A stretch of 64,000 bases of DNA from NCBI RefSeq assembly GCF_964204645.1, contig NC_134035.1, positions 5,642,501 to 5,706,500 on the forward strand. The letters are read 5' to 3'. Each line of letters starts with the position of its first letter. The stretch's first letter is position 1. The notes below the pieces were generated by a model that searched no databases, had not been told where the DNA came from, and saw only the letters and a program-made list of their open reading frames with translations. Below are positions 1 through 64,000 of this stretch, piece after piece. Both the position numbers and the translations under genes were made by a program. Source of the stretch: Tubulanus polymorphus (taxonomy: Eukaryota > Nemertea > Palaeonemertea > Tubulaniformes > Tubulanidae).

Positions 1-955
1 GCTTCAACTTCTCCATTTAAATGCTTCAACTTCTCCATCTAAATGCTTCAACTTCTCCATCTAAATGCTTTAACTTCTCCATTTAAATGCTTCAACTTCT
101 CCATCTAAATGCTTTAACTTCTCCATTTAAATGCTTCAACTTCTCCATCTAAATGCTTTAACTTCTCCATTTAAATGCTCCAACTTCTCCATTTAAATGC
201 TTTAACTTCTCCATTTAAATGCTTCAACTTCTCCATTTAAATGCTTCAACTTCTCCATCTAAATGCTTTAACTTCTCCATTTAAATGCTTCAACTTCTCC
301 AACTAAATGCTTCAACTTCGCCATTCAAATGCTTCAACTTCTCCATTTAAATGCTTCAACTTCTCCATTCAAATGCTTCAACTTCTCCATCTAAATGCTT
401 AAACTTCTCTATTTAAATGCTTCAACTTCTCCATCTAAATGCTTTAACTTCTCCATTTAAATGCTTCAACTTCTCCATCTAAATGCTTAAACTTCTCTAT
501 TTAAATGCTTCAACTTCTCCATCTAAATGCTTTAACTTCTCCAATTAAATGCTTCAACTTCTCCATCTAAATGCTTTAACTTCTATATTTAAATGCTTCA
601 ACTTCTCCATCTAAATGCTTTAACTTCTCCATTTAAATGCTTTAACTTCTCCATCTAAATGCTTAAACTTCTCTATTTAAATGCTTCAACTTCTCCATCT
701 AAATGCTTTAACTTCTCCATTTAAATGCTTCAACTTCTCCAACTAAATGCTTCAACTTCTCCATCTAAATGCTTCAACTTCTCCAATTAAATGCTTCAAC
801 TTCTCCATTCAAATGCTTCAATTTCTCCATCTAAATGCTTCAACTTCTCCAATTAAATGCTTCAACTTCTCCAATTAAATGCTTTAACTTCTCAAATTAA
901 ATGCTTCAATTTGTCCATTTAAATCCTTCAACTTCTCCATTTAAAATGCTTCCAC
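1..955. repeat. 22-bp minisatellite array, about 43 copies
   Basis: The unit GCTTCAACTTCTCCATTTAAAT repeats head to tail from the first base to about 955. Variants recur at fixed positions (ATTTAAAT, ATCTAAAT, CTTTAAC, CTTAAAC). Higher-order runs of the same variant order recur, as expected from unequal exchange. The array begins before the window, so its true length is unknown. No open frame or spacer structure was seen. Confidence 0.97.
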
Positions 956-1394
956 TTATAACATTATAATGATCGGGTATTGTTCTATCCAAATCCACTA
1001 CGATTTCTCTGGATTTTCAAGTTTCAATAAGTATAAAACCTTAAAGATCAGGTGTAGCCTATTCATAGAAATTCTTATCATGAAGATCTCGGTCGATAGA
1101 TAACTAACTCACCCATATACCAGTAATAAATATTAATTATGACACGATACGTATAATACTGCCATTCTTCCCATGTTGTATCAAAATCCGTAAAAATATC
1201 AGTTAGAATCTATACACAACGCGTTCAATTACTAGCATTATATACCCGCGCTAAATCACTACCAACTCACAAAATTGGCAGAACTTTCAAATTGAATCAA
1301 ACCTTCAATTAAACCTTCACATATGACTGTAATTATAACCGTTGCTCTGTCCATGGTTAAATAGACAAACTTTGAGAGGACGTTGAACAGTTAT
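956..1394. other. AT-rich intergenic, nothing recognised
   Basis: Stops occur in all frames. No repeat, RNA gene or splice-flanked coding block was seen. Confidence 0.5.
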
Positions 1395-1673
1395 CAGGCC
1401 CGTGCCGAGCGGGGGTTCGTTGGTAGCGAACGAACCCCCTCAAAGCCAGTGTAAAAAGATTTGGGTAAAGATTTTGCGAAATTTGGATACATTTTTCTCG
1501 TTTTTTTTCTCCGAAAATGAAAAGTAATCCATTCTGAAATGATTTATTCAGGTCCCGGCCACTTCATATTTCAGATGTGTCATTTTTCAATAGGAAAGTG
1601 CCCCTTTTCGAAGTAATAAAGTGCCCCTTTTCCTGAAATAGAACTGCCCCTCAAAAAGCGCGGCACGGGCCTG
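1395..1673. mobile_element. MITE-like element with CAGGCCCGTGCCG termini
   Basis: The left end reads CAGGCCCGTGCCGAGCG and the right end CGCGGCACGGGCCTG, so the termini are inverted repeats about 279 bp apart. The interior has no coding capacity. A related partial copy (GAAACGGGG run, then ACGGGCCTGG) lies at about 10860-10935 and again inside the duplicated copy at about 12369-12444. No clear target-site duplication was found. Confidence 0.6.
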
Positions 1674-1812
1674 GATATATTTGAACTTGAACTTGATGTC
1701 AGATATAAATATAAGCATTGTCCCTCATATTCGTTAGGATTTGATTCGGTTTCGTATCCCTTACAAACCTACCATACCTGCCGAGAACGAATCAGGGGGT
1801 TAGATTTTGAAG

Positions 1813-2046
1813 TCAGTATAAACAGTTGTGTGATCGGCGGTCGAATTTACAGAATTTCTCGTTCAAATCCAAAGAGTCAACGTCGTGTATAATCGGAAAT
1901 TTCGGTTCGGATTCGTGTAAACAATCTTCCGTCGAGTCTGAACCTGCCAGCGACTGATTGCGGTTTATTTTTTCAATGTTCAGCGTATTGAAGGAAGTAC
2001 GCAAACTGATATTGAGTTGCCCAATCGACATGGACTGTTTTGTCAT
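1813..2046 (-). repeat. Repeated module, open 77-codon copy
   Basis: This strand is open for 77 codons from an ATG, ending ...FCKFDRRSHNCLY. Related but broken sequence occurs at 5431-5558 (+) and 8804-8900 (-). The shared core is AAATTCTGTAAATTCGACCG and neighbouring sequence. Because it recurs in both orientations and only this copy stays open, I take it as a fragment of a dispersed element rather than a host gene. The family was not recognised. Confidence 0.4.
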
Positions 2047-5000
2047 GCAAAAACCGCCCGGAAATTAAACCTGCACTTGTCCGTATATCATCAACTGGGA
2101 ATGAATGATATATTCCACCGGTCTGTTAATACACGGTGTATAGCATGGCGCGCTCACGGGGTCTTATAGAATATATACCCGGCGAGCGATAAAAACTACA
2201 TCAGAAATGCAGTGGCGGTTCCAGGAGAGAGGGGGCGCGTGGCTCACTTTTTTCAGCCGAGTTACCTTGGAATTTGGGGAAATTTTGAGCACATTTCGCC
2301 CCTAATCATAACCATGAAAATGCTCAGAATGCACCTTGATGCCAGATTTTCTGGAGAGGAAACCCCCAAACCCTTTTGTGCTGATGTGCACCCCCTCTTC
2401 CCAAAAGCTAGATACACCCCTGAACGGTTGCCACAATCGAAGGAATCTGTAAATAGTCAAATCTATAAAATTCTCAATAAACGTGTGGAGCATCATTTCT
2501 ATATCATTCAATTCAATTTAGGTTAATTTTCACCATATTTTTGAGCACAGATTATTGAATATACTTTAGTGAACATATATATTTTTGTACCAGGCGGCCG
2601 AAAAGAAGGAACCTGGGCCAAAGGGCTATGTTCATACATTCATATAAGAAATACGTTTGTAAAGGACGTTGACCGCATCATTATCGAATAGTAAACAGGG
2701 AATTAGTGAATGGAAAGCAGTTTGCTAGCTTCTTCTATATTGTCGTTACTTGTACGTATCCGTATTAAAAAGTGCGTATAGAATGAGTATGTACTTGGTC
2801 GCCTATAAATAAACCCTGATAAGTATTTGCGTCAAAAAGAAGCTGTATTCATTATAGACATTGATGATCACCCACCAGAGCGACCGATTTCCAATCTAGC
2901 ATTGACTATAATTCCGTTCGGATTCTATATTCTATATTTTCAGTACTCTCTTTTCTGTTGTGGTTTCCATATTTCAATACATTTCGTTGGATGGAAATTT
3001 TAGCGCGGGACTTCTCCATTTTCACCCATCGATAACAGAGAATCCCACAATAACAGAAATGTGAAGTCTGGAAATGTTTCCTTGAGCGTTTCCTTCATTC
3101 AACGTTTCTACTATATCCTAGAAATAGTCATCGTCAGGAACACTTGGAATAAACTACTAGAGCTCGTGGAAACATTTTTCGTTACTATTGGGGATTCTCA
3201 TCTTGATATTACTTTTTCATTTATCTACACTTGATACGGATGAGAGTCAGTTTTAATTCGACTAATCTATTCACGAAAATCTCGACTCCATATTCCGCGT
3301 CATATTCTGATGAGAACGGCGGGCATCAGCAGAGTCCCATCACAGTTATCTCTTCTATATTCTCTATATACAGTCTCGTAATTGCAGTTATGCATATACA
3401 TACACTTCAAAGCTATCTCGGGTCGACGCCGGGTCGTTATAGAGTGAGTTTGTTAACACTTCTATCCGTCTCTGAGAGATAGAGTCCCTTTCATCAACCG
3501 AGTTTCAGTATACAGAACGCGCGCCGGGGTCCACACCGGAGGCGATGGAACGATGTTGATCGTGATGACACGAGTTCGGAAACGTCGTTAACTCATCGCC
3601 TGCCGATCTAAACGACATTCCATATATATCTATAATATGTCGACAAATTATCCTCCTCCCTACACGAGATCCGATTTACGAGCGCAACATATCATTACGG
3701 CATATATAGAAAAGCGCTTCGAGGAAAAAAAACGACGACAAGATCGAAGGTTCCGGACCGCTAAATAACCTTGGATATGTACGTGACTTCCCCTAGTAAA
3801 GAGGCGTTATACACCGGTGATTTAGAGGATGTTAGTCGTATAGAGAGTATGGCGGTATATCGGGGTTATTGATTCCCACTAGTTCCATGGCGGTTTAGGG
3901 GTAGGGTCTGAAACACGGCCCCGGCCACGGCCGCACACGTCTATAACACAGCCCCGGTCCTATTTACGATAATACAAAATGCTAGAATTGTAAATACTCA
4001 TACTTTTGCGAGTAAATGTATCGGTTAGAATTCTATTTGAATTTACTTTGCACAGTTCGGTGAATCAACTTGCCGTCATTTTAACACTGAACACCGTACC
4101 GTGCTCCAGTGTTGTAATGTGACAACTCTCCAAGCAATGAACACGGAAAGAGTACAGCTAGGGATAAGTTGATTTTTGTATGTGTGAGAGAGTGCATGGA
4201 AGTGTGAATTAACCCTTTTCTTCTCTTCTTCTAATGTAACATTTCTTTTTTGGGAGGTAGATCCTACGAGCTATGCTTTTTTATATCTTCTCCTCTGATA
4301 AATCATGTAAGTTTATACGTAATTTGTGCAAAAAACATCATAATTTATAATAGATAGTATATTATTTGCTATAAATTGCTATGATTTTCAGAAAATGGAC
4401 AAACAAACAATTATAGTGTTCATTTTATCTCACAATGATCAACTGTAGATACATGATATTCAACAACAAAAAAACAGGCAACAAAACATACTCTCACCCA
4501 AATTAGAATCACCAGTCGAAGGAGGTAAATAACTCACTTTCCACAAAGTAAATTATCCATACGAGCTTTTCGGGTATTGTGTGGGTGATACATTTAAGGG
4601 AGTGGTCTCGGGGCCCAGATTCCTGCCTTCCCACTGATATTATAGCCACTACATAAACAAACTCATACTGACTAAATGTATTATTTTATCAAAATTTAAT
4701 AATAGCTCCTCGCAAAGCAAAAGGGTAGATAGATAGGCATCTGGTTTGGGCCAAAATGAGTCGATTTATGGCGGTATATCAGGGGTTGATTTCAACTAGT
4801 TCCATAACAAAATACAGATTTATAGTTTTCTGGTGTTATAGGCAGGGCTGGCGTTTTGTCAGTATCTGGTAGTATATCAGTATAGAGCGGTATATCAGCA
4901 CAGGGCGTTCTATCATCAGAAGCGGATTTGAGGGCTGGTCTTGGGGTCCAGACATTGGGGTTGCCGTTTGCGCCAGTTCAAAGATCCTTAAACCTGCAAA

Positions 5001-5430
5001 TATAATCATCCTTTCGGATATTGCACATTTTCAGATTTATTTCTTAAGGTATATTTACAACCAAAGTAGTAGCAAATGACATGGCTGCTCTATCTGAAAA
5101 AAATGCCTTTTCTTTTCCCTTAGACCCCTGCCTCCAATTTTTCCTGTATATCAGTACAGAGCGGTATATCAGTAAAGAGAGGTATATATCAGTATGTGGC
5201 GGTATATCCGAGGTTGACCGGGTGCACTCGTTCAAATTGAATTTACGTATCACGGTGTATTGAGAGCCTCATAGAAAACTTATCATGTCATTTCTCACTA
5301 GCCTCAATTAATGATCGGTAAACGTCAGATTTCCATTAAAGCAGGAATATTGTTTATGCGGCTAATTCCCATAAATCATTCACATTTCTTTGTGTATAAT
5401 GATAAATCGAAGGACGTAAATTATTCTCAG

Positions 5431-5558
5431 CCGCTTGCCGACGACGGTTCGGGCTGGATGGAAGATTGTTCACCGCGAACCACGACCGAAATTTACAATC
5501 ACGTTCTTCGATTTAAACAGAAAATTCTGTAAATTCGACCGCCGATCACGCAACTACA
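5431..5558 (+). repeat. Broken copy of the 1813-2046 module
   Basis: It matches the minus-strand module at 1813-2046 through the GGAAGATTGTT, CCGAAATTT and AAATTCTGTAAATTCGACCG blocks. The frame is interrupted by stops, so it is not a gene. Confidence 0.5.
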
Positions 5559-7740
5559 TATCGGTACTTCGATTTCAGATTTCAAAATCTAACCTATTTC
5601 GTTTCCGACAAGACAGTGTGACTGGTGGATTTCTAAGGGGAACGAAATAAGGCAATTTTCTAATTTTGGAGTACGGATCCACCTCCCAGAATTCTGCAGA
5701 AATCATCAAATCAAAAAAAAATCACTTATCCTACGTGTTTTCATCACAATTTTTCAATAAAATAGATATTCTGTCCGTTTTCTTAAAGTTACGTTCGTCT
5801 TAATTTTCAATCCCACGATTTGCAAAAAGTGCACTTTTTCATTTCTCCCATCATTTGAACCAAATTCATCGCAATTTTCACTACTTTTTTTTTTAAATTG
5901 AAAATATTCAAATAAGAAAAAATCATTAAATCATAAAAAGAATTTTCTATCTTTGTTTTTTCCCTTCACCCTCGCACGTTTTTCTTGAAAACATCCGTAC
6001 TCCAAGGAATTAAAAAACGCGCCAACTATGCGTCAAATCATGGACCTATAAAACGAAGCGTTTTGGAAAATAACGATAAAAACAATCAATCAAATAGGTA
6101 ATAGGAAAATTCCCCGTTTCAAGATTCAAAACCGACAAAAACAAAAATGGCGGTTCCTTTCTGTTCGTGTACTCTATGCAGACTATTAGCATCTTTGCGT
6201 ATATGGAGAATGTGATAACCGCGATGCTATACAGCGGCGGTAATACGACGGGTATACGGGCTGACCGGCACACGATTATCCCCGTATAAGAACATCCATT
6301 AAAGAAGATATCGACTGAGGACGCCGGCAATCGTGCATCACAAATCCTCGATTGCTTGCGTCAACCGAAAAGCGATTATACGCAGCTAAAATAGTCGATG
6401 TTTCCTTTCGTTTTCCGGGTTGATCCTTGATCAGACGCCGGCGCGCGTTTACTGTTACGTTTCTGTTTCTGCCATCATCGATAGCGATCGCAGTAGCATT
6501 GCCGGCTCTCGTCTCATATACAGTGCTTAGATAGATGTAATTTCTTGACACTTGACGACGGTCTCTAGAGAGAGTCCGAAATTTGGTTTTTCATTTTTTT
6601 CTTTCGAGCAAAAAGGAAATCACCAAACCGAGAGCTGCGTCAAAAGGAAAGATGCCTTATGATTAACAAATCTACAGCCCCGATATACCGCCCACATCGG
6701 TGACGGAACGTATTTTGGCGGTATAGAGAGTATGGCGGTTTATCGGGGGTGTTTAACTCTGTATTGAGAGGTACATTGAGCAAATCTGGCGGGGTTGGTA
6801 GTATAGGAGAGGGCGGTATATCGGAGGTTGGCTGTATACTTGTGATTAACAAATTTCGCTTTAAAACCTTAAAATTTTGTATATCTATCTCCACGTCTCC
6901 GAGGTTACGGTTCGACTACTGCATCTACGCCAACATTGTGTCTTGATCCGTGAAACCGTCTTTCAATAAACACCACAAGAAAACTAGCCAGAAAAAACAC
7001 TGTTTCTGTTCGGGTCTTCTGTGCTCTAGGCTTTCACGGCGTATACTTACTTTACCCATTGTTTTCCATCAAGCGACGACGCGCTAACCTTCACCCGATC
7101 GACGTTCGCCGCGTGGAATTCAACTCTGTTCTTTTATACTTTTACATCCTGTTTTGCAGATGAAAGTCGACCGGAAAAACGGCGCCATGATTTAAAGGTA
7201 CGTAAATGTTCGAGATACTTTGCTGATTGAAGCTTGTCGGGGAATATCATTTAAGTCTTGATAAAACCCAGATACGCATCGAGCTCGTATTCTTGGGGCA
7301 CATTATCTTGACGGACGGATCCTTTTCGTCGGTACTGTTCCGCCATGGCAGGCTTTAAAATTGAACAAATCAATGACTTCCAAATATCGTTATAATCTTT
7401 TCGTGGTACAGTATAACTAAAATTGAGCGTGACTACAAAATCTTAGATGATCAACTCAGTAACGAAAACCATTACGAATTTCAGGCATCGTAGACCGAAA
7501 AACGTTATTGAAGACGGTATCCACAAGTCTTCGCACTCTATCGGAAACTCCGTTCCCAAGGTTTTAAGATGTAAGTACATGTTTAGACGAGAAGATACAC
7601 AATATCCGTGTATGATGATGACGCCGAGAGAAATCCCACAATAACGAAGCCAAGATTGAAAAATTCTACATCGGAATGATTATATTTGAGGAGTGACGTT
7701 TCGGCTAACAACTGTTAGCCATCATCAGGCGTACTGAGAA

Positions 7741-7803
7741 CAAAATCAAATAACAGGATATTTATACTTATTTTTTTGTATAAATATCCTGTTATTTGAT
7801 TTG
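7741..7803. repeat. Perfect hairpin with 25-bp arms
   Basis: AAATCAAATAACAGGATATT-TATA is followed after about 12 bases by its reverse complement. It sits next to a GACGTTTCGGCTAACA segment like those of the dispersed hairpin elements, so it is probably one end of such an element. Confidence 0.7.
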
Positions 7804-8803
7804 TTTAGCAACAGAAAAAAGCCAATTATGAGGATATCTAAAAGTAATCCCTACACCTTCCATTTTCACTAGATACACAGGTAGATGGCAGGTAGAGTGT
7901 CGAGTTGTCAATGATGTTATCATTATCATTATACTAAATTTGCGTAGCTCCTTATTCCAATAAGGCTCACAGGGGCAGACCTATATAGCCAAGGTTTCTG
8001 AGTGCTGCTAAACACTGTGGAAGGGCACATATTATATCATAGAAAATATTGGATCATTAGGGCTCTGAGAATCTGTCAATTTGGGGCATCAGATCCTGCT
8101 CTGCGTCCAGAAAATAGGAAATCTTAACCTGTTAAAGAAAAATCATTCATAAGAAAATAAGTTTACCAATTTTCGATTATTCAAATTGGCCACTTAAAAT
8201 AACCTCCACCAGAACTTTCAAACTAGAAGGGCACTTCTACAAACGTAAGTACCGCTCCAGCGGTAGGCTGGATCCGCCCCTGGCCCGCTCTCAAGCGCTG
8301 AATATAGAACCAATTATACACGTTGAATAAAAACAACCACAGACACGCGGCAAATATAAACTAAACTGAAATGTTTTCTTTTAAATATAGAAATGGGTTT
8401 TTAAAGCGCACTCACAATCATTGACACTGCAGCAGGTCTAATGAAATAAAAACTGGAAACACACAAATTGTTCTAGATGAACCGTCATTAGCCTTCCCGT
8501 TGTTAATCACGTTCTCTCCGCGCGTCGGAGCAGCGTTTATCGCCTCCTCTCCCGATGTCGTCCTTGCATGATGATAATCATGTGACAATTGTTATAATAA
8601 CTCATAAATATATATATCCACATATGTATCCGAGCACATAATCTTGCTCCACTGAGATGCTGGATTCTGTTGTACGCAGAGCCGTCTTTTAATCTCTATT
8701 TATTCAGCGCGTCCCTTTTTTAACACAGCATACTATGTCGGGAACGAAACGGGTGGGGCGCTTAGATCACAAATAGAAGTACAAAGACCAAATATATAGA
8801 AGA

Positions 8804-8900
8804 AGGTCGAATTTATTTACAGAATCTTAGGTTTTGAATCGGAGTACGTAATTGGAAAATTCGGTTCAGCTCAGGTAAATAATCGTTCATTCAGCGACTG
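8804..8900 (-). repeat. Third, most diverged copy of the 1813-2046 module
   Basis: It shares the GGTCGAATTTA..ACAGAAT, AATTCGGTTC and CAGCGACTG blocks with 1813-2046, on the opposite strand to the 5431 copy. Frames are closed. Confidence 0.4.
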
Positions 8901-9244
8901 TTGTTGGGTTTATTTATTTAAGTCGGTTGTCTTTGGGGCACGATTACGAATTTAAAGGATTTTTCAGAACGGCTTAGGCGAATTGTTACTGAGAAAACGC
9001 GGGGGACCGAAGAATCCCGTGCGTCTGTGGGTGCCTTAAAAATACTCTACTACGAAAAGATGACGTTTTTTTCTACCTCCTCAAAGCATGGAATAATTCA
9101 GTTAATGATTTGATGAATCGATTGTCAATGGTGTTTACTTCAGTTCGCTGAAATTGCTTCGTCAATACTGTCGCCGTAAAATAGACGATTCTTTTCATCG
9201 TTCAACCAGCTGAGCACCACTTCAGGCATTATAAGCAGCTTGGG

Positions 9245-9430
9245 GCGAAGGTTCTTACGCTTTATCAAAGGGAAAGGGCCCCGAAACCATCATTCTCGCT
9301 TGCCAGGGTCCGATTGCCACCCGCTACAAACCCTGGCCGCAAATTTGTTATTGGTCTATTACATTCGCCCAGGATTTCTTGGGTGGACGGGTTACCGCTC
9401 GGCGCCACCAGTCTATATATCTAGGTAATA
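9245..9430 (-). repeat. SINE-like repeat, inverted partner of 9870-10000
   Basis: On the minus strand this reads GGCGCCGAGCGGTAACCCGT followed by CCACCCAAGAAAT. The plus strand at 9870-10000 has GGCGCCGAGCGGGAACCCGT followed by CCGCCCAAGAAAA. Both also carry a 'GACCC(C)TGGCAAGCGAG' block. They form an inverted pair about 440 bp apart. No coding capacity. Confidence 0.6.
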
Positions 9431-9869
9431 AGATACGTGGTATTTAGAGAGCAAAAGTCGCGCTACGCAGTTAGACTGCTTGCCCGTCTCTACCAACTTC
9501 AGTTAGCTATTCTGACTCTGAATGCAAGTGGCGCAGAATTGGACAGGCGACCAGTCTAACATCGTGCCGGTATAAACGCCTATAATTGGCCATCTTCACC
9601 CTCAAGGGATTCGAACCCACTACGCTAAAGCTGTTCCCCGAACCCCTTGACCTCACGAGTCGTTGGAGTCGTTACTAGCCGACCAGAATCCGGTCGTACC
9701 AATCACAGCGCTTGTAACAAACCGTCAGTAGACTTCTGTTGGTTTTCCCGTTAAATTGACCAATCAGCGAACGTTTTACCGAACAAGGAAGTATTTCGCA
9801 AATCGATATATGATGTCACGCGCAACAGCGCCAGTAATGAAATCACGCTTCGTGAGGCCAGGGGGCTGG

Positions 9870-10000
9870 TGGAAGCGAATTCGGGAGTGATACCGGACCC
9901 CTGGCAAGCGAGGATGGGCTGGCGCCGAGCGGGAACCCGTCCGCCCAAGAAAAGTTGGACAAGGTAATAGGGTTTGCGACAGCTAGCCAGTACAATCAAA
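9870..10000 (+). repeat. SINE-like repeat, inverted partner of 9245-9430
   Basis: Same family as the copy at 9245-9430 in the opposite orientation, sharing the GGCGCCGAGCGG and CCCAAGAAA blocks. Confidence 0.6.
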
Positions 10001-10623
10001 CCCTGCTAAACGAGAATGCGAAATCATCAGCCAAGAAATGCACTCAGTCACCAGATGCAGGATTCGATCCCATGGACCGCGCCGACAATGACCGGTGGCC
10101 ACTTACTGTACAACCCTCGTGGAGGCTGATGATAGTGACATATTATAGTGACATATATGAAATAGATATCATATTCCTTTTCATTGAACTGTCAATGATA
10201 GCTTGTCGTGAGGAGTGGTTCTTTTTTATGGTTATTTGTTATAATAAACCGACAGCATAAATGCGTTCGCGCACATTTTCCGATCTGGTTTGAGATCAAT
10301 TTCGATATATAATGGTCATTACACGAATATAGCTGCGCGTTCAGCCGTGCACGCTGGTTTCATCTCATTCGTTCATACTAACACCAACACCCGGAGCCAT
10401 CCATTTTACCTCCAACTAAATTATATTACCATTATGAATAATGAGTAATTAATCATTGATTATTGACAGAGGAAAACAACGCGTTTTCTTGGGACATAGT
10501 TCGCCCTCTATGAGCAGCAATCGGAAATGCTGAAACTGCCGTCTAAATATTTGTTATTTAAAAAATAAATAGTATGTTTACAAAACCCGTTGCCAGCATT
10601 TTGAACGGGGCGTCATTATATCA

Positions 10624-12132
10624 CCGAAAAGCATGCTCCGCAGTAATGCGACGCCCAGTCTGGGGGCCTCCCCACAAAACTAATCTATAATACCATTCCC
10701 TAAGATGCATTCTCCGAGCAATCTGGTGAATATTTTCCTAACACTCGAACTTGGAGGTCACTGACATTCGTTACAACGTTTCAATTACTAGTATAGGCCT
10801 TTTTGAAATGTTACCAGAACATATGTCACAATTCAAATCAAAAAAAAAATAATTCCGAAAAAATTATGAAGGGCACTTTCTGAAACGGGGGGGGGGCGTG
10901 AACGGACGAACGCCCCCTGGCAACGGGCCTGGCTTATATATAAAGCATCATGTAAATTTGAATTTTGATGACGTATCAATAATGATTAAAAGCTTTTTTC
11001 TTCATTTTGCAGCTATGTTTTTACGATTGAAATCAGCAGTATTTCAGCAGTCAGATTGTCGTTGGAAGCTGATTATAATTCAGTCTGTATGATGGAAGAT
11101 GAAGAAGTCGAATGGTGCGCCGTGCCACGTGGTTGAATTATCAGCTGGTGTCACTTCGGACGCGCAACGATCGTTCATTTCTACAGCTTGCTCTAAACTG
11201 TGGTACGTCTATATATATCTAGTCATTAGATTCATCTTCAGGGCCCAGTCATGGCTTAGACTCAAGACCAATTTAAGACCAATTTAAGACCGGATTTCCC
11301 CGTGCGTTAGAAATAAAAGAAAACAATGCCAATAAAGGTCACACCATGCTTTCACTATCGAACCAGCGAGAACACTGTTGATCGTAAGCATTAATGTAAT
11401 AGGCCCCATCAGATTTGAACAGAGCGATAAACATCATTGCAGACAAAGGTCACTAGGGGGCAGCAATAGCTCCTCGGGAAGCTAAATCAGAAAATTCTTT
11501 AAACAGAAAATGCCCTTTAGAACTCAAAGTAGGGACAAGGATATCCATATCCTTCGAGATCAACGATAAGATATTTACATATTCTAGGCTATAACGATTA
11601 TCAAAAGTTAGAATGAATTTATAAGAATGGTGACCATTATCGTCTGCTAAATCTATTACCCTTCTACTTCAAATCAACTAAATATCGTCTGCTAAATCTA
11701 TAACCCTTCTACTTCAAATCAACTAAATATCGTCTGCTAAATCTATAACCCTTCTACTTATCAAATGAATATTCTTAAAGTGTACGTTTTCCCTCCGAAT
11801 TTTGCAGGTATTGTTGCAGCCACTGCAATGTGGAACGCTGGGTGCTGAACCCGTACAGTAACCTATACTATTACTGGCTAGCTTTCGTATCGTTCGCCTG
11901 CGTCTACAACATCCTGATGATAATCGTCAGAGCCGTGTTCATCGATCTGCAGGTTCAGTACCACGGTCTCTGGTACAGCATGGATTTCCTGTGCGATGCC
12001 GTCTACCTTTTTGATATGATCGTTCGCTTTAGGACAGGTAGGTGGAACGAGCGGCGCCGAACGATATCATCAAAGGACAGAGGGAAACGTGTGAAATTGA
12101 GATGATGAGATGAAATGGCGCGATGCCTTAAG
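10624..12132 (+). repeat. Tandem duplication, copy 1 (1,509 bp)
   Basis: Every segment compared here reappears exactly 1,509 bp downstream, including a 10-base G run, a 9-base A run and the 45-bp internal repeat, so the copies look identical. The junctions share the three bases CCG (10624, 12133, 13642), as in microhomology-mediated duplication. The unit carries two CNG-channel exons. Inside, at about 11639-11770, a 45-bp unit beginning ATCGTCTGCTAAATCTAT repeats three times. Confidence 0.97.
11099..12037 (+). other. Upstream duplicate pair of CNG-channel exons
   Basis: This is an identical copy of the exons at 12608-12711 and 13317-13546. It comprises an ATG-containing exon (ATG 11099, donor TG|GTACGT after 11202) and the S1-S2 exon 11808-12037. 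Joining them reads ...SKLW-YCC... in frame. The S1-S2 exon is 230 nt, not a multiple of three, so splicing both copies into one mRNA would shift the frame. Only one can be used at a time. It may be a usable alternative, a silent duplicate, or an assembly artefact of two haplotypes. Confidence 0.75.
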
Positions 12133-13641
12133 CCGAAAAGCATGCTCCGCAGTAATGCGACGCCCAGTCTGGGGGCCTCCCCACAAAACTAATCTATAAT
12201 ACCATTCCCTAAGATGCATTCTCCGAGCAATCTGGTGAATATTTTCCTAACACTCGAACTTGGAGGTCACTGACATTCGTTACAACGTTTCAATTACTAG
12301 TATAGGCCTTTTTGAAATGTTACCAGAACATATGTCACAATTCAAATCAAAAAAAAAATAATTCCGAAAAAATTATGAAGGGCACTTTCTGAAACGGGGG
12401 GGGGGCGTGAACGGACGAACGCCCCCTGGCAACGGGCCTGGCTTATATATAAAGCATCATGTAAATTTGAATTTTGATGACGTATCAATAATGATTAAAA
12501 GCTTTTTTCTTCATTTTGCAGCTATGTTTTTACGATTGAAATCAGCAGTATTTCAGCAGTCAGATTGTCGTTGGAAGCTGATTATAATTCAGTCTGTATG
12601 ATGGAAGATGAAGAAGTCGAATGGTGCGCCGTGCCACGTGGTTGAATTATCAGCTGGTGTCACTTCGGACGCGCAACGATCGTTCATTTCTACAGCTTGC
12701 TCTAAACTGTGGTACGTCTATATATATCTAGTCATTAGATTCATCTTCAGGGCCCAGTCATGGCTTAGACTCAAGACCAATTTAAGACCAATTTAAGACC
12801 GGATTTCCCCGTGCGTTAGAAATAAAAGAAAACAATGCCAATAAAGGTCACACCATGCTTTCACTATCGAACCAGCGAGAACACTGTTGATCGTAAGCAT
12901 TAATGTAATAGGCCCCATCAGATTTGAACAGAGCGATAAACATCATTGCAGACAAAGGTCACTAGGGGGCAGCAATAGCTCCTCGGGAAGCTAAATCAGA
13001 AAATTCTTTAAACAGAAAATGCCCTTTAGAACTCAAAGTAGGGACAAGGATATCCATATCCTTCGAGATCAACGATAAGATATTTACATATTCTAGGCTA
13101 TAACGATTATCAAAAGTTAGAATGAATTTATAAGAATGGTGACCATTATCGTCTGCTAAATCTATTACCCTTCTACTTCAAATCAACTAAATATCGTCTG
13201 CTAAATCTATAACCCTTCTACTTCAAATCAACTAAATATCGTCTGCTAAATCTATAACCCTTCTACTTATCAAATGAATATTCTTAAAGTGTACGTTTTC
13301 CCTCCGAATTTTGCAGGTATTGTTGCAGCCACTGCAATGTGGAACGCTGGGTGCTGAACCCGTACAGTAACCTATACTATTACTGGCTAGCTTTCGTATC
13401 GTTCGCCTGCGTCTACAACATCCTGATGATAATCGTCAGAGCCGTGTTCATCGATCTGCAGGTTCAGTACCACGGTCTCTGGTACAGCATGGATTTCCTG
13501 TGCGATGCCGTCTACCTTTTTGATATGATCGTTCGCTTTAGGACAGGTAGGTGGAACGAGCGGCGCCGAACGATATCATCAAAGGACAGAGGGAAACGTG
13601 TGAAATTGAGATGATGAGATGAAATGGCGCGATGCCTTAAG
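12133..13641 (+). repeat. Tandem duplication, copy 2 (1,509 bp)
   Basis: Second copy of the unit at 10624-12132, directly adjoining it with no spacer. It ends ...GATGCCTTAAG before unique sequence GGTCGACC. This copy lies nearest the CNG 3' exon. Confidence 0.97.
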
Positions 13642-15923
13642 CCGGTCGACCTTGCGACGACGCGATTTTCTGCGCTATTGCAAGCGATGATTTCATCGTA
13701 AACACCCGTCGACTAATAACACACCCTTGCGACACATACCTGTGACTCTAGTTGCAACCTGACGCACATTTTCGTCGTTAAATTAGACGTTCCAACTAGC
13801 AATCCGTCAAAGAAATTTTTGCTTAACGATCTTAAGAATAGAATGGAAATGTGGCTAAATTCGATGCAGATTTAGAAAAACATTCAAATTGATTTTACTT
13901 CGAACAGCATAACCCATAATCAAAATCCCATCCTCCCCGCAAGTCCGGTAGGAATTCGAACCTGATGGCATCGAGAAACTCGCCACAGAATGAAACCTAG
14001 TTTGGGAATGCGAGGCTGCGTAGCTTATAGATGATGGCAACACTAGCCACATTAGAAACCCGTTCTATTTTAGCCCGGGTTTTCCCATTTATAATCCGTG
14101 AAATGTGCCTCAGCGATTATACGACTAGCAATCCGATTGGTGCGGCAAGTTTTCTTGCGGCAAACCTGCGCACCCGTTCTTCGTGCGGCAGCGATCCGTG
14201 GCGTGGCTGAGCGAAGCGACGCCATCAGGTTCGAATCCCTGCCGGCGGAGGATGTTGTCAAAATCCGCGAGATAATTTACGTTGTTTACATAATTTTAAT
14301 TTATTTCACAAATTACCGGTTTCTACTTTTGATAAACGTGTTTATTTTACAGGTTTCTTGGAGCAGGGCCAACTGGTTCGCGATACGGTGAAATTAAAAC
14401 GCAATTACGCAAAACTGAAAAATCCGATCTTCATATTGGACGTACTGAGCATGATACCCGTCGACATATTCCTGCTCGTCATCGACAAATACTCGCCGGC
14501 GACGCGCATGAACCGACTCCTCAAATTCCCGCGCGTTCGCGAATTCTGCGACCGCACGGAAACGCGCACCAGCTTCCCGAACGCCTTCAGGATTACCAAT
14601 CTCGTTTTCTACATATTTGTGATAATACACTGGAACGCTTGTATATATTTTCAAATTAGCAAATTCATCGGTCTCGGCTCGGATAAATGGGTCTTCCCGA
14701 ACATATCGCAACCGCGTTTTTCGGCCGTCGGCACGCAATACGTTTACTGCTTATACTGGTCGACCGTCACGCTGACGTGCATCGGCGAACAGGCCCAACC
14801 GGAGAAAGACGGCGAATGCCTGTTCGTCATATTGGACTACCTGGCCGGGGTTTTGATATTCGCTACTATCGTCGGCAGCGTGGGGAACATGATCGGCAAC
14901 CTGAACGTTTCCCGGTCTCAGTTTCAACAGCGAATCGACGCCGTCAAACGATACATGGAGTTCAGAAAGGTCGGCAAACACTTGGAGAAACGCGTGCTCA
15001 AATGGTTCGACTATTTGTGGCACAATCGACAAGCGATGGACGAAGAGCTGACTCTGTCGCTGTTACCCGAAAAACTGAAAGCCGAAATATTGATGAACGT
15101 GCACCTGGACACGCTGCGACGCGTGCGCATCCTGCGCGGCTGCGAGCCCGGACTGCTACAAGAGCTGGTACTCAAACTGCGACTGCAGGTGTTCAGTCCG
15201 GCCGACTACGTTTGCCGCAAAGGTGACGTAGGCCGCGAAATGTACATCGTCAAACGCGGAAAGCTAAGCGTCATCAGCGACGACGAACAGACTATTTATG
15301 CAAATTTAACCGAAGGTTCGGTTTTCGGCGAAATTAGTATACTGGACATACCGGGCAACAAAACCGGCAATCGCCGAACGGCTAACGTTCGCAGCGAGGG
15401 CTACTCGGACCTGTTTTGCCTATCGAAAGAGGACCTGTGGAAAACGCTGTCCGACTATCCGGACGCGAAAGAGAAGCTGATACAACGCGGTCGTCAGCTG
15501 CTCATCGATCAGAAACTGTTGGACGAACGCGAAGAGGACGAACGCCTGATGCGAGAAGAGAAGGCGGCTAAGGCGAGAGAAGCGTCGGCGGCGAAGGCCG
15601 CGAAACTGGAGGAAGAACTGAAATTCAACCCCGACGACATTCCCGGCGAAGTACGGAAACTAATGATGGAACTCGACGGATTGTATTCGCACGTCACTAA
15701 AGTGGTACAGGAGCTTAGATCATCAGGACATCTGAATGAGGAGATATCGGGAGAGACAGTACAGCAGCAGCAGCAACAGCAGCAGCAACCACAACAACAA
15801 CAACAACAACAGCCGCCGTCATTACGGGAATTAGGTCGCTGTCACAGTCAGGAAAATGGCGTCGCGTCGACGTCGTCGTGTACCATTAAAAAGCGTACAG
15901 TGCGACAAACACAGACTTTATAA
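12608..15923 (+). CDS. CNGA: Cyclic-nucleotide-gated cation channel, alpha-type
   Basis: This gene encodes a tetrameric plasma-membrane cation channel opened by cGMP or cAMP, as in sensory neurons and photoreceptors. The model joins 12608-12711, 13317-13546 and 14353-15923 (634 aa). The first exon is the least certain: an in-frame TGA lies just upstream, so the ATG at 12608 is the only start in that frame, and its acceptor is probably at 12521. Exon 2 gives S1 and S2 ([20 protein letters not shown]). The last exon gives S3, S4 ([20 protein letters not shown]), S5, pore [14 protein letters not shown]6, C-linker, a nucleotide-binding domain with FGEIS and NRRTANVR, and a C-terminal leucine-zipper-like coiled coil ([20 protein letters not shown]), then a poly-Q tract. 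The pore Glu marks an alpha-like subunit. The Cys before IGE replaces the usual Thr. Upstream exons may be missing. Confidence 0.88.
13925..14050 (-). repeat. tRNA-like SINE head, copy 1, in CNG intron
   Basis: The minus strand reads GTGGCGAG...GATGCCATCAGGTTCGAATT. The GGTTCGAATT block resembles a pol III B box. A second copy lies about 150 bp away in the opposite orientation (14150-14260). The spacing from the A-box-like part is too short for a real tRNA. Confidence 0.5.
14150..14260 (+). repeat. tRNA-like SINE head, copy 2, in CNG intron
   Basis: The plus strand carries GCGTGGCTGAGCGAAG followed by GACGCCATCAGGTTCGAATC. GGCGT...ACGCC pairs into a stem and CGGCAG pairs with CTGCCGG. A-box-like and B-box-like blocks are only about 20 bases apart, so this is a shortened tRNA-like fold, not a tRNA. 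Confidence 0.5.
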
Positions 15924-16304
15924 CCAGTTTAAAGCCAGTCGCTGACCTTTCCGATTCATGGCTTTCATTCGGCGAAAAGTAATGACGCCAAGTAGCCCCG
16001 CAGTGCTTGCTATTCAGTCACGTAATCTCATAATGATGCCGTTTTGGCGAGTAAAAACGGAACGCTTTAAAACCAAAAATACATATTAGAAACTCAGATC
16101 GCGCCTTTGATCAAGCGTTTGAATAAAAATGATAGGAAATCTCAAACGATGGTCTCTCGGATATGAAAACTATATGGTCAAAATCCAAGTATGGTAAAAT
16201 CCAATACGTACAACATAGTGTCGCGCTCAGCTGTCAAAAACGATTCGTCTTTTGGAACTAAGGATTCAAAAAAGGTTTCAAAGGTATATATAACTTTCTC
16301 CTCT

Positions 16305-16444
16305 GGGGCCAGTTGCACAGTCGTTACTTAAGTCCAAAAGTGGTCTTAAATCTTAAGACTGGTCTTAAGTTGTTAGATTAGCTATAGAACTAAGTTGGTC
16401 TTAGACTGGTCTTAAGTCTAAGCCACGACTATACAACTGGCCCC
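16305..16444. mobile_element. Palindromic element, GGGGCCAGTTGCACAGTCGT type
   Basis: The ends GGGGCCAGTTGCACAGTCGT and ACGACTATACAACTGGCCCC are imperfect inverted repeats. The interior is built from repeated TTAAGAC/GGTCTTA blocks. No coding capacity. It lies in the 3' flank or 3' UTR of the CNG gene. Confidence 0.7.
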
Positions 16445-16855
16445 TGAAGTAGACTAAAGACGTCTGGCCTAAAAGAACGCAACACAGAACTATCTTCCTC
16501 TCTCTCTTCTTCCCTCTGTTGAGAGCTGCGGAAACGATCGCAAATTCCACATTTCACCATAACATCGATAAACCGGGAATAATCGGAGAGGTTTGCGGCG
16601 GGCTATGTAGATAGAGGCGCGCGTCGACTACACCGTTTTATACCGTATTATTCCACAAATTTCACATTTTTACGGTCATTCATGTTACCGCATGGTTGTC
16701 AACACAGGATCTGCCTCACAGTCGTCATACACGCGTGTATATATGGTTTTTAATTTTTAGATTGATCTTGCGGAAGATATCATTGTAAATAATGTATTGT
16801 ATATATATAAACGAAAAGATACGTGGCTACACGATTAAAAGTTGTTTGATAGACA

Positions 16856-16861
16856 AATAAA
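16856..16861 (+). terminator. Candidate poly(A) signal of CNG gene
   Basis: AATAAA in GACAAATAAAATGTG, about 930 bp after the stop codon. Another GAATAAA-type hexamer lies near 16120, so the main site is uncertain. Confidence 0.4.
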
Positions 16862-17159
16862 ATGTGATACCTTCAATGAAATGCTGATTTATGGAACATG
16901 TTTAAACTGCGTTGTTGATTTCTGTTAGTAACAGTTGTTTATACCCGTATCTTTGTTCTCAATTCATATTTCTTAAGAAAATGCGATTGAAGACGATAAT
17001 CATTTAAGTATATATGACTAGATAAACTCGAGAAATGTTGGATATTACAAAAAATATAGGAATGAAAAAAACTGGATAAATCGTGGCCTAGCTCTTTGCC
17101 AAAGAAAGAATGTTTAACCATTTGTGTCGTTAGTTTTGATGATTATCAAATACTTGATA

Positions 17160-17377
17160 CAGTGGAACCTTGTTATAAAGACCTCACAGATTCAGATTTA
17201 TCATTTATTGAAAAACCTAAAATTTCGTCTCAAAAACAAAAATTTTCATATAATATTAATGGATGTACAAAACAAATTTTTGGTCCTCTGAAGTTTGTTG
17301 TAACGAGGTTTCGTCGTATCAGTTATAACGAACAGATTTTCTGGTCCTGTGAAGTTCGTTGTAACGAGGTTCCACTG
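17160..17377. mobile_element. pogo/Tigger-like MITE with TA target duplication
   Basis: The element starts CAGTGGAACCTTGTTATAA and ends TTGTAACGAGGTTCCACTG. It is flanked by TA on both sides (17158-17159 and 17378-17379). The CAGTGGAACC...GTTATAA terminus and TA target are typical of pogo-type Tc1/mariner relatives. At 218 bp it is a non-autonomous deletion derivative. A 151-codon open frame crossing it is accidental. Confidence 0.8.
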
Positions 17378-18370
17378 TATGTCGTATGGTATCTATCGAA
17401 CTCCAAACTACATGCATTTTTTCAATTTTCGATATATCTGTTTCAACACATGCACTGTTGGTTCTGGTTTTACCTGATCTTCGACTATCGGTGCCGGGCT
17501 TTAATTCTCTGCAGATTGACCGAAGCCAAAATCTTGTCAACTGAATTGTAAAACGTATAAACAATAAAAATGATTTTATTTAGAATTTTCTCATTCGTGT
17601 TTTCGACAACAAGTTTTTTTCTTAGCGATCGGAGGAAGCGGTCGAACGGCCTAAAAACTCCCGAAATACGAAATTAATTCCGCAGAAAGAGAGCACATAA
17701 TCGTTTCCACCGGTTTCATGAGCAAAGATTATCCGTCAGTTTTCCATTGCCATGTAATTGTGTGATAAAACTGAAGACCTGAAACTGAAAAAGTATGTTC
17801 AGAATTTGAAGCGGGGAATAGTCGTTTCCATGCAGTGCACCGAATACTTTCTCGCTTGCCGCTCTCGATCTTTTTAAATTGATTCTTGTGAAAAATATTT
17901 AAGTACAACATAGTAACTTAATTTCTATAGCGCCCTTTTCGCTGTGATACAATGTTCAACGGCGCTTTCCATTAAATCGTTATTATTACCCCGAAGTGGG
18001 GGCCAAGGTTGTCGCGAGCTGACGATATCCGAGCCATGTCACGCCGCATATTGGGTTCAGTAGTGGCATCAAATGCGCTGTCGCTGGCAAATAGGAGTTC
18101 GGACAGTCTCGTTTGACTCTTGTGACTGAGTCTACGCAAGTTTTACAGCCCTCCATAAGTTCTGTAAAGTTGACCTGGGTACCCCGGAGAGGGCCTTGAA
18201 ATGCATCATGGATCATTGCGGAGAACACTCGGGTGCTACAGTAATGAGCGCTTTCTACTGTAGCAGCAATTCGTTCTACAGAATCACATTGACAAAGCTC
18301 CGTTCAAACAATAAATTGATATAAAGTCGATTTTCGGGGTTATCTTTGATCAGAGGTTGGCCCACAAATA

Positions 18371-18575
18371 CAATTGACAGCTCCCCCCCAAACACCCCCA
18401 GCTGTGGTGACAATTTTTTGTCATCTTTTTGTCACTTAGCACAGGATCTCAAACCGTACATTCCAGCTGTTTGTTGACAATTATTGACACTTAAAACAGG
18501 ATCTCAAACCATACACTTCCAGCTGTTTTATAGGTGACAATTTATTGTCAATTGTAACAGGACCTCAAACTATAG
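18371..18575. repeat. About 70-bp imperfect tandem repeat, 3 copies
   Basis: Three units each contain CCAGCTGT, a GTGACAATTTATTGTCA-type palindrome and ACAGGATCTCAAACC. It may be the decayed core of a palindromic element. Confidence 0.6.
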
Positions 18576-20100
18576 ATCAGAGTACATGTAGGGACACTGC
18601 CAACTTCATCGAATTCTAAATAAGGACAATAAAATCCATCAATAAACGACTGAACTACGATTCGAATGTGGGTTTGAACTGCTGAGTGAATACATATCCT
18701 TTTGTAATATTTGTTTAACAAAAAATAAAAACATTCTCCCATCGCACGTTTTAGGTATTTTAGGAATCGTTCATAAATACCTTTGATTCCGAATCTTCTC
18801 AGTATTCTTGTACACGACACTATAAGTTTTTTCCAGGGGTAATCATTGGGATTTTTTGTGGGTAAAATCAACTTGTCGTCAACATTTGTACAATCTGTAA
18901 AATAAAATAAGATGTGAAATTAATCACAAAAAACTGACAAGCGGAATATTGGCATTGATCGAAAGTTCATCACACAGTATGAATTTATGGAGAAATTTAC
19001 CATTAGACTGGACCGTTTAATTGCAGGCATTCACCTCGCAGCTGAACCGGGTCTTTAAAAAAGTGTTCCAAATGAGAGGGTGCTAAATAGATCCATGAAA
19101 AGTATACAACATTCTGAGATACATTATTCTGTCAGGAAAGTCAATTCAACACGTAAATTGTTTTAATCATTTATCTACGTAGGGAAACCACGAACTTTTG
19201 AATTGTATCTGGCCACTTTTCAGAAACATCATTCATTACAAAATTTTGTCTTGCTACATCGAACCATTTTTCTGCCCGATAAAAATTTGAAATTGCCTCT
19301 TAAAGCATATATAGCTCTTTGATAGTTTAATTGGCATTTCTTTGGTCTACAGGTCAATCATCTATCAGTTACCGGTACGTGCGGTGGGTTTGTATCGGAC
19401 ACACCAAATAGTATCACAGAAATAAAGCCGGGAAAAGTCCCTTAAAGAGTATTCCACAGAAGCCTAAAAACTAGATTACCATATTTTGTTTACTTGAGGA
19501 AAATAACCAGTAGAATTTCAGTCCCGTTGATACAATATTCTTTTCTTCCTATTCCACGGACTGGAACAATAGAAAAATAGATGTATGTTTTGTAGGGCCT
19601 ACTCAACTTTTTCTGTAAACCGAGACCATTGGGCATTGCCGGTCAAAGCGTCTCCCAGTCTCTCTTTGTCTTTAGTACTCTTATCTGCTTGCAAAAATTG
19701 TACAATCTTCTTCCTGCTCGACCTCATCACTAGTGAAAATCAATATTCAATGTGCTGATGATTTATGATACTCTAGTTTACAACGTTGTAAGATACATGT
19801 CGTGCCTAGTGAATTGAATAAAATGGTTTCAGTGATGAATCCGGAAACAACAACCTGGTGAGCACTAGTTCGATGTGGAATGGTAATGAAGTCAGTTCTC
19901 AACAATAGACATTGACTGGTCTTACATAAATTATCTCGTCAGGAAGACTAGATGGGCGGGGAAGTAAAGTTTGAGGTCCTGTTCAGGGGCAGATCCAGGG
20001 ACCACTGTCGAGGGTAGCACAACGACTGGTATTCAGACTACTGTTTATATATAGGCCTCTAGCTAGGCCCCAAGTGACCTGCTGGATCTGGGATTATATT

Positions 20101-20220
20101 AGTTAGTTACCTAATCATTGGTGGTAAGCTGTTATAATCGGATGGGCTTATACCAAATATGGTTTGTGAAAAAATTCGATCGTGAAACTAAATCACAGAC
20201 AGGTTACTGACTTAATAACG
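20101..20220 (+). repeat. Dispersed GTTAGTTACCTAATC repeat, copy 1
   Basis: It shares the ordered blocks GTTACCTAATC, GGTGGTAAGCT, GGATGGGCTTA, ATTCGATCG and ACAGGTTAC with copies at 44345-44490 (+) and 43550-43690 (-). No coding capacity. Confidence 0.7.
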
Positions 20221-21070
20221 GATTATTCATTAGCCAAATCATTTGGCAAGAGAATGTACTGTGACAACCACTAAGCAAAGCGCAAAGTGTCGCAGTGAGG
20301 GGTCGTGGGGCTTCCCCCGATACTGAGCCTGCTGGGTCGTCGAAGACACCGCAAGAGCTGAGTCAGGCTGCGACTTTTTATGCGAAATAGGGACTTTTTA
20401 ATTTCAAGACCTATGTGACACATTAGATTAATTATGTGATTGTGCCAGCTGTGGAAACAACTTCCAGGACTGGGGAACATCCCTGCGTGAGTGAACCGGC
20501 CCGGACAAATTTGATCGACCTGCCACGCTTACATCGTAAAATACCGTCACCTTAAGAACAACACTGGGCTACTTTGTTTGGCTTTTATAGAGCTAACTAA
20601 AAGGTACACCACGCGGTTTGAGATGGCCGCCATATTATTCGATTAGACTGGTTGCCGGTCGTGTTTTTTACATTTTAGAAATAAATTCTCGATTTTAAAT
20701 TCTTTCAATTGTACATAGTGGGTTTTTTTATCCTATTATCCATTCACCACGTTTGAGTGTGGTTATCGTACTATTGGTTGTCGGTCTATTGCCAATAGAT
20801 GGCGCATCACTCGTCAATAAATGATTTGAATTTGTATTGAAATTGGCGGTCTGGTTTCTTCGTAAAATCGCGAACAAATTATTACTATTTGCAAAACACT
20901 GCTCACTCTCAGTGACCGCACCGGCTGGAAGTATCCTGTAAGCCTAATTTGTGTATTGTAGTTGGGCTTATTATTATATAGGCCTACGCAGAAAGTTGTT
21001 GATGATAGTAACTGCAGAATTTAAAAAAACATTCTGTCACTCAATCTCGTCTCTACTCGACTGCTGCTGA

Positions 21071-22547
21071 GCAGTCAGGAACACTTTCCAAAAACGGCTT
21101 ATTCTGCCAATTTCGGCGTTTTCCGCCAATAACGGCAGAATCAGCCATTTATGGATTACTCAGTTTTAAACTGCTTCTGCCAATTTAGCCGAAATCGGCG
21201 TTTTCTGCCATTTTTGGCTTGTTCTTAAAAAACGCCATTTCCGCCGTTTTCAGCTGTTACAGTTTTTAAAACTACATCGCCAGAAACGGCGTTTTTAGCT
21301 TAGATAGTTTTACAGGTGCTATTTATAATGCTTAGTTCGATGGGAGTCCCTATTATGACATCATCGCTTTTCTGCTGGCATACATTTGTATATTTGCGCC
21401 GAAAAATTAATCTCATTGATCCATTCCAGGCTTCAAGAAAGAATCAAATATAAATGTACGGGTTTCCGATGGCAAATGTATTTGAATTCTGTTCTTTCTG
21501 TATACCTGTATTCTATGTAATAAATATATACATACATGTATCCCAAATTGTTTCGAAAATGTCTGTTTTATTTTGAAATGAATCTAGATACAGCTGTATT
21601 GATTTTGAGTGTTGTAACGTCATCGGCCACCAATTCATTCAATCACTACCCATCACAAGTCCAATTAGCTGGGAGGCATCGAAGATGTTAATTACCTTCA
21701 ATTAACCAACATCATATGCAGTCCAATATATCCCTCAACCATTCTATGCTTTATTAGGCAAGATAAGACCATGGGCAAAACTTAAAACTAGATTTTTGAT
21801 ACACTAGTTTATACATGATCCATGATTGATTTGTCTTATGAGAATGATAATTATAATAATTATTTTATCTTTATTATATAATATTTACACATCCGTTCAC
21901 CTCAGCAAATTAATTATTTTATTCCGAAAAAAAGTACCGTGTAGACACTAGGGAAAACGTCTAAGCGGGTGGGGGAATCCTCTTATATAACAAGTGGACT
22001 GCCAATAATGGCTTAATAGTTTATGATTATAAAACTAGCTACGCCAAAAACGGCGGAATACGCCAGAAATGGCGAATGTTTTTATGTGTACCCATGGCAA
22101 CGTTTAATTGAAAACTTTATAATAGTTTTTAAAACTAGTTCCCAAATTTATTTTTAACAAAAATCATGATTAATAAACTTGTTTCATGCTGTAGTAGTTT
22201 TGAGAGTTTTCCCGGAGTTTTTGGGCTGCATATGACGTAGTCATTTAGAAAAACGTGAATTTGACCACTTTACCTAGCTCAAAAATTTCCATCCTAGCGT
22301 CATATGAAAGCTTATCGTCTGCTCGAGATTATGACGTAATCGGCAACATGCGCTAATTTGACCGGAAGTGCGCAAAAAACTTTAAAGCAAAACTCGAAAC
22401 TTAGTGAGCTGAAACTGGCTGATTAAGCCATAAACGACTGTAAAAGTTTCAAAACTGAGTGATCCATAAACGGCTGATTCTGCCGTTATTGGCGGAAAAC
22501 GCCGAAATTGGCAGAATAAGCCGTTTTTGGAAAGTGTTCCTGACTGC
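21071..22547. mobile_element. 1.5-kb foldback element with about 100-bp inverted ends
   Basis: The left arm 21071-21171 (from GCAGTCAGGAACACTTTCC) and the right arm 22446-22547 are reverse complements at roughly 95% identity. The arms contain CGGCTTATTCTGCC and CCGCCAATAACGGCAGAA. The interior carries more short copies of the CGCC-rich motif (e.g. GCCAAAAACGGCGGAA near 22040). No transposase frame is visible, so it is non-autonomous or dead. It ends about 270 bp before the FNBP4 start. Confidence 0.8.
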
Positions 22548-22816
22548 TGAGTGACGTCGGCCACCACCACCGTCCAGCCACACTCACCTGCTCACAGCCA
22601 CACAGGCAGTCACTATCCTCTCCTCAGTACACTTCTAGTAAAAATATAGAATTCTTAGAATTGATTGAAATAATTATTGATAAAACTATTGCCCCATATG
22701 AAATGGCCTTGGGCATCATGAACGCAGAAAACTATAGTCTTTGAGTTAAGCACTGTTGTATGCTGTTGATGATTTGGCCTGAATGAATATTTCTCTAAAA
22801 TTCCAGTCGATGAACA

Positions 22817-25800
22817 ATGTATTCGCGTAATCGAAACGGCAAGAAAAGCTACGGTCGAAAAACCATTCTTCAACTCGGTGGTGAATCTTCGAAAAAACAT
22901 CAACAGTCGACTGGTAAGTTCAACTGTTTATTCCGTTGTTATATTCGTCCCCAGCCGCGCAGATCGATGCAAAAATATGTGAAAATTAGATGTCTGCTTG
23001 GAAAATTGTCCGAAAATATAAAGAAATCTGTGAATAATTCAATACTTCGATCCCTCATCACACGGAGCTCGGAATTTATGTACTTAGCTTTTCTAAAAGT
23101 TAAAGAAATCCCATTATAATCCATCCAGATTGTGATCGGTAACTGCTAGGCCTGTGTGTTGACTTACATGACGGAAAAATGTGGACAAATTATGTGAACA
23201 AATCTAGAAAAATCCTTTTGTCTTTTAAAGTTCAAAACCCACTATACAGAATTTAAGATTCTCTAGACAGAGAGGGCCTAAAACGTGTCTTTTGATTTTA
23301 ATTTTTGATAAATGAAATTTGTTTTTAATCTTTTAAATTTTTTATATAGGCCTACTAGGTTTTAAACTTATCATCTGTTCTCCACATCACATAATGGCTA
23401 TTCTACTATCCTTTTCTTTTCTTCTGAAAAAGCAAATTTTAAGGATATGAAAAATGTGGAAATTCCAGAGATTTGTAAAAATTGACAAATTTTGTAGGTA
23501 ATCAGAACGCGCTTGGTTTGATCGGGGCTTATGATGATGATGACACAGAGGACAGTCCTCCGCCGAAACAACAGCCTAATCGTAAGTGTCAAACAACAAG
23601 AACTTACACCGTGAAAAATGGCGTAGATATTGACCGGTAGACCGATATTAATCTCAGTATTTCAGATATATAATGACTGGGTCCCTATGACTCCCTTGAC
23701 TCCTTCTAAATGTAAAATACTTTTCACGGTGCTTGAATCGCTCCCTTAATTTACCTTAGTTTATAGAAATTAGGATAAATAATGATGCAGGCGTTTCCTC
23801 GAAATGTGAAATTTTCTCCTTTAAAAACTCCTTAATCTTATATCCAGGAATATATGATTAGTAGGGTAGCCTGAGTGAGCAAAATCCACATTTAGTTTAT
23901 TCTGTTAGTTTCAAAGTTTTGACTAAACTTATTCATCAGAGAAATGAAAATAAATGTCGTATCTGTATCTTAGCGATTGTCTCATAGTTACTTATCCTTT
24001 CCTAGTAATGTCCATATTTTTACATTACTGTTTATTATTATTACTGGTAGGTCATTTTCGTTTTTTCTGATCATGAAGTTTAGTCAAAACTTTGAAACTT
24101 AGAATATACTGTTATATTATCAACTGCAGGTTTTGCTCATTAACGTACCCGGTAGATATTGCTTTATGTTGTCGACTATGAATAACTTTTAAACGTAAAT
24201 TAATGTCCGTGCATGCTTTAGGCAACTACAATTTTAAGAAATATTTGCAATATTTTTTTCAGCTACAAATGGAGTGAAGAAAAAGGAAGGCGATAAAATT
24301 GATACAGAACTGGCCAATTTTTTAGCAGTAGGTTGATTTGATGTGATCGGTTATTAATGCGCTAGAATTGCTTATTGTTTTTGACATATACATAACATTG
24401 ATATTTCAGGAAATAGATGCCATCGATGAACCACCCTCGAGTAGCAGTCAGGATCCTGAGACAACAACAACTGAATCAGTTATACCAGTCAGTAAGTAAT
24501 TTGTCTTTATTTGTTACAGTATTAAAGAGATGGAGTTTAGTTCAAGGGTCGAATTTTGACCCACATCCATGGGACTGGATCCAAAGATTAGAAGGCACGC
24601 TTAACCCTCCGGACCCAGTCCCGCAGTTGTGAGTTAGAGTTAACTCTTAGGTTAGATGTTAACTCACAACTGTGGAACTGGACCCCGATTAACTAAATCC
24701 GGCTAAGCTTAATCCAGATAATATTATTGACAGTCAAAACATAGTTTATACAATCATGAATAGAAAATACAATATTTTCTATTCAGTGGGCCCCAAAAGA
24801 TCCGAATTAAGCTGGGTCTTATTGCCTTATTGAGGTTCTGACTGCTGGGTTGCATAAAAACGAGCCAGTTCTACAGTTGTGAGTGACTCTTACTCACAAC
24901 TGCGGAACTGGGTCCTGGTGATTTGTAACCCATTTGTTCTTTCTATTTTCTATCAGTGCCTACAACGGACTGGCAACAGTGTTTAGACGAGGGTACCGAG
25001 TGTTACTATTTTTGGAACGTTGCCACGAATGAAGTGACGTGGGAAATACCCGAGGACTACTCGCATTATTTACTGAAATATAAAGAATATGAAGAGAAAA
25101 TGTTCGCCGCGCAAAAGAATCCCGAAGAATCGACTTCAGCTGAAGGGTAAGCACAACGAAAAAGCCTTTCAAAACATATATTGGGGTTGGCTTCTCTGTA
25201 ATAAGGTGACTTAGAATATAGTCAAAACATTGGATAAACTCTACTAGCTCAAGGGAAGATTTTCTGATCTAATATCATTTTTCATCATCATCGTGGAATT
25301 TTCTACATATTTTGCATACATTCTAAGATTCGAAGGGCTTTCCGGGAAGTAATTCATGACTCGATCTATTCTCTGGTTTAAAAGGACGGTCGACCCGAGC
25401 AATGCATCGATGCCAGAACAGACGACGCAACCTGTGGATAATCCTGCAGAAGAAACTGACGTCTATTCCGATTACGGACCTGCGACGCCGGCATCGTCTC
25501 ATCCCGAGTCTCGCGGCGAGACCGTTCAACAAACCGGGGAACAAACCGACAGTCGCGTTAAGTCGGCGTGGCAACCAGAGACGTACAACCCCGTGCCGTA
25601 CAAAGATCCGATATCGTTGGACCACAATCGGTGGAGGTTAGGATTCGGAAGCGTCGACGGATCGACGCGTTTCGTCGAAGCGGAACCGGAACCAGACCCC
25701 GGCGAAACGACGGCAGGCATCGGCGAGAGCGAGTTCTTGTGGTTCCATCGCGATCAGCACGCTTCGAAAATTAAAAAACGCGACGAGCCGACGACGCAGC

Positions 25801-28370
25801 ATCGCAAACCGTCGTCGTCGTATAATTTGAAATTCGTAAAAGGCGCTTCGTTGGACGAAGAGAAAGCACGATTCAGTCAGAACGTCGATGAAACGGCGAT
25901 CGCTCAGCAGCAGCAGATCGACCGCGACGAATTACTGCGGCGAATCCGCAGCGGGACGGCTATAAACAGCAGCAAAGATTTCGCGCGGATGGCGACGAAG
26001 AAAGATAAACCGTTCGTCGGTCCGGCGTTACCTTTCGGTCCGGCGTTACCGGAACGGCGCGCGGATGAGGCGGTCGCGCCGGTCATCGGTCCCGCGGTGA
26101 ACCCGATCGGTCCGGCGTTACCTCACCAGCCGGAGGTAGAACCGGTTAGTAACGACGACAAACAGCCGCTAGTCGATCCGCCGCATCAGCCGCGAATATC
26201 TTTAGTGTCGTATATGGATGAAAGTAAAGAGGATGAAGACGAAGATGAAGGCGGCGATGATAAGAATGATGATAATGATGGTGATGATGATGATAAGGGT
26301 CAGCAGCAGCAGCAATATCCGGATGATGGCGGTTCGAAGGTAAATTGTGGAAATGTTGCGTGGCTAATTGAAGTGTAATAAGGATATTGTATCCGACATT
26401 TTTGATTGAAAATGATTTACTAACACCAGCCATTTTATCATGAAGTGATTGTTGAGTCTTTGCACTAAGATGGTGAATCTCTGAAGAAGGGTAGTTTTCA
26501 AAAAGCCGCAGATAAATCATATATCGATTCATGTTGTAGGAAACGATGGATGCTACGAATAATGATGACATGTGCAAGAAATCAAAACGAGGTTTGTCGG
26601 ATGACGCAGATCAAACTGAAGAGATCGAATCAAAGAAAATAAAAACAGGTAATAGATAATCAGGGTGGTCACTTACATAAATGGAAAAGCCCAGGGAATT
26701 TTCTTTTCTTTAAAAAAGTCGGGGAATAGTCTGGAAAATTCATTTGAAAAAAAAAGAGTTATAAGACATGGAAATTTGTTGAGATTTCTATATCGCATAT
26801 AAAATCAAACAATTTCCTTCTATGTATTTGATTGTGTTAATTGATTGGATTCTTAGCAGATCAGAGTCAGGGAAATTAATATCAGAGAGTAGTCAGGGAA
26901 AAAGCCAAATATAAGTCAAATATAAGTGGCCACCCTGATAATTCCTGGATCTTACTTAGCCTGAAAGTTCTAAAAATGTTTGCAACACTTCAGAGCAAAA
27001 TATATCAATGAATATTACCTCATTCTGTTGTAGAAAACGCTGAAGAAACGACTGAGGAATGCGTTTCTACTTCGGACGTGAAAGACGAATCCGAAGAAGT
27101 CAATGATGAAGAAGTCAAACAAATAATTCAAGACTTGTCGAGCGTTATTACTAGTAAACTGGAATTTTTGGATATTTCGCGGAAAAACATGTCGAAATTA
27201 CAAATACTCTTCATCGAGTTGCAGGTATGTTTGCGATAGAAATTATGAGATTTTATATTTCGGTGGCTAAAAAGTAATACGGCCGCGCATAGTGTAATGC
27301 AGCGGGCTCTTAAATGTTTGTAAAGTCGCCTTATCGAAATACAGTGCCTCCTATTGGAACACCAGTAGCTACTACTCTACCACTAGCTCTTATCCAGTGT
27401 TGTTCTCCATATACTAGAATTTTTAAGGGGTGCATTCATTGTTAGGTGTATGAAATCCTGGCCGCTGAAGTAGCAAGGCTTTCGATCTCCGAAAAAATAA
27501 AGCTAAATTTTGGTGTTATCGTCTATTTGTCACATTAACTCGACATATTTCAAAACCATTATCACAATTGATAGAATATTGACATCCACTCTGGAAGGGG
27601 CAAGATATATTTTATAAGGGGTGGCTAATTTTCAGAGGAGTGGAAGTAAAAATGAAAGGGTTGGGTCGCCCTTCTAAAACCAGTAGTGGAGAACACTGCT
27701 CATCTGCTAGGCCTATAAGGTAATAATATTAATCTCAGGATCACGATGGCCGACCATTGTTTGTAAGTGTCATTTGTTTCTAGTAATTTGTCATCTGCAG
27801 CACAAATTGATTTCTGTGTAATACTCACAGATTTCATTCGGAGATGTGAAAATTCTTCCGTTAGTTTTTCCGATTGTGCTACTATCTAAAGCTGTGTTTT
27901 GTGATTCAACAGTTCCTCATTTGACACTGGAACTAGAATTCTATTAGGCATTTGAATCCGGGTAGTATTCTGAATGTCAGCATCTTTGTACAAACCTTGT
28001 TTGAAAGTGGAAGTACGAATTACGATGGTAAATGCTTAAATAGGTTCATAGGATTATGAAATCAAACTGTAAATTAGAAATTTCGAAAAATGAATTTCCC
28101 AGTAACCGTAGAAAAATGCATGTTTTCAGACACGTATGAGCGACTGGATGGACGGCGGACTTTCGATGAGTCACCTGTTGAAAAAACTCCACGACGCCGA
28201 CACGCAGATCAAACTCTACGAAGACGGCGCCGCTCCGTCCGGGTGGACGTGTCACTGGGACAGGTATGCCGATTTCATCCTTGTCAAAACTGTCGACGTC
28301 ATAAACGCACGGGAACGACGCGAATATTTTTTGCAGGCGCGATTTGTCGATAGCGATAGGTTTCTGCCGG

Positions 28371-28402
<32 letters not shown>

Positions 28403-31400
28403 CTGATGACTTGTTGCCCGGTTTTTGCCGGCTTCGGGCGACAAAGAGACGTCGTCGTCTTTTTTTCTTACTCTTCGGCGGCAGGGGTCTTAATTCACGC
28501 CTCCCGCGCGCCGGGTCTCAGTCGGACGATACGTGGATTTAGAGGCAATGAACAAAAACCAACAGTCGATGATTCGACGATTTAATTTCTGACGGTTTTC
28601 ATGGTTTTGACCAAGTTTCATCAGAGAAACGAATTGTTCATTAATTCATGAAATACTGAGGTCGATATCGGTCTACCGGTCATGATTTGGAGGCAGTCGT
28701 TTTAGGCCGATATTCGGTTTTCAATTCGATCGATGTTTAGACGAGGATTTCACGACCGCGTGAAGTTTTTGATTGTCGCGACGGGGTCTTCTCTCTCTCT
28801 CTCTGGCGGGCGGTCGTCGTAGAAAAACAGCGGTTAAAACGAAATCGCGTAATCCTTCCCTCTTGTCGTGGTTCGTCCTACGATTTTTACGACGCGGGGG
28901 GAACGAATTCATCCAAAAAAAAAAGTGTTTTGTTTGTTGAAATAAATGATATGCAGGTGTTGAAAAAAGTTGGAGCAACGTAACCCGGATGCCTTTTGAC
29001 GGTGAGTGCTTGTAGCCAAGGTGGTAAGTAAATACATCTCTTTAAAATCGAAATCTGAAAGTCGTAACTTGGTATTTTACCGGTCCACTGACCAAGTTAG
29101 GTCTTTCACGACTGGGTATAAATAAGCTTTGAAGATAAATAAGAATTTGAAAAATTGTAAATCATTAAGATAGATGCACGTATATTTTTCTGAGGAAAAT
29201 AACGAAACATTTGGCCAATTTCCAGATTGACATGATATGTTTGCATCTATTTTCTATCTAAAACAGATAAAAGTGTTTTCAACGTGTCCGGAATTCTTGA
29301 ATTGTAAAATCTGAATTCGATGATTTTGAACTTAAATATTGATTAGTTATACGTCCGGAATACGTAGAAGTTTGTCTCGAAATTACCACGATTCGACCGA
29401 AATTCATCCTTGCCTTAAAATTCTATTGTTCTTTCTTTCATAAAATACCCAGCCCAGGATTATCAGTATCTATGCCGTAATGCCAATTTCAGTTGAACAA
29501 ACCTTGAATTCCGGACATTAAGTGGACCACCAGTCTCCCGTTCGGTCGCTTAAGCGTAATTTTGGCCGAGGATAAAAATAATAATAATTCCATTCAGCGA
29601 AACGTGTACGCGATGTCGGGAGACTGAATTTTTTTATGTGTATTTCAGGTAAGATCCGGATCTTCTGTTCTGATTTCACTTCGGAGTTATCAACATTCGA
29701 ACAAAACTATGTCTGAATCCTATTCGTAACTCGAAAAATGAAATTATAGCAAAAGATTATTTCACTTTTCAATGATGTCGGCGAGAGGGCAACAATATTT
29801 GGCTTTGGTACGAACGAATACTTCAAAAATCTAAAAGAATCTGTTATAACGCTGCCAGCGCTTGCTCGATGATAAAGATGATACTGATTTATTGCTTTAC
29901 ATTAAATCAAAGCTCTCGACATATTTATCAAAAAGTGACCATCATCATAAAACTCTTCGAATTAAGATATCTTTGGAGCACTTTTTTTATTGACGGCCGG
30001 ATAAACGCCAACATCTTCGCCTAGTTCGATGAAAGTATACTGGTTTTATGTTTTGAGGGTCTCCGGGGTGGCGTTATTATAACGATTCTCTGTATTTCGA
30101 ACGAATCAATTTTGCACCGTTTCGCGGCGCATCATGCCGAAAAGTTGTCTGCTCGCCGCGTGTCAATCGACGATCGATATAGTTCGGTTTTCCGCCGATT
30201 TTTGTCCGGTTTCTAAAACGAAGCGTTTTCTCTTTTCTTTTCTGTGACTTTCGCGTTTCGGTTTCGTCGTCATCGCGCGTCACGTTTTCAGAGATTATAA
30301 ACGTTATTTCTACATGAACGAAACGACCGGCGAATCTCAGTGGGAATACCCGATAACGGCCGACCACCAGCAGCAGCAGCAGCACACCGATGGAAATGTT
30401 ATACAAGACGGCGCCGAAACCTCGACTACGAATACGACGATGAATAACGAAGAGAATCGAGTCGACTCGTCGCTAATGGAAACTGGAGTAAGTTATTTTT
30501 CATCCCTCGACTGAGATCTACTCGGTAAATATTAACAGATTTGATGTTCCTGACCCCCACGACCCGCTGAGCTAACCCTAGCAGATTCCCCTCGACCCAC
30601 TGAGCTAACCCTAGCAGATTCCCCTAGACCCGCTGAGCTAACCCTAGCAGATTCCTCTCAACCCGCTGAGCTAACCCTAGCAGATTCCTCCCAACCCGCT
30701 GATTATATAACTTCTTCAATTATTTGCCATTGCAGATTCTGATGAATATTTTTCGTATTTGAATTTCGCGTTTTTATTTTCTAATAGATCGATTCAACTG
30801 TGATGACTGCGGTAGAACAGCCACCTCTCCCTGACGAAACAGTCGTCAGTTCATCATCACCACCGCCTCCTCCGGACGACTACCCGTGTCCACCACCGGA
30901 GCCACCCTTGCCGGAGCCATCCCCGAACGCTCCTCAGCCGCCTCTACCGACTAGCGAGGTCGAACCGCCGCCTCCGTTACCGTATACACCACCTCCTCCG
31001 CCTCCTGAGCCGCAGTCGTTCATGCAGCAATCGTATTCTTCTACGCCGTATTCAGCTGCGTCTACGCCGTACTCGGCTGCGTCTACGATGTCCGAGATGA
31101 TGGCCATGATGCCTCTACCGCCGGTACCGCCAATACCTCCGATGCCTGTTCCGCCGTCTTTACCACCGCTTCCGATGTTCATGTCGAGTCAACCGCAGTT
31201 CATGCCGCCGCCGCCGCCCCCTGCCAGCAACGATCCGCCGCCCCCGGGCACCGAGGATTACTCAACGATCGTTCCCGACATGTCGACGGATATGGACATC
31301 GATTCGGATAACGAGGTCGATTCGACGGTGCCCGATTCGACTCATATCGGTCATATCAGCTACGGTCATAATTACAACATGGCTTACGACGCGTCGATGA

Positions 31401-31536
31401 TGTATACCGATCATCAGCAGGTTTATCATCAGACTCATTCGTCGGTTTACTGCGCGCCGTCTTCCTCGTCGAAATCGGCGCATCTCAGCGCCGCGCCAGT
31501 GATCTTTAAACAGGCGCAAAACGTTATAACTCAGCT

Positions 31537-31567
<31 letters not shown>

Positions 31568-32234
31568 GTGCAGTCACGAGAATCGACGCCGGATATAATA
31601 ACTACGGAAACGACATCTGAACAGACGGATATAGCGACGACTAAACCGACCGCACCAGATTCAACAGCTGCGGTGGCTACGACTTCAACAGTAGCAGCAG
31701 CTGCGGCGGCGGTACCGACATCGACAAAAAAGAAGAAAAAAGACAAGGTAGAGTTAAAAGTTGCCTTCAAACCCAATTCCTTAACCAGAATGTACATAGA
31801 CTGTGCCATGCTAGTAGTGTTGGGGCTGAATTGAAGATCAGGGAAAAAGAAAATTTTCTAGATGCAGTTCAATAAAATTCAATGATTTGACAATTTACCA
31901 AATAAAGTAATGGGAGCCACCTCATCATTCTTCTTATTAAATTTTTCGATAATAAAAGCTTCACCTGTATTCAGAATCTCACCTCAGATATACGTAATCG
32001 ATAATGAACTAAGAAATACCCACCGAAAATGCCGGGTATCGGACATTTTTCATCAGCACACTTCAAATGATAATTTCTCATTATTTTCAGTCTAAAATTA
32101 AAACCGCGGGTGGATTGTCGATGAAAAAGAAGAACGTGACGAGTTTAGTGATGAAATGGCAACAAGCTCAGCAACAAGTCGAAAAGGAAATATCGAAACG
32201 AACTCAACATCTGGAAAATAGAGACAAAACTTGA
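22817..32234 (+). CDS. FNBP4: Formin-binding protein 4 (two WW domains)
   Basis: FNBP4 is a nuclear, proline-rich WW protein that binds formins and splicing-related proline motifs. Twelve exons: 22817-22913, 23498-23581, 24263-24327, 24410-24491, 24957-25146, 25385-26339, 26540-26648, 27034-27224, 28130-28263, 30292-30487, 30788-31747, 32091-32234. They total 3,207 nt and 1,068 aa, close to the vertebrate length. Family signatures in order: GRKTILQL (14-21), LGLIGAYDDDD, IDTELANFLAEIDAID, WW1 at 115-141 (W115 to W138, P141), an acidic region, the conserved SSVITSKLEFLDI block, WW2 at 630-656 (W630 to W653, P656), proline-rich runs with poly-Q, and KKKKK near the end. The C-terminus stops soon after SLVMKWQQAQ and lacks the longer tail of vertebrate proteins. 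A six-codon upstream ORF (22810) overlaps the start ATG out of frame. Confidence 0.93.
24611..24685. mobile_element. CAGTTCCACAGTTGTGAGTTA palindrome, copy 1
   Basis: Arms GACCCAGTCCCGCAGTTGTG and CACAACTGTGGAACTGGACC are inverted repeats around a TTAACTC-rich middle. It lies in FNBP4 intron 4. Four other copies are listed. Confidence 0.8.
24864..24915. mobile_element. CAGTTCCACAGTTGTGAGTTA palindrome, copy 2
   Basis: A short copy, arms GCCAGTTCTACAGTTGTGAGT and ACTCACAACTGCGGAACTGG, in the same FNBP4 intron as copy 1. Confidence 0.8.
26655..26940. repeat. Dispersed 'GGAAAA..CAGGGAATT' repeat, FNBP4 intron
   Basis: It begins CAGGGTGGTCACTTA and ends AAGTGGCCACCCTGA, an inverted pair about 280 bp apart. 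The middle repeats GGGAA(A)TT blocks. A related element occurs at about 32300-32480, downstream of the FNBP4 stop. Confidence 0.6.
28365..28405 (+). repeat. ATT microsatellite in FNBP4 intron
   Basis: TAATAATAATATTATTATTA continues as ATT repeats. It is a simple repeat inside intron 9. Confidence 0.9.
30557..30700 (+). repeat. 33-bp minisatellite in FNBP4 intron
   Basis: The unit CCGCTGAGCTAACCCTAGCA plus GATTCCCCTCGAC is repeated four to five times with few changes, in the intron between exons 10 and 11. Confidence 0.9.
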
Positions 32235-32995
32235 TGCGATTCATGGATATTAACGGTTGGAATTTGTTGCGGCTGGCCTGAATTTATTGTTTGTAATATA
32301 TTCAGGGTGCTTACGGATCAGGGAATACAAGATTCCCCGATATTTTCCCTGGCATTTCACCTAATATTCTCTGTTTAAATTATAAGATATCCGTACTGAA
32401 AAAGAATTGGAATTCCCTGATTTTCCCTGCATGGTTGAATAAATCCAGAATTCCCTGATTTTTCAAAGAACCCTGTTTATCGTACGGTATGAATCATTGC
32501 CGTAAAGCAGATCGTCTGCTATCCAACTGATCAAACTTTGTACCATTTAGGCAGCAGTGTCCTCTACTCCTAGAGAAATTCCGAAAATACATTGCGAGCT
32601 TTGATAGGGATAGCTTAAAGATGATCTGCTAGTGAATATCGTGTATGATTACATTGTATATTACAGTGTACTTAAAAACTCAGATGAACGCTTGCGATGA
32701 ATTGAAGTCATCGAATAGAATCTTTATTCGATCATGACATAACTGATCGTGATAGTTGTGTAATTGTAACGATGCCTAATTGGGTTTTTGTCTCGAATTG
32801 CATCGATAGTTGGAATTCGATTTAATATTACATTCATGAAGTCTAGTCATCCGTGTACTGCATGAAATTGTAGCCAGCAATTTTAAGAATGAGTGTTGAA
32901 ATGATTAAAAGTTTTCATTCATGGGATGATCTTTGTAGTAGATGCTCTTTTAGTGGACCTCGCTTGGATCATTTTCGGACCAATAAAATCGAACT

Positions 32996-33092
32996 GGGCC
33001 CGGTTCCACAGTCGTGAGTTAAGATTTGATGCGAGTTAAGAACTAACTTTAACTCAGAGTTAAATCTAACTCACAACTGTGGAACTGGATCC
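32996..33092. mobile_element. CAGTTCCACAGTTGTGAGTTA palindrome, copy 3
   Basis: Starts GGGCCCGGTTCCACAGTCGT and ends ACAACTGTGGAACTGGATCC. The middle is TTAACTC/GAGTTAA palindromes. Confidence 0.85.
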
Positions 33093-33200
33093 TGGTTTAT
33101 TAGAAATCCGGACTAAACATTATATTTTTCAAATATTTTTTTTGTATAGATGGACTGTAAATATATTCCGAATTAGAGCGAAAAATCGTAAAATCACACT

Positions 33201-33319
33201 TTTGGGGCTGGTTGCTCGAAAGTTAAAGTTAACCGGTGGAGTGACTATTGAAATTGCATGTAACAATGGTGTTTGTCAACTAGTTAACTGTAGTTATCTC
33301 TTGAGCAACTAGCCCCAAA
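33201..33319. mobile_element. Palindromic TTTGGGGCTGGTTGCTC element
   Basis: TTTGGGGCTGGTTGCTCGA is matched about 100 bp later by GAGCAACTAGCCCCAAA. The interior has GTTAAC-rich palindromes like the CAGTTCCACAG family but with different termini. Confidence 0.75.
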
Positions 33320-34234
33320 TTTGATCAAAACACTTATCCAGATTAAGCGAGGTCATTTAGCTGCTGGTAGTTCTAGATCCCTTATGAACTTATTATACGG
33401 GGCGTATTTCAAAAGCATTTGTACATCGGTGCAAGGTAACGATATCATTGTAAATTTAAGATATTGTAAATATATTGATATTTTATGTATATATTCCAGT
33501 GCTGTTCTAGTTTCTAGTATTGCGGCAACTTAGGGAATTAAATTACCATCACCGGCTCTAGTGTGAAGGTAGTGAACTAGCGCTCGAAAATACCCGGAGA
33601 AGCTAAGCTTCCTGATCCTGTTTGCGTATGCAGTAGACTCTGCTTCCTTCTGGATCCTTGGGGCCAAACTCTATGCACTGGTAAATTCATCGAAAATGTA
33701 ACGATTTATTATCTTACGACAATAATTCAACATCTACAATGTTATCATTGCGCTTGAAACAAGATTTAAAACAAGTGATGTTCTGACCAAAATGTTTGTC
33801 TTGAGGTAAGCTGTTCTGCTTGAAAGTATTAAGTATTCTGGTTGAGGAATATCCCTGATGACAACACTGCTTCTATCAGGTTTACAGATTACCGGGTATG
33901 CTATTCTGGAATAGATAGAGCATTCTGGTCGAAACCCGCGCGCCAGAAGAGAATTCCCATTCTAGTTTAATCGAAACCTGCCTAATGTAAGCGAAGTCTA
34001 CCTTATATTTTGTTAAATCGAAAATGCCAAGAACAAACTATCAGGGACTGCAACTCCAAAAATATCCACAGATCCCGCAAAAAAAAAAAATGAAAGCAAA
34101 TGCAAATGTTTTTCTTTGAAAATGAATATTCTTGTTGTAAAAAACATTTAAAAATGGCTGGCATTAATGCATTGATTTATTATGGACGGGAGCAACGAGA
34201 TCTAAGAAGAGTGAAATGATCCCATGGGTCACTT

Positions 34235-37200
34235 TTACAAGTTGTACTTGAATCTGATGTGTACATCTTTTTTCTCATCAATTGAATCGACCACCTAGAA
34301 ATAAAAACACCATAATTAATGAGAGTTATCTAAGTTATCTACATACGGCAGTCAAACCCACTTAATTCACATGTGAAAAAAAAGTATTTTATCATCCACC
34401 TAATCTTGCATAGAAAATTGAAAGCTCAATTTTTCTACCGTTTCCAAACGGCCATCGTCAGGTAGAATGATAAAGATGCAGGCCTGTAGTCAGGGGGGGA
34501 GGGTTGATCTATTTGCTACTCTGCACCCGAGATGTATGCAACTGCAAGGTGTCTTATTGAAAAATAATAATACGTCATTTTATATTCAGTGTTTCGATGT
34601 TTTCTGATCAGAGTACCAAATGAGAGCTGATCTCGCATCAACACTTAAAGCCTTCGCCCCTTGGCTTTACTGACGTTGTTTAGGTCCACTTGTAGTTTAT
34701 ATCGCACCCCCTTGGAGGGCCCTGGCTACAGGCCCCAGATTGCTAGGATGTTATAGGGTTGAAATCTTTGAACCTTCAGTCCACAATTGTGGGAATTCTC
34801 TAATAATCTCGATTTGTCACGGATTAGTTTGTCTTTAATAATTCGCTGTATAAGAAACACCGTACGTACCTTGCAACCAGCGTTTGCTGCCATCGCGCGC
34901 ACTTTCTTCACGAACTCGATCGACTGTTCCTCTTTCAACTCGAGCATGTACTTGGCGGTTTCCAGAATAAGGACGGCTTTGTCAGAAAAAATCGACTTCA
35001 TCTCGGGAGTCAATAGATGCACCATGCTAAAATAGGAACCGAAATCAAAACTCATTGCATAATTCATAGGCCGATAAAGAGATTTTCGTCGAATCAGAAG
35101 GCTTACCTATTCGACAGATATACAACGTCGAATAACTGTCTGAATTTGTTTTTCTTGTGAAGTTCAGTGCCGGATGATAGAGGCATGAAGTGGATCTTCA
35201 CATTCGGTAACTGTATCGATGCTGAAGGGGAAAAAAAACGAGATAATCCTAAGACTAAACAGATGACGAAAAAAGCCGGAGACCAATGGGTTGACTCGGT
35301 AAAAATGAACTTAGTAAACCCCGTTTCTGAAGTCAGATGTTTTAGGGAAGTCTACTGTACTTACTATTTTCTGATGATATTTTCGTTCCTTTATCTTCAG
35401 TAATTACTACTTCATCCTCTTCGGTTATTTCTGCAAATTGTAAGAAAGAAAATGATAGATTTTCTATTTTTACCTGTTGCGCATCATCTAGCTTTCTCTA
35501 GTTCAGGTGAATGGCAGTTGTCTCTAGTTAAAGACTAACCTTCTAGTGTAGCTGTTTGGCAGCCATCCTCTGTCGATGGTAATACATATTTGTCTTCGTT
35601 CAGTAGTTCATAAATCAATGATGTCACATTGTATTCGGCTACGTTACCAGCAGTCTGAAAAATAAATCAACCGTTTATCTGTAGAAATGCTCGAGAACTT
35701 CGTAGAAATGCTTAAAAAACCGGTACAGTTGGTATCGTACTCACTTTAGTATATAGCTGGTTCGACTTTTTGAAGAAACTCTTCTCTTCGGATTCAATTC
35801 CCCAAGCGATAAACGGACTGACTAGTATATCGCCCCAGTAACCGCGTCTGGCTACACGTCCATCATTCTGAATAAACATCATTCAAAACGCAATATAAAA
35901 TTCAACAACCCAGTCGACTGTTTAATCAGGATTTCTCCAATATGCGAGGTATACTGTGCATTTACTGCAAAGATGAATGTTTTTGGAGTTGTGGGTCATA
36001 GACTAACCGTTTTGAAGAGTACGCCGCTCGCCAGGGTTCGATTCGGCACGTTATAAGAACCATCTCTTATCTCGTAAGCTACTCCTGTTTGTCTCCATTG
36101 TTTGTATTCACTAGTGTGAATTATGTCGGCCTGCAAGAAATATTGAACGTATGAAACCCTGACTTGAATAGATACCAGGTTCAAATAACCATCAAGAGAG
36201 GATTCAATGGCCGTTAGACAGACATTTATCAGATTTCTCGCAAAACATCAGAACAATAAGCTTTTGGTTGAACTATAAGAATTGCATGTGCGTACATCTT
36301 TGTGGTGGAGTTTCATGCTTAGATCCCAGTCAAATACATTAGGTATAGCGTCATATCGAACGCCCAGGTGCTGTCTTAATCTCAGATCCCTGAAATACAT
36401 TAACATTTTGATATCTCGGTGAAGTGTCTGTGAGGGTTAAATCATACAGTAAAAACTGTATATCAAGCAGTAGGCCTACAGCTAGAAAATATGCTCAATA
36501 TATTTACCAATATTTGTCGATTTCAAATTCTCTGTTTTCTCTGTTTCGCCAAAACTTGAAAATAGCTTCAAGCGCATCGACTTCTTTATACTAGAATAAG
36601 ATGAAAATGACAAATTCATAATAAACCGTAGATTACAACGTGAATACGTTATATGCTATTAACAAAACATTTAATTTAGGATAAATTACTGATGTTCAAG
36701 CTTCGTTTTATTTACCTTTAGTTGAGACAGATCGATGCAGGGAAGTTTCTGCGCGAGTAAATCGAAATCGTTCACCCACCTACAATCATTAACATAATGA
36801 AACAACAATTATCAGAGGTATGGGCAAGTGGTTAGTGCATTGAACTCCGGACGCCAGAATTTCTGATTCGATGCCGTAAAGATCTCTAAATTTTATGCCA
36901 AAAATTCTTCAAAATCTACAAAGCAGGTTTGATTGAACGCTTGCCAAAACGTTACCAAATAGAACCAGATAGAATCATTATTATTACTATATCTATTACT
37001 ATTATCTGTATATATCTATTTGCGCGCACCCATACACTTTTGTTTCATCGACCAGTAATTCGTCTCCTTAAAAGAGAATGAAAATCATGACGATTCTTCT
37101 CGACGTACTTAATGAACTCGGTAGACATTTTCTGCACATAGTCACACGATTGTTGTCGGACCATACTGTTGCCGTAGAGTTCCAGGAATAGTTCCGTCTT

Positions 37201-40200
37201 TTCTGAATGATAGAATCAGATACATAGTTTCCATAATCGACGGTCGTGACACAAAAATCGAGTCCACCCGGAGCCAACCACTAAGATTTGATTATTCTTA
37301 TAGCAACCCCTATTATCAGATATAAGCATGAAACATGAAATATTTAGCATTCTCATTATTTTACAACAATCTGACCGTGATACTGTAACTTTATTACACA
37401 ACTATTTGTAATTTTCTAACCTTGTAAACCCAGGTTTTCAGGAGACTCCAATATAATCGACAGAAACAACATCGCTCTAGCATACAACTCCAGGTTGTTC
37501 TCTATAATGTATATCTACGAAAAAAAAACCCAGAAGTCCTGTGACATTTCACCGATTCTTGACCAAATATTGCCTGGATTAGATTTTAAGTCGTAAGATA
37601 TCCTCAGTGAAGGCTGTTTCTTCTCAAGAGGTTCTTAGTGCCACTTGTCACCAGCAAGAACAACTAGGGGTCCAGGGACACCATGCCCACTTGGGAAGTT
37701 GTTTCAAATGCTCAACAATCTAACAATTTCAATATTCAACGCCCCCTGGTGACCATATACAAAAACCAATAACCTTGAAACTCACCACAATCATAAAACA
37801 TGTCAGCAGCTACGATTGTGTAATTGATTGTGATAACAAAATATGCCTAGTTACCTATTTAATATGGAAATATTAAGTTATTCTACTATTCAACGCCCCC
37901 TGGTGACCATATTCAAAACCCAATATCCTTGAATCTCACCACAATCATTGAACATGCCATGAGCTACAAGGCCAGTTTTTGGGCTGAAGATGTGTCTAGA
38001 GTACAGGGTTCCCACGGGTTGGCCAATATCATTTTCCATACCTCTTACTCCATACTTTTTCCATACCCAGATTATAAATTTTCCATACCACTAAGTTATA
38101 CATCGCCAACCTAGGGGATTTTTACTGGGGGAATATTTACCTGTTACCCCGAGAAACATGCAACGTAGGTCTCATCAAGGAGAAAGCAAATGAAAGCATG
38201 CGTCTAATTCTAAGTGGAATCAGAAGATTTGGCTTCTAAAATTGATTCGACTTGCTATAAACATAAGTGCTATAAACGAAGTGCTATAAACATAATCTTA
38301 TAATTCATTTTTCTTTTAATTTAAAGATATTCATAACTTCCAAAAAAAAAACAGTTCCAATCTCGGCTCAGCCCGTAAACTCTAGCTGAGCCATAACCCT
38401 AAGCCTAGTTTGGATTTTGACCCATGCCCTTCGCCTACCAGCCGGGTGTGGTAACCACTATACCACAGAGCTCTAGTTTGTCTGGTAAGGTGTGGTGATT
38501 GGTCATCTTGCGACATTTTTAAATGAATCAAACTGCAAATTGATGGTTATTTGTAGTAGTATGAATTTCTACGGCAGAATTTCATACAGAAATATTCACG
38601 AATTTCTCGTCCCAGCAAAAGATATATGTAGAAATTTACCACATAGTTACACATTTGAAACGGTGCAAACATGTCGTATAGAGCATTTTTTACTTCTTCA
38701 GAAATTGGTAAAAATACGGTTATAGTGGATGGAAGTGTGAATATCGCAAATGCGAGCGAAACTGTTACGAGCGTTATCGTCGTACGTTTTGATTTCGTAG
38801 TTCTCTGATCGGAAGAAACCATTTTTGAACCTCTAAATAACTGAGTTATTATGACAGAATTTGATATTAAAATCAAAGATAAAGGCAGCACATAAACGTG
38901 GATGACAGATAACATGAAAAATGTTATTTGGTCCAGTAATTCATAGTAACATCCAAAAAACTGGTCGGAAAAATGTATCGGCCAAACAAGTGTGAGATAT
39001 ATAAACAGTACATTCACTGCAATGATTATCAATATAATGAATCTAGCGAATTTAGGTGTACATATCAAACGAGATGTGAACGGGAAGAGAACAACTGCCG
39101 CGCGTTCTAGAGATACTGCTACTATCAACCACGAACTGCTAGAATTGGCAACTGCCATCAACATTTCATAGATTTTACAACTGATCACTGAATTTATGAT
39201 GAACATAGGACCATATTTAATGTGGCAGAGAACAAATTGTAAAACAGGCATCAGCGTATGATTGATGCAGAACATGGAATCATAGAGAGACAAAACGATG
39301 AGATAGTTAGCGTAAGCTAAACCGCGGAATCTGCGACTTATCATAATAAGGAAAGTAGCGGAATTTCCAAACGTTCCGAACAAGAACAAGATTGGTAGGA
39401 TAATCAGTAACGCAGTGCGGTAGATTCCAGATCTGTTCACAACAGACATGAGAACGATGTAACTGTTATAAGTTCGGCCGATCAGTGTCCGAGTAGAATT
39501 CATGATTCATGAGGATCAAATGAGAGTGTACTGACTGTCTGAGCGTGTACTGACTGTCTGAGCGTGTACCGCCTGTCTGAGCGTGTACCGCCAGTCTGAG
39601 AATGCACTGACTGTCTGAGAGTGTACTGGAATTGACCGTGTCTTCTTGGCTTTTGGAAAACTTTGATAGTATTTTATAGCTACCATCTATTTGTAAGATT
39701 TATTGTTAACAGCCAATAGAAAAAAAAAACAAGACTAGCAGTACTCTATAGGTTACCTATTCATTTGACGCACAAGCTTTTGCTACTAATGAATAGTAGC
39801 TTCATCAGGCGAATGAGTCAAAAAATCTAGCCAATAGAAAATAAATTCTGAGAAATCTAACACAATTTACTCAGATTTAATGAAAGTTCATTATTGTGTA
39901 AAATATGAATGTGCCGGCAACTAAATTAAATATCAATATTCTTTGTACAAGAATTCATTGTGAGTGGTGAAATGAATATCTGAAAACGTACAAACTGTTT
40001 ATGTCGAGACAAGAGACTTTTCGTTATAGAATCATTACTATTTGTAGGATGCATGCGTACCACAATCTATTGTAAATATCATATCGTGTATCATATTGTG
40101 TGTTGCGTACCCTCAACTGCCAGGCTGTTTCTTGTCCACCATCTCTTGAAAAAGTATCTGAGTTTGTACATCGAGATTTTCATGTTTTCTAGTGAGATTT

Positions 40201-41593
40201 AATTGTATCTATAGAGAATTTACACATGACATTTAGTCCGTAACTGAACTGAACTGAAGCCAGACTTAACATTACACAAAGTACTGGTTGGGCTGCATCA
40301 GATACTTACATGGATCCGACTACGACTGCAAGTTTTAGTTGTCTTTTTCCTCCATTGATGAGCGATCGTTTTTAATACATGTCGCAAATCACCAGCACCA
40401 ATCACTAATAAATTGATCACATCTAAAAGGGAAACAATAGAGACCTAGCTACGGACACCTTAAACTGCAGTTGCTTCTGGCTTATCTTTGACAGCTCCGA
40501 GAAGGGGGTACCCGTTCGTAAGTACGCATCGTGCAAGATACAATCTTTAAAGTTTGTTGACTCACTTTTTATCAGTTGGTGGAGTTGGAAGTGCAGCAGT
40601 GAAGGCGTGCCCGTGGCAATAATTTACTAGAGATGTTTTTTCTTTCTATGAATATGGTACCATGTTTAAGACAGAATTGAAATAAATTCGCTGCGGCAAC
40701 ATATAACAACGTGACAAAAATCTGCATTTTTGTACTTCCTCCTCTTCCACAAGTCACAACGGCGAACGCTGATCGTCGTACCTCTGCATCATCGACTTTA
40801 CAGCAAACGCCAATAGGATTTGGTCTAACTGCAGTTTGGGTCACCTATCCACTGGGTGGCGCTAATGTCTATTTATTAATGGATGAGACCTGTTTTTCTG
40901 GGATATTTTGCTTACTTTTTGGGATACATACCTCATTTATGTCTTAACAGAATGCCAAAAATCGCGGACAACAACTGAATATCCGATATATTTCCAGTTC
41001 TGTACCAATTAGATGGATTGGCAAAAAGACTCCTTAAGTCCAGTTGAATGAGAGAGAAAATCTTCCATTTTGTGAAATTTCTTGAATTTTTACATTGTCA
41101 CCATGCCTACAAAATGAAGTTATTTTTCTTGTGGGGTCTCAACAACTAAATCAGGGTGGCGTAGGCATGGTAACAATGTTCAAATCCAAGAAATTTCACA
41201 AAATGGAGGATTTTCTCTCTCATTCAACTGGACTTAAGGAGTCTTTTTGCCAATCCATCTAATCGGTACAGAACTGGAATAATATCGGATATTCAGTTGT
41301 TGTCCGCGATTTTTAGCATTCTGTTAAGACATAAATGAGGTATGTACCCCAAAAAGTAAGCAAAATATCCCAGAAAAACAGGTCTCATCCAAAATAGACA
41401 TTATTAGTATTATTAAAGAATAGTGTTATGGTAAGGTTAGGTACATAACCATTAGGGACACCTAAACTGCAGTCATACCTAGGATTTTTTTCTTCTTAAA
41501 CATACCTTTATCTTGTTGAATATTTTCTAAAAGGTCTAAAGCTGGACTGAAACCCCACCAAGTAATCGAACCAAACGCATCGGTCGCCGCCAT
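34235..41593 (-). CDS. DNAAF3: Dynein axonemal assembly factor 3
   Basis: DNAAF3 is a cytoplasmic factor needed to pre-assemble axonemal dynein arms before they enter cilia or flagella. Fourteen exons on the minus strand: 41593-41506, 40422-40310, 37514-37421, 37202-37109, 36779-36716, 36590-36508, 36389-36296, 36130-36008, 35867-35745, 35654-35540, 35430-35365, 35221-35107, 35026-34870, 34294-34235. Total 1,389 nt, 462 aa, shorter than the vertebrate protein. Family blocks: [13 protein letters not shown] near the N-terminus, [73 protein letters not shown], then VKIHFMPLS and [10 protein letters not shown]. Exon 4 ends at TTAA|GTACGT, the donor that keeps frame. Intron 2 (2.8 kb) hosts a GPCR gene. 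Intron 1 hosts a long palindrome. It starts head-to-head with DRC8. Confidence 0.94.
34475..34740. mobile_element. MITE-like GGCCTGTAGTCAGG...CCTGGCTACAGGCC
   Basis: Imperfect terminal inverted repeats GCAGGCCTGTAGTCAGG and CCCTGGCTACAGGCCCC lie about 260 bp apart in the last DNAAF3 intron. No coding capacity. Confidence 0.55.
36815..36880 (+). repeat. tRNA-like SINE head in DNAAF3 intron
   Basis: ATGGGCAAGTGGTTAGTGCA resembles a pol III A box and TCTGATTCGATGCCG a B box, about 35 bases apart. Pairing of a full cloverleaf is poor, so it is a tRNA-derived repeat, not a tRNA gene. Confidence 0.45.
37640..38010 (-). mobile_element. Truncated minus copy of the 52.7-54.3 kb element
   Basis: The minus strand carries GAAACTCACCACAATCATA-type blocks, CCAGGGGGCGTTGAATA twice, and the terminal block GTGTCCCTGGACCCCTAG. 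All match the plus-strand element at 52744-54345. It lies in DNAAF3 intron 2, about 500 bp past the GPCR stop. Confidence 0.75.
38405..38476 (-). repeat. tRNA-derived SINE head
   Basis: The minus strand reads GAGCTCTGTGGTATAGTGGT, a good A box (TGGTATAGTGG), then CATGGGTCAAAATCCAAAC, a weak B box, at near-tRNA spacing. The B box has an inserted A and the arms pair poorly. This is a tRNA-derived repeat rather than a working tRNA. Confidence 0.5.
38547..39503 (-). CDS. Rhodopsin-like GPCR, intronless, nested in DNAAF3 intron 2
   Basis: A 318-aa seven-transmembrane receptor on a single exon. TM1 (about 30-55) has the GN pair ([12 protein letters not shown]). TM2 has [11 protein letters not shown]109 at the start of TM3 and C185 in loop 2 can form the usual disulfide. 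The TM3 end reads [11 protein letters not shown], so the DRY motif is ERA (133-135). TM5 is about 195-220, TM6 about 242-266 with TLP, and TM7 ends [13 protein letters not shown], so NPxxY is NVVNFY-like. N-terminal NST and NRS are possible glycosylation sites. It resembles the orphan or peptide-type receptors expanded in invertebrates, but the ligand is unknown. Sitting intronless inside another gene's intron suggests a retrocopy or local family expansion. Confidence 0.85.
   Translation of the reverse strand: MNSTRTLIGRTYNSYIVLMSVVNRSGIYRTALLIILPILFLFGTFGNSATFLIMISRRFRGLAYANYLIVLSLYDSMFCINHTLMPVLQFVLCHIKYGPMFIINSVISCKIYEMLMAVANSSSSWLIVAVSLERAAVVLFPFTSRLICTPKFARFIILIIIAVNVLFIYLTLVWPIHFSDQFFGCYYELLDQITFFMLSVIHVYVLPLSLILISNSVIITQLFRGSKMVSSDQRTTKSKRTTITLVTVSLAFAIFTLPSTITVFLPISEEVKNALYDMFAPFQMCNYVVNFYIYLLLGREIREYFCMKFCRRNSYYYK
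39527..39622 (-). repeat. 20-bp tandem repeat 5' of the GPCR gene
   Basis: The unit TGTACTGACTGTCTGAGCG repeats about five times with small changes, 25 to 120 bases upstream of the GPCR start codon, in its likely 5' UTR or promoter. Confidence 0.8.
40866..41400. mobile_element. Long palindrome, 240-bp arms and 50-bp loop
   Basis: The arms 40866-41110 and 41161-41400 are near-perfect reverse complements, running from GTCTATTT..GGATGAGACC inward to ACCATGCCTAC. The loop is about 50 bp. It has no coding capacity and fills half of DNAAF3 intron 1. The high arm identity suggests recent origin. Confidence 0.9.
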
Positions 41594-41730
41594 ATCTCCG
41601 CAGAGGAATTTAACAAAACTGTTGACAACTAGCTGTAACAAATATCGCCGAACGAGTAAAAACGTTGCGCTATCGCTGTAACAGTTCTGTCAAATTGAGT
41701 CATTGCTAGGTTACAGCGATAAACAACAAA
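41594..41730. promoter_or_regulatory. Bidirectional DNAAF3/DRC8 promoter region
   Basis: Only 137 bp separate the start codons of two divergent ciliary genes, so both transcripts must start in or near it. It contains a 12-bp perfect inverted repeat, TATCGCTGTAAC (41671-41682) and GTTACAGCGATA (41710-41721), and an X-box-like site. No TATA box is evident. Confidence 0.75.
41702..41714 (+). promoter_or_regulatory. X-box-like RFX site
   Basis: ATTGCTAGGTTAC matches the ciliary X-box form GTTGCTAGGCAAC at 10 of 13 positions, including the TTGCTAGG core. RFX factors drive ciliary genes through this box. The second half-site is imperfect. Confidence 0.4.
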
Positions 41731-42285
41731 ATGGCGGACGAAATCGTAGAAACTACTCCCGTCGGCATTCCCGGAGGAGAGGAACAAGAAGATGGCCAGA
41801 AAGACACGAAATCCGACGCGGAAGCGATTATCTACGACGTGCAGATGAGAATTACCGACGCTTTCAATATATTCGACCACGAATCCAACAAAACTGTCGA
41901 CGTACGCGAAGTCGGGACGATCATCCGTTCGTTGGGATGCTGCCCGAGCGAGGCCGAGCTACACGACATGCTCTGCGAAATCGAAGAGGAAGAACCGACC
42001 GGGTACATTCGTTTCGAAAAATTCCTGCCGATGATGACGCACGTATTGATGGAACGGCGATACAAGGCCGCGTTGGAAGATCAACTGTTGAAAGCGTTCC
42101 AAGTTTTGGACGCCGAATCGAAGGGACATATCACGCAAGAGGACCTGACTAAATACATGACCGAAGAGGGTGAACCGTTTACACAAGAAGAAATGGAAGA
42201 GATGCTATCGGCGGCCGTCGATCCGGATCAAGGAATCGTTCTATATAAAGACTTTGTATCAGAAATGGTCGTAGAAGAGACCTAG
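41731..42285 (+). CDS. EFCAB2: Dynein regulatory complex subunit 8 (EF-hand)
   Basis: DRC8/EFCAB2 is a calmodulin-like subunit of the nexin-dynein regulatory complex in motile axonemes. The 184-aa protein is one exon. The N-terminus is a family-untypical acidic extension of about 20 residues. EF-hand 1 is FNIFDHESNKTVDVREVGTI, with acidic ligands at positions 1, 3, 9 and 12. The blocks IIRSLGCCPSEAELHDMLCE, GYIRFEKFLP and YMTEEGEPFTQEEMEEMLSA are nearly unchanged across animals. EF-hand 3 (LDAESKGHITQEDL) and EF-hand 4 (VDPDQGIVLYKDF) are degenerate. Human EFCAB2 has introns, so the intronless state here implies intron loss or replacement by a retrocopy. It shares its promoter region with DNAAF3. 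Confidence 0.95.
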   Translation: MADEIVETTPVGIPGGEEQEDGQKDTKSDAEAIIYDVQMRITDAFNIFDHESNKTVDVREVGTIIRSLGCCPSEAELHDMLCEIEEEEPTGYIRFEKFLPMMTHVLMERRYKAALEDQLLKAFQVLDAESKGHITQEDLTKYMTEEGEPFTQEEMEEMLSAAVDPDQGIVLYKDFVSEMVVEET

Positions 42286-42779
42286 GATATTTGTACCATA
42301 TCTTAGACGATAGATTGAAGAAATTTGTGAACTTGAAGTCATCGGAAATGTGATGGAATATGTTTAAGTAACTCCATTGTAAAATGATGCACACTCTGAA
42401 TTCTTATTGTTACATGCAACAACCAGACAGGCTGCTACATATTTTTGACAATCTCTTACACAATTCACATCAAAATCATCTGCCAATCATTGCTTTCTCT
42501 TGGCACCGTATATATTGGATAATGATGAAACTTGTATTGTGGAAAGATAATAGGCCTACAGCCTGATTTTTTACTTTTAAGCACTCACTGTGTTTGTATG
42601 CCTTGGTCTTTGTAGACTTCAGCTTAAATAGGGGGATGTCTATTGTTTTTTGTAGGCTGTTTGACTAAGTTAGATAGTCACGGGGTACTGTCTGTTTGGC
42701 TAGAATCCCAGAGTATGGTGATTAAAAATACCTGTGTGTAGTGTATATATCGTTATGATTTAATAATTTTTTGATAACT

Positions 42780-42785
42780 AATAAA
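42780..42785 (+). terminator. Candidate poly(A) signal of DRC8
   Basis: AATAAA in AACTAATAAAAAGCGG, about 495 bp after the stop, before a GT-rich stretch. Confidence 0.5.
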
Positions 42786-42923
42786 AAGCGGTCATCGCGA
42801 ATTTTCAAATACTTTTTATCGTCAATCCCTGAAATCTAGGCCTTATTAGTGGTGTGTTAAAATATCGATCCATATCTTGTTCCATTGACGTTTTGAAATG
42901 ATGCCATTTATTGAAGAAAAACC

Positions 42924-43183
42924 GTTCGTTTTAGATCAAGATTTATATTTATTTGTGCAATCAGCATCGAATAAAAAGAGAGCGTGCTGGACGGAGCTAT
43001 TCAAATCTAACAGATGACTCGGAGGCTAATCTGGTGCGTGACTTCTTTCTATTTCTGCCTACTAATAATCAGCCGAGCTGTATTTACGACGAATAACCGA
43101 ACGACAGACGGACACTAGCGAACTATTGTTTTACGAACCAGCGTTTCACGATGAAATCCTTGCCTGGTATTTCAACATTCTAC
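42924..43183 (-). repeat. Distal duplicate of the FABP terminal exon
   Basis: This 260-bp copy repeats 43197-43467. It holds a complete terminal exon (43179-43123: acceptor TATGGTAG, 57-nt coding part NVEIPGKDFIVKRWFVKQ, stop TAG) and its own AATAAA signal (42948-42953, minus strand). The coding part is identical to the proximal copy, while the 3' UTR part differs at many positions. Confidence 0.85.
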
Positions 43184-43196
43184 CATATATTCTACA

Positions 43197-43467
43197 GTTC
43201 GTTCTAGATCAAGATTTATATTTATTTGTACAATCAGCATCGAAATATAAAACGAGCGTGCTGGACAGCTAGTCAATTCTAACAGATGACTCGGGGGGGG
43301 GGGGGGGGGCTAATCTGGTGCGTGACTTCTTTCTGTTTCTACCCACTAATAACCAGCTGCGCTGTATTTACGACGAATACCCGAATGACAGACGGACACT
43401 AGCGAACTATTGTTTTACGAACCAGCGTTTCACGATGAAATCCTTGCCTGGTATTTCAACATTCTAC
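43197..43467 (-). repeat. Proximal copy of the FABP terminal exon unit
   Basis: This copy carries the exon 43463-43407 used in the gene model, a poly(A) signal (43221-43226, minus) and a run of about 18 G in the 3' UTR part (about 43293-43310) that the distal copy lacks. The two units adjoin with a 13-bp gap. Confidence 0.85.
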
Positions 43468-45583
43468 AATACATTATGACATAAGCGGTTGATTATTTTA
43501 TCAAAACGAAGACTGAAACAGGACACAATCATGAAACGGGTATACACCACTAGCAGTGGACAAACAGTAACCTGTCTTGGGTTTAGTTTCACGATCGGAT
43601 ATTTTCACAAACCACATATGGTAAAAAAGCCCATCCGATTACCAAAGCTTACCACCAACGATTAGGTAACTAACTAGCAGTGGAACAGCATACAGAATAG
43701 CAAAACATACGTGAAAACTTTCAATTCATTGTCCGCGAATTAAGTTTGAGCATTTTAGCATATGTGTGGAGATACGAAATCGATTGCATAGAACTCCACT
43801 TCATAACATGTATGGCATATGTTTAGTACGACTACTCACCCACATCATCATGTCCCCGTCCATCGCCCGAGTTTCAAAATGATGAAATGCTTTATCACTA
43901 ACAGGTTGCATTTCAGTTCGCAGTGTACCTTCAGGTTCCCAAACGGGAGTTCCCTGAAATAAACGGATACGAATTTTAGATCGGGCGAGGCCGCGTGTAT
44001 CGCAGTAACAACTTCATTCATCACAGTATAACAACTAATGGCGACTAAAAATGTTGATGGAGATTAAATGTTGATCTGGTTTTGAACAAACCTTGAATTT
44101 TCGCCCATCTGGACTTTCGAAAGTGTACTCTTCACCGACGTTGAAACTGAATTTCAAATTTTTCTTCACCGGTAAATGCAATTCGATGTCGAAATGGTCG
44201 CCGTTCTGCTCGATTTTCTGCGTGGGTTTATTCCCCTTCGCTATTTCCATTCCCATTTTCTGCAGAAGACCGGCATCTACAAAACAATTCAACCCGATAT
44301 CATATACGGGGCATCCTGACCTTTATTGGTACAGCCTTTCGGCTAAGGGATCTAATTAGCTACGTAATCGTTGGCGGTAAGCTTTATTATTGGATGGGCT
44401 TATTGTGAAAATATTCGATCGCTTAAACCATGGACGTATAAACTAGATTAGACGTCCATGCTTAAACCAAACCATAGACAGGTTACCGACTGAAATTAGC
44501 AAATAAATAATTCTTCGATCTATTAACAATTATAACTTTTTTAAAGACACAGTTTACAGTGAAAAGCCCAATGCATTTACCGCAAAGAAAGGATTGAACA
44601 ATCTTCAAAAAAATCGCATAGATTGAGTGTCGTATTATTTTCTTTTGCCCCCGAATCGCAGCCACCATAGAAAGCTGAGTCATATTTATTGAACTGATAT
44701 TCAATGGATTTTCGGTCTTACATAGATAATTGCGGTATGATTCCGTCGTGTAATAAGATCTTCCCCGGAGGCATAAAACGCGTGAATATATAATACATAT
44801 ATTATTACTACTATTTCTTAGTTGTTTTTTTTAGATAAGGGAATAATGTAAGATATGGACTGTATTTTCTTGTTATGTTTTCCCAAATCAAGTGAATCAA
44901 TGAAAGGTCTAAACACCTTTCTTTATTCAATGCTTCCAAAGCTACATCGCGTAAAGTGTGCAATTAACGGGTCAAAAACAGTACTGTGCCATTTAGGATA
45001 TAGAAACCCGATTTAAAATTTATGTTAGATTATTTAATGTTATTGAAAGTGAAAATTGACGATTAAGACTTAGTTAGAAATATTACGTAATTATATAGAA
45101 TAATACAAGCCCAACGCACACACGGCAAAACATTTGTTTCATCAAACAAAAAACCACGATTTTCATAAAACGTTTTGAGTAAAAGTTTTACCTGCAAACG
45201 ATAAAACGTTCAACGCACATGGCATAACAAAAACACATCGAAAACGCGGAAAAATGTTTCTTCCTTGCCGCATGTCCGTTGGGCATAGATACAGGGTTGA
45301 GTCTAGTTCCATAGTTCTCGGATAACATTTTATCTGCTACGACGAAATCATCAGAAATGCTCAGTCAAACTCTAAACCGAGATCTGTGGATCTGGGTCCT
45401 GGGAAACTGTTTTAGACTTAGGCTATATATCGCTACTGAGTTTAAAATGAACACGAACCCAACCGGAGCCGCGTATGACATTATTATTTACACTATACCT
45501 TCTTTGAGAAACGCAAAAAATTTGTCGAGATTTTCGCTCTTTTCCAGTTTCCATGTACCAGTGAAATTAACGCTCTGAGCCAT
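43407..45583 (-). CDS. Fatty-acid-binding protein (iLBP family)
   Basis: A cytoplasmic ten-strand beta-barrel carrier for fatty acids or retinoids. Four exons: 45583-45499, 44276-44092, 43953-43840, 43463-43407. They total 441 nt and 146 aa, with the classic FABP four-exon layout. The N-terminus MAQSVNFTGTWKLEKSENLD matches the family signature; exon 2 carries GDHFDIELHLPVKKNLKFSF and GEEYTFESPDGRKFK. Exon 3 has GTPVWEPEGTL..DGDMMMW, and the end KDFIVKRWFVKQ gives the usual barrel-closing Arg two residues before an aromatic (KRWF, as FABP R-x-F/Y). The frame stays open 51 codons upstream to an ATG at 45736. I prefer 45583 because of its AAACATGG context and family length. A second usable terminal exon lies at 43179-43123. 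Which paralogue it is cannot be told. Confidence 0.9.
43550..43690 (-). repeat. Dispersed GTTAGTTACCTAATC repeat, copy 2
   Basis: It lies in FABP intron 3. The minus strand reads GTTAGTTACCTAATCGTTGG, GGTGGTAAGCTTTGG and CGGATGGGCTTT. It is bounded by CCACTAGCAGTGG-like and CTAGCAGTGGA ends. Confidence 0.75.
44345..44490 (+). repeat. Dispersed GTTAGTTACCTAATC repeat, copy 3
   Basis: It lies in FABP intron 1, inverted relative to the copy at 43550-43690, so the pair flanks FABP exons 2 and 3. It includes a small hairpin CCATGGACGT..ACGTCCATG near 44427-44460. Confidence 0.7.
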
Positions 45584-46631
45584 GTTTACGGTGTGTTCGG
45601 GTGTATAGGCTGGGATGTGTTCCGAGTGGAGTGACTGCGGTAATAGATTTTCCTGTAACGATGGAGATTGCACACACAATTCAGGAGAGATCGATGTTTC
45701 GTGGCATTTTGTATAATTGTGATTCAAAGCAGCCATAATTCATTACTAAATCATCATCGTCATTTATACAGCTATGCGAATATGTATTGAATGAATAAGC
45801 AACATTAATATCTTAAATATTCTTTATTTAGGCCTGCATTGAAACTGTCATGACCTCAGACATAAGAACCATCTTTAAAACCTTTCACTTCCTTCGAAAA
45901 AAATTAGAAAAAAAATCCATTTACGAAACTCATCTCATCTTCGGCGTGTACCCCAGTGTTGTGTGCAATGGTTATAAAGATGTGCAAAGTATGAGAAATT
46001 ATTTAAGTCACACATTGAACTTACCAGATCTAGAATCACCGGCACGAATGAGTAAATGCGGCCTCGTCTGATTACCTTAGTCTCTGTCATCGCGCAGTCC
46101 CTGGCTGTGCGTCACAAAAAAACATGCCGTGATTGGTGCAGGTTTTTCAGACGGTAAAAGCAGGAAAATTTCTTTTGGTACATTATGAATGAAAGACCCT
46201 GAAAGGATCTACGCTGGGGCGGTTTTAATTAGATAGTAAGAAGAAAGTTCAAATTCTAGGCCGCTTTTTAATAAACTGCCTGGAAACCTCCGGCGCAACT
46301 GAGCACGGAATGACTGAGGCCCATCTCACTAAAACAAATTTGCTTTACCGTCGTGTACTAAAATGACCATATCGGAAACTGCAATGCAAAATTACCGATA
46401 ACAGATTACTCATTTAGGCGTACCGTGGTAGGTCTTTGAATCAACAAACTGCGTGGCCGTAGGACAGAAAACCATTGATCCCGCCGCCCCGGCGTAGGGG
46501 CGGTACTATACTTCTACTTCGACCAATTTATGGCCACCATCAACCAGTTGATGATTTTGCCATCGAGAGGTGCATGAAAAAATTATTTTATTTTTTTGGG
46601 TGTTTATTATGGTTTTATTCAAAAAATTGCC

Positions 46632-47056
46632 CCAATGGCGTTAGGCAGTTAGGAGAGACTTGAAGGCTTCAAAGCTCTCGGTGGTCACCGTTGTGGCGGG
46701 TAAGGCATTCCAATCAGCGATGGTCCTTGGGAAAAATGACCACTTGCGTGCTTCGGATGAACACGTTGGCCGCTGGAATGCATGCTGGCTCAGGCCTCTG
46801 GAGTAGCGTATTGGCTTGACGAGACGAGTAGTGGTGTCTAGGTTGGCCATGCTTGTACATCATGGCTAGTCTGCATCATTCCTGCGCCTATTCTCCAGTG
46901 TCGGCCAATTCAGCTTCACCAACATTGCTGTGACGCTTGAGCGGTTGTGTTGACTATTGGTGACGAACCGTGCTGCTCGACGTTGGACCATCTCTAGTTT
47001 TCGGATATCTGAGGACTGGTGAGGATCCCAATACAACGCTGGCATATTCATTGGTA
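46632..47056 (-). pseudogene. 5'-truncated LINE ORF2 C-terminus
   Basis: The minus strand encodes YWDPHQSSDIRKLEMVQRRA and ARFVTNSQ, then in another frame FFPRTIADWNALPATTV and SFEAFKSLL. This is the C-terminal tail of a CR1/Jockey-like non-LTR retrotransposon polyprotein. A frameshift or stop near 46860 separates the halves. Only the last roughly 140 codons remain. Confidence 0.85.
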
Positions 47057-47689
47057 CGGAAGAATTGCCAAAATTGTCTTAATCAAGTTGAATAGAGAAA
47101 ATATAGACATTTTGAAATGAGTAAATGCTAAGCAGCATTATCCAAACATCTTATGTTCTTTGTAAAATTTGTTTTGCCTTTTTTGTAAACCCAATGAGAA
47201 TATCATAGCACAATAAAGCAAATTTGAATTTGTTATCTAACAAATTGATTGATTGTATTGAATTCATACGTCGAGTAACATGGTACATTTTCTTTGTGAA
47301 TTTTGAACAATTCTTTTTAAAGATTGTTTATTCGGCTATTGCTTTTTGTCAAGAAAGTATTTGATCATTCGTCAATTGTAAGTTGCTTCTAATGACTGAG
47401 AGCACGTCTAGTGCGCATTTACCGATCAATTATCGCCCGTAGTTCTGTGAAAATCAGGCAAAACTGATTCAATTCAATTCAACAATTTATTGAAACGAGT
47501 GAGTAATGCTACAAGAAGGAGTACATTGTCATTAAGCCATATTCTTATTAGGCGGAATACCGGTATTCTTGCTTTATTTTTTCACAGATGAGTGTGTTGA
47601 TATGAATTAAAGTAAATTACAAGCTTCAACATGTTGTTCCTTGGTAGGTAAATCGCTGACATTCTCTTATGCACAGAAGTGGTTTGTAA

Positions 47690-48412
47690 TAGGTAGTGCG
47701 TGGTGCACCGGTCCTCCTCATTACCAAGATGAAGTAATTTACCGAGATCAACTGAGATGACATGAAGTATAACATAAATATTTATTCCTTATCGATTTTA
47801 ACACTTGAAATCATATTATATCAGTAATAAATGCCTGCTGGAGGAGTCATATTTCACATATTTTGTCGGATATTTTGTAGAAAAATAACTTTTGACTTTA
47901 CCGAGATGAGATCAAGGATCGATCATATTCAAATTTTATAATCAATATCCTAGCATGTCGAACGTAAATGATAAAGTCAAATTTGTAACTATAATGTCCT
48001 CTATAGAAATGGCCAAATATTTAGGGAAATACATCGAGAAAGGGTCTAACTCATGAAAAAAAAACAATCTGAAATCTGAGTGTTACGTCGCAGTATCCAT
48101 TAATTAAACTATCACTGATTCACTTACTGAAAACCTGTCTACATCGTGTATATATGTATATTAAACTGTTATATGTATTCCATGTAATTTTATTGCTAAC
48201 CGAGATGACGTATTTGAAGTCAAAATTTTTTTAACCAAATATCTGGAAAAATATGTGAAATATGACTCTGGAAGGTATTTATTACTGATATAACATGATT
48301 TCAAGTGTTAAAATCGATAAGGAACAAATGAATATGTTATATTTCATGTCATCTCGGTTCATCTCGGTAAATAATGTCATCTCGGTAATAAGAAGGACCC
48401 ATGGTGCACTAC
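47690..48412. mobile_element. 720-bp foldback element with about 200-bp arms
   Basis: The left arm 47690-47910 (GTGGTGCACCGGTCCTCCTC, CCGAGATGA.., ATTTCACATATTTT) and the right arm 48195-48412 (.., ATGTCATCTCGGTAATA, AGGACCCATGGTGCAC) are inverted repeats. Multiple CCGAGATGA blocks lie in both arms. No coding capacity. Confidence 0.8.
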
Positions 48413-48618
48413 TGAATACCAAAGTAAACCTTTTCAATGGCAATGCTTTAACCCTTTTGACAATACAACTAGCCTGAGTTGAACAAGCAAAAGTATTTAT
48501 AGGATTGAAAGTTGTTGTGTCTCAAATAAGGTGTTGATAGATAGTAATTAGGGCCTACGCTTATTTGATTAAGATAGAGACATCAGACAGATCTGCAGCC
48601 TAAAAATTGGCTTTTCAG

Positions 48619-51600
48619 CATCCCTGGACCCATATAGCGGTAGCTATTGACTATATTTTTGACTATACTGTTTCAGAAGTACCCGAGGACGTCGTACGGA
48701 AATGTTTAATCAACCATTTAGAACTATTCGACGATATAATCATCAGTGCAGACGAACCAACTTGGTCGCGATGGGATCGAAAACGCAAAAACACGCTCCA
48801 TTTTCATCGTAATACGACAACGACGTCCTGTTGTAAGTATTTCTATTCAAAATCTATAAATCGCATCGCGCGAGTAGTCTACACGGATGTGCTGATTTCG
48901 CAGCTATGGTGGAACGAAGTTTTCAAAGTCACTGCGATGGGTTATAACAAATCTGAGTACCGAACATTTTTATATCAATCAATCTATCGATTTTATAAAA
49001 AAATTTTATTGTTATTTATATTCTGTGTTTATTTTGATTGATCGTGATAGCGCTTCAGAGTAATTTTGTGATTAAAGCGCTCTTTTATTTTGTACGACAT
49101 AATAAATGAGGATCAATCGGGATAACAAGTACTGCGATAGCATAATGTAACGAGCATCCCACTGAAAAGACGAGAAAATAAGTTTAAAACAGGCGCGCTG
49201 GAAGCAATTTTTGATTGCTGCGGCCAAATACCGATTCTGGACAGGTTCTAAATATTGCCGCAGTGAATTTACTTAATTTCTTCAAAAACGTGGTATAGAA
49301 AGAAAATACGTCATTCAGTAAATTATTGCCGCGGCTTTCGCAGCTGCAGTCGCTGCACTTCCAACGCCTCTGTGAAAATGTTTCTTTGAGCTGCTGGTAG
49401 TTTATTCAACGTTTCGACTATAAACTTCAGGAATACAGGAAACATTTTCGGACTTAATCATTGCGGGATTCTAGTTGTATTATCGTCTCAACGCGGATAT
49501 AGCGTTTTATCAACGGTGGATTGCGATAACACGTCTAGCGTTTGAATTATCAACTCCTGGGGGTCGGTCTCGTAGACCGAGTATCTAAGTTATCGCGAGG
49601 GCTAAATCCTAAATCTGGTTGACAACCACCATAGTAACAATGAAAAACCATTGTTATAACTAACAAATTTCAAAATGTTCCCGGGGACTATTTTTCTTCC
49701 ACATCTATGAAACCTGGTTATTCGCCACTCGTGGTTATTTCTTTTCTAGTGAGTCAACAACAACCTGTTTCAGAAGGCAACAATGATTCGTTTGATAACG
49801 ATGCGAAATCGAGATCGGATGAAAATGCGCCTCGGCGTTCGTCGAATTGCGATTTACGAATCCCGAGCACGGTCACCGAGCACGAATCGCAGACGGCGTC
49901 GACGATACTACCGGTTGAATCGTTACCGGTGTCGATCGCTATGGAAACGGACTTCGTAACCACCGCTCCGGACGTCGAGCGAACGGAAATCTACGGCGAT
50001 CAAGCGATTAAAGCTTGCGACGACGATGAAAATGAAGATGACGTATTAAACGATGAGGAGGATTATAGCGGCGCGTACTCGTCGTCGGAGCGGATTGCCG
50101 ACGAGTTCTTGCAGCAAAACGGCGGTGATTCGTGGACGAATCGGGGAGATTCGCATGACGTACATTCGTCGCTAGTTCACGCAGAATATTTACACAATAC
50201 GGAGTCTCACAATCACATTACACAATCTGCAGGTAAAATATGACAACATTCAATGCTTATAGATTTTGTAAGCATTGATGTAACACTCTGAGAATATATG
50301 AGGGAAAGATAGAATCCCTGAGTTAATGATATAATTTTGACGTTTCAACTTAACGCTGATAATAGTCATCTTCGGGAATACATATGAGATCCAACAAATT
50401 GGTTAGACTCTAGGTACCGGTCCCAACTTTGTAAAAAAGTTGATCAAAGTTGATCGGTTTTATCGGGGAATATCTGCTGTCTCTAGGGGCTGGCTTTATA
50501 GACTGGTATCGACTTTAACCCGAGGGTTAACTTAATTTAAAATGAATTGAGTTAGCCCCCGGGTTAAAGTTAATACCGGTCTATAAAACCAGGCCCAGGG
50601 TTCTACAACCTATAAACCCTGGATCGATGAGAATAGGGACCGATGGCTAAAACCGCTGAAGCGTCGCCGCTAGTTTTTATTATCTCTCATTTTTAAACAG
50701 GTATCGATATGAACGAAGGCTTAGAGAACGATGAACAGGAGGGGATTACAATAAAAGAAGAGCCGCCCGACGAAATAGAAGAGATCGTATCAGAAGATGT
50801 GCTCACTGCTCATCTACCTGTTCCGCAGTCATTCGCAGAAGGTGAGTTCTATATATTTCATAATATCTTCTTATTAAAATCAAACGGGTCTTTTATGACT
50901 GTAGAACGAATGTAGCGAGACAGACTGATCTACAACAGAGGTCGTTAATGCCTGTAAAAAGTTGAAATTGTACTCGGATTTGTTTGTTTGACTTGGAATC
51001 TCGGAGAATTCTTCATAAGAAAACAAGAAAACAACGTGATAACGGCTTGCATCGTTGTTTACACGGAACTCTGGTTTTGCGAGCTCGGATAAAATTCGGT
51101 CCGTCCATGAAACGGAAGAACAAAGTTAAACTAGTGTATAGTATGTACGTGTAGCGTGATAGATGATTGAAGACTGGATGTACGTAGCAGTTTGAGAATG
51201 ATCAGTTTCGACGCCTGCTTGTACGGTGCAGTGATGGTCGCGGGATATGGTTTTGTTTTTCCGGTTTCTGTGACAATTGATAACCTTTAAAATGTCGCTG
51301 CAAGAAATGATCGACGTTGGATTTCACGATTTCTTACAAGAGTGTAATGTTGGATTTTAAGGAATCGACATCCGGTATACATTTCGTATAGAGTTTGCTC
51401 ATGACATCGTTCATTGCATTCACCGCATGAGGAATTGTTCCATTCAATTAGTATTGAATGGTGTCGTTTATGGAGGTTTTGCAGCCTCGTGCTTTTTCCG
51501 CTTTTCCAAGATCCTTATGGTTGTAAATCCTCTGATTATTTTGTCTGACTTAATGACAAGTACGCAGCAAGTCTCTATACATATTGGGCAGGGATTTACA

Positions 51601-52415
51601 CAGCAAAACGAAAGCCACTTTAAACATTGAAAATAAAACTCAACACTATTACTTACTCTCTAACACCGATATAGTATTTGCACATGGACGGCTTGTGAAA
51701 AGTAGCAGCTTGGTACAAGGGGATTACTGGTTGAATGGTCCCTTATAGGTATAATGCTGAACTGTACGTTTTCCTCCCTGTTTTATGATTACCCCCGGTA
51801 CCCATTTTGAAGACAAATATCGATAAGAACGCGATAAAAAAAATCAATTTGCGAATTGAATTGATCGACGACAATTTGCTGTTTTCAGATGCCTGGATTT
51901 CTCCACAGCAATGGAATAGTAATTTGGTTCCACCGACAGTTTTCCCGCCGGTCGCTTACGACGACGGCTTGCCGATGACGGTGCGAAAATTACGCGTATC
52001 GAATCCGGTTCTAGCGGCAAGTCGAAGACGTTCGGCGCAAACGGTTAGCGGTGTTAGAAAATCACGTTCTCGCACGGGTCTTACCGCGGCGACCGCGCGT
52101 AATATCGACGATAACGAACGAACCGAGAACCGACGACCGACCGATAATAATCGTCACGCGGATTACGTCTTCAAGTGTCGCGATTGTCCGAAGATATTTC
52201 GCCTGCTGAACAGTTTGAAAGCGCACGTCAGAGTTAAACACTCGGGTATCGTGTTCGTCTGCGAGGTTTGCGGCCGGAGTTTCGATCGTAAATATTCGTT
52301 GCAGATTCACCTGGCTGTTCACACCGGCGAACGAAGACACGTGTGTCCCGTGTGCGATCGTCGGTTCACTCAACGCGCGTCGTTATTCACTCATATTAAA
52401 ACGTTTCATGAATGA
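48619..52415 (+). CDS. C2H2 zinc-finger protein, isoform with terminal exon A
   Basis: This is a partial gene model because the 5' exon(s) are unknown. Shared exons are 48619-48832, 49750-50232 and 50701-50841, all ending in phase 1. Terminal exon A is 51889-52415. The shared part (at least 278 aa) is not a BTB or other domain I know. It has an aromatic/acidic segment (EVPEDVVRKCLINHLELFDD), Ser/Asp-rich sequence and a TIKEEPPDEIEEIV block with a psi-K-x-E SUMO-type site. Exon A adds 174 aa: D.WIS..Q.W at its start, a basic linker, then three C2H2 fingers (CRDCPKIF..., CEVCGRSFDRKYSL..., CPVCDRRFTQRASL...) linked by HTGERRH. It is likely a nuclear DNA-binding regulator. Exons B and C are alternatives. 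Confidence 0.8.
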
Positions 52416-52743
52416 AACGTAGCTTTACGGGTGAATCCACCTCTGTCTCCTCTCGCAGTTCCGCGCAAAAAAAACACACGTCTCAGTCGCTTTAGAAGCT
52501 TAGATGACGAGGGCGACGCCTAGTGTCAACTTTCGAGCCTCGATGAACACTGCTGATATGTTAGTGCGCAATACCCGACGACGGTCCCTTTTGAGAGACC
52601 GAAAGATATTTTGAATTGTTAGATGGTTATCTTCAATAGATTCAAATGTTATACACAGTCCAATAGATTTCAGTGTTATGCGGTCGAACCTTTTCCCATA
52701 AAATGGGTTCCTCTTATCCGAAATTAAGCAGATTCTACTGTAG

Positions 52744-54345
52744 TTGGGTTTTTAGCCCACTTGGGACTTTAGTCCCAGCGGGCTATTGCGTTCACTTTTC
52801 GTCCATCGTCTGTCCGTTCGTCCATCCGTCCGTCCGTAGACGGAATCCAGTTATTTTGGGAAGTTTTGAAGACGCTTCAAGGTAATGTCTTGATATTTGG
52901 GTTACACATGTATCTACCCTAGACACATCTTCAGCCCAAAAACTGGCCCTATCAGAATCAAGATGGCCGACTGGCAGCCATTGTTGTTCGTCAAAATCAG
53001 CACTTTTTACACATTTTTGAACTTTTTGAGGGAAATTTTGAAGACGCTTTGATCAATTACCTGAATCTTTCGGATATATGTGAATCCCCCCAGGGCCCAT
53101 CAACATAACAAAAATTGGGTCGGTCGGACTAAAGATGGCCGTCCTATGACCTTTTTAGTGCCCAAGAATGTTAATTTTGGCCCAAATTCTGAGTCCTGTA
53201 GCTTCCTACTGGTTTGCCATTTCTCATTACAATTTGTGATGGGTATTCTTTGGAAAGGGATGTTTTATACCTGAGACAGGTATTTTTCATCAGCCAATTA
53301 TGACGCAATTGGCGGCCATCTTGGTGTCACCAGTACTCATTCGTAAGTGGGAAAAAGTTTTTCCACATTATATTGATACCTAAGCATATTTTGCTACCAC
53401 CATCAATTAGAAAGTTGTAGCTCATAACATGTTCTATGATTGTGGTGAGTTTCAAGGTAATTGGATTTCGTATATGGCCACCAGGGGGCGTTGAATAATA
53501 CAATATCTTAGCATTTCTTTATTATATTCGTACCTATGCATATTTTGTAACCACAATCAATTGGAAAGTTGTAGCTCATGACATCATCTATGATTGTTGC
53601 GAGTTTTCTATATGGTCACCAGGGGGCGTCGAATAGTAGAATAACTTAGTATTTCCTTATTATATTGGTACCTAGGCATGAGGAGAGAATCCCACAATGA
53701 TAATAAAAAGTCCGAAAATGAAACTTCGAGATAGTAGTTTATTTCAACGTTTCGACTATATCCTAATAGTCATCTTCAGGAATAATGATGAAGATGACTA
53801 TTAGGATATAGTCGAAACGTTGAAATAAACTACTATCTTGGAGTTTCATTTTCGGACTTTTTATTATCATTGTGGGATTCTCTCCTCATCGCGTCAACAC
53901 GGATATAGTGTTCTACCAATCGTGGTACCTAGGCATATTTTGTTACCATGATCAATTGCAAAGTTGTAGTTCATGACATGTTCTATGACTGTGGTGAGTT
54001 TCGAGGTCATTGGGTTTTGCCAAAAACTGGCCTTGTAGCTCATGGCATGTTCAATGATTGTGGTGAGATTCAAGGATATTGGGTTTTGAATATGGTCACC
54101 AGGGGGCGTTGAATAGTAGAATGAATGACTTAGTATTTCCATATTAAATTGGTAACGAGGCATATTTTGTTATCACAATCAATTACAAAATCGTAGCTGT
54201 TGACATGTTCTATGATTGTGGTGAGTTTCAAGGTCATTGGTTTTTGTAAATGGTCACCAGGGGGCATTGAATGTTGAAATTGTTAGATTGTTTAGCATTT
54301 TAAACCACTTCCCAAGTGGGCATGGTGTCCCTGGACCCCTAGTTG
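52744..54345 (+). mobile_element. 1.6-kb non-coding element with 'CCAGGGGGCGTTGAATA' repeats
   Basis: It starts TTTTTAGCCCACTTGGGACT with a TTAGTCCCAGCGGGCTA hairpin partner and a GTCCGTCCGTCC tract. It then repeats about four units of roughly 150 bp (GATTGTGGTGAGTTTCAAGG, CCAGGGGGCGTTGAATA, TAGGCATATTTTGTTACC). It ends GTGTCCCTGGACCCCTAG|TTG. A CTAG end beside a hairpin is Helitron-like but not proof. It sits between cassettes A and B and is interrupted by a younger insertion at 53680-53922. Confidence 0.65.
53680..53922. mobile_element. 243-bp hairpin insertion with 14-bp target duplication
   Basis: TGGTACCTAGGCAT occurs at 53666-53679 and again at 53923-53936, where sister units of the host repeat have it once. 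The inserted DNA is an almost perfect hairpin: GAGGAGAGAATCCCACAATG ... CATTGTGGGATTCTCTCCTC, with AACGTTTCGACTATA in the arms. Relatives lie near 3040-3140, 7627-7740, 49385-49520 and 50290-50400. Confidence 0.9.
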
Positions 54346-54729
54346 TTTTTATTAAGTATAGCAAAGTTTAGTTAGTTTTATAGATGAATACAGTGAACTA
54401 CAGCACCATAACCTATATTGTATAGTCCAGTGTTGATGTACACCGATTCAACTGACCTTGATTATTGAATATTAATGTGGACACTCCGTTATAAGTTGTG
54501 AAATCCAACATTCATTTCATTTTATATAGCATTTAATTTGTTTGACGTTTTATATTTTTAGTTTGTGAAATACTTTGAAAAATATCAATAAAAGTACGGT
54601 ACATTTTTGTGTTGTATTCTATTCTTTGTTTTTCGTCTAATTTGTAATTCTTAAAAATCTTTCCAAGCTTATCTCAGCGGTTTACAGAATCAGCTCGCAT
54701 CATGGAGACTTGATAATACTCGACTAGTG

Positions 54730-54975
54730 CATTGTACTTCTCAATCGTTAAAATGTACCCAATGCAGAGCGGCCAATTGTTCCTGATTTTCAGTATTACT
54801 ATTTTATGCTGATTTGATTTGTTTGATGATGCATACCGTAATATGAAAGATGTTACTGAAGCTCTTACCTTTGATTGCTGATTGATTTGAATACTTTCTT
54901 TCATACTTCGATGAAATGTTATTGAAAAAAATGCAATTTGTAACCGATAGCACTTTTCAGAGGTTGGCAGCCCTG
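54730..54975. repeat. Partial relative of the 57741-58134 element
   Basis: It shares GATTTGTTTGATG, ATATGAAAG.TGTTACTGA, TTTCTTTCATA, ATGAAATGTT and CAGAGGTTGGCAGCCCT with the element at 57741-58134, lacking its left terminus and its internal duplications. Confidence 0.75.
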
Positions 54976-55300
54976 CCGACAGTTTGACAGACTGCCCACT
55001 GACATTCACCTGACTATTTTACAATATTTTTATTCAATTTGACCTCAGTCACTTCTTGAAACAGATATTTTTGGCAAAATTCCTTTGTGAACTAATTTAC
55101 TACTCTTTTAACTGATACCGTAAAACAAACCGTGATGACTTTTAACTGATACCGCGCGCTAAACATCTTTTGTATTGAACAACGTTTTAAGGAATAAACT
55201 ATCAATGATAAAATTGATCGATGACGATATTTTTCGTTTATTACGTTGTTGTGTTTTTTTTCCCGTTCTGATCTGATCGTTGCTTTTGCTGCTCTTTCAG

Positions 55301-55953
55301 ATGTGAACTGGATCAGCAGTCTGCAGACGTGGTGTAAGTCTCGACAGCGTCCGTGGAACGCGACTAGCGGCACCGATCCGTCGGTCAGATCGACATCGGT
55401 TCACAACAGCGTGCGTCGCGCGAACTCTGAAATGAGAGGAGCGGTCACGTCTCCGGGCTGGCAGCGCAACGGAGAAAACAACGGAAGCGCCGTCTCTGCG
55501 AAACGCGCGGTGTCGAGAAATGCGGCGAGTCGGATACCGCGGAGGTTTCTTGCGAGCGATAATAACAGACGAAATCATCGTCCGTCTGCTGAGAACGAGG
55601 CGACGGTGACGACGCCACGGCGATTTCAACAATATCATCAACGAACGAATAAGAACGATTCGTCGTCGTCGTCGAGTTCGTACGTGCCGATCGTCATGTA
55701 TCAGTGTAAACAGTGTCCGAAAACGTTCACGATCCTGAACAGCCTGAAGGCGCACGTCAGTCGTAAACACTCGGGGAGGTGTTTCCCGTGCGACATCTGC
55801 GACCGCAAGTTCGATCGACGGTTCCTGCTGAAGGAACACCTGCGCACGCACACTCGCGTGAAGTCGCACGAGTGTCGCGTGTGTCGGAAGAGCTACACGC
55901 GCGCCGTGTATCTGAAAACGCACATGAAAGACGCGCACGGCATCGACTTCTGA
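55301..55953 (+). CDS. Alternative terminal zinc-finger exon B
   Basis: An acceptor GCTCTTTCAG precedes 55301 and the frame (216 aa) begins after two bases, the same phase as exon A, so it can join the shared donor GAAG|GTGAG at 50841. It starts DVNWISSLQTW, echoing DAWISPQQW of exon A. After a basic, Asn- and Ser-rich linker come three C2H2 fingers: CKQCPKTFTILNSLKAH, CDICDRKFDRRFLLKEH and CRVCRKSYTRAVYLKTH, ending HGIDF. The first finger shares NSLKAHV with exon A, so A and B look like tandem duplicates with diverged DNA-contacting positions. Confidence 0.82.
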
Positions 55954-56181
55954 GATGCGGTGTCGTCGCAGCAACAGGGAATGATAAAAACATTCTCTTC
56001 CTATTAGTTTTATCACGTGTCGTTAAACCCACAGACTCCTCATAGACTTCAGGACTCAATTCCGCAGTGGATGGTTGAATATAACTCTAGTCTATCCGTC
56101 TGTTAAAAATCTAACTGTTTTTTGGTCAAATTTGAGTGTCAGTTTATGTTTAACTGAGAACTATGGAACAGGTATGACTCT

Positions 56182-56290
56182 GGACTCAGTTCCACAGTTG
56201 TGAATTAAGATTTAACTCAAGAGTTAACTCATTGAAAATTAACTAATTCTAACTCGGAGTTTACTCTAACAACTGTGGAACCGGATCCAG
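56182..56290. mobile_element. CAGTTCCACAGTTGTGAGTTA palindrome, copy 4
   Basis: Starts GGACTCAGTTCCACAGTTGTG and ends ACAACTGTGGAACCGGATCC. It lies between zinc-finger cassettes B and C. Confidence 0.85.
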
Positions 56291-56806
56291 GGTATGAAGG
56301 GTAGTAAGACTCCCGGTTAGCTTCTAACTGGAAACTGTGGAGCCGGATCCTGGCGTTCGAGTATCCGGCAAGCCTCTTAGGTTTTGTGACAACCACCGCA
56401 TGACTTAAAACCTTCTTGAATTTTGTTAAAGGGGTTATTTCAGTTTAGTGACACCTAGAACACGCTTCTAAAACCAAATACCCCATCAACCCCTAAACAC
56501 AGATTCAATGACTTTCTCCACTTAGATGAGTTCGACTATGAAAATCTATATTTCGGTATATGCAATAAACCGTTACCCAGACATGGCCAACTCGGACAAA
56601 AGCAAATCATTTTTCTGACTTCTTAACGTAATTTCCTATCGTTGACCAGGACTGGGACTTCGTTAACCTCGGACTGATTTTGATCGGTCCCAGTTTGTCA
56701 GAGTCAGGTGAGGTTTACTGTACAGGGAACTCGGGAACTCTTATAGATAGAAATTTTGTATTTGAAATCAAATAAACTATATTTATACATCATTGTGTAT
56801 TTTCAG

Positions 56807-57687
56807 GCGCGACCGTGCTACCGAGTTTCATCGAAGCGTTATCAGCGCGAAGATTACCGATACCGTCTCTGGTCAGCCATCATCATCACCAACCACCACT
56901 AGGCGGCGGCACCGACGAACACCGACAACTGCGGTACGAGTCGTCTCAGTTGATGGCAGGCGCGATACGCCGCGCGAGTTTACGAGATTCGCCCGGTCTA
57001 CACAGTCCGAACGAGATGTTCGAATGCCTCGCATGCGGCGAACGGTTTGCGGACGAGGAATCGTACCGCGTACACGGCCGGTTGCACCAACGCAGCGCGG
57101 CGAACAGCGGCAGCAGCAGTCCGGCGTTATCGCTCGAACGGCTGATCACTCGATTCGAATGTCGAATTTGCGAGCGCGTCTTTACGCAAGAGACGCACCT
57201 CGCGGCGCACGTTCTGACGCACGGCGATAACGACGCGTCGCCGTGGCACGCCGAGAATTCCCCGCTCGCCGGAACTCATCAAAAACTAACGGAACTTCTC
57301 ACGACGCCATCTCGAACGGACGGTGAGGCCCCTCGCGGAAACAAGCGCTGTAAAATCGACGCGAAAACGACCGACCCGGAACGACACGCGTCGACGAGTC
57401 CAGCGTCGTCGCGGGTGAAACGTTGTCAACTGTGCGATAAAGTTTTCTATCGTCAATACAGTCTCGATCGACACGTCAAAGATGAACACTCCCACGACTC
57501 ATCCGGATTGTACGATTGTCGTTTGTGCGGTCATAAGTTCGCGCGCGATTACCTACGCGTTCACATGCGTATACACACCGGCGAAAAGCCGCACGAATGC
57601 GCGATATGTAAACGTCGTTTCACGCAGCGTTCGACGATGACGCGACACGTTAAACTAGTCCATCCACAGTCTATCTCTCAATTGTAA
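56807..57687 (+). CDS. Alternative terminal zinc-finger exon C
   Basis: The acceptor TATTTTCAG precedes 56807. The frame starts after two bases (292 aa), so the exon is spliceable to the same shared donor as A and B. It carries five C2H2 fingers: [67 protein letters not shown] (one residue short between Cys and His) and [17 protein letters not shown], with one canonical HTGEKPH linker before the last. It lacks the WIS..Q.W start of A and B, so it is a more distant cassette. The exon could instead be a separate gene, but it has no own ATG near its start. Confidence 0.8.
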
Positions 57688-57740
57688 TGATACGACGAGA
57701 TAGTTCCTCTCCGAACACCAGTTACTATTCCTGTCAGACA

Positions 57741-58134
57741 GGGCTGCCAACTAGCTGTTCCCGATTTTCATTATTTCGCTACTATTTCGACCCAAGAGAA
57801 ATACTGGTTTGATTTGTTTGATGCATACAGAAATATGAAAGGTGTTACTGAGGGTCTTACTGTTGATAACCGATTGATTTGAACAGAAATATGAAAGGTG
57901 TTACTGAGGGTCTTACTGTTGATAACCGATTGATTTGAACAGAAATATGAAAGGTGTTACTGAGGTTCTTACTGTTGATTACCGATTGATTTGAACAGAA
58001 ATATGAAAGGTGTTACTGAGGTTCTTACTGTTGATTACTGATTAATTTGAGTATTTTCTTTCATATTTTAATGAAATGTTCTTGTTAAAAATTCAACTGG
58101 TTACTAATAGCACTTTACAGAGGTTGGCAGCCCT
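57741..58134. mobile_element. MITE with AGGGCTGCCAAC termini and internal 56-bp repeats
   Basis: The left end AGGGCTGCCAACT and the right end GGTTGGCAGCCCT are inverted. Inside, a 56-bp unit (AACAGAAATATGAAAGGTGT, then TACTGAGG.TCTTACTGTTGAT) repeats about four times. The 54730-54975 copy has one unit, so the array expanded after insertion. Confidence 0.75.
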
Positions 58135-58274
58135 AATGCAGATCCTACACTTGTTTTACTGTATTTATCCATTTAGATTTGTAACTTACGTACCAATGAT
58201 TGAAACAACTAGCTGTGAGTCAGGCCACTGTGGGTTAGAAAGGCTATGATATTCCTGTTGCTGGACTAAATAGC

Positions 58275-58505
58275 TAAGATAGGTTCAGATATGTGTAGGC
58301 CTCACTGAAATAGGAATGGTTGAGATAGGTGTTGGCCATACTAGAATAGGTTCAGATATGTGTAGGCCTCACTGAAATAGGTTGAGATAGGTGTTGGCCA
58401 CACTAGAATAGGTTCAGATATGTGTTGGCCGCACTAGAATAGGTTCAGATATGTGTAGGCCTCACTGAAATAGGTTGAGATAGGCCTCGTTAGATTAGGT
58501 TGAGA
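58275..58505 (+). repeat. Minisatellite of AATAGGTTCAGATATGTG units
   Basis: Alternating blocks GGTTCAGATATGTGTAGGCC and AGATAGGTGTTGGCCACACT are repeated irregularly about eight times. Confidence 0.85.
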
Positions 58506-59201
58506 TACGTGATTTTTATTATGAGTTGGAAAATCTTACTTCCTCAAAGTCATGGAAAATGTTCCAAGTTGAAACACTGTATACCAGTATAACGAAATTG
58601 GGTGATTTTATCGAATGAATTTTACATTTATTTTTATGTAATAACGATAATCTTATCATAGAAATATTGATAATTCTTTTAGATATCAAATTAATGTAGA
58701 TTGATATCGTGTCGAATTGTGTTCACGAAGTTTGTTTTTAAATTTCTCTAGAACTGGATGATAATAAATATGTTTTTAATGAAACCAAGAAAAGTTCTCT
58801 TTTCAGCTTACTTGGGATGCAGCCCCATTCATCCATCCACCTGTCCTTAGATGAAATTTAGTTTTTTTGGAATTTTTTGACATAGATTGCCTGTTTTTGT
58901 TGAAGGAAATCAGCAGTTTTGCATGATTTTGTCTGTTGCACTAGAGTCGCTAAACTCACGGAATTGTCGCCAGTAAAAATGATTCCTGATATATTTAATT
59001 TTCAACAGTGTTTCTCATTTTGAAGGTTACTGTATTTTGTGTATAAGTATAAGTTTTGCCACAGAAATCTAAAATGAATTCTAGATGTTATACATGTGTA
59101 TGAAAGTATTCATATTATATTTCAGTTGAGTCATTTTCTCAATTTGTACTAGAAATTTGTTTACTTGGTTATTACAATGGTCCAATATTTATCCTAGAAA
59201 T

Positions 59202-62200
59202 TTAATATCTTTTTGATATTTCTTCTAGTTGATGTTCATCGACAGTCGGGTGTATCATGTTGTTTTTAGGTCTGTCGATATCACTGATAGTTTGAGGCAT
59301 CGGTGCACCTCTAGTTTCCGGTAAGGGTAACATCAGTAAAGCAGTTACCAGTCCAATACACCCGAGAATCACGCCTGGCAACCAAGATATAAATTGAGCC
59401 TGAAACAATTCAATCGAAATTTTGAAATGTTTAACAAGTTACAGGATTGAAAATGTACGAGATAAAATCCTACCAAATAAGCGGCGAATGGTGCTGTCAT
59501 CGACCCTACTCGGGCAAACGCTGAAGCAATACCTATAGCACGGTTTCTATAAAATAGATAATACAGTGATTAATTAAGGGAAAACGATTTCTTTTTAAGT
59601 TACTTTAATGAGTAGAATTTCACCTGAAGTTAGTCGGGTAAAGTTCACTGGTATGGATGTAAACGATACCAAATGCTGCGGCGCAGCAGAATTTCCCTGC
59701 GGTATTAAACGTCATAATTAACGGAACCAAATTCGTCCCTCCTGGAAATATACATTTTGAATCTGTAGTTCATGCTTGAACATTATACGGTAGACTTCAA
59801 TCAAGCTGGATCTTTGGGACCGTAAAGATGTGTCCGCCGGGTTGGGTGTTATGTATTTCATATATAGGCCTACTTGAACTAGTGTCGTAAAAATATTTCA
59901 AAAAACATCCGAGTTGAACCCGGTTATCCGCAGCCGAGTCGATCGGATCCGACTTCGACGGAGTCTACTGTATTTTCATAGACAGTATACTAACAATTCA
60001 ACCTAGTATTAAGTGACGCTTTGATATGTGTACAGTTCATCTTTAACAACCAAAGTGCTTATGCACGGTGAGTATCAGTTGAATTATTAATTCCTATCGA
60101 AGTGGTTTTTAGCTGGCTCTGGGCTGTCTTATACGTTCAGATAAGCTTAAAATACGTACCGACACTTTTAGGACAGAACGTCACAGCTATTAGAACTATA
60201 CCGGTTATAGCATAGAGCAACATCAACGATACTCGTCTTCCAATACTGAAAGATTTTTAACATTTATACATCTTACTCTACTACTGGAGGGTGGGCGGGA
60301 AGACTGAGAATATAGATATTTCTACCCCATAAACAATGAATTTGGCCTTAGCTGTCCATCTGCATTTTTGCACTGAAGGCAAGCAAATTTTTGCTTAGAA
60401 ATCGACCTTATGTCGTTGTAAATAAATTTTTCATGGAGTGGAGATATTGCGGTAAGGAATATATGTCGATTGCTTTTTCAGACGCGAAAAAAGGATTTGC
60501 GACGTGGAACTATCGACGGCTGTCGTCGAACGTACCATAGCAGTAGCAGGTGCATCGCTAGGTAACTCGGTAACTCAATTGCAGTGCTCAGAAAATAATT
60601 AGCAAATCGACCTCCGGCCATTACTGTCGTACTCAGTGTCAACCCGTAATAGGTAAGACTCGTAAAAGACCTGCAAAAAGAGAAAAAAAAAACAGATTCG
60701 CTGTAGTAGAGAAAACGAAACCCGTGCGTCACCCACTTGGCCTGAATATTCAGAACACGAGATACGCAAGTTTACACAATGTAAAAGTTTTTGCATAAAA
60801 GGTATGTCTACGTTTGTATCTTGAATGTACTTTGAACCGATACCGATACTTACCAGATAATAGCTTCTAGCATCGTGTATAGACGCAGTTTTGGATGTTT
60901 GAGAATCTGTAAAATTCCAATCGTTTCATTATTCGAGTCTACGCTACCCTTAGAACAGCCGACCATATCGCTGAAAACCAATTTTACCCTGTGCATCCCA
61001 GGGCTCTCATCTGACCAAAAATAGACAATGTTCCTAATTATTCGGGAACAACGAATTAAGAGGAAGGGAACTTATACGATAGTCCACCTTGTTTTTTGGT
61101 GTCTTCAATCATTGAAATGACGGCTGGTGAAAGCGAACGTTTGTTGAATTTCGCTGCTTTTCGCAAAATTCTGATCGCTTCATCGGGTCTGGAATTAGCG
61201 ACGAGCCACGCTACAGATTCATCGTAAAGCCTAGATCACAACGAATAGATTTTATTAGGATTTAGTATTTACAAAAATACATAAAAATACACTATGTATT
61301 TTTGGTGTATTTTTGGTATTTACCATATTCCTACGATCGGGATACAGAAGGTTAATCCTCCAATGATTTGCATATATTTCCAGTGATCGAAGAAGTAACC
61401 GCAAACCCCCGTGACGAGCATTCCTACTGACCAGCTGACCATGTGAAACGCGTTGGGGAATGAACGCTGATCGGTCGGGTACCATTCACATGCCAAAACA
61501 TAACCGCATAAAGAGGTACCCTGAGTTGAAAACGAAAGAGGGAAATATACAGCAAAAAACGAGAATTAATTATGAATTGATTAGAATAAGTAATTTGATA
61601 CCACGGAGAAAGATAAGAATATTTTTAAAGTACTGGGTCTATGATGATGTATAAATATAAAGGATTCCTGCTTATGAATTTTACATAGTAGGTTTCATTC
61701 ATATAATCTTTCTCCACTTCTGAGTGGATACGGCCTGTTATTCCGCTACTGTTCTAATTTGTCAATAGATTATGGAAAGCGTTGTTCAAAGAAGTCCTTC
61801 AAAATCTTCATGGGCTGTTTTCGAGTTATAGGTGCTATAGGGGGTAGTATATCAAATGCAAATGGTTGTCGACTTGGTAAATACGTATTACGCTTATTCC
61901 AAGGAATGTCAATATGCAAGTCAAATAATAACGCCCGCGTAGTTTAATTTATCTTACTTGTAAATATGTATGCATACCATGTTAAATATTCCGCAGAAAA
62001 ACCTCATTACAGCGAAAAATATCGGATCTACAAATATAGCGGATAGGAACATCGTGACAGCGGCCAATACCGAACAGACTATAAGCGGCCTTTTCCTTCC
62101 GAAATAATCCGACCACGGGGGCACCAATAGACTGCCGGTCATAATACCGCCGAAGAATATCGAAAAAATCAAGGCGTTCATGTGACTGGATTCGCAAACC

Positions 62201-63229
62201 CACGAAAACTGAAAAATAGATGAGATGATTTTACGATTTCTCTGGTGATTGGATCATAGAGATTTCTGCTGAGTGACTGACTGACCTGTTCGGTAAGAGT
62301 GTAATAACCGTGTGACTGGTAAGAGTAACCGTTTTGACAGACGACTGTGGTATTATCTGTAATTGACTTGAATTGTCGACACTGATCGAGTTTAATTTCT
62401 CCATCCTCACTAGTTGTATATGGTATCGACTGGTTCACTGTTTGATTCACCGTAGACAGTTTACAACGATGTTCCGGAATCCATCCTACCATATATGAAA
62501 CATTCTTTGGATGGTATCAGAATTTTTGGCAAAGCAATCGGTTCCCTAGACGCGGATCTTACGGAATTCCGTAAAATTTTTAAACTGCCAATGCAACCGG
62601 TTTCCCAGTTTTTATTTGCCCTTGGAAAATCTTGACTATTGGCATGCTAATAAAAACCTCAAAATTGCCAGGAGGCGGAATAGAAAAACCTCAAAATTTG
62701 GGGCTGATTATAACTTCCGTAAGTTCGTCATGTATAGTAATGCTCCGTTAGGAATTGAATTGAAATTCTGAATGAGAAATTTGATAGAAATTCGATGAGT
62801 GAAGTCTCTTTAAACAGCATAAAAATGAATATTCCGGTTTAGTCAGCTGCTATGTTACTCGGTGCAAGCTGTTTCCTTGTAAAAAGTAACTAAAACATTC
62901 TTTTTTCAAAACATTTTTCTTTCCACCATTATCTAGCTTATCAATATATGATTCGTAATCTGTATATCGAACGTAATCACGATGGTTATCGTGTACGCCG
63001 CAATGAACAGACTCTGCGAAGGATGAATTATTGTATAGATTTATGATATAAATATAGCCCAGCTATGATAAAAAAAATTCATGAATTTTTGCTTCGCGGA
63101 TGTACCTTGAAACATCAAACCGACTGAACTGAAAGCCGATGCGAAACTGACGATTTCGATGAGAAATATCTGTAGAAACTGATATCTTCCGTAACGTCCT
63201 AACTCCTTCAAGGCGTCTTCGACTTCCAT
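59202..63229 (-). CDS. SLC22-type organic ion transporter (MFS)
   Basis: A plasma-membrane major-facilitator transporter of the organic cation/carnitine/anion group. Eleven exons: 63229-63106, 62485-62286, 62208-61978, 61520-61324, 61230-61078, 60970-60854, 60670-60536, 60245-60160, 59741-59624, 59546-59474, 59399-59202. They total 1,632 nt and 543 aa, normal for SLC22. The N-terminus MEVEDALKELGRYGRYQ leads into TM1. A large Cys-containing loop with N-glycosylation sites (NQT, NQS, NTT) starts PEHRCKL, followed by the MFS signature SDYFGRKRP, EWYPTDQRS, the cytosolic helix WLVANSRPDEAIRILRKAAK, SLTYYGLTL, and TSELYPTNFRNRAIG. The usual ESPRWL is ESVAWL. The end PLPETRG closes TM12. Substrate is not predictable from sequence alone. 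Confidence 0.93.
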
Positions 63230-63672
63230 CGTGTGTTGCTTGTTCTCTAGTCGCGGGTTCCTCTCCGGAGTCTATAGCCGACTGAGACTAGAGCGAAGGA
63301 ATATCCGGGTCATGTTGACACTAGCAATGTGTACGCAGCCCTAATCGGCGGCTTCTGTATGTAATACTATATCGAGCCTTCGACGTAACAGATTATAGCT
63401 GAAACGTTTCTTTTCAATTGAATTAAAGTGATATATAAGAATTGTGGCACAGGTCGTTTTTGGCCATGTGTAATATGTATTGTAGGACAGAATTATCTGT
63501 GATCAAATTCTTGGTGACATGGTGCTAACCACGACGCATTCAATTTTCGCCTGCCTTTCGTCGACAGCAAGAGGCCGGTGAGGAGGTCCAATCCGGACCA
63601 CTCCTTGATGTCACCATTAATCGCTGAAAATTAGCTCTCATAATGCAAGAACGGCGATGCGCGTTCCTCGAA
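63230..63672. other. 5' flank of the SLC22 gene
   Basis: Promoter and 5' UTR should lie here on the minus strand. No clear TATA box or other element was recognised. Confidence 0.4.
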
Positions 63673-63779
63673 CCTAGTTCCACAGTTGTGAGTTAGAGTT
63701 AACTCTGAGTTAAAATTAGTTCATTTTCAATGAGTTAACTAAGGGTCAAATCTTAACTCCGAACTGTGGAACTGGATCC
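63673..63779. mobile_element. CAGTTCCACAGTTGTGAGTTA palindrome, copy 5
   Basis: Starts CCTAGTTCCACAGTTGTGAG and ends CCGAACTGTGGAACTGGATC, with GAGTTAACTC-type palindromes within. Confidence 0.85.
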
Positions 63780-64000
63780 TGAAGTATATATTGAAGTGAA
63801 AATATATATACGACGAAGGCACTCAAAAAAATTAGGATACGACCGATTTATCAGTCTATAACTGTGATAACGCGTGATATATTCACTCATAAAATACATT
63901 TAATAGCACGCATAGGAGGGCAACAAATAGATGACAACGTGGATAGAGTGAATCTTATCCATCGATTAAAGAATTCCACCCGTTACCACCGCACTGACTC

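Follow-up and report, generated by a model that had tools for sequence, protein, structure and literature searches.

Does a locus with three successive exons that each carry a set of C2H2 zinc fingers encode one protein with interchangeable DNA-binding ends, or do the three belong to neighboring genes of their own? We analyzed such a locus within a 64,000-nucleotide stretch of DNA (hereafter, the window) that is part of a 268 Mb genome; all positions are window positions unless a contig is named. Toward the start of the window, a 108-aa ion-channel-like frame occurs twice with identical translation (11779–12105 and 13288–13614, 1.5 kb apart), within a CNG/HCN-type channel gene; the second copy arose either by a recent duplication in tandem or as an artifact of the assembly. 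The locus itself occupies 48.7–57.7 kb of the + strand and consists of six coding exons, of which three are shared and three are terminal, the latter referred to here as A, B, and C. We consider it likely that these form a single transcription-factor gene in which a shared N-terminal part ends at a common phase-1 donor for which A, B, and C are alternative partners, and that this gene belongs to a genome-wide family defined by its N-terminal module.

Shared exon 1 (48677..48832, + strand) encodes a helical module of ~38 aa (EVPEDVVRKCLINHLELFDDIIISADEPTWSRWDRKRK...), is phase 1 at both ends, and contains no methionine. A preliminary description of this DNA had begun this exon at 48619; we place its start at 48677, on the basis of the codon at which acceptors fall in paralogous exons and of the point at which homology sets in. 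For all six exons, the predicted frame surpasses non-coding controls in codon usage; this signal is weakest for exon 1, whose coding support comes from homology. Lacking a methionine in exon 1, translation must begin in another coding exon farther 5' or within exon 2, and the interval 45750–48676 held no candidate 5' exon with a good phase-1 donor. Just 5' of exon 1, at 47780–48380, there is an inverted repeat (ATTTCACATATTTTGTCGGATATTT..., with its complement near 48250). Exon 2 (49777..50232, + strand) is an acidic linker of 152 codons with an open frame and coding-like codon usage. Exon 3 (50701..50841, + strand), also acidic, contains the SUMO-site-like sequence IKEEPPDE and supplies the final base before the common phase-1 donor. 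The layout of three shared exons stands as first proposed, but the junction between exons 1 and 2 is less certain than was stated: the acceptor of exon 2 is a NAGNAG (CAGAAG) whose two AGs give starts at 49774 and 49777, and only the second preserves the frame, as the first joins T+AA across the junction to make a TAA stop.

The common donor (50842..50847, + strand; AAG|GTGAGT, cut between 50841 and 50842) is among the 0.03% of GT sites in the window that score highest on a simple home-made scale; splice sites were rated by such home-made scores throughout. This bears out the earlier placement of a phase-1 donor at 50841. Downstream, on the same strand, lie terminal exons A (51889..52415), B (55301..55953), and C (56807..57687), each entered in phase 1 through its own acceptor (TTTTCAG|51889, CTTTCAG|55301, and TTTTCAG|56807) and each consisting of a single open frame up to its own stop, at 52415, 55953, and 57687. 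Only 1, 4, and 7 aa follow the last finger in A, B, and C, respectively; tails this short cannot accommodate another donor, and with stops 1–7 codons past the last finger, all three are, as drawn, terminal rather than internal. Every coding intron of the locus is phase 1, and skipping exon 2 or exon 3, each of which lies between two such introns, would leave the frame intact. The nearest canonical poly(A) signals in the window lie 0.6–1.3 kb past the stops of the terminal exons. Repeats flank these exons as well: a hairpin element whose long inverted arms carry AACGTTTCGACTATATCCTAATAGTCATCTTCAG and its complement sits between A and B at 53720–53900, and two minisatellite-like tandem repeats, with units of approximately AACAGAAATATGAAAGGTGTTACTGAGG and ATAGGTTCAGATATGTGTAGGCC, are found 3' of C at 57800–58060 and 58270–58510.

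Pfam recognizes three C2H2 stretches in A, three in B, and five in C, and the PF00096 E-values (6e-18, 1e-13, and 2e-19, respectively) place all three exons among C2H2 zinc-finger sequences; one of the five fingers of C is short-spaced (CX2CX11H). Acceptors, frames, and Pfam matches together agree with the preliminary description of three exons at 51889, 55301, and 56807 that share an entry phase, have their own stops, and carry three, three, and five fingers. The predicted DNA-contact residues of the first finger are nearly alike in A (LNSA) and B (INSA), and the remaining fingers differ, reading RYSI and QAST in A and RFLE and RVYT in B; the four canonical fingers of C read DESV, QTHA, RYSR, and QSTR. 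Isoforms ending in A, B, or C may have distinct DNA targets. Exons A and B open with D.WISPQQW and DVNWISSLQTW, and their origin by tandem duplication had been argued from the pattern D..WIS..Q.W that these have in common. Taken alone, the pattern is only weakly significant (934 of 20,000 shuffles), and the proposed origin is better supported by the fingers: the best match of A anywhere in the genome is B (E 1e-20), followed by C (5e-16). Exons A and B are very diverged from each other (dN 0.65, dS saturated). Some terminal exons of a large array on C8, described below, have the entry motif NWSPWQQ; employed as a profile against A and B, this motif gave no significant match.

Genome searches with the shared part, for which the preliminary description had called for a profile search, divided it in two: exon 1 has many paralogues, and exons 2 and 3 have none anywhere in the genome, making them unique to this locus. 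Exon 1 matches ~45 paralogous exons, for a family of ~46 copies in all (these counts are lower bounds), with the consensus xVxExxLxxCLxxHLDxLDxIVxxADExTWxRWxxxRxx (alignment A1). At several paralogous loci the module acceptor falls at the identical codon, in phase 1, and homology starts there. An AlphaFold model of the module consists of three helices with a pLDDT of 90–94 in the core. Pfam searches with exon 1 and 21 relatives yielded no match other than one to PAH, whose E-value of 0.039 is at chance level for 22 queries, and the named N-terminal domains ZAD, KRAB, and SCAN are absent from the module by the same models. Neither sequence nor fold comparison (Foldseek) found a relative in the PDB. 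Kinship with the N-terminal helices of PDE5 was rejected on a profile score below zero. The earlier impression that the shared N-terminus is not a BTB domain was right: Pfam gives no match, to BTB or to any other model, in exons 1–3 or in the three forward frames of 42301–48700, and of 57 BTB matches genome-wide, none is on this contig and none is in the C8 module cluster. Matches to zf-AD do occur elsewhere in the genome, none of them at module loci: these are near-identical copies of a weakly ZAD-like segment of 60 aa, dispersed over 36 places on all large contigs and probably a mobile element. The module probably functions in protein contacts, and it is apparently undescribed; the open-access papers that we searched contained no description of it, or of arrays of this kind outside arthropods.

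Elsewhere in the genome, C2H2 reading frames were found downstream on the module's strand at 17 of 20 sampled module loci, and none was found on the opposite strand; the other three had no fingers within 6 kb. The best donor of the module exon is phase 1 in 23 of 25 cases (p 1.5e-9), a result that comes mostly from unlinked loci. Correspondingly, the best acceptor of the finger exons is phase 1 in 55 of 67, with one third expected by chance; these comprise 27 of 34 in the C8 array and 28 of 33 in the window and at other loci. Phase p-values are too optimistic insofar as array exons are related by duplication. Several loci contain more than one short finger frame with a stop and a phase-1 acceptor (four each at L034 and L035, two each at L031 and L038). 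Two others, L040 and L042, look like conventional finger genes of several exons, in which the finger exons are phase 0.

The largest array lies at C8:11496001-11536000 (loci L050–L053), where one module exon has its own start methionine and a donor (AAAG|GTTCGT) in phase 1. Within 40 kb, at least 34 C2H2 frames follow this exon on the same strand, each with its own stop. A profile search detected no second module in this interval, which opens the 55-kb stretch leading to the next module and covers 40 kb of it. The surrounding 250-kb cluster contains ~15 module exons and further finger matches. Poly(A) signals show no enrichment after the stops of the array, and we rejected them as a mark of terminal exons on these grounds. 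The ~46-copy family would share one phase-1 join of module to finger exon, and its arrays would comprise anything between a single terminal exon and dozens. The analogy to lola and broad drawn in the preliminary description gains strong support in turn, as the layout recurs at paralogous loci, including the array of 34. Overall, the initial observation is partly confirmed and its interpretation partly supported.

Could A, B, and C instead be the ends of separate, neighboring tandem-duplicate genes with their own promoters and 5' exons, only A being joined to the shared exons? Tandem duplicate zinc-finger genes are common, the gaps of ~2.9 kb between A and B and 0.85 kb between B and C could house promoters, and in-frame ATGs are present within the pre-finger parts of all three exons. 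Set against this, a profile search detected a single module in the window and none ahead of B or C, every finger frame opens near a phase-1 acceptor that fits the shared donor, and the pattern is repeated at unlinked module loci and in the array of 34, which leaves separate genes an unlikely account. A different possibility is that the terminal exons are separate transcripts that are trans-spliced to the shared part, as occurs for many mod(mdg4) and lola isoforms. Long terminal-exon arrays do resemble those two genes, for which trans-splicing is documented (PMC11426971, PMC4667647); however, all finger exons that we found lie on the module's strand and downstream of it, and the compact 9-kb locus in the window needs no such mechanism. 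We regard trans-splicing as very unlikely here and infer joining in cis, the simplest arrangement for a locus of this size; the long C8 array may use joining in trans, as mod(mdg4) does.

Related terminal exons at other loci have dN/dS ratios of 0.13–0.71, indicating that they are maintained as protein. Changes between close pairs are enriched at helix positions -1, 2, 3, and 6 (44/120 versus 49/240, p 0.0013); excluding structural positions gives p 0.05. Least probable of all is that one terminal exon is in use and the others are decaying leftovers of duplication, since, for all that duplicated exons often die, that stops interrupt one finger match at another place in the C8 cluster, and that A and B are so diverged, B (653 bases) and C (881 bases) remain fully open, retain their zinc ligands, and have good acceptors, and related array exons have dN/dS below 1.

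The best reading of the locus is one of alternative terminal exons, as predicted from its layout, in the manner of lola and mod(mdg4) with a different N-terminal module. Weighing against it are the lack of poly(A) enrichment after the C8 stops, the missing 5' coding exon, the dependence of the exon 1–2 junction on the second AG, and the module loci with phase-0 finger exons or with no fingers nearby. Under this one-gene reading, a single transcript start and the shared exons would provide the module and the acidic linker, and the donor at 50841 would be linked to A, B, or C, with B and C used as alternatives to A and each terminal exon bringing its own fingers, stop, and 3' end. Judging from anatomy and family, the products would have a common partner-binding end and differing DNA-binding ends, and arrays would enlarge through tandem duplication of whole terminal exons. 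A more sweeping proposal, which we consider as likely as not, is that a hitherto undescribed N-terminal module gave rise to a genome-wide system for producing DNA-binding specificities, and did so in a probably non-arthropod animal: ~46 module exons, many with private arrays of interchangeable terminal exons, one of at least 34, duplicated by exon and diversified at DNA contacts, such that the lola/mod(mdg4) principle would have been reached independently and multiplied across a genome. No arthropod cuticle domain was detectable in this genome, a result that is suggestive only, the search tool's 14 controls having been silent for that family. A search for mollusc hemocyanin also gave no detection.

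The best-known genes with many alternative terminal exons for DNA binding are arthropod BTB genes such as lola and mod(mdg4). A separate and much larger set behind a different module, if true, would mean that the principle had multiple origins. One genome would then supply dozens of natural arrays in which to study how one donor chooses among many ends, and material for following the evolution of DNA specificity by duplication of exons rather than genes.

In lola, as in broad, tramtrack, and fruitless, shared N-terminal exons lead to a common donor, beyond which lie several terminal exons, the majority carrying C2H2 fingers of their own; of the ~20 isoforms of lola, 17 have different C2H2 fingers (PMC11426971, PMC1947980). 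In its layout, the locus in the window has the same architecture of several C2H2 terminal exons behind one donor of matching phase. The two differ in the N-terminal part, which is a BTB domain in the lola group and an unrelated-looking three-helix module of ~38 aa here, and in number, with ~46 module loci in this one genome. TTK-type BTB domains are reported to be arthropod-specific (PMC11426971), and because the defining BTB domain is absent, we place the locus outside the lola/mod(mdg4) family. The large arrays more closely recall mod(mdg4), in which one 5' part serves at least 30 alternative 3' exons (PMC4667647). Yet mod(mdg4) combines BTB with FLYWCH fingers and is partly trans-spliced from both strands, whereas the arrays described here carry C2H2 fingers, all on the module's strand.

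KRAB, ZAD, SCAN, and FAX define lineage-expanded C2H2 families with an N-terminal module of their own. Like them, the present family has a short N-terminal helper module, tandem clusters, and change concentrated at DNA contacts. Its module, unlike theirs, fits no Pfam model, and the unit of multiplication is different: in those families whole genes have multiplied, each with its own module, whereas here arrays of finger exons share one module exon.
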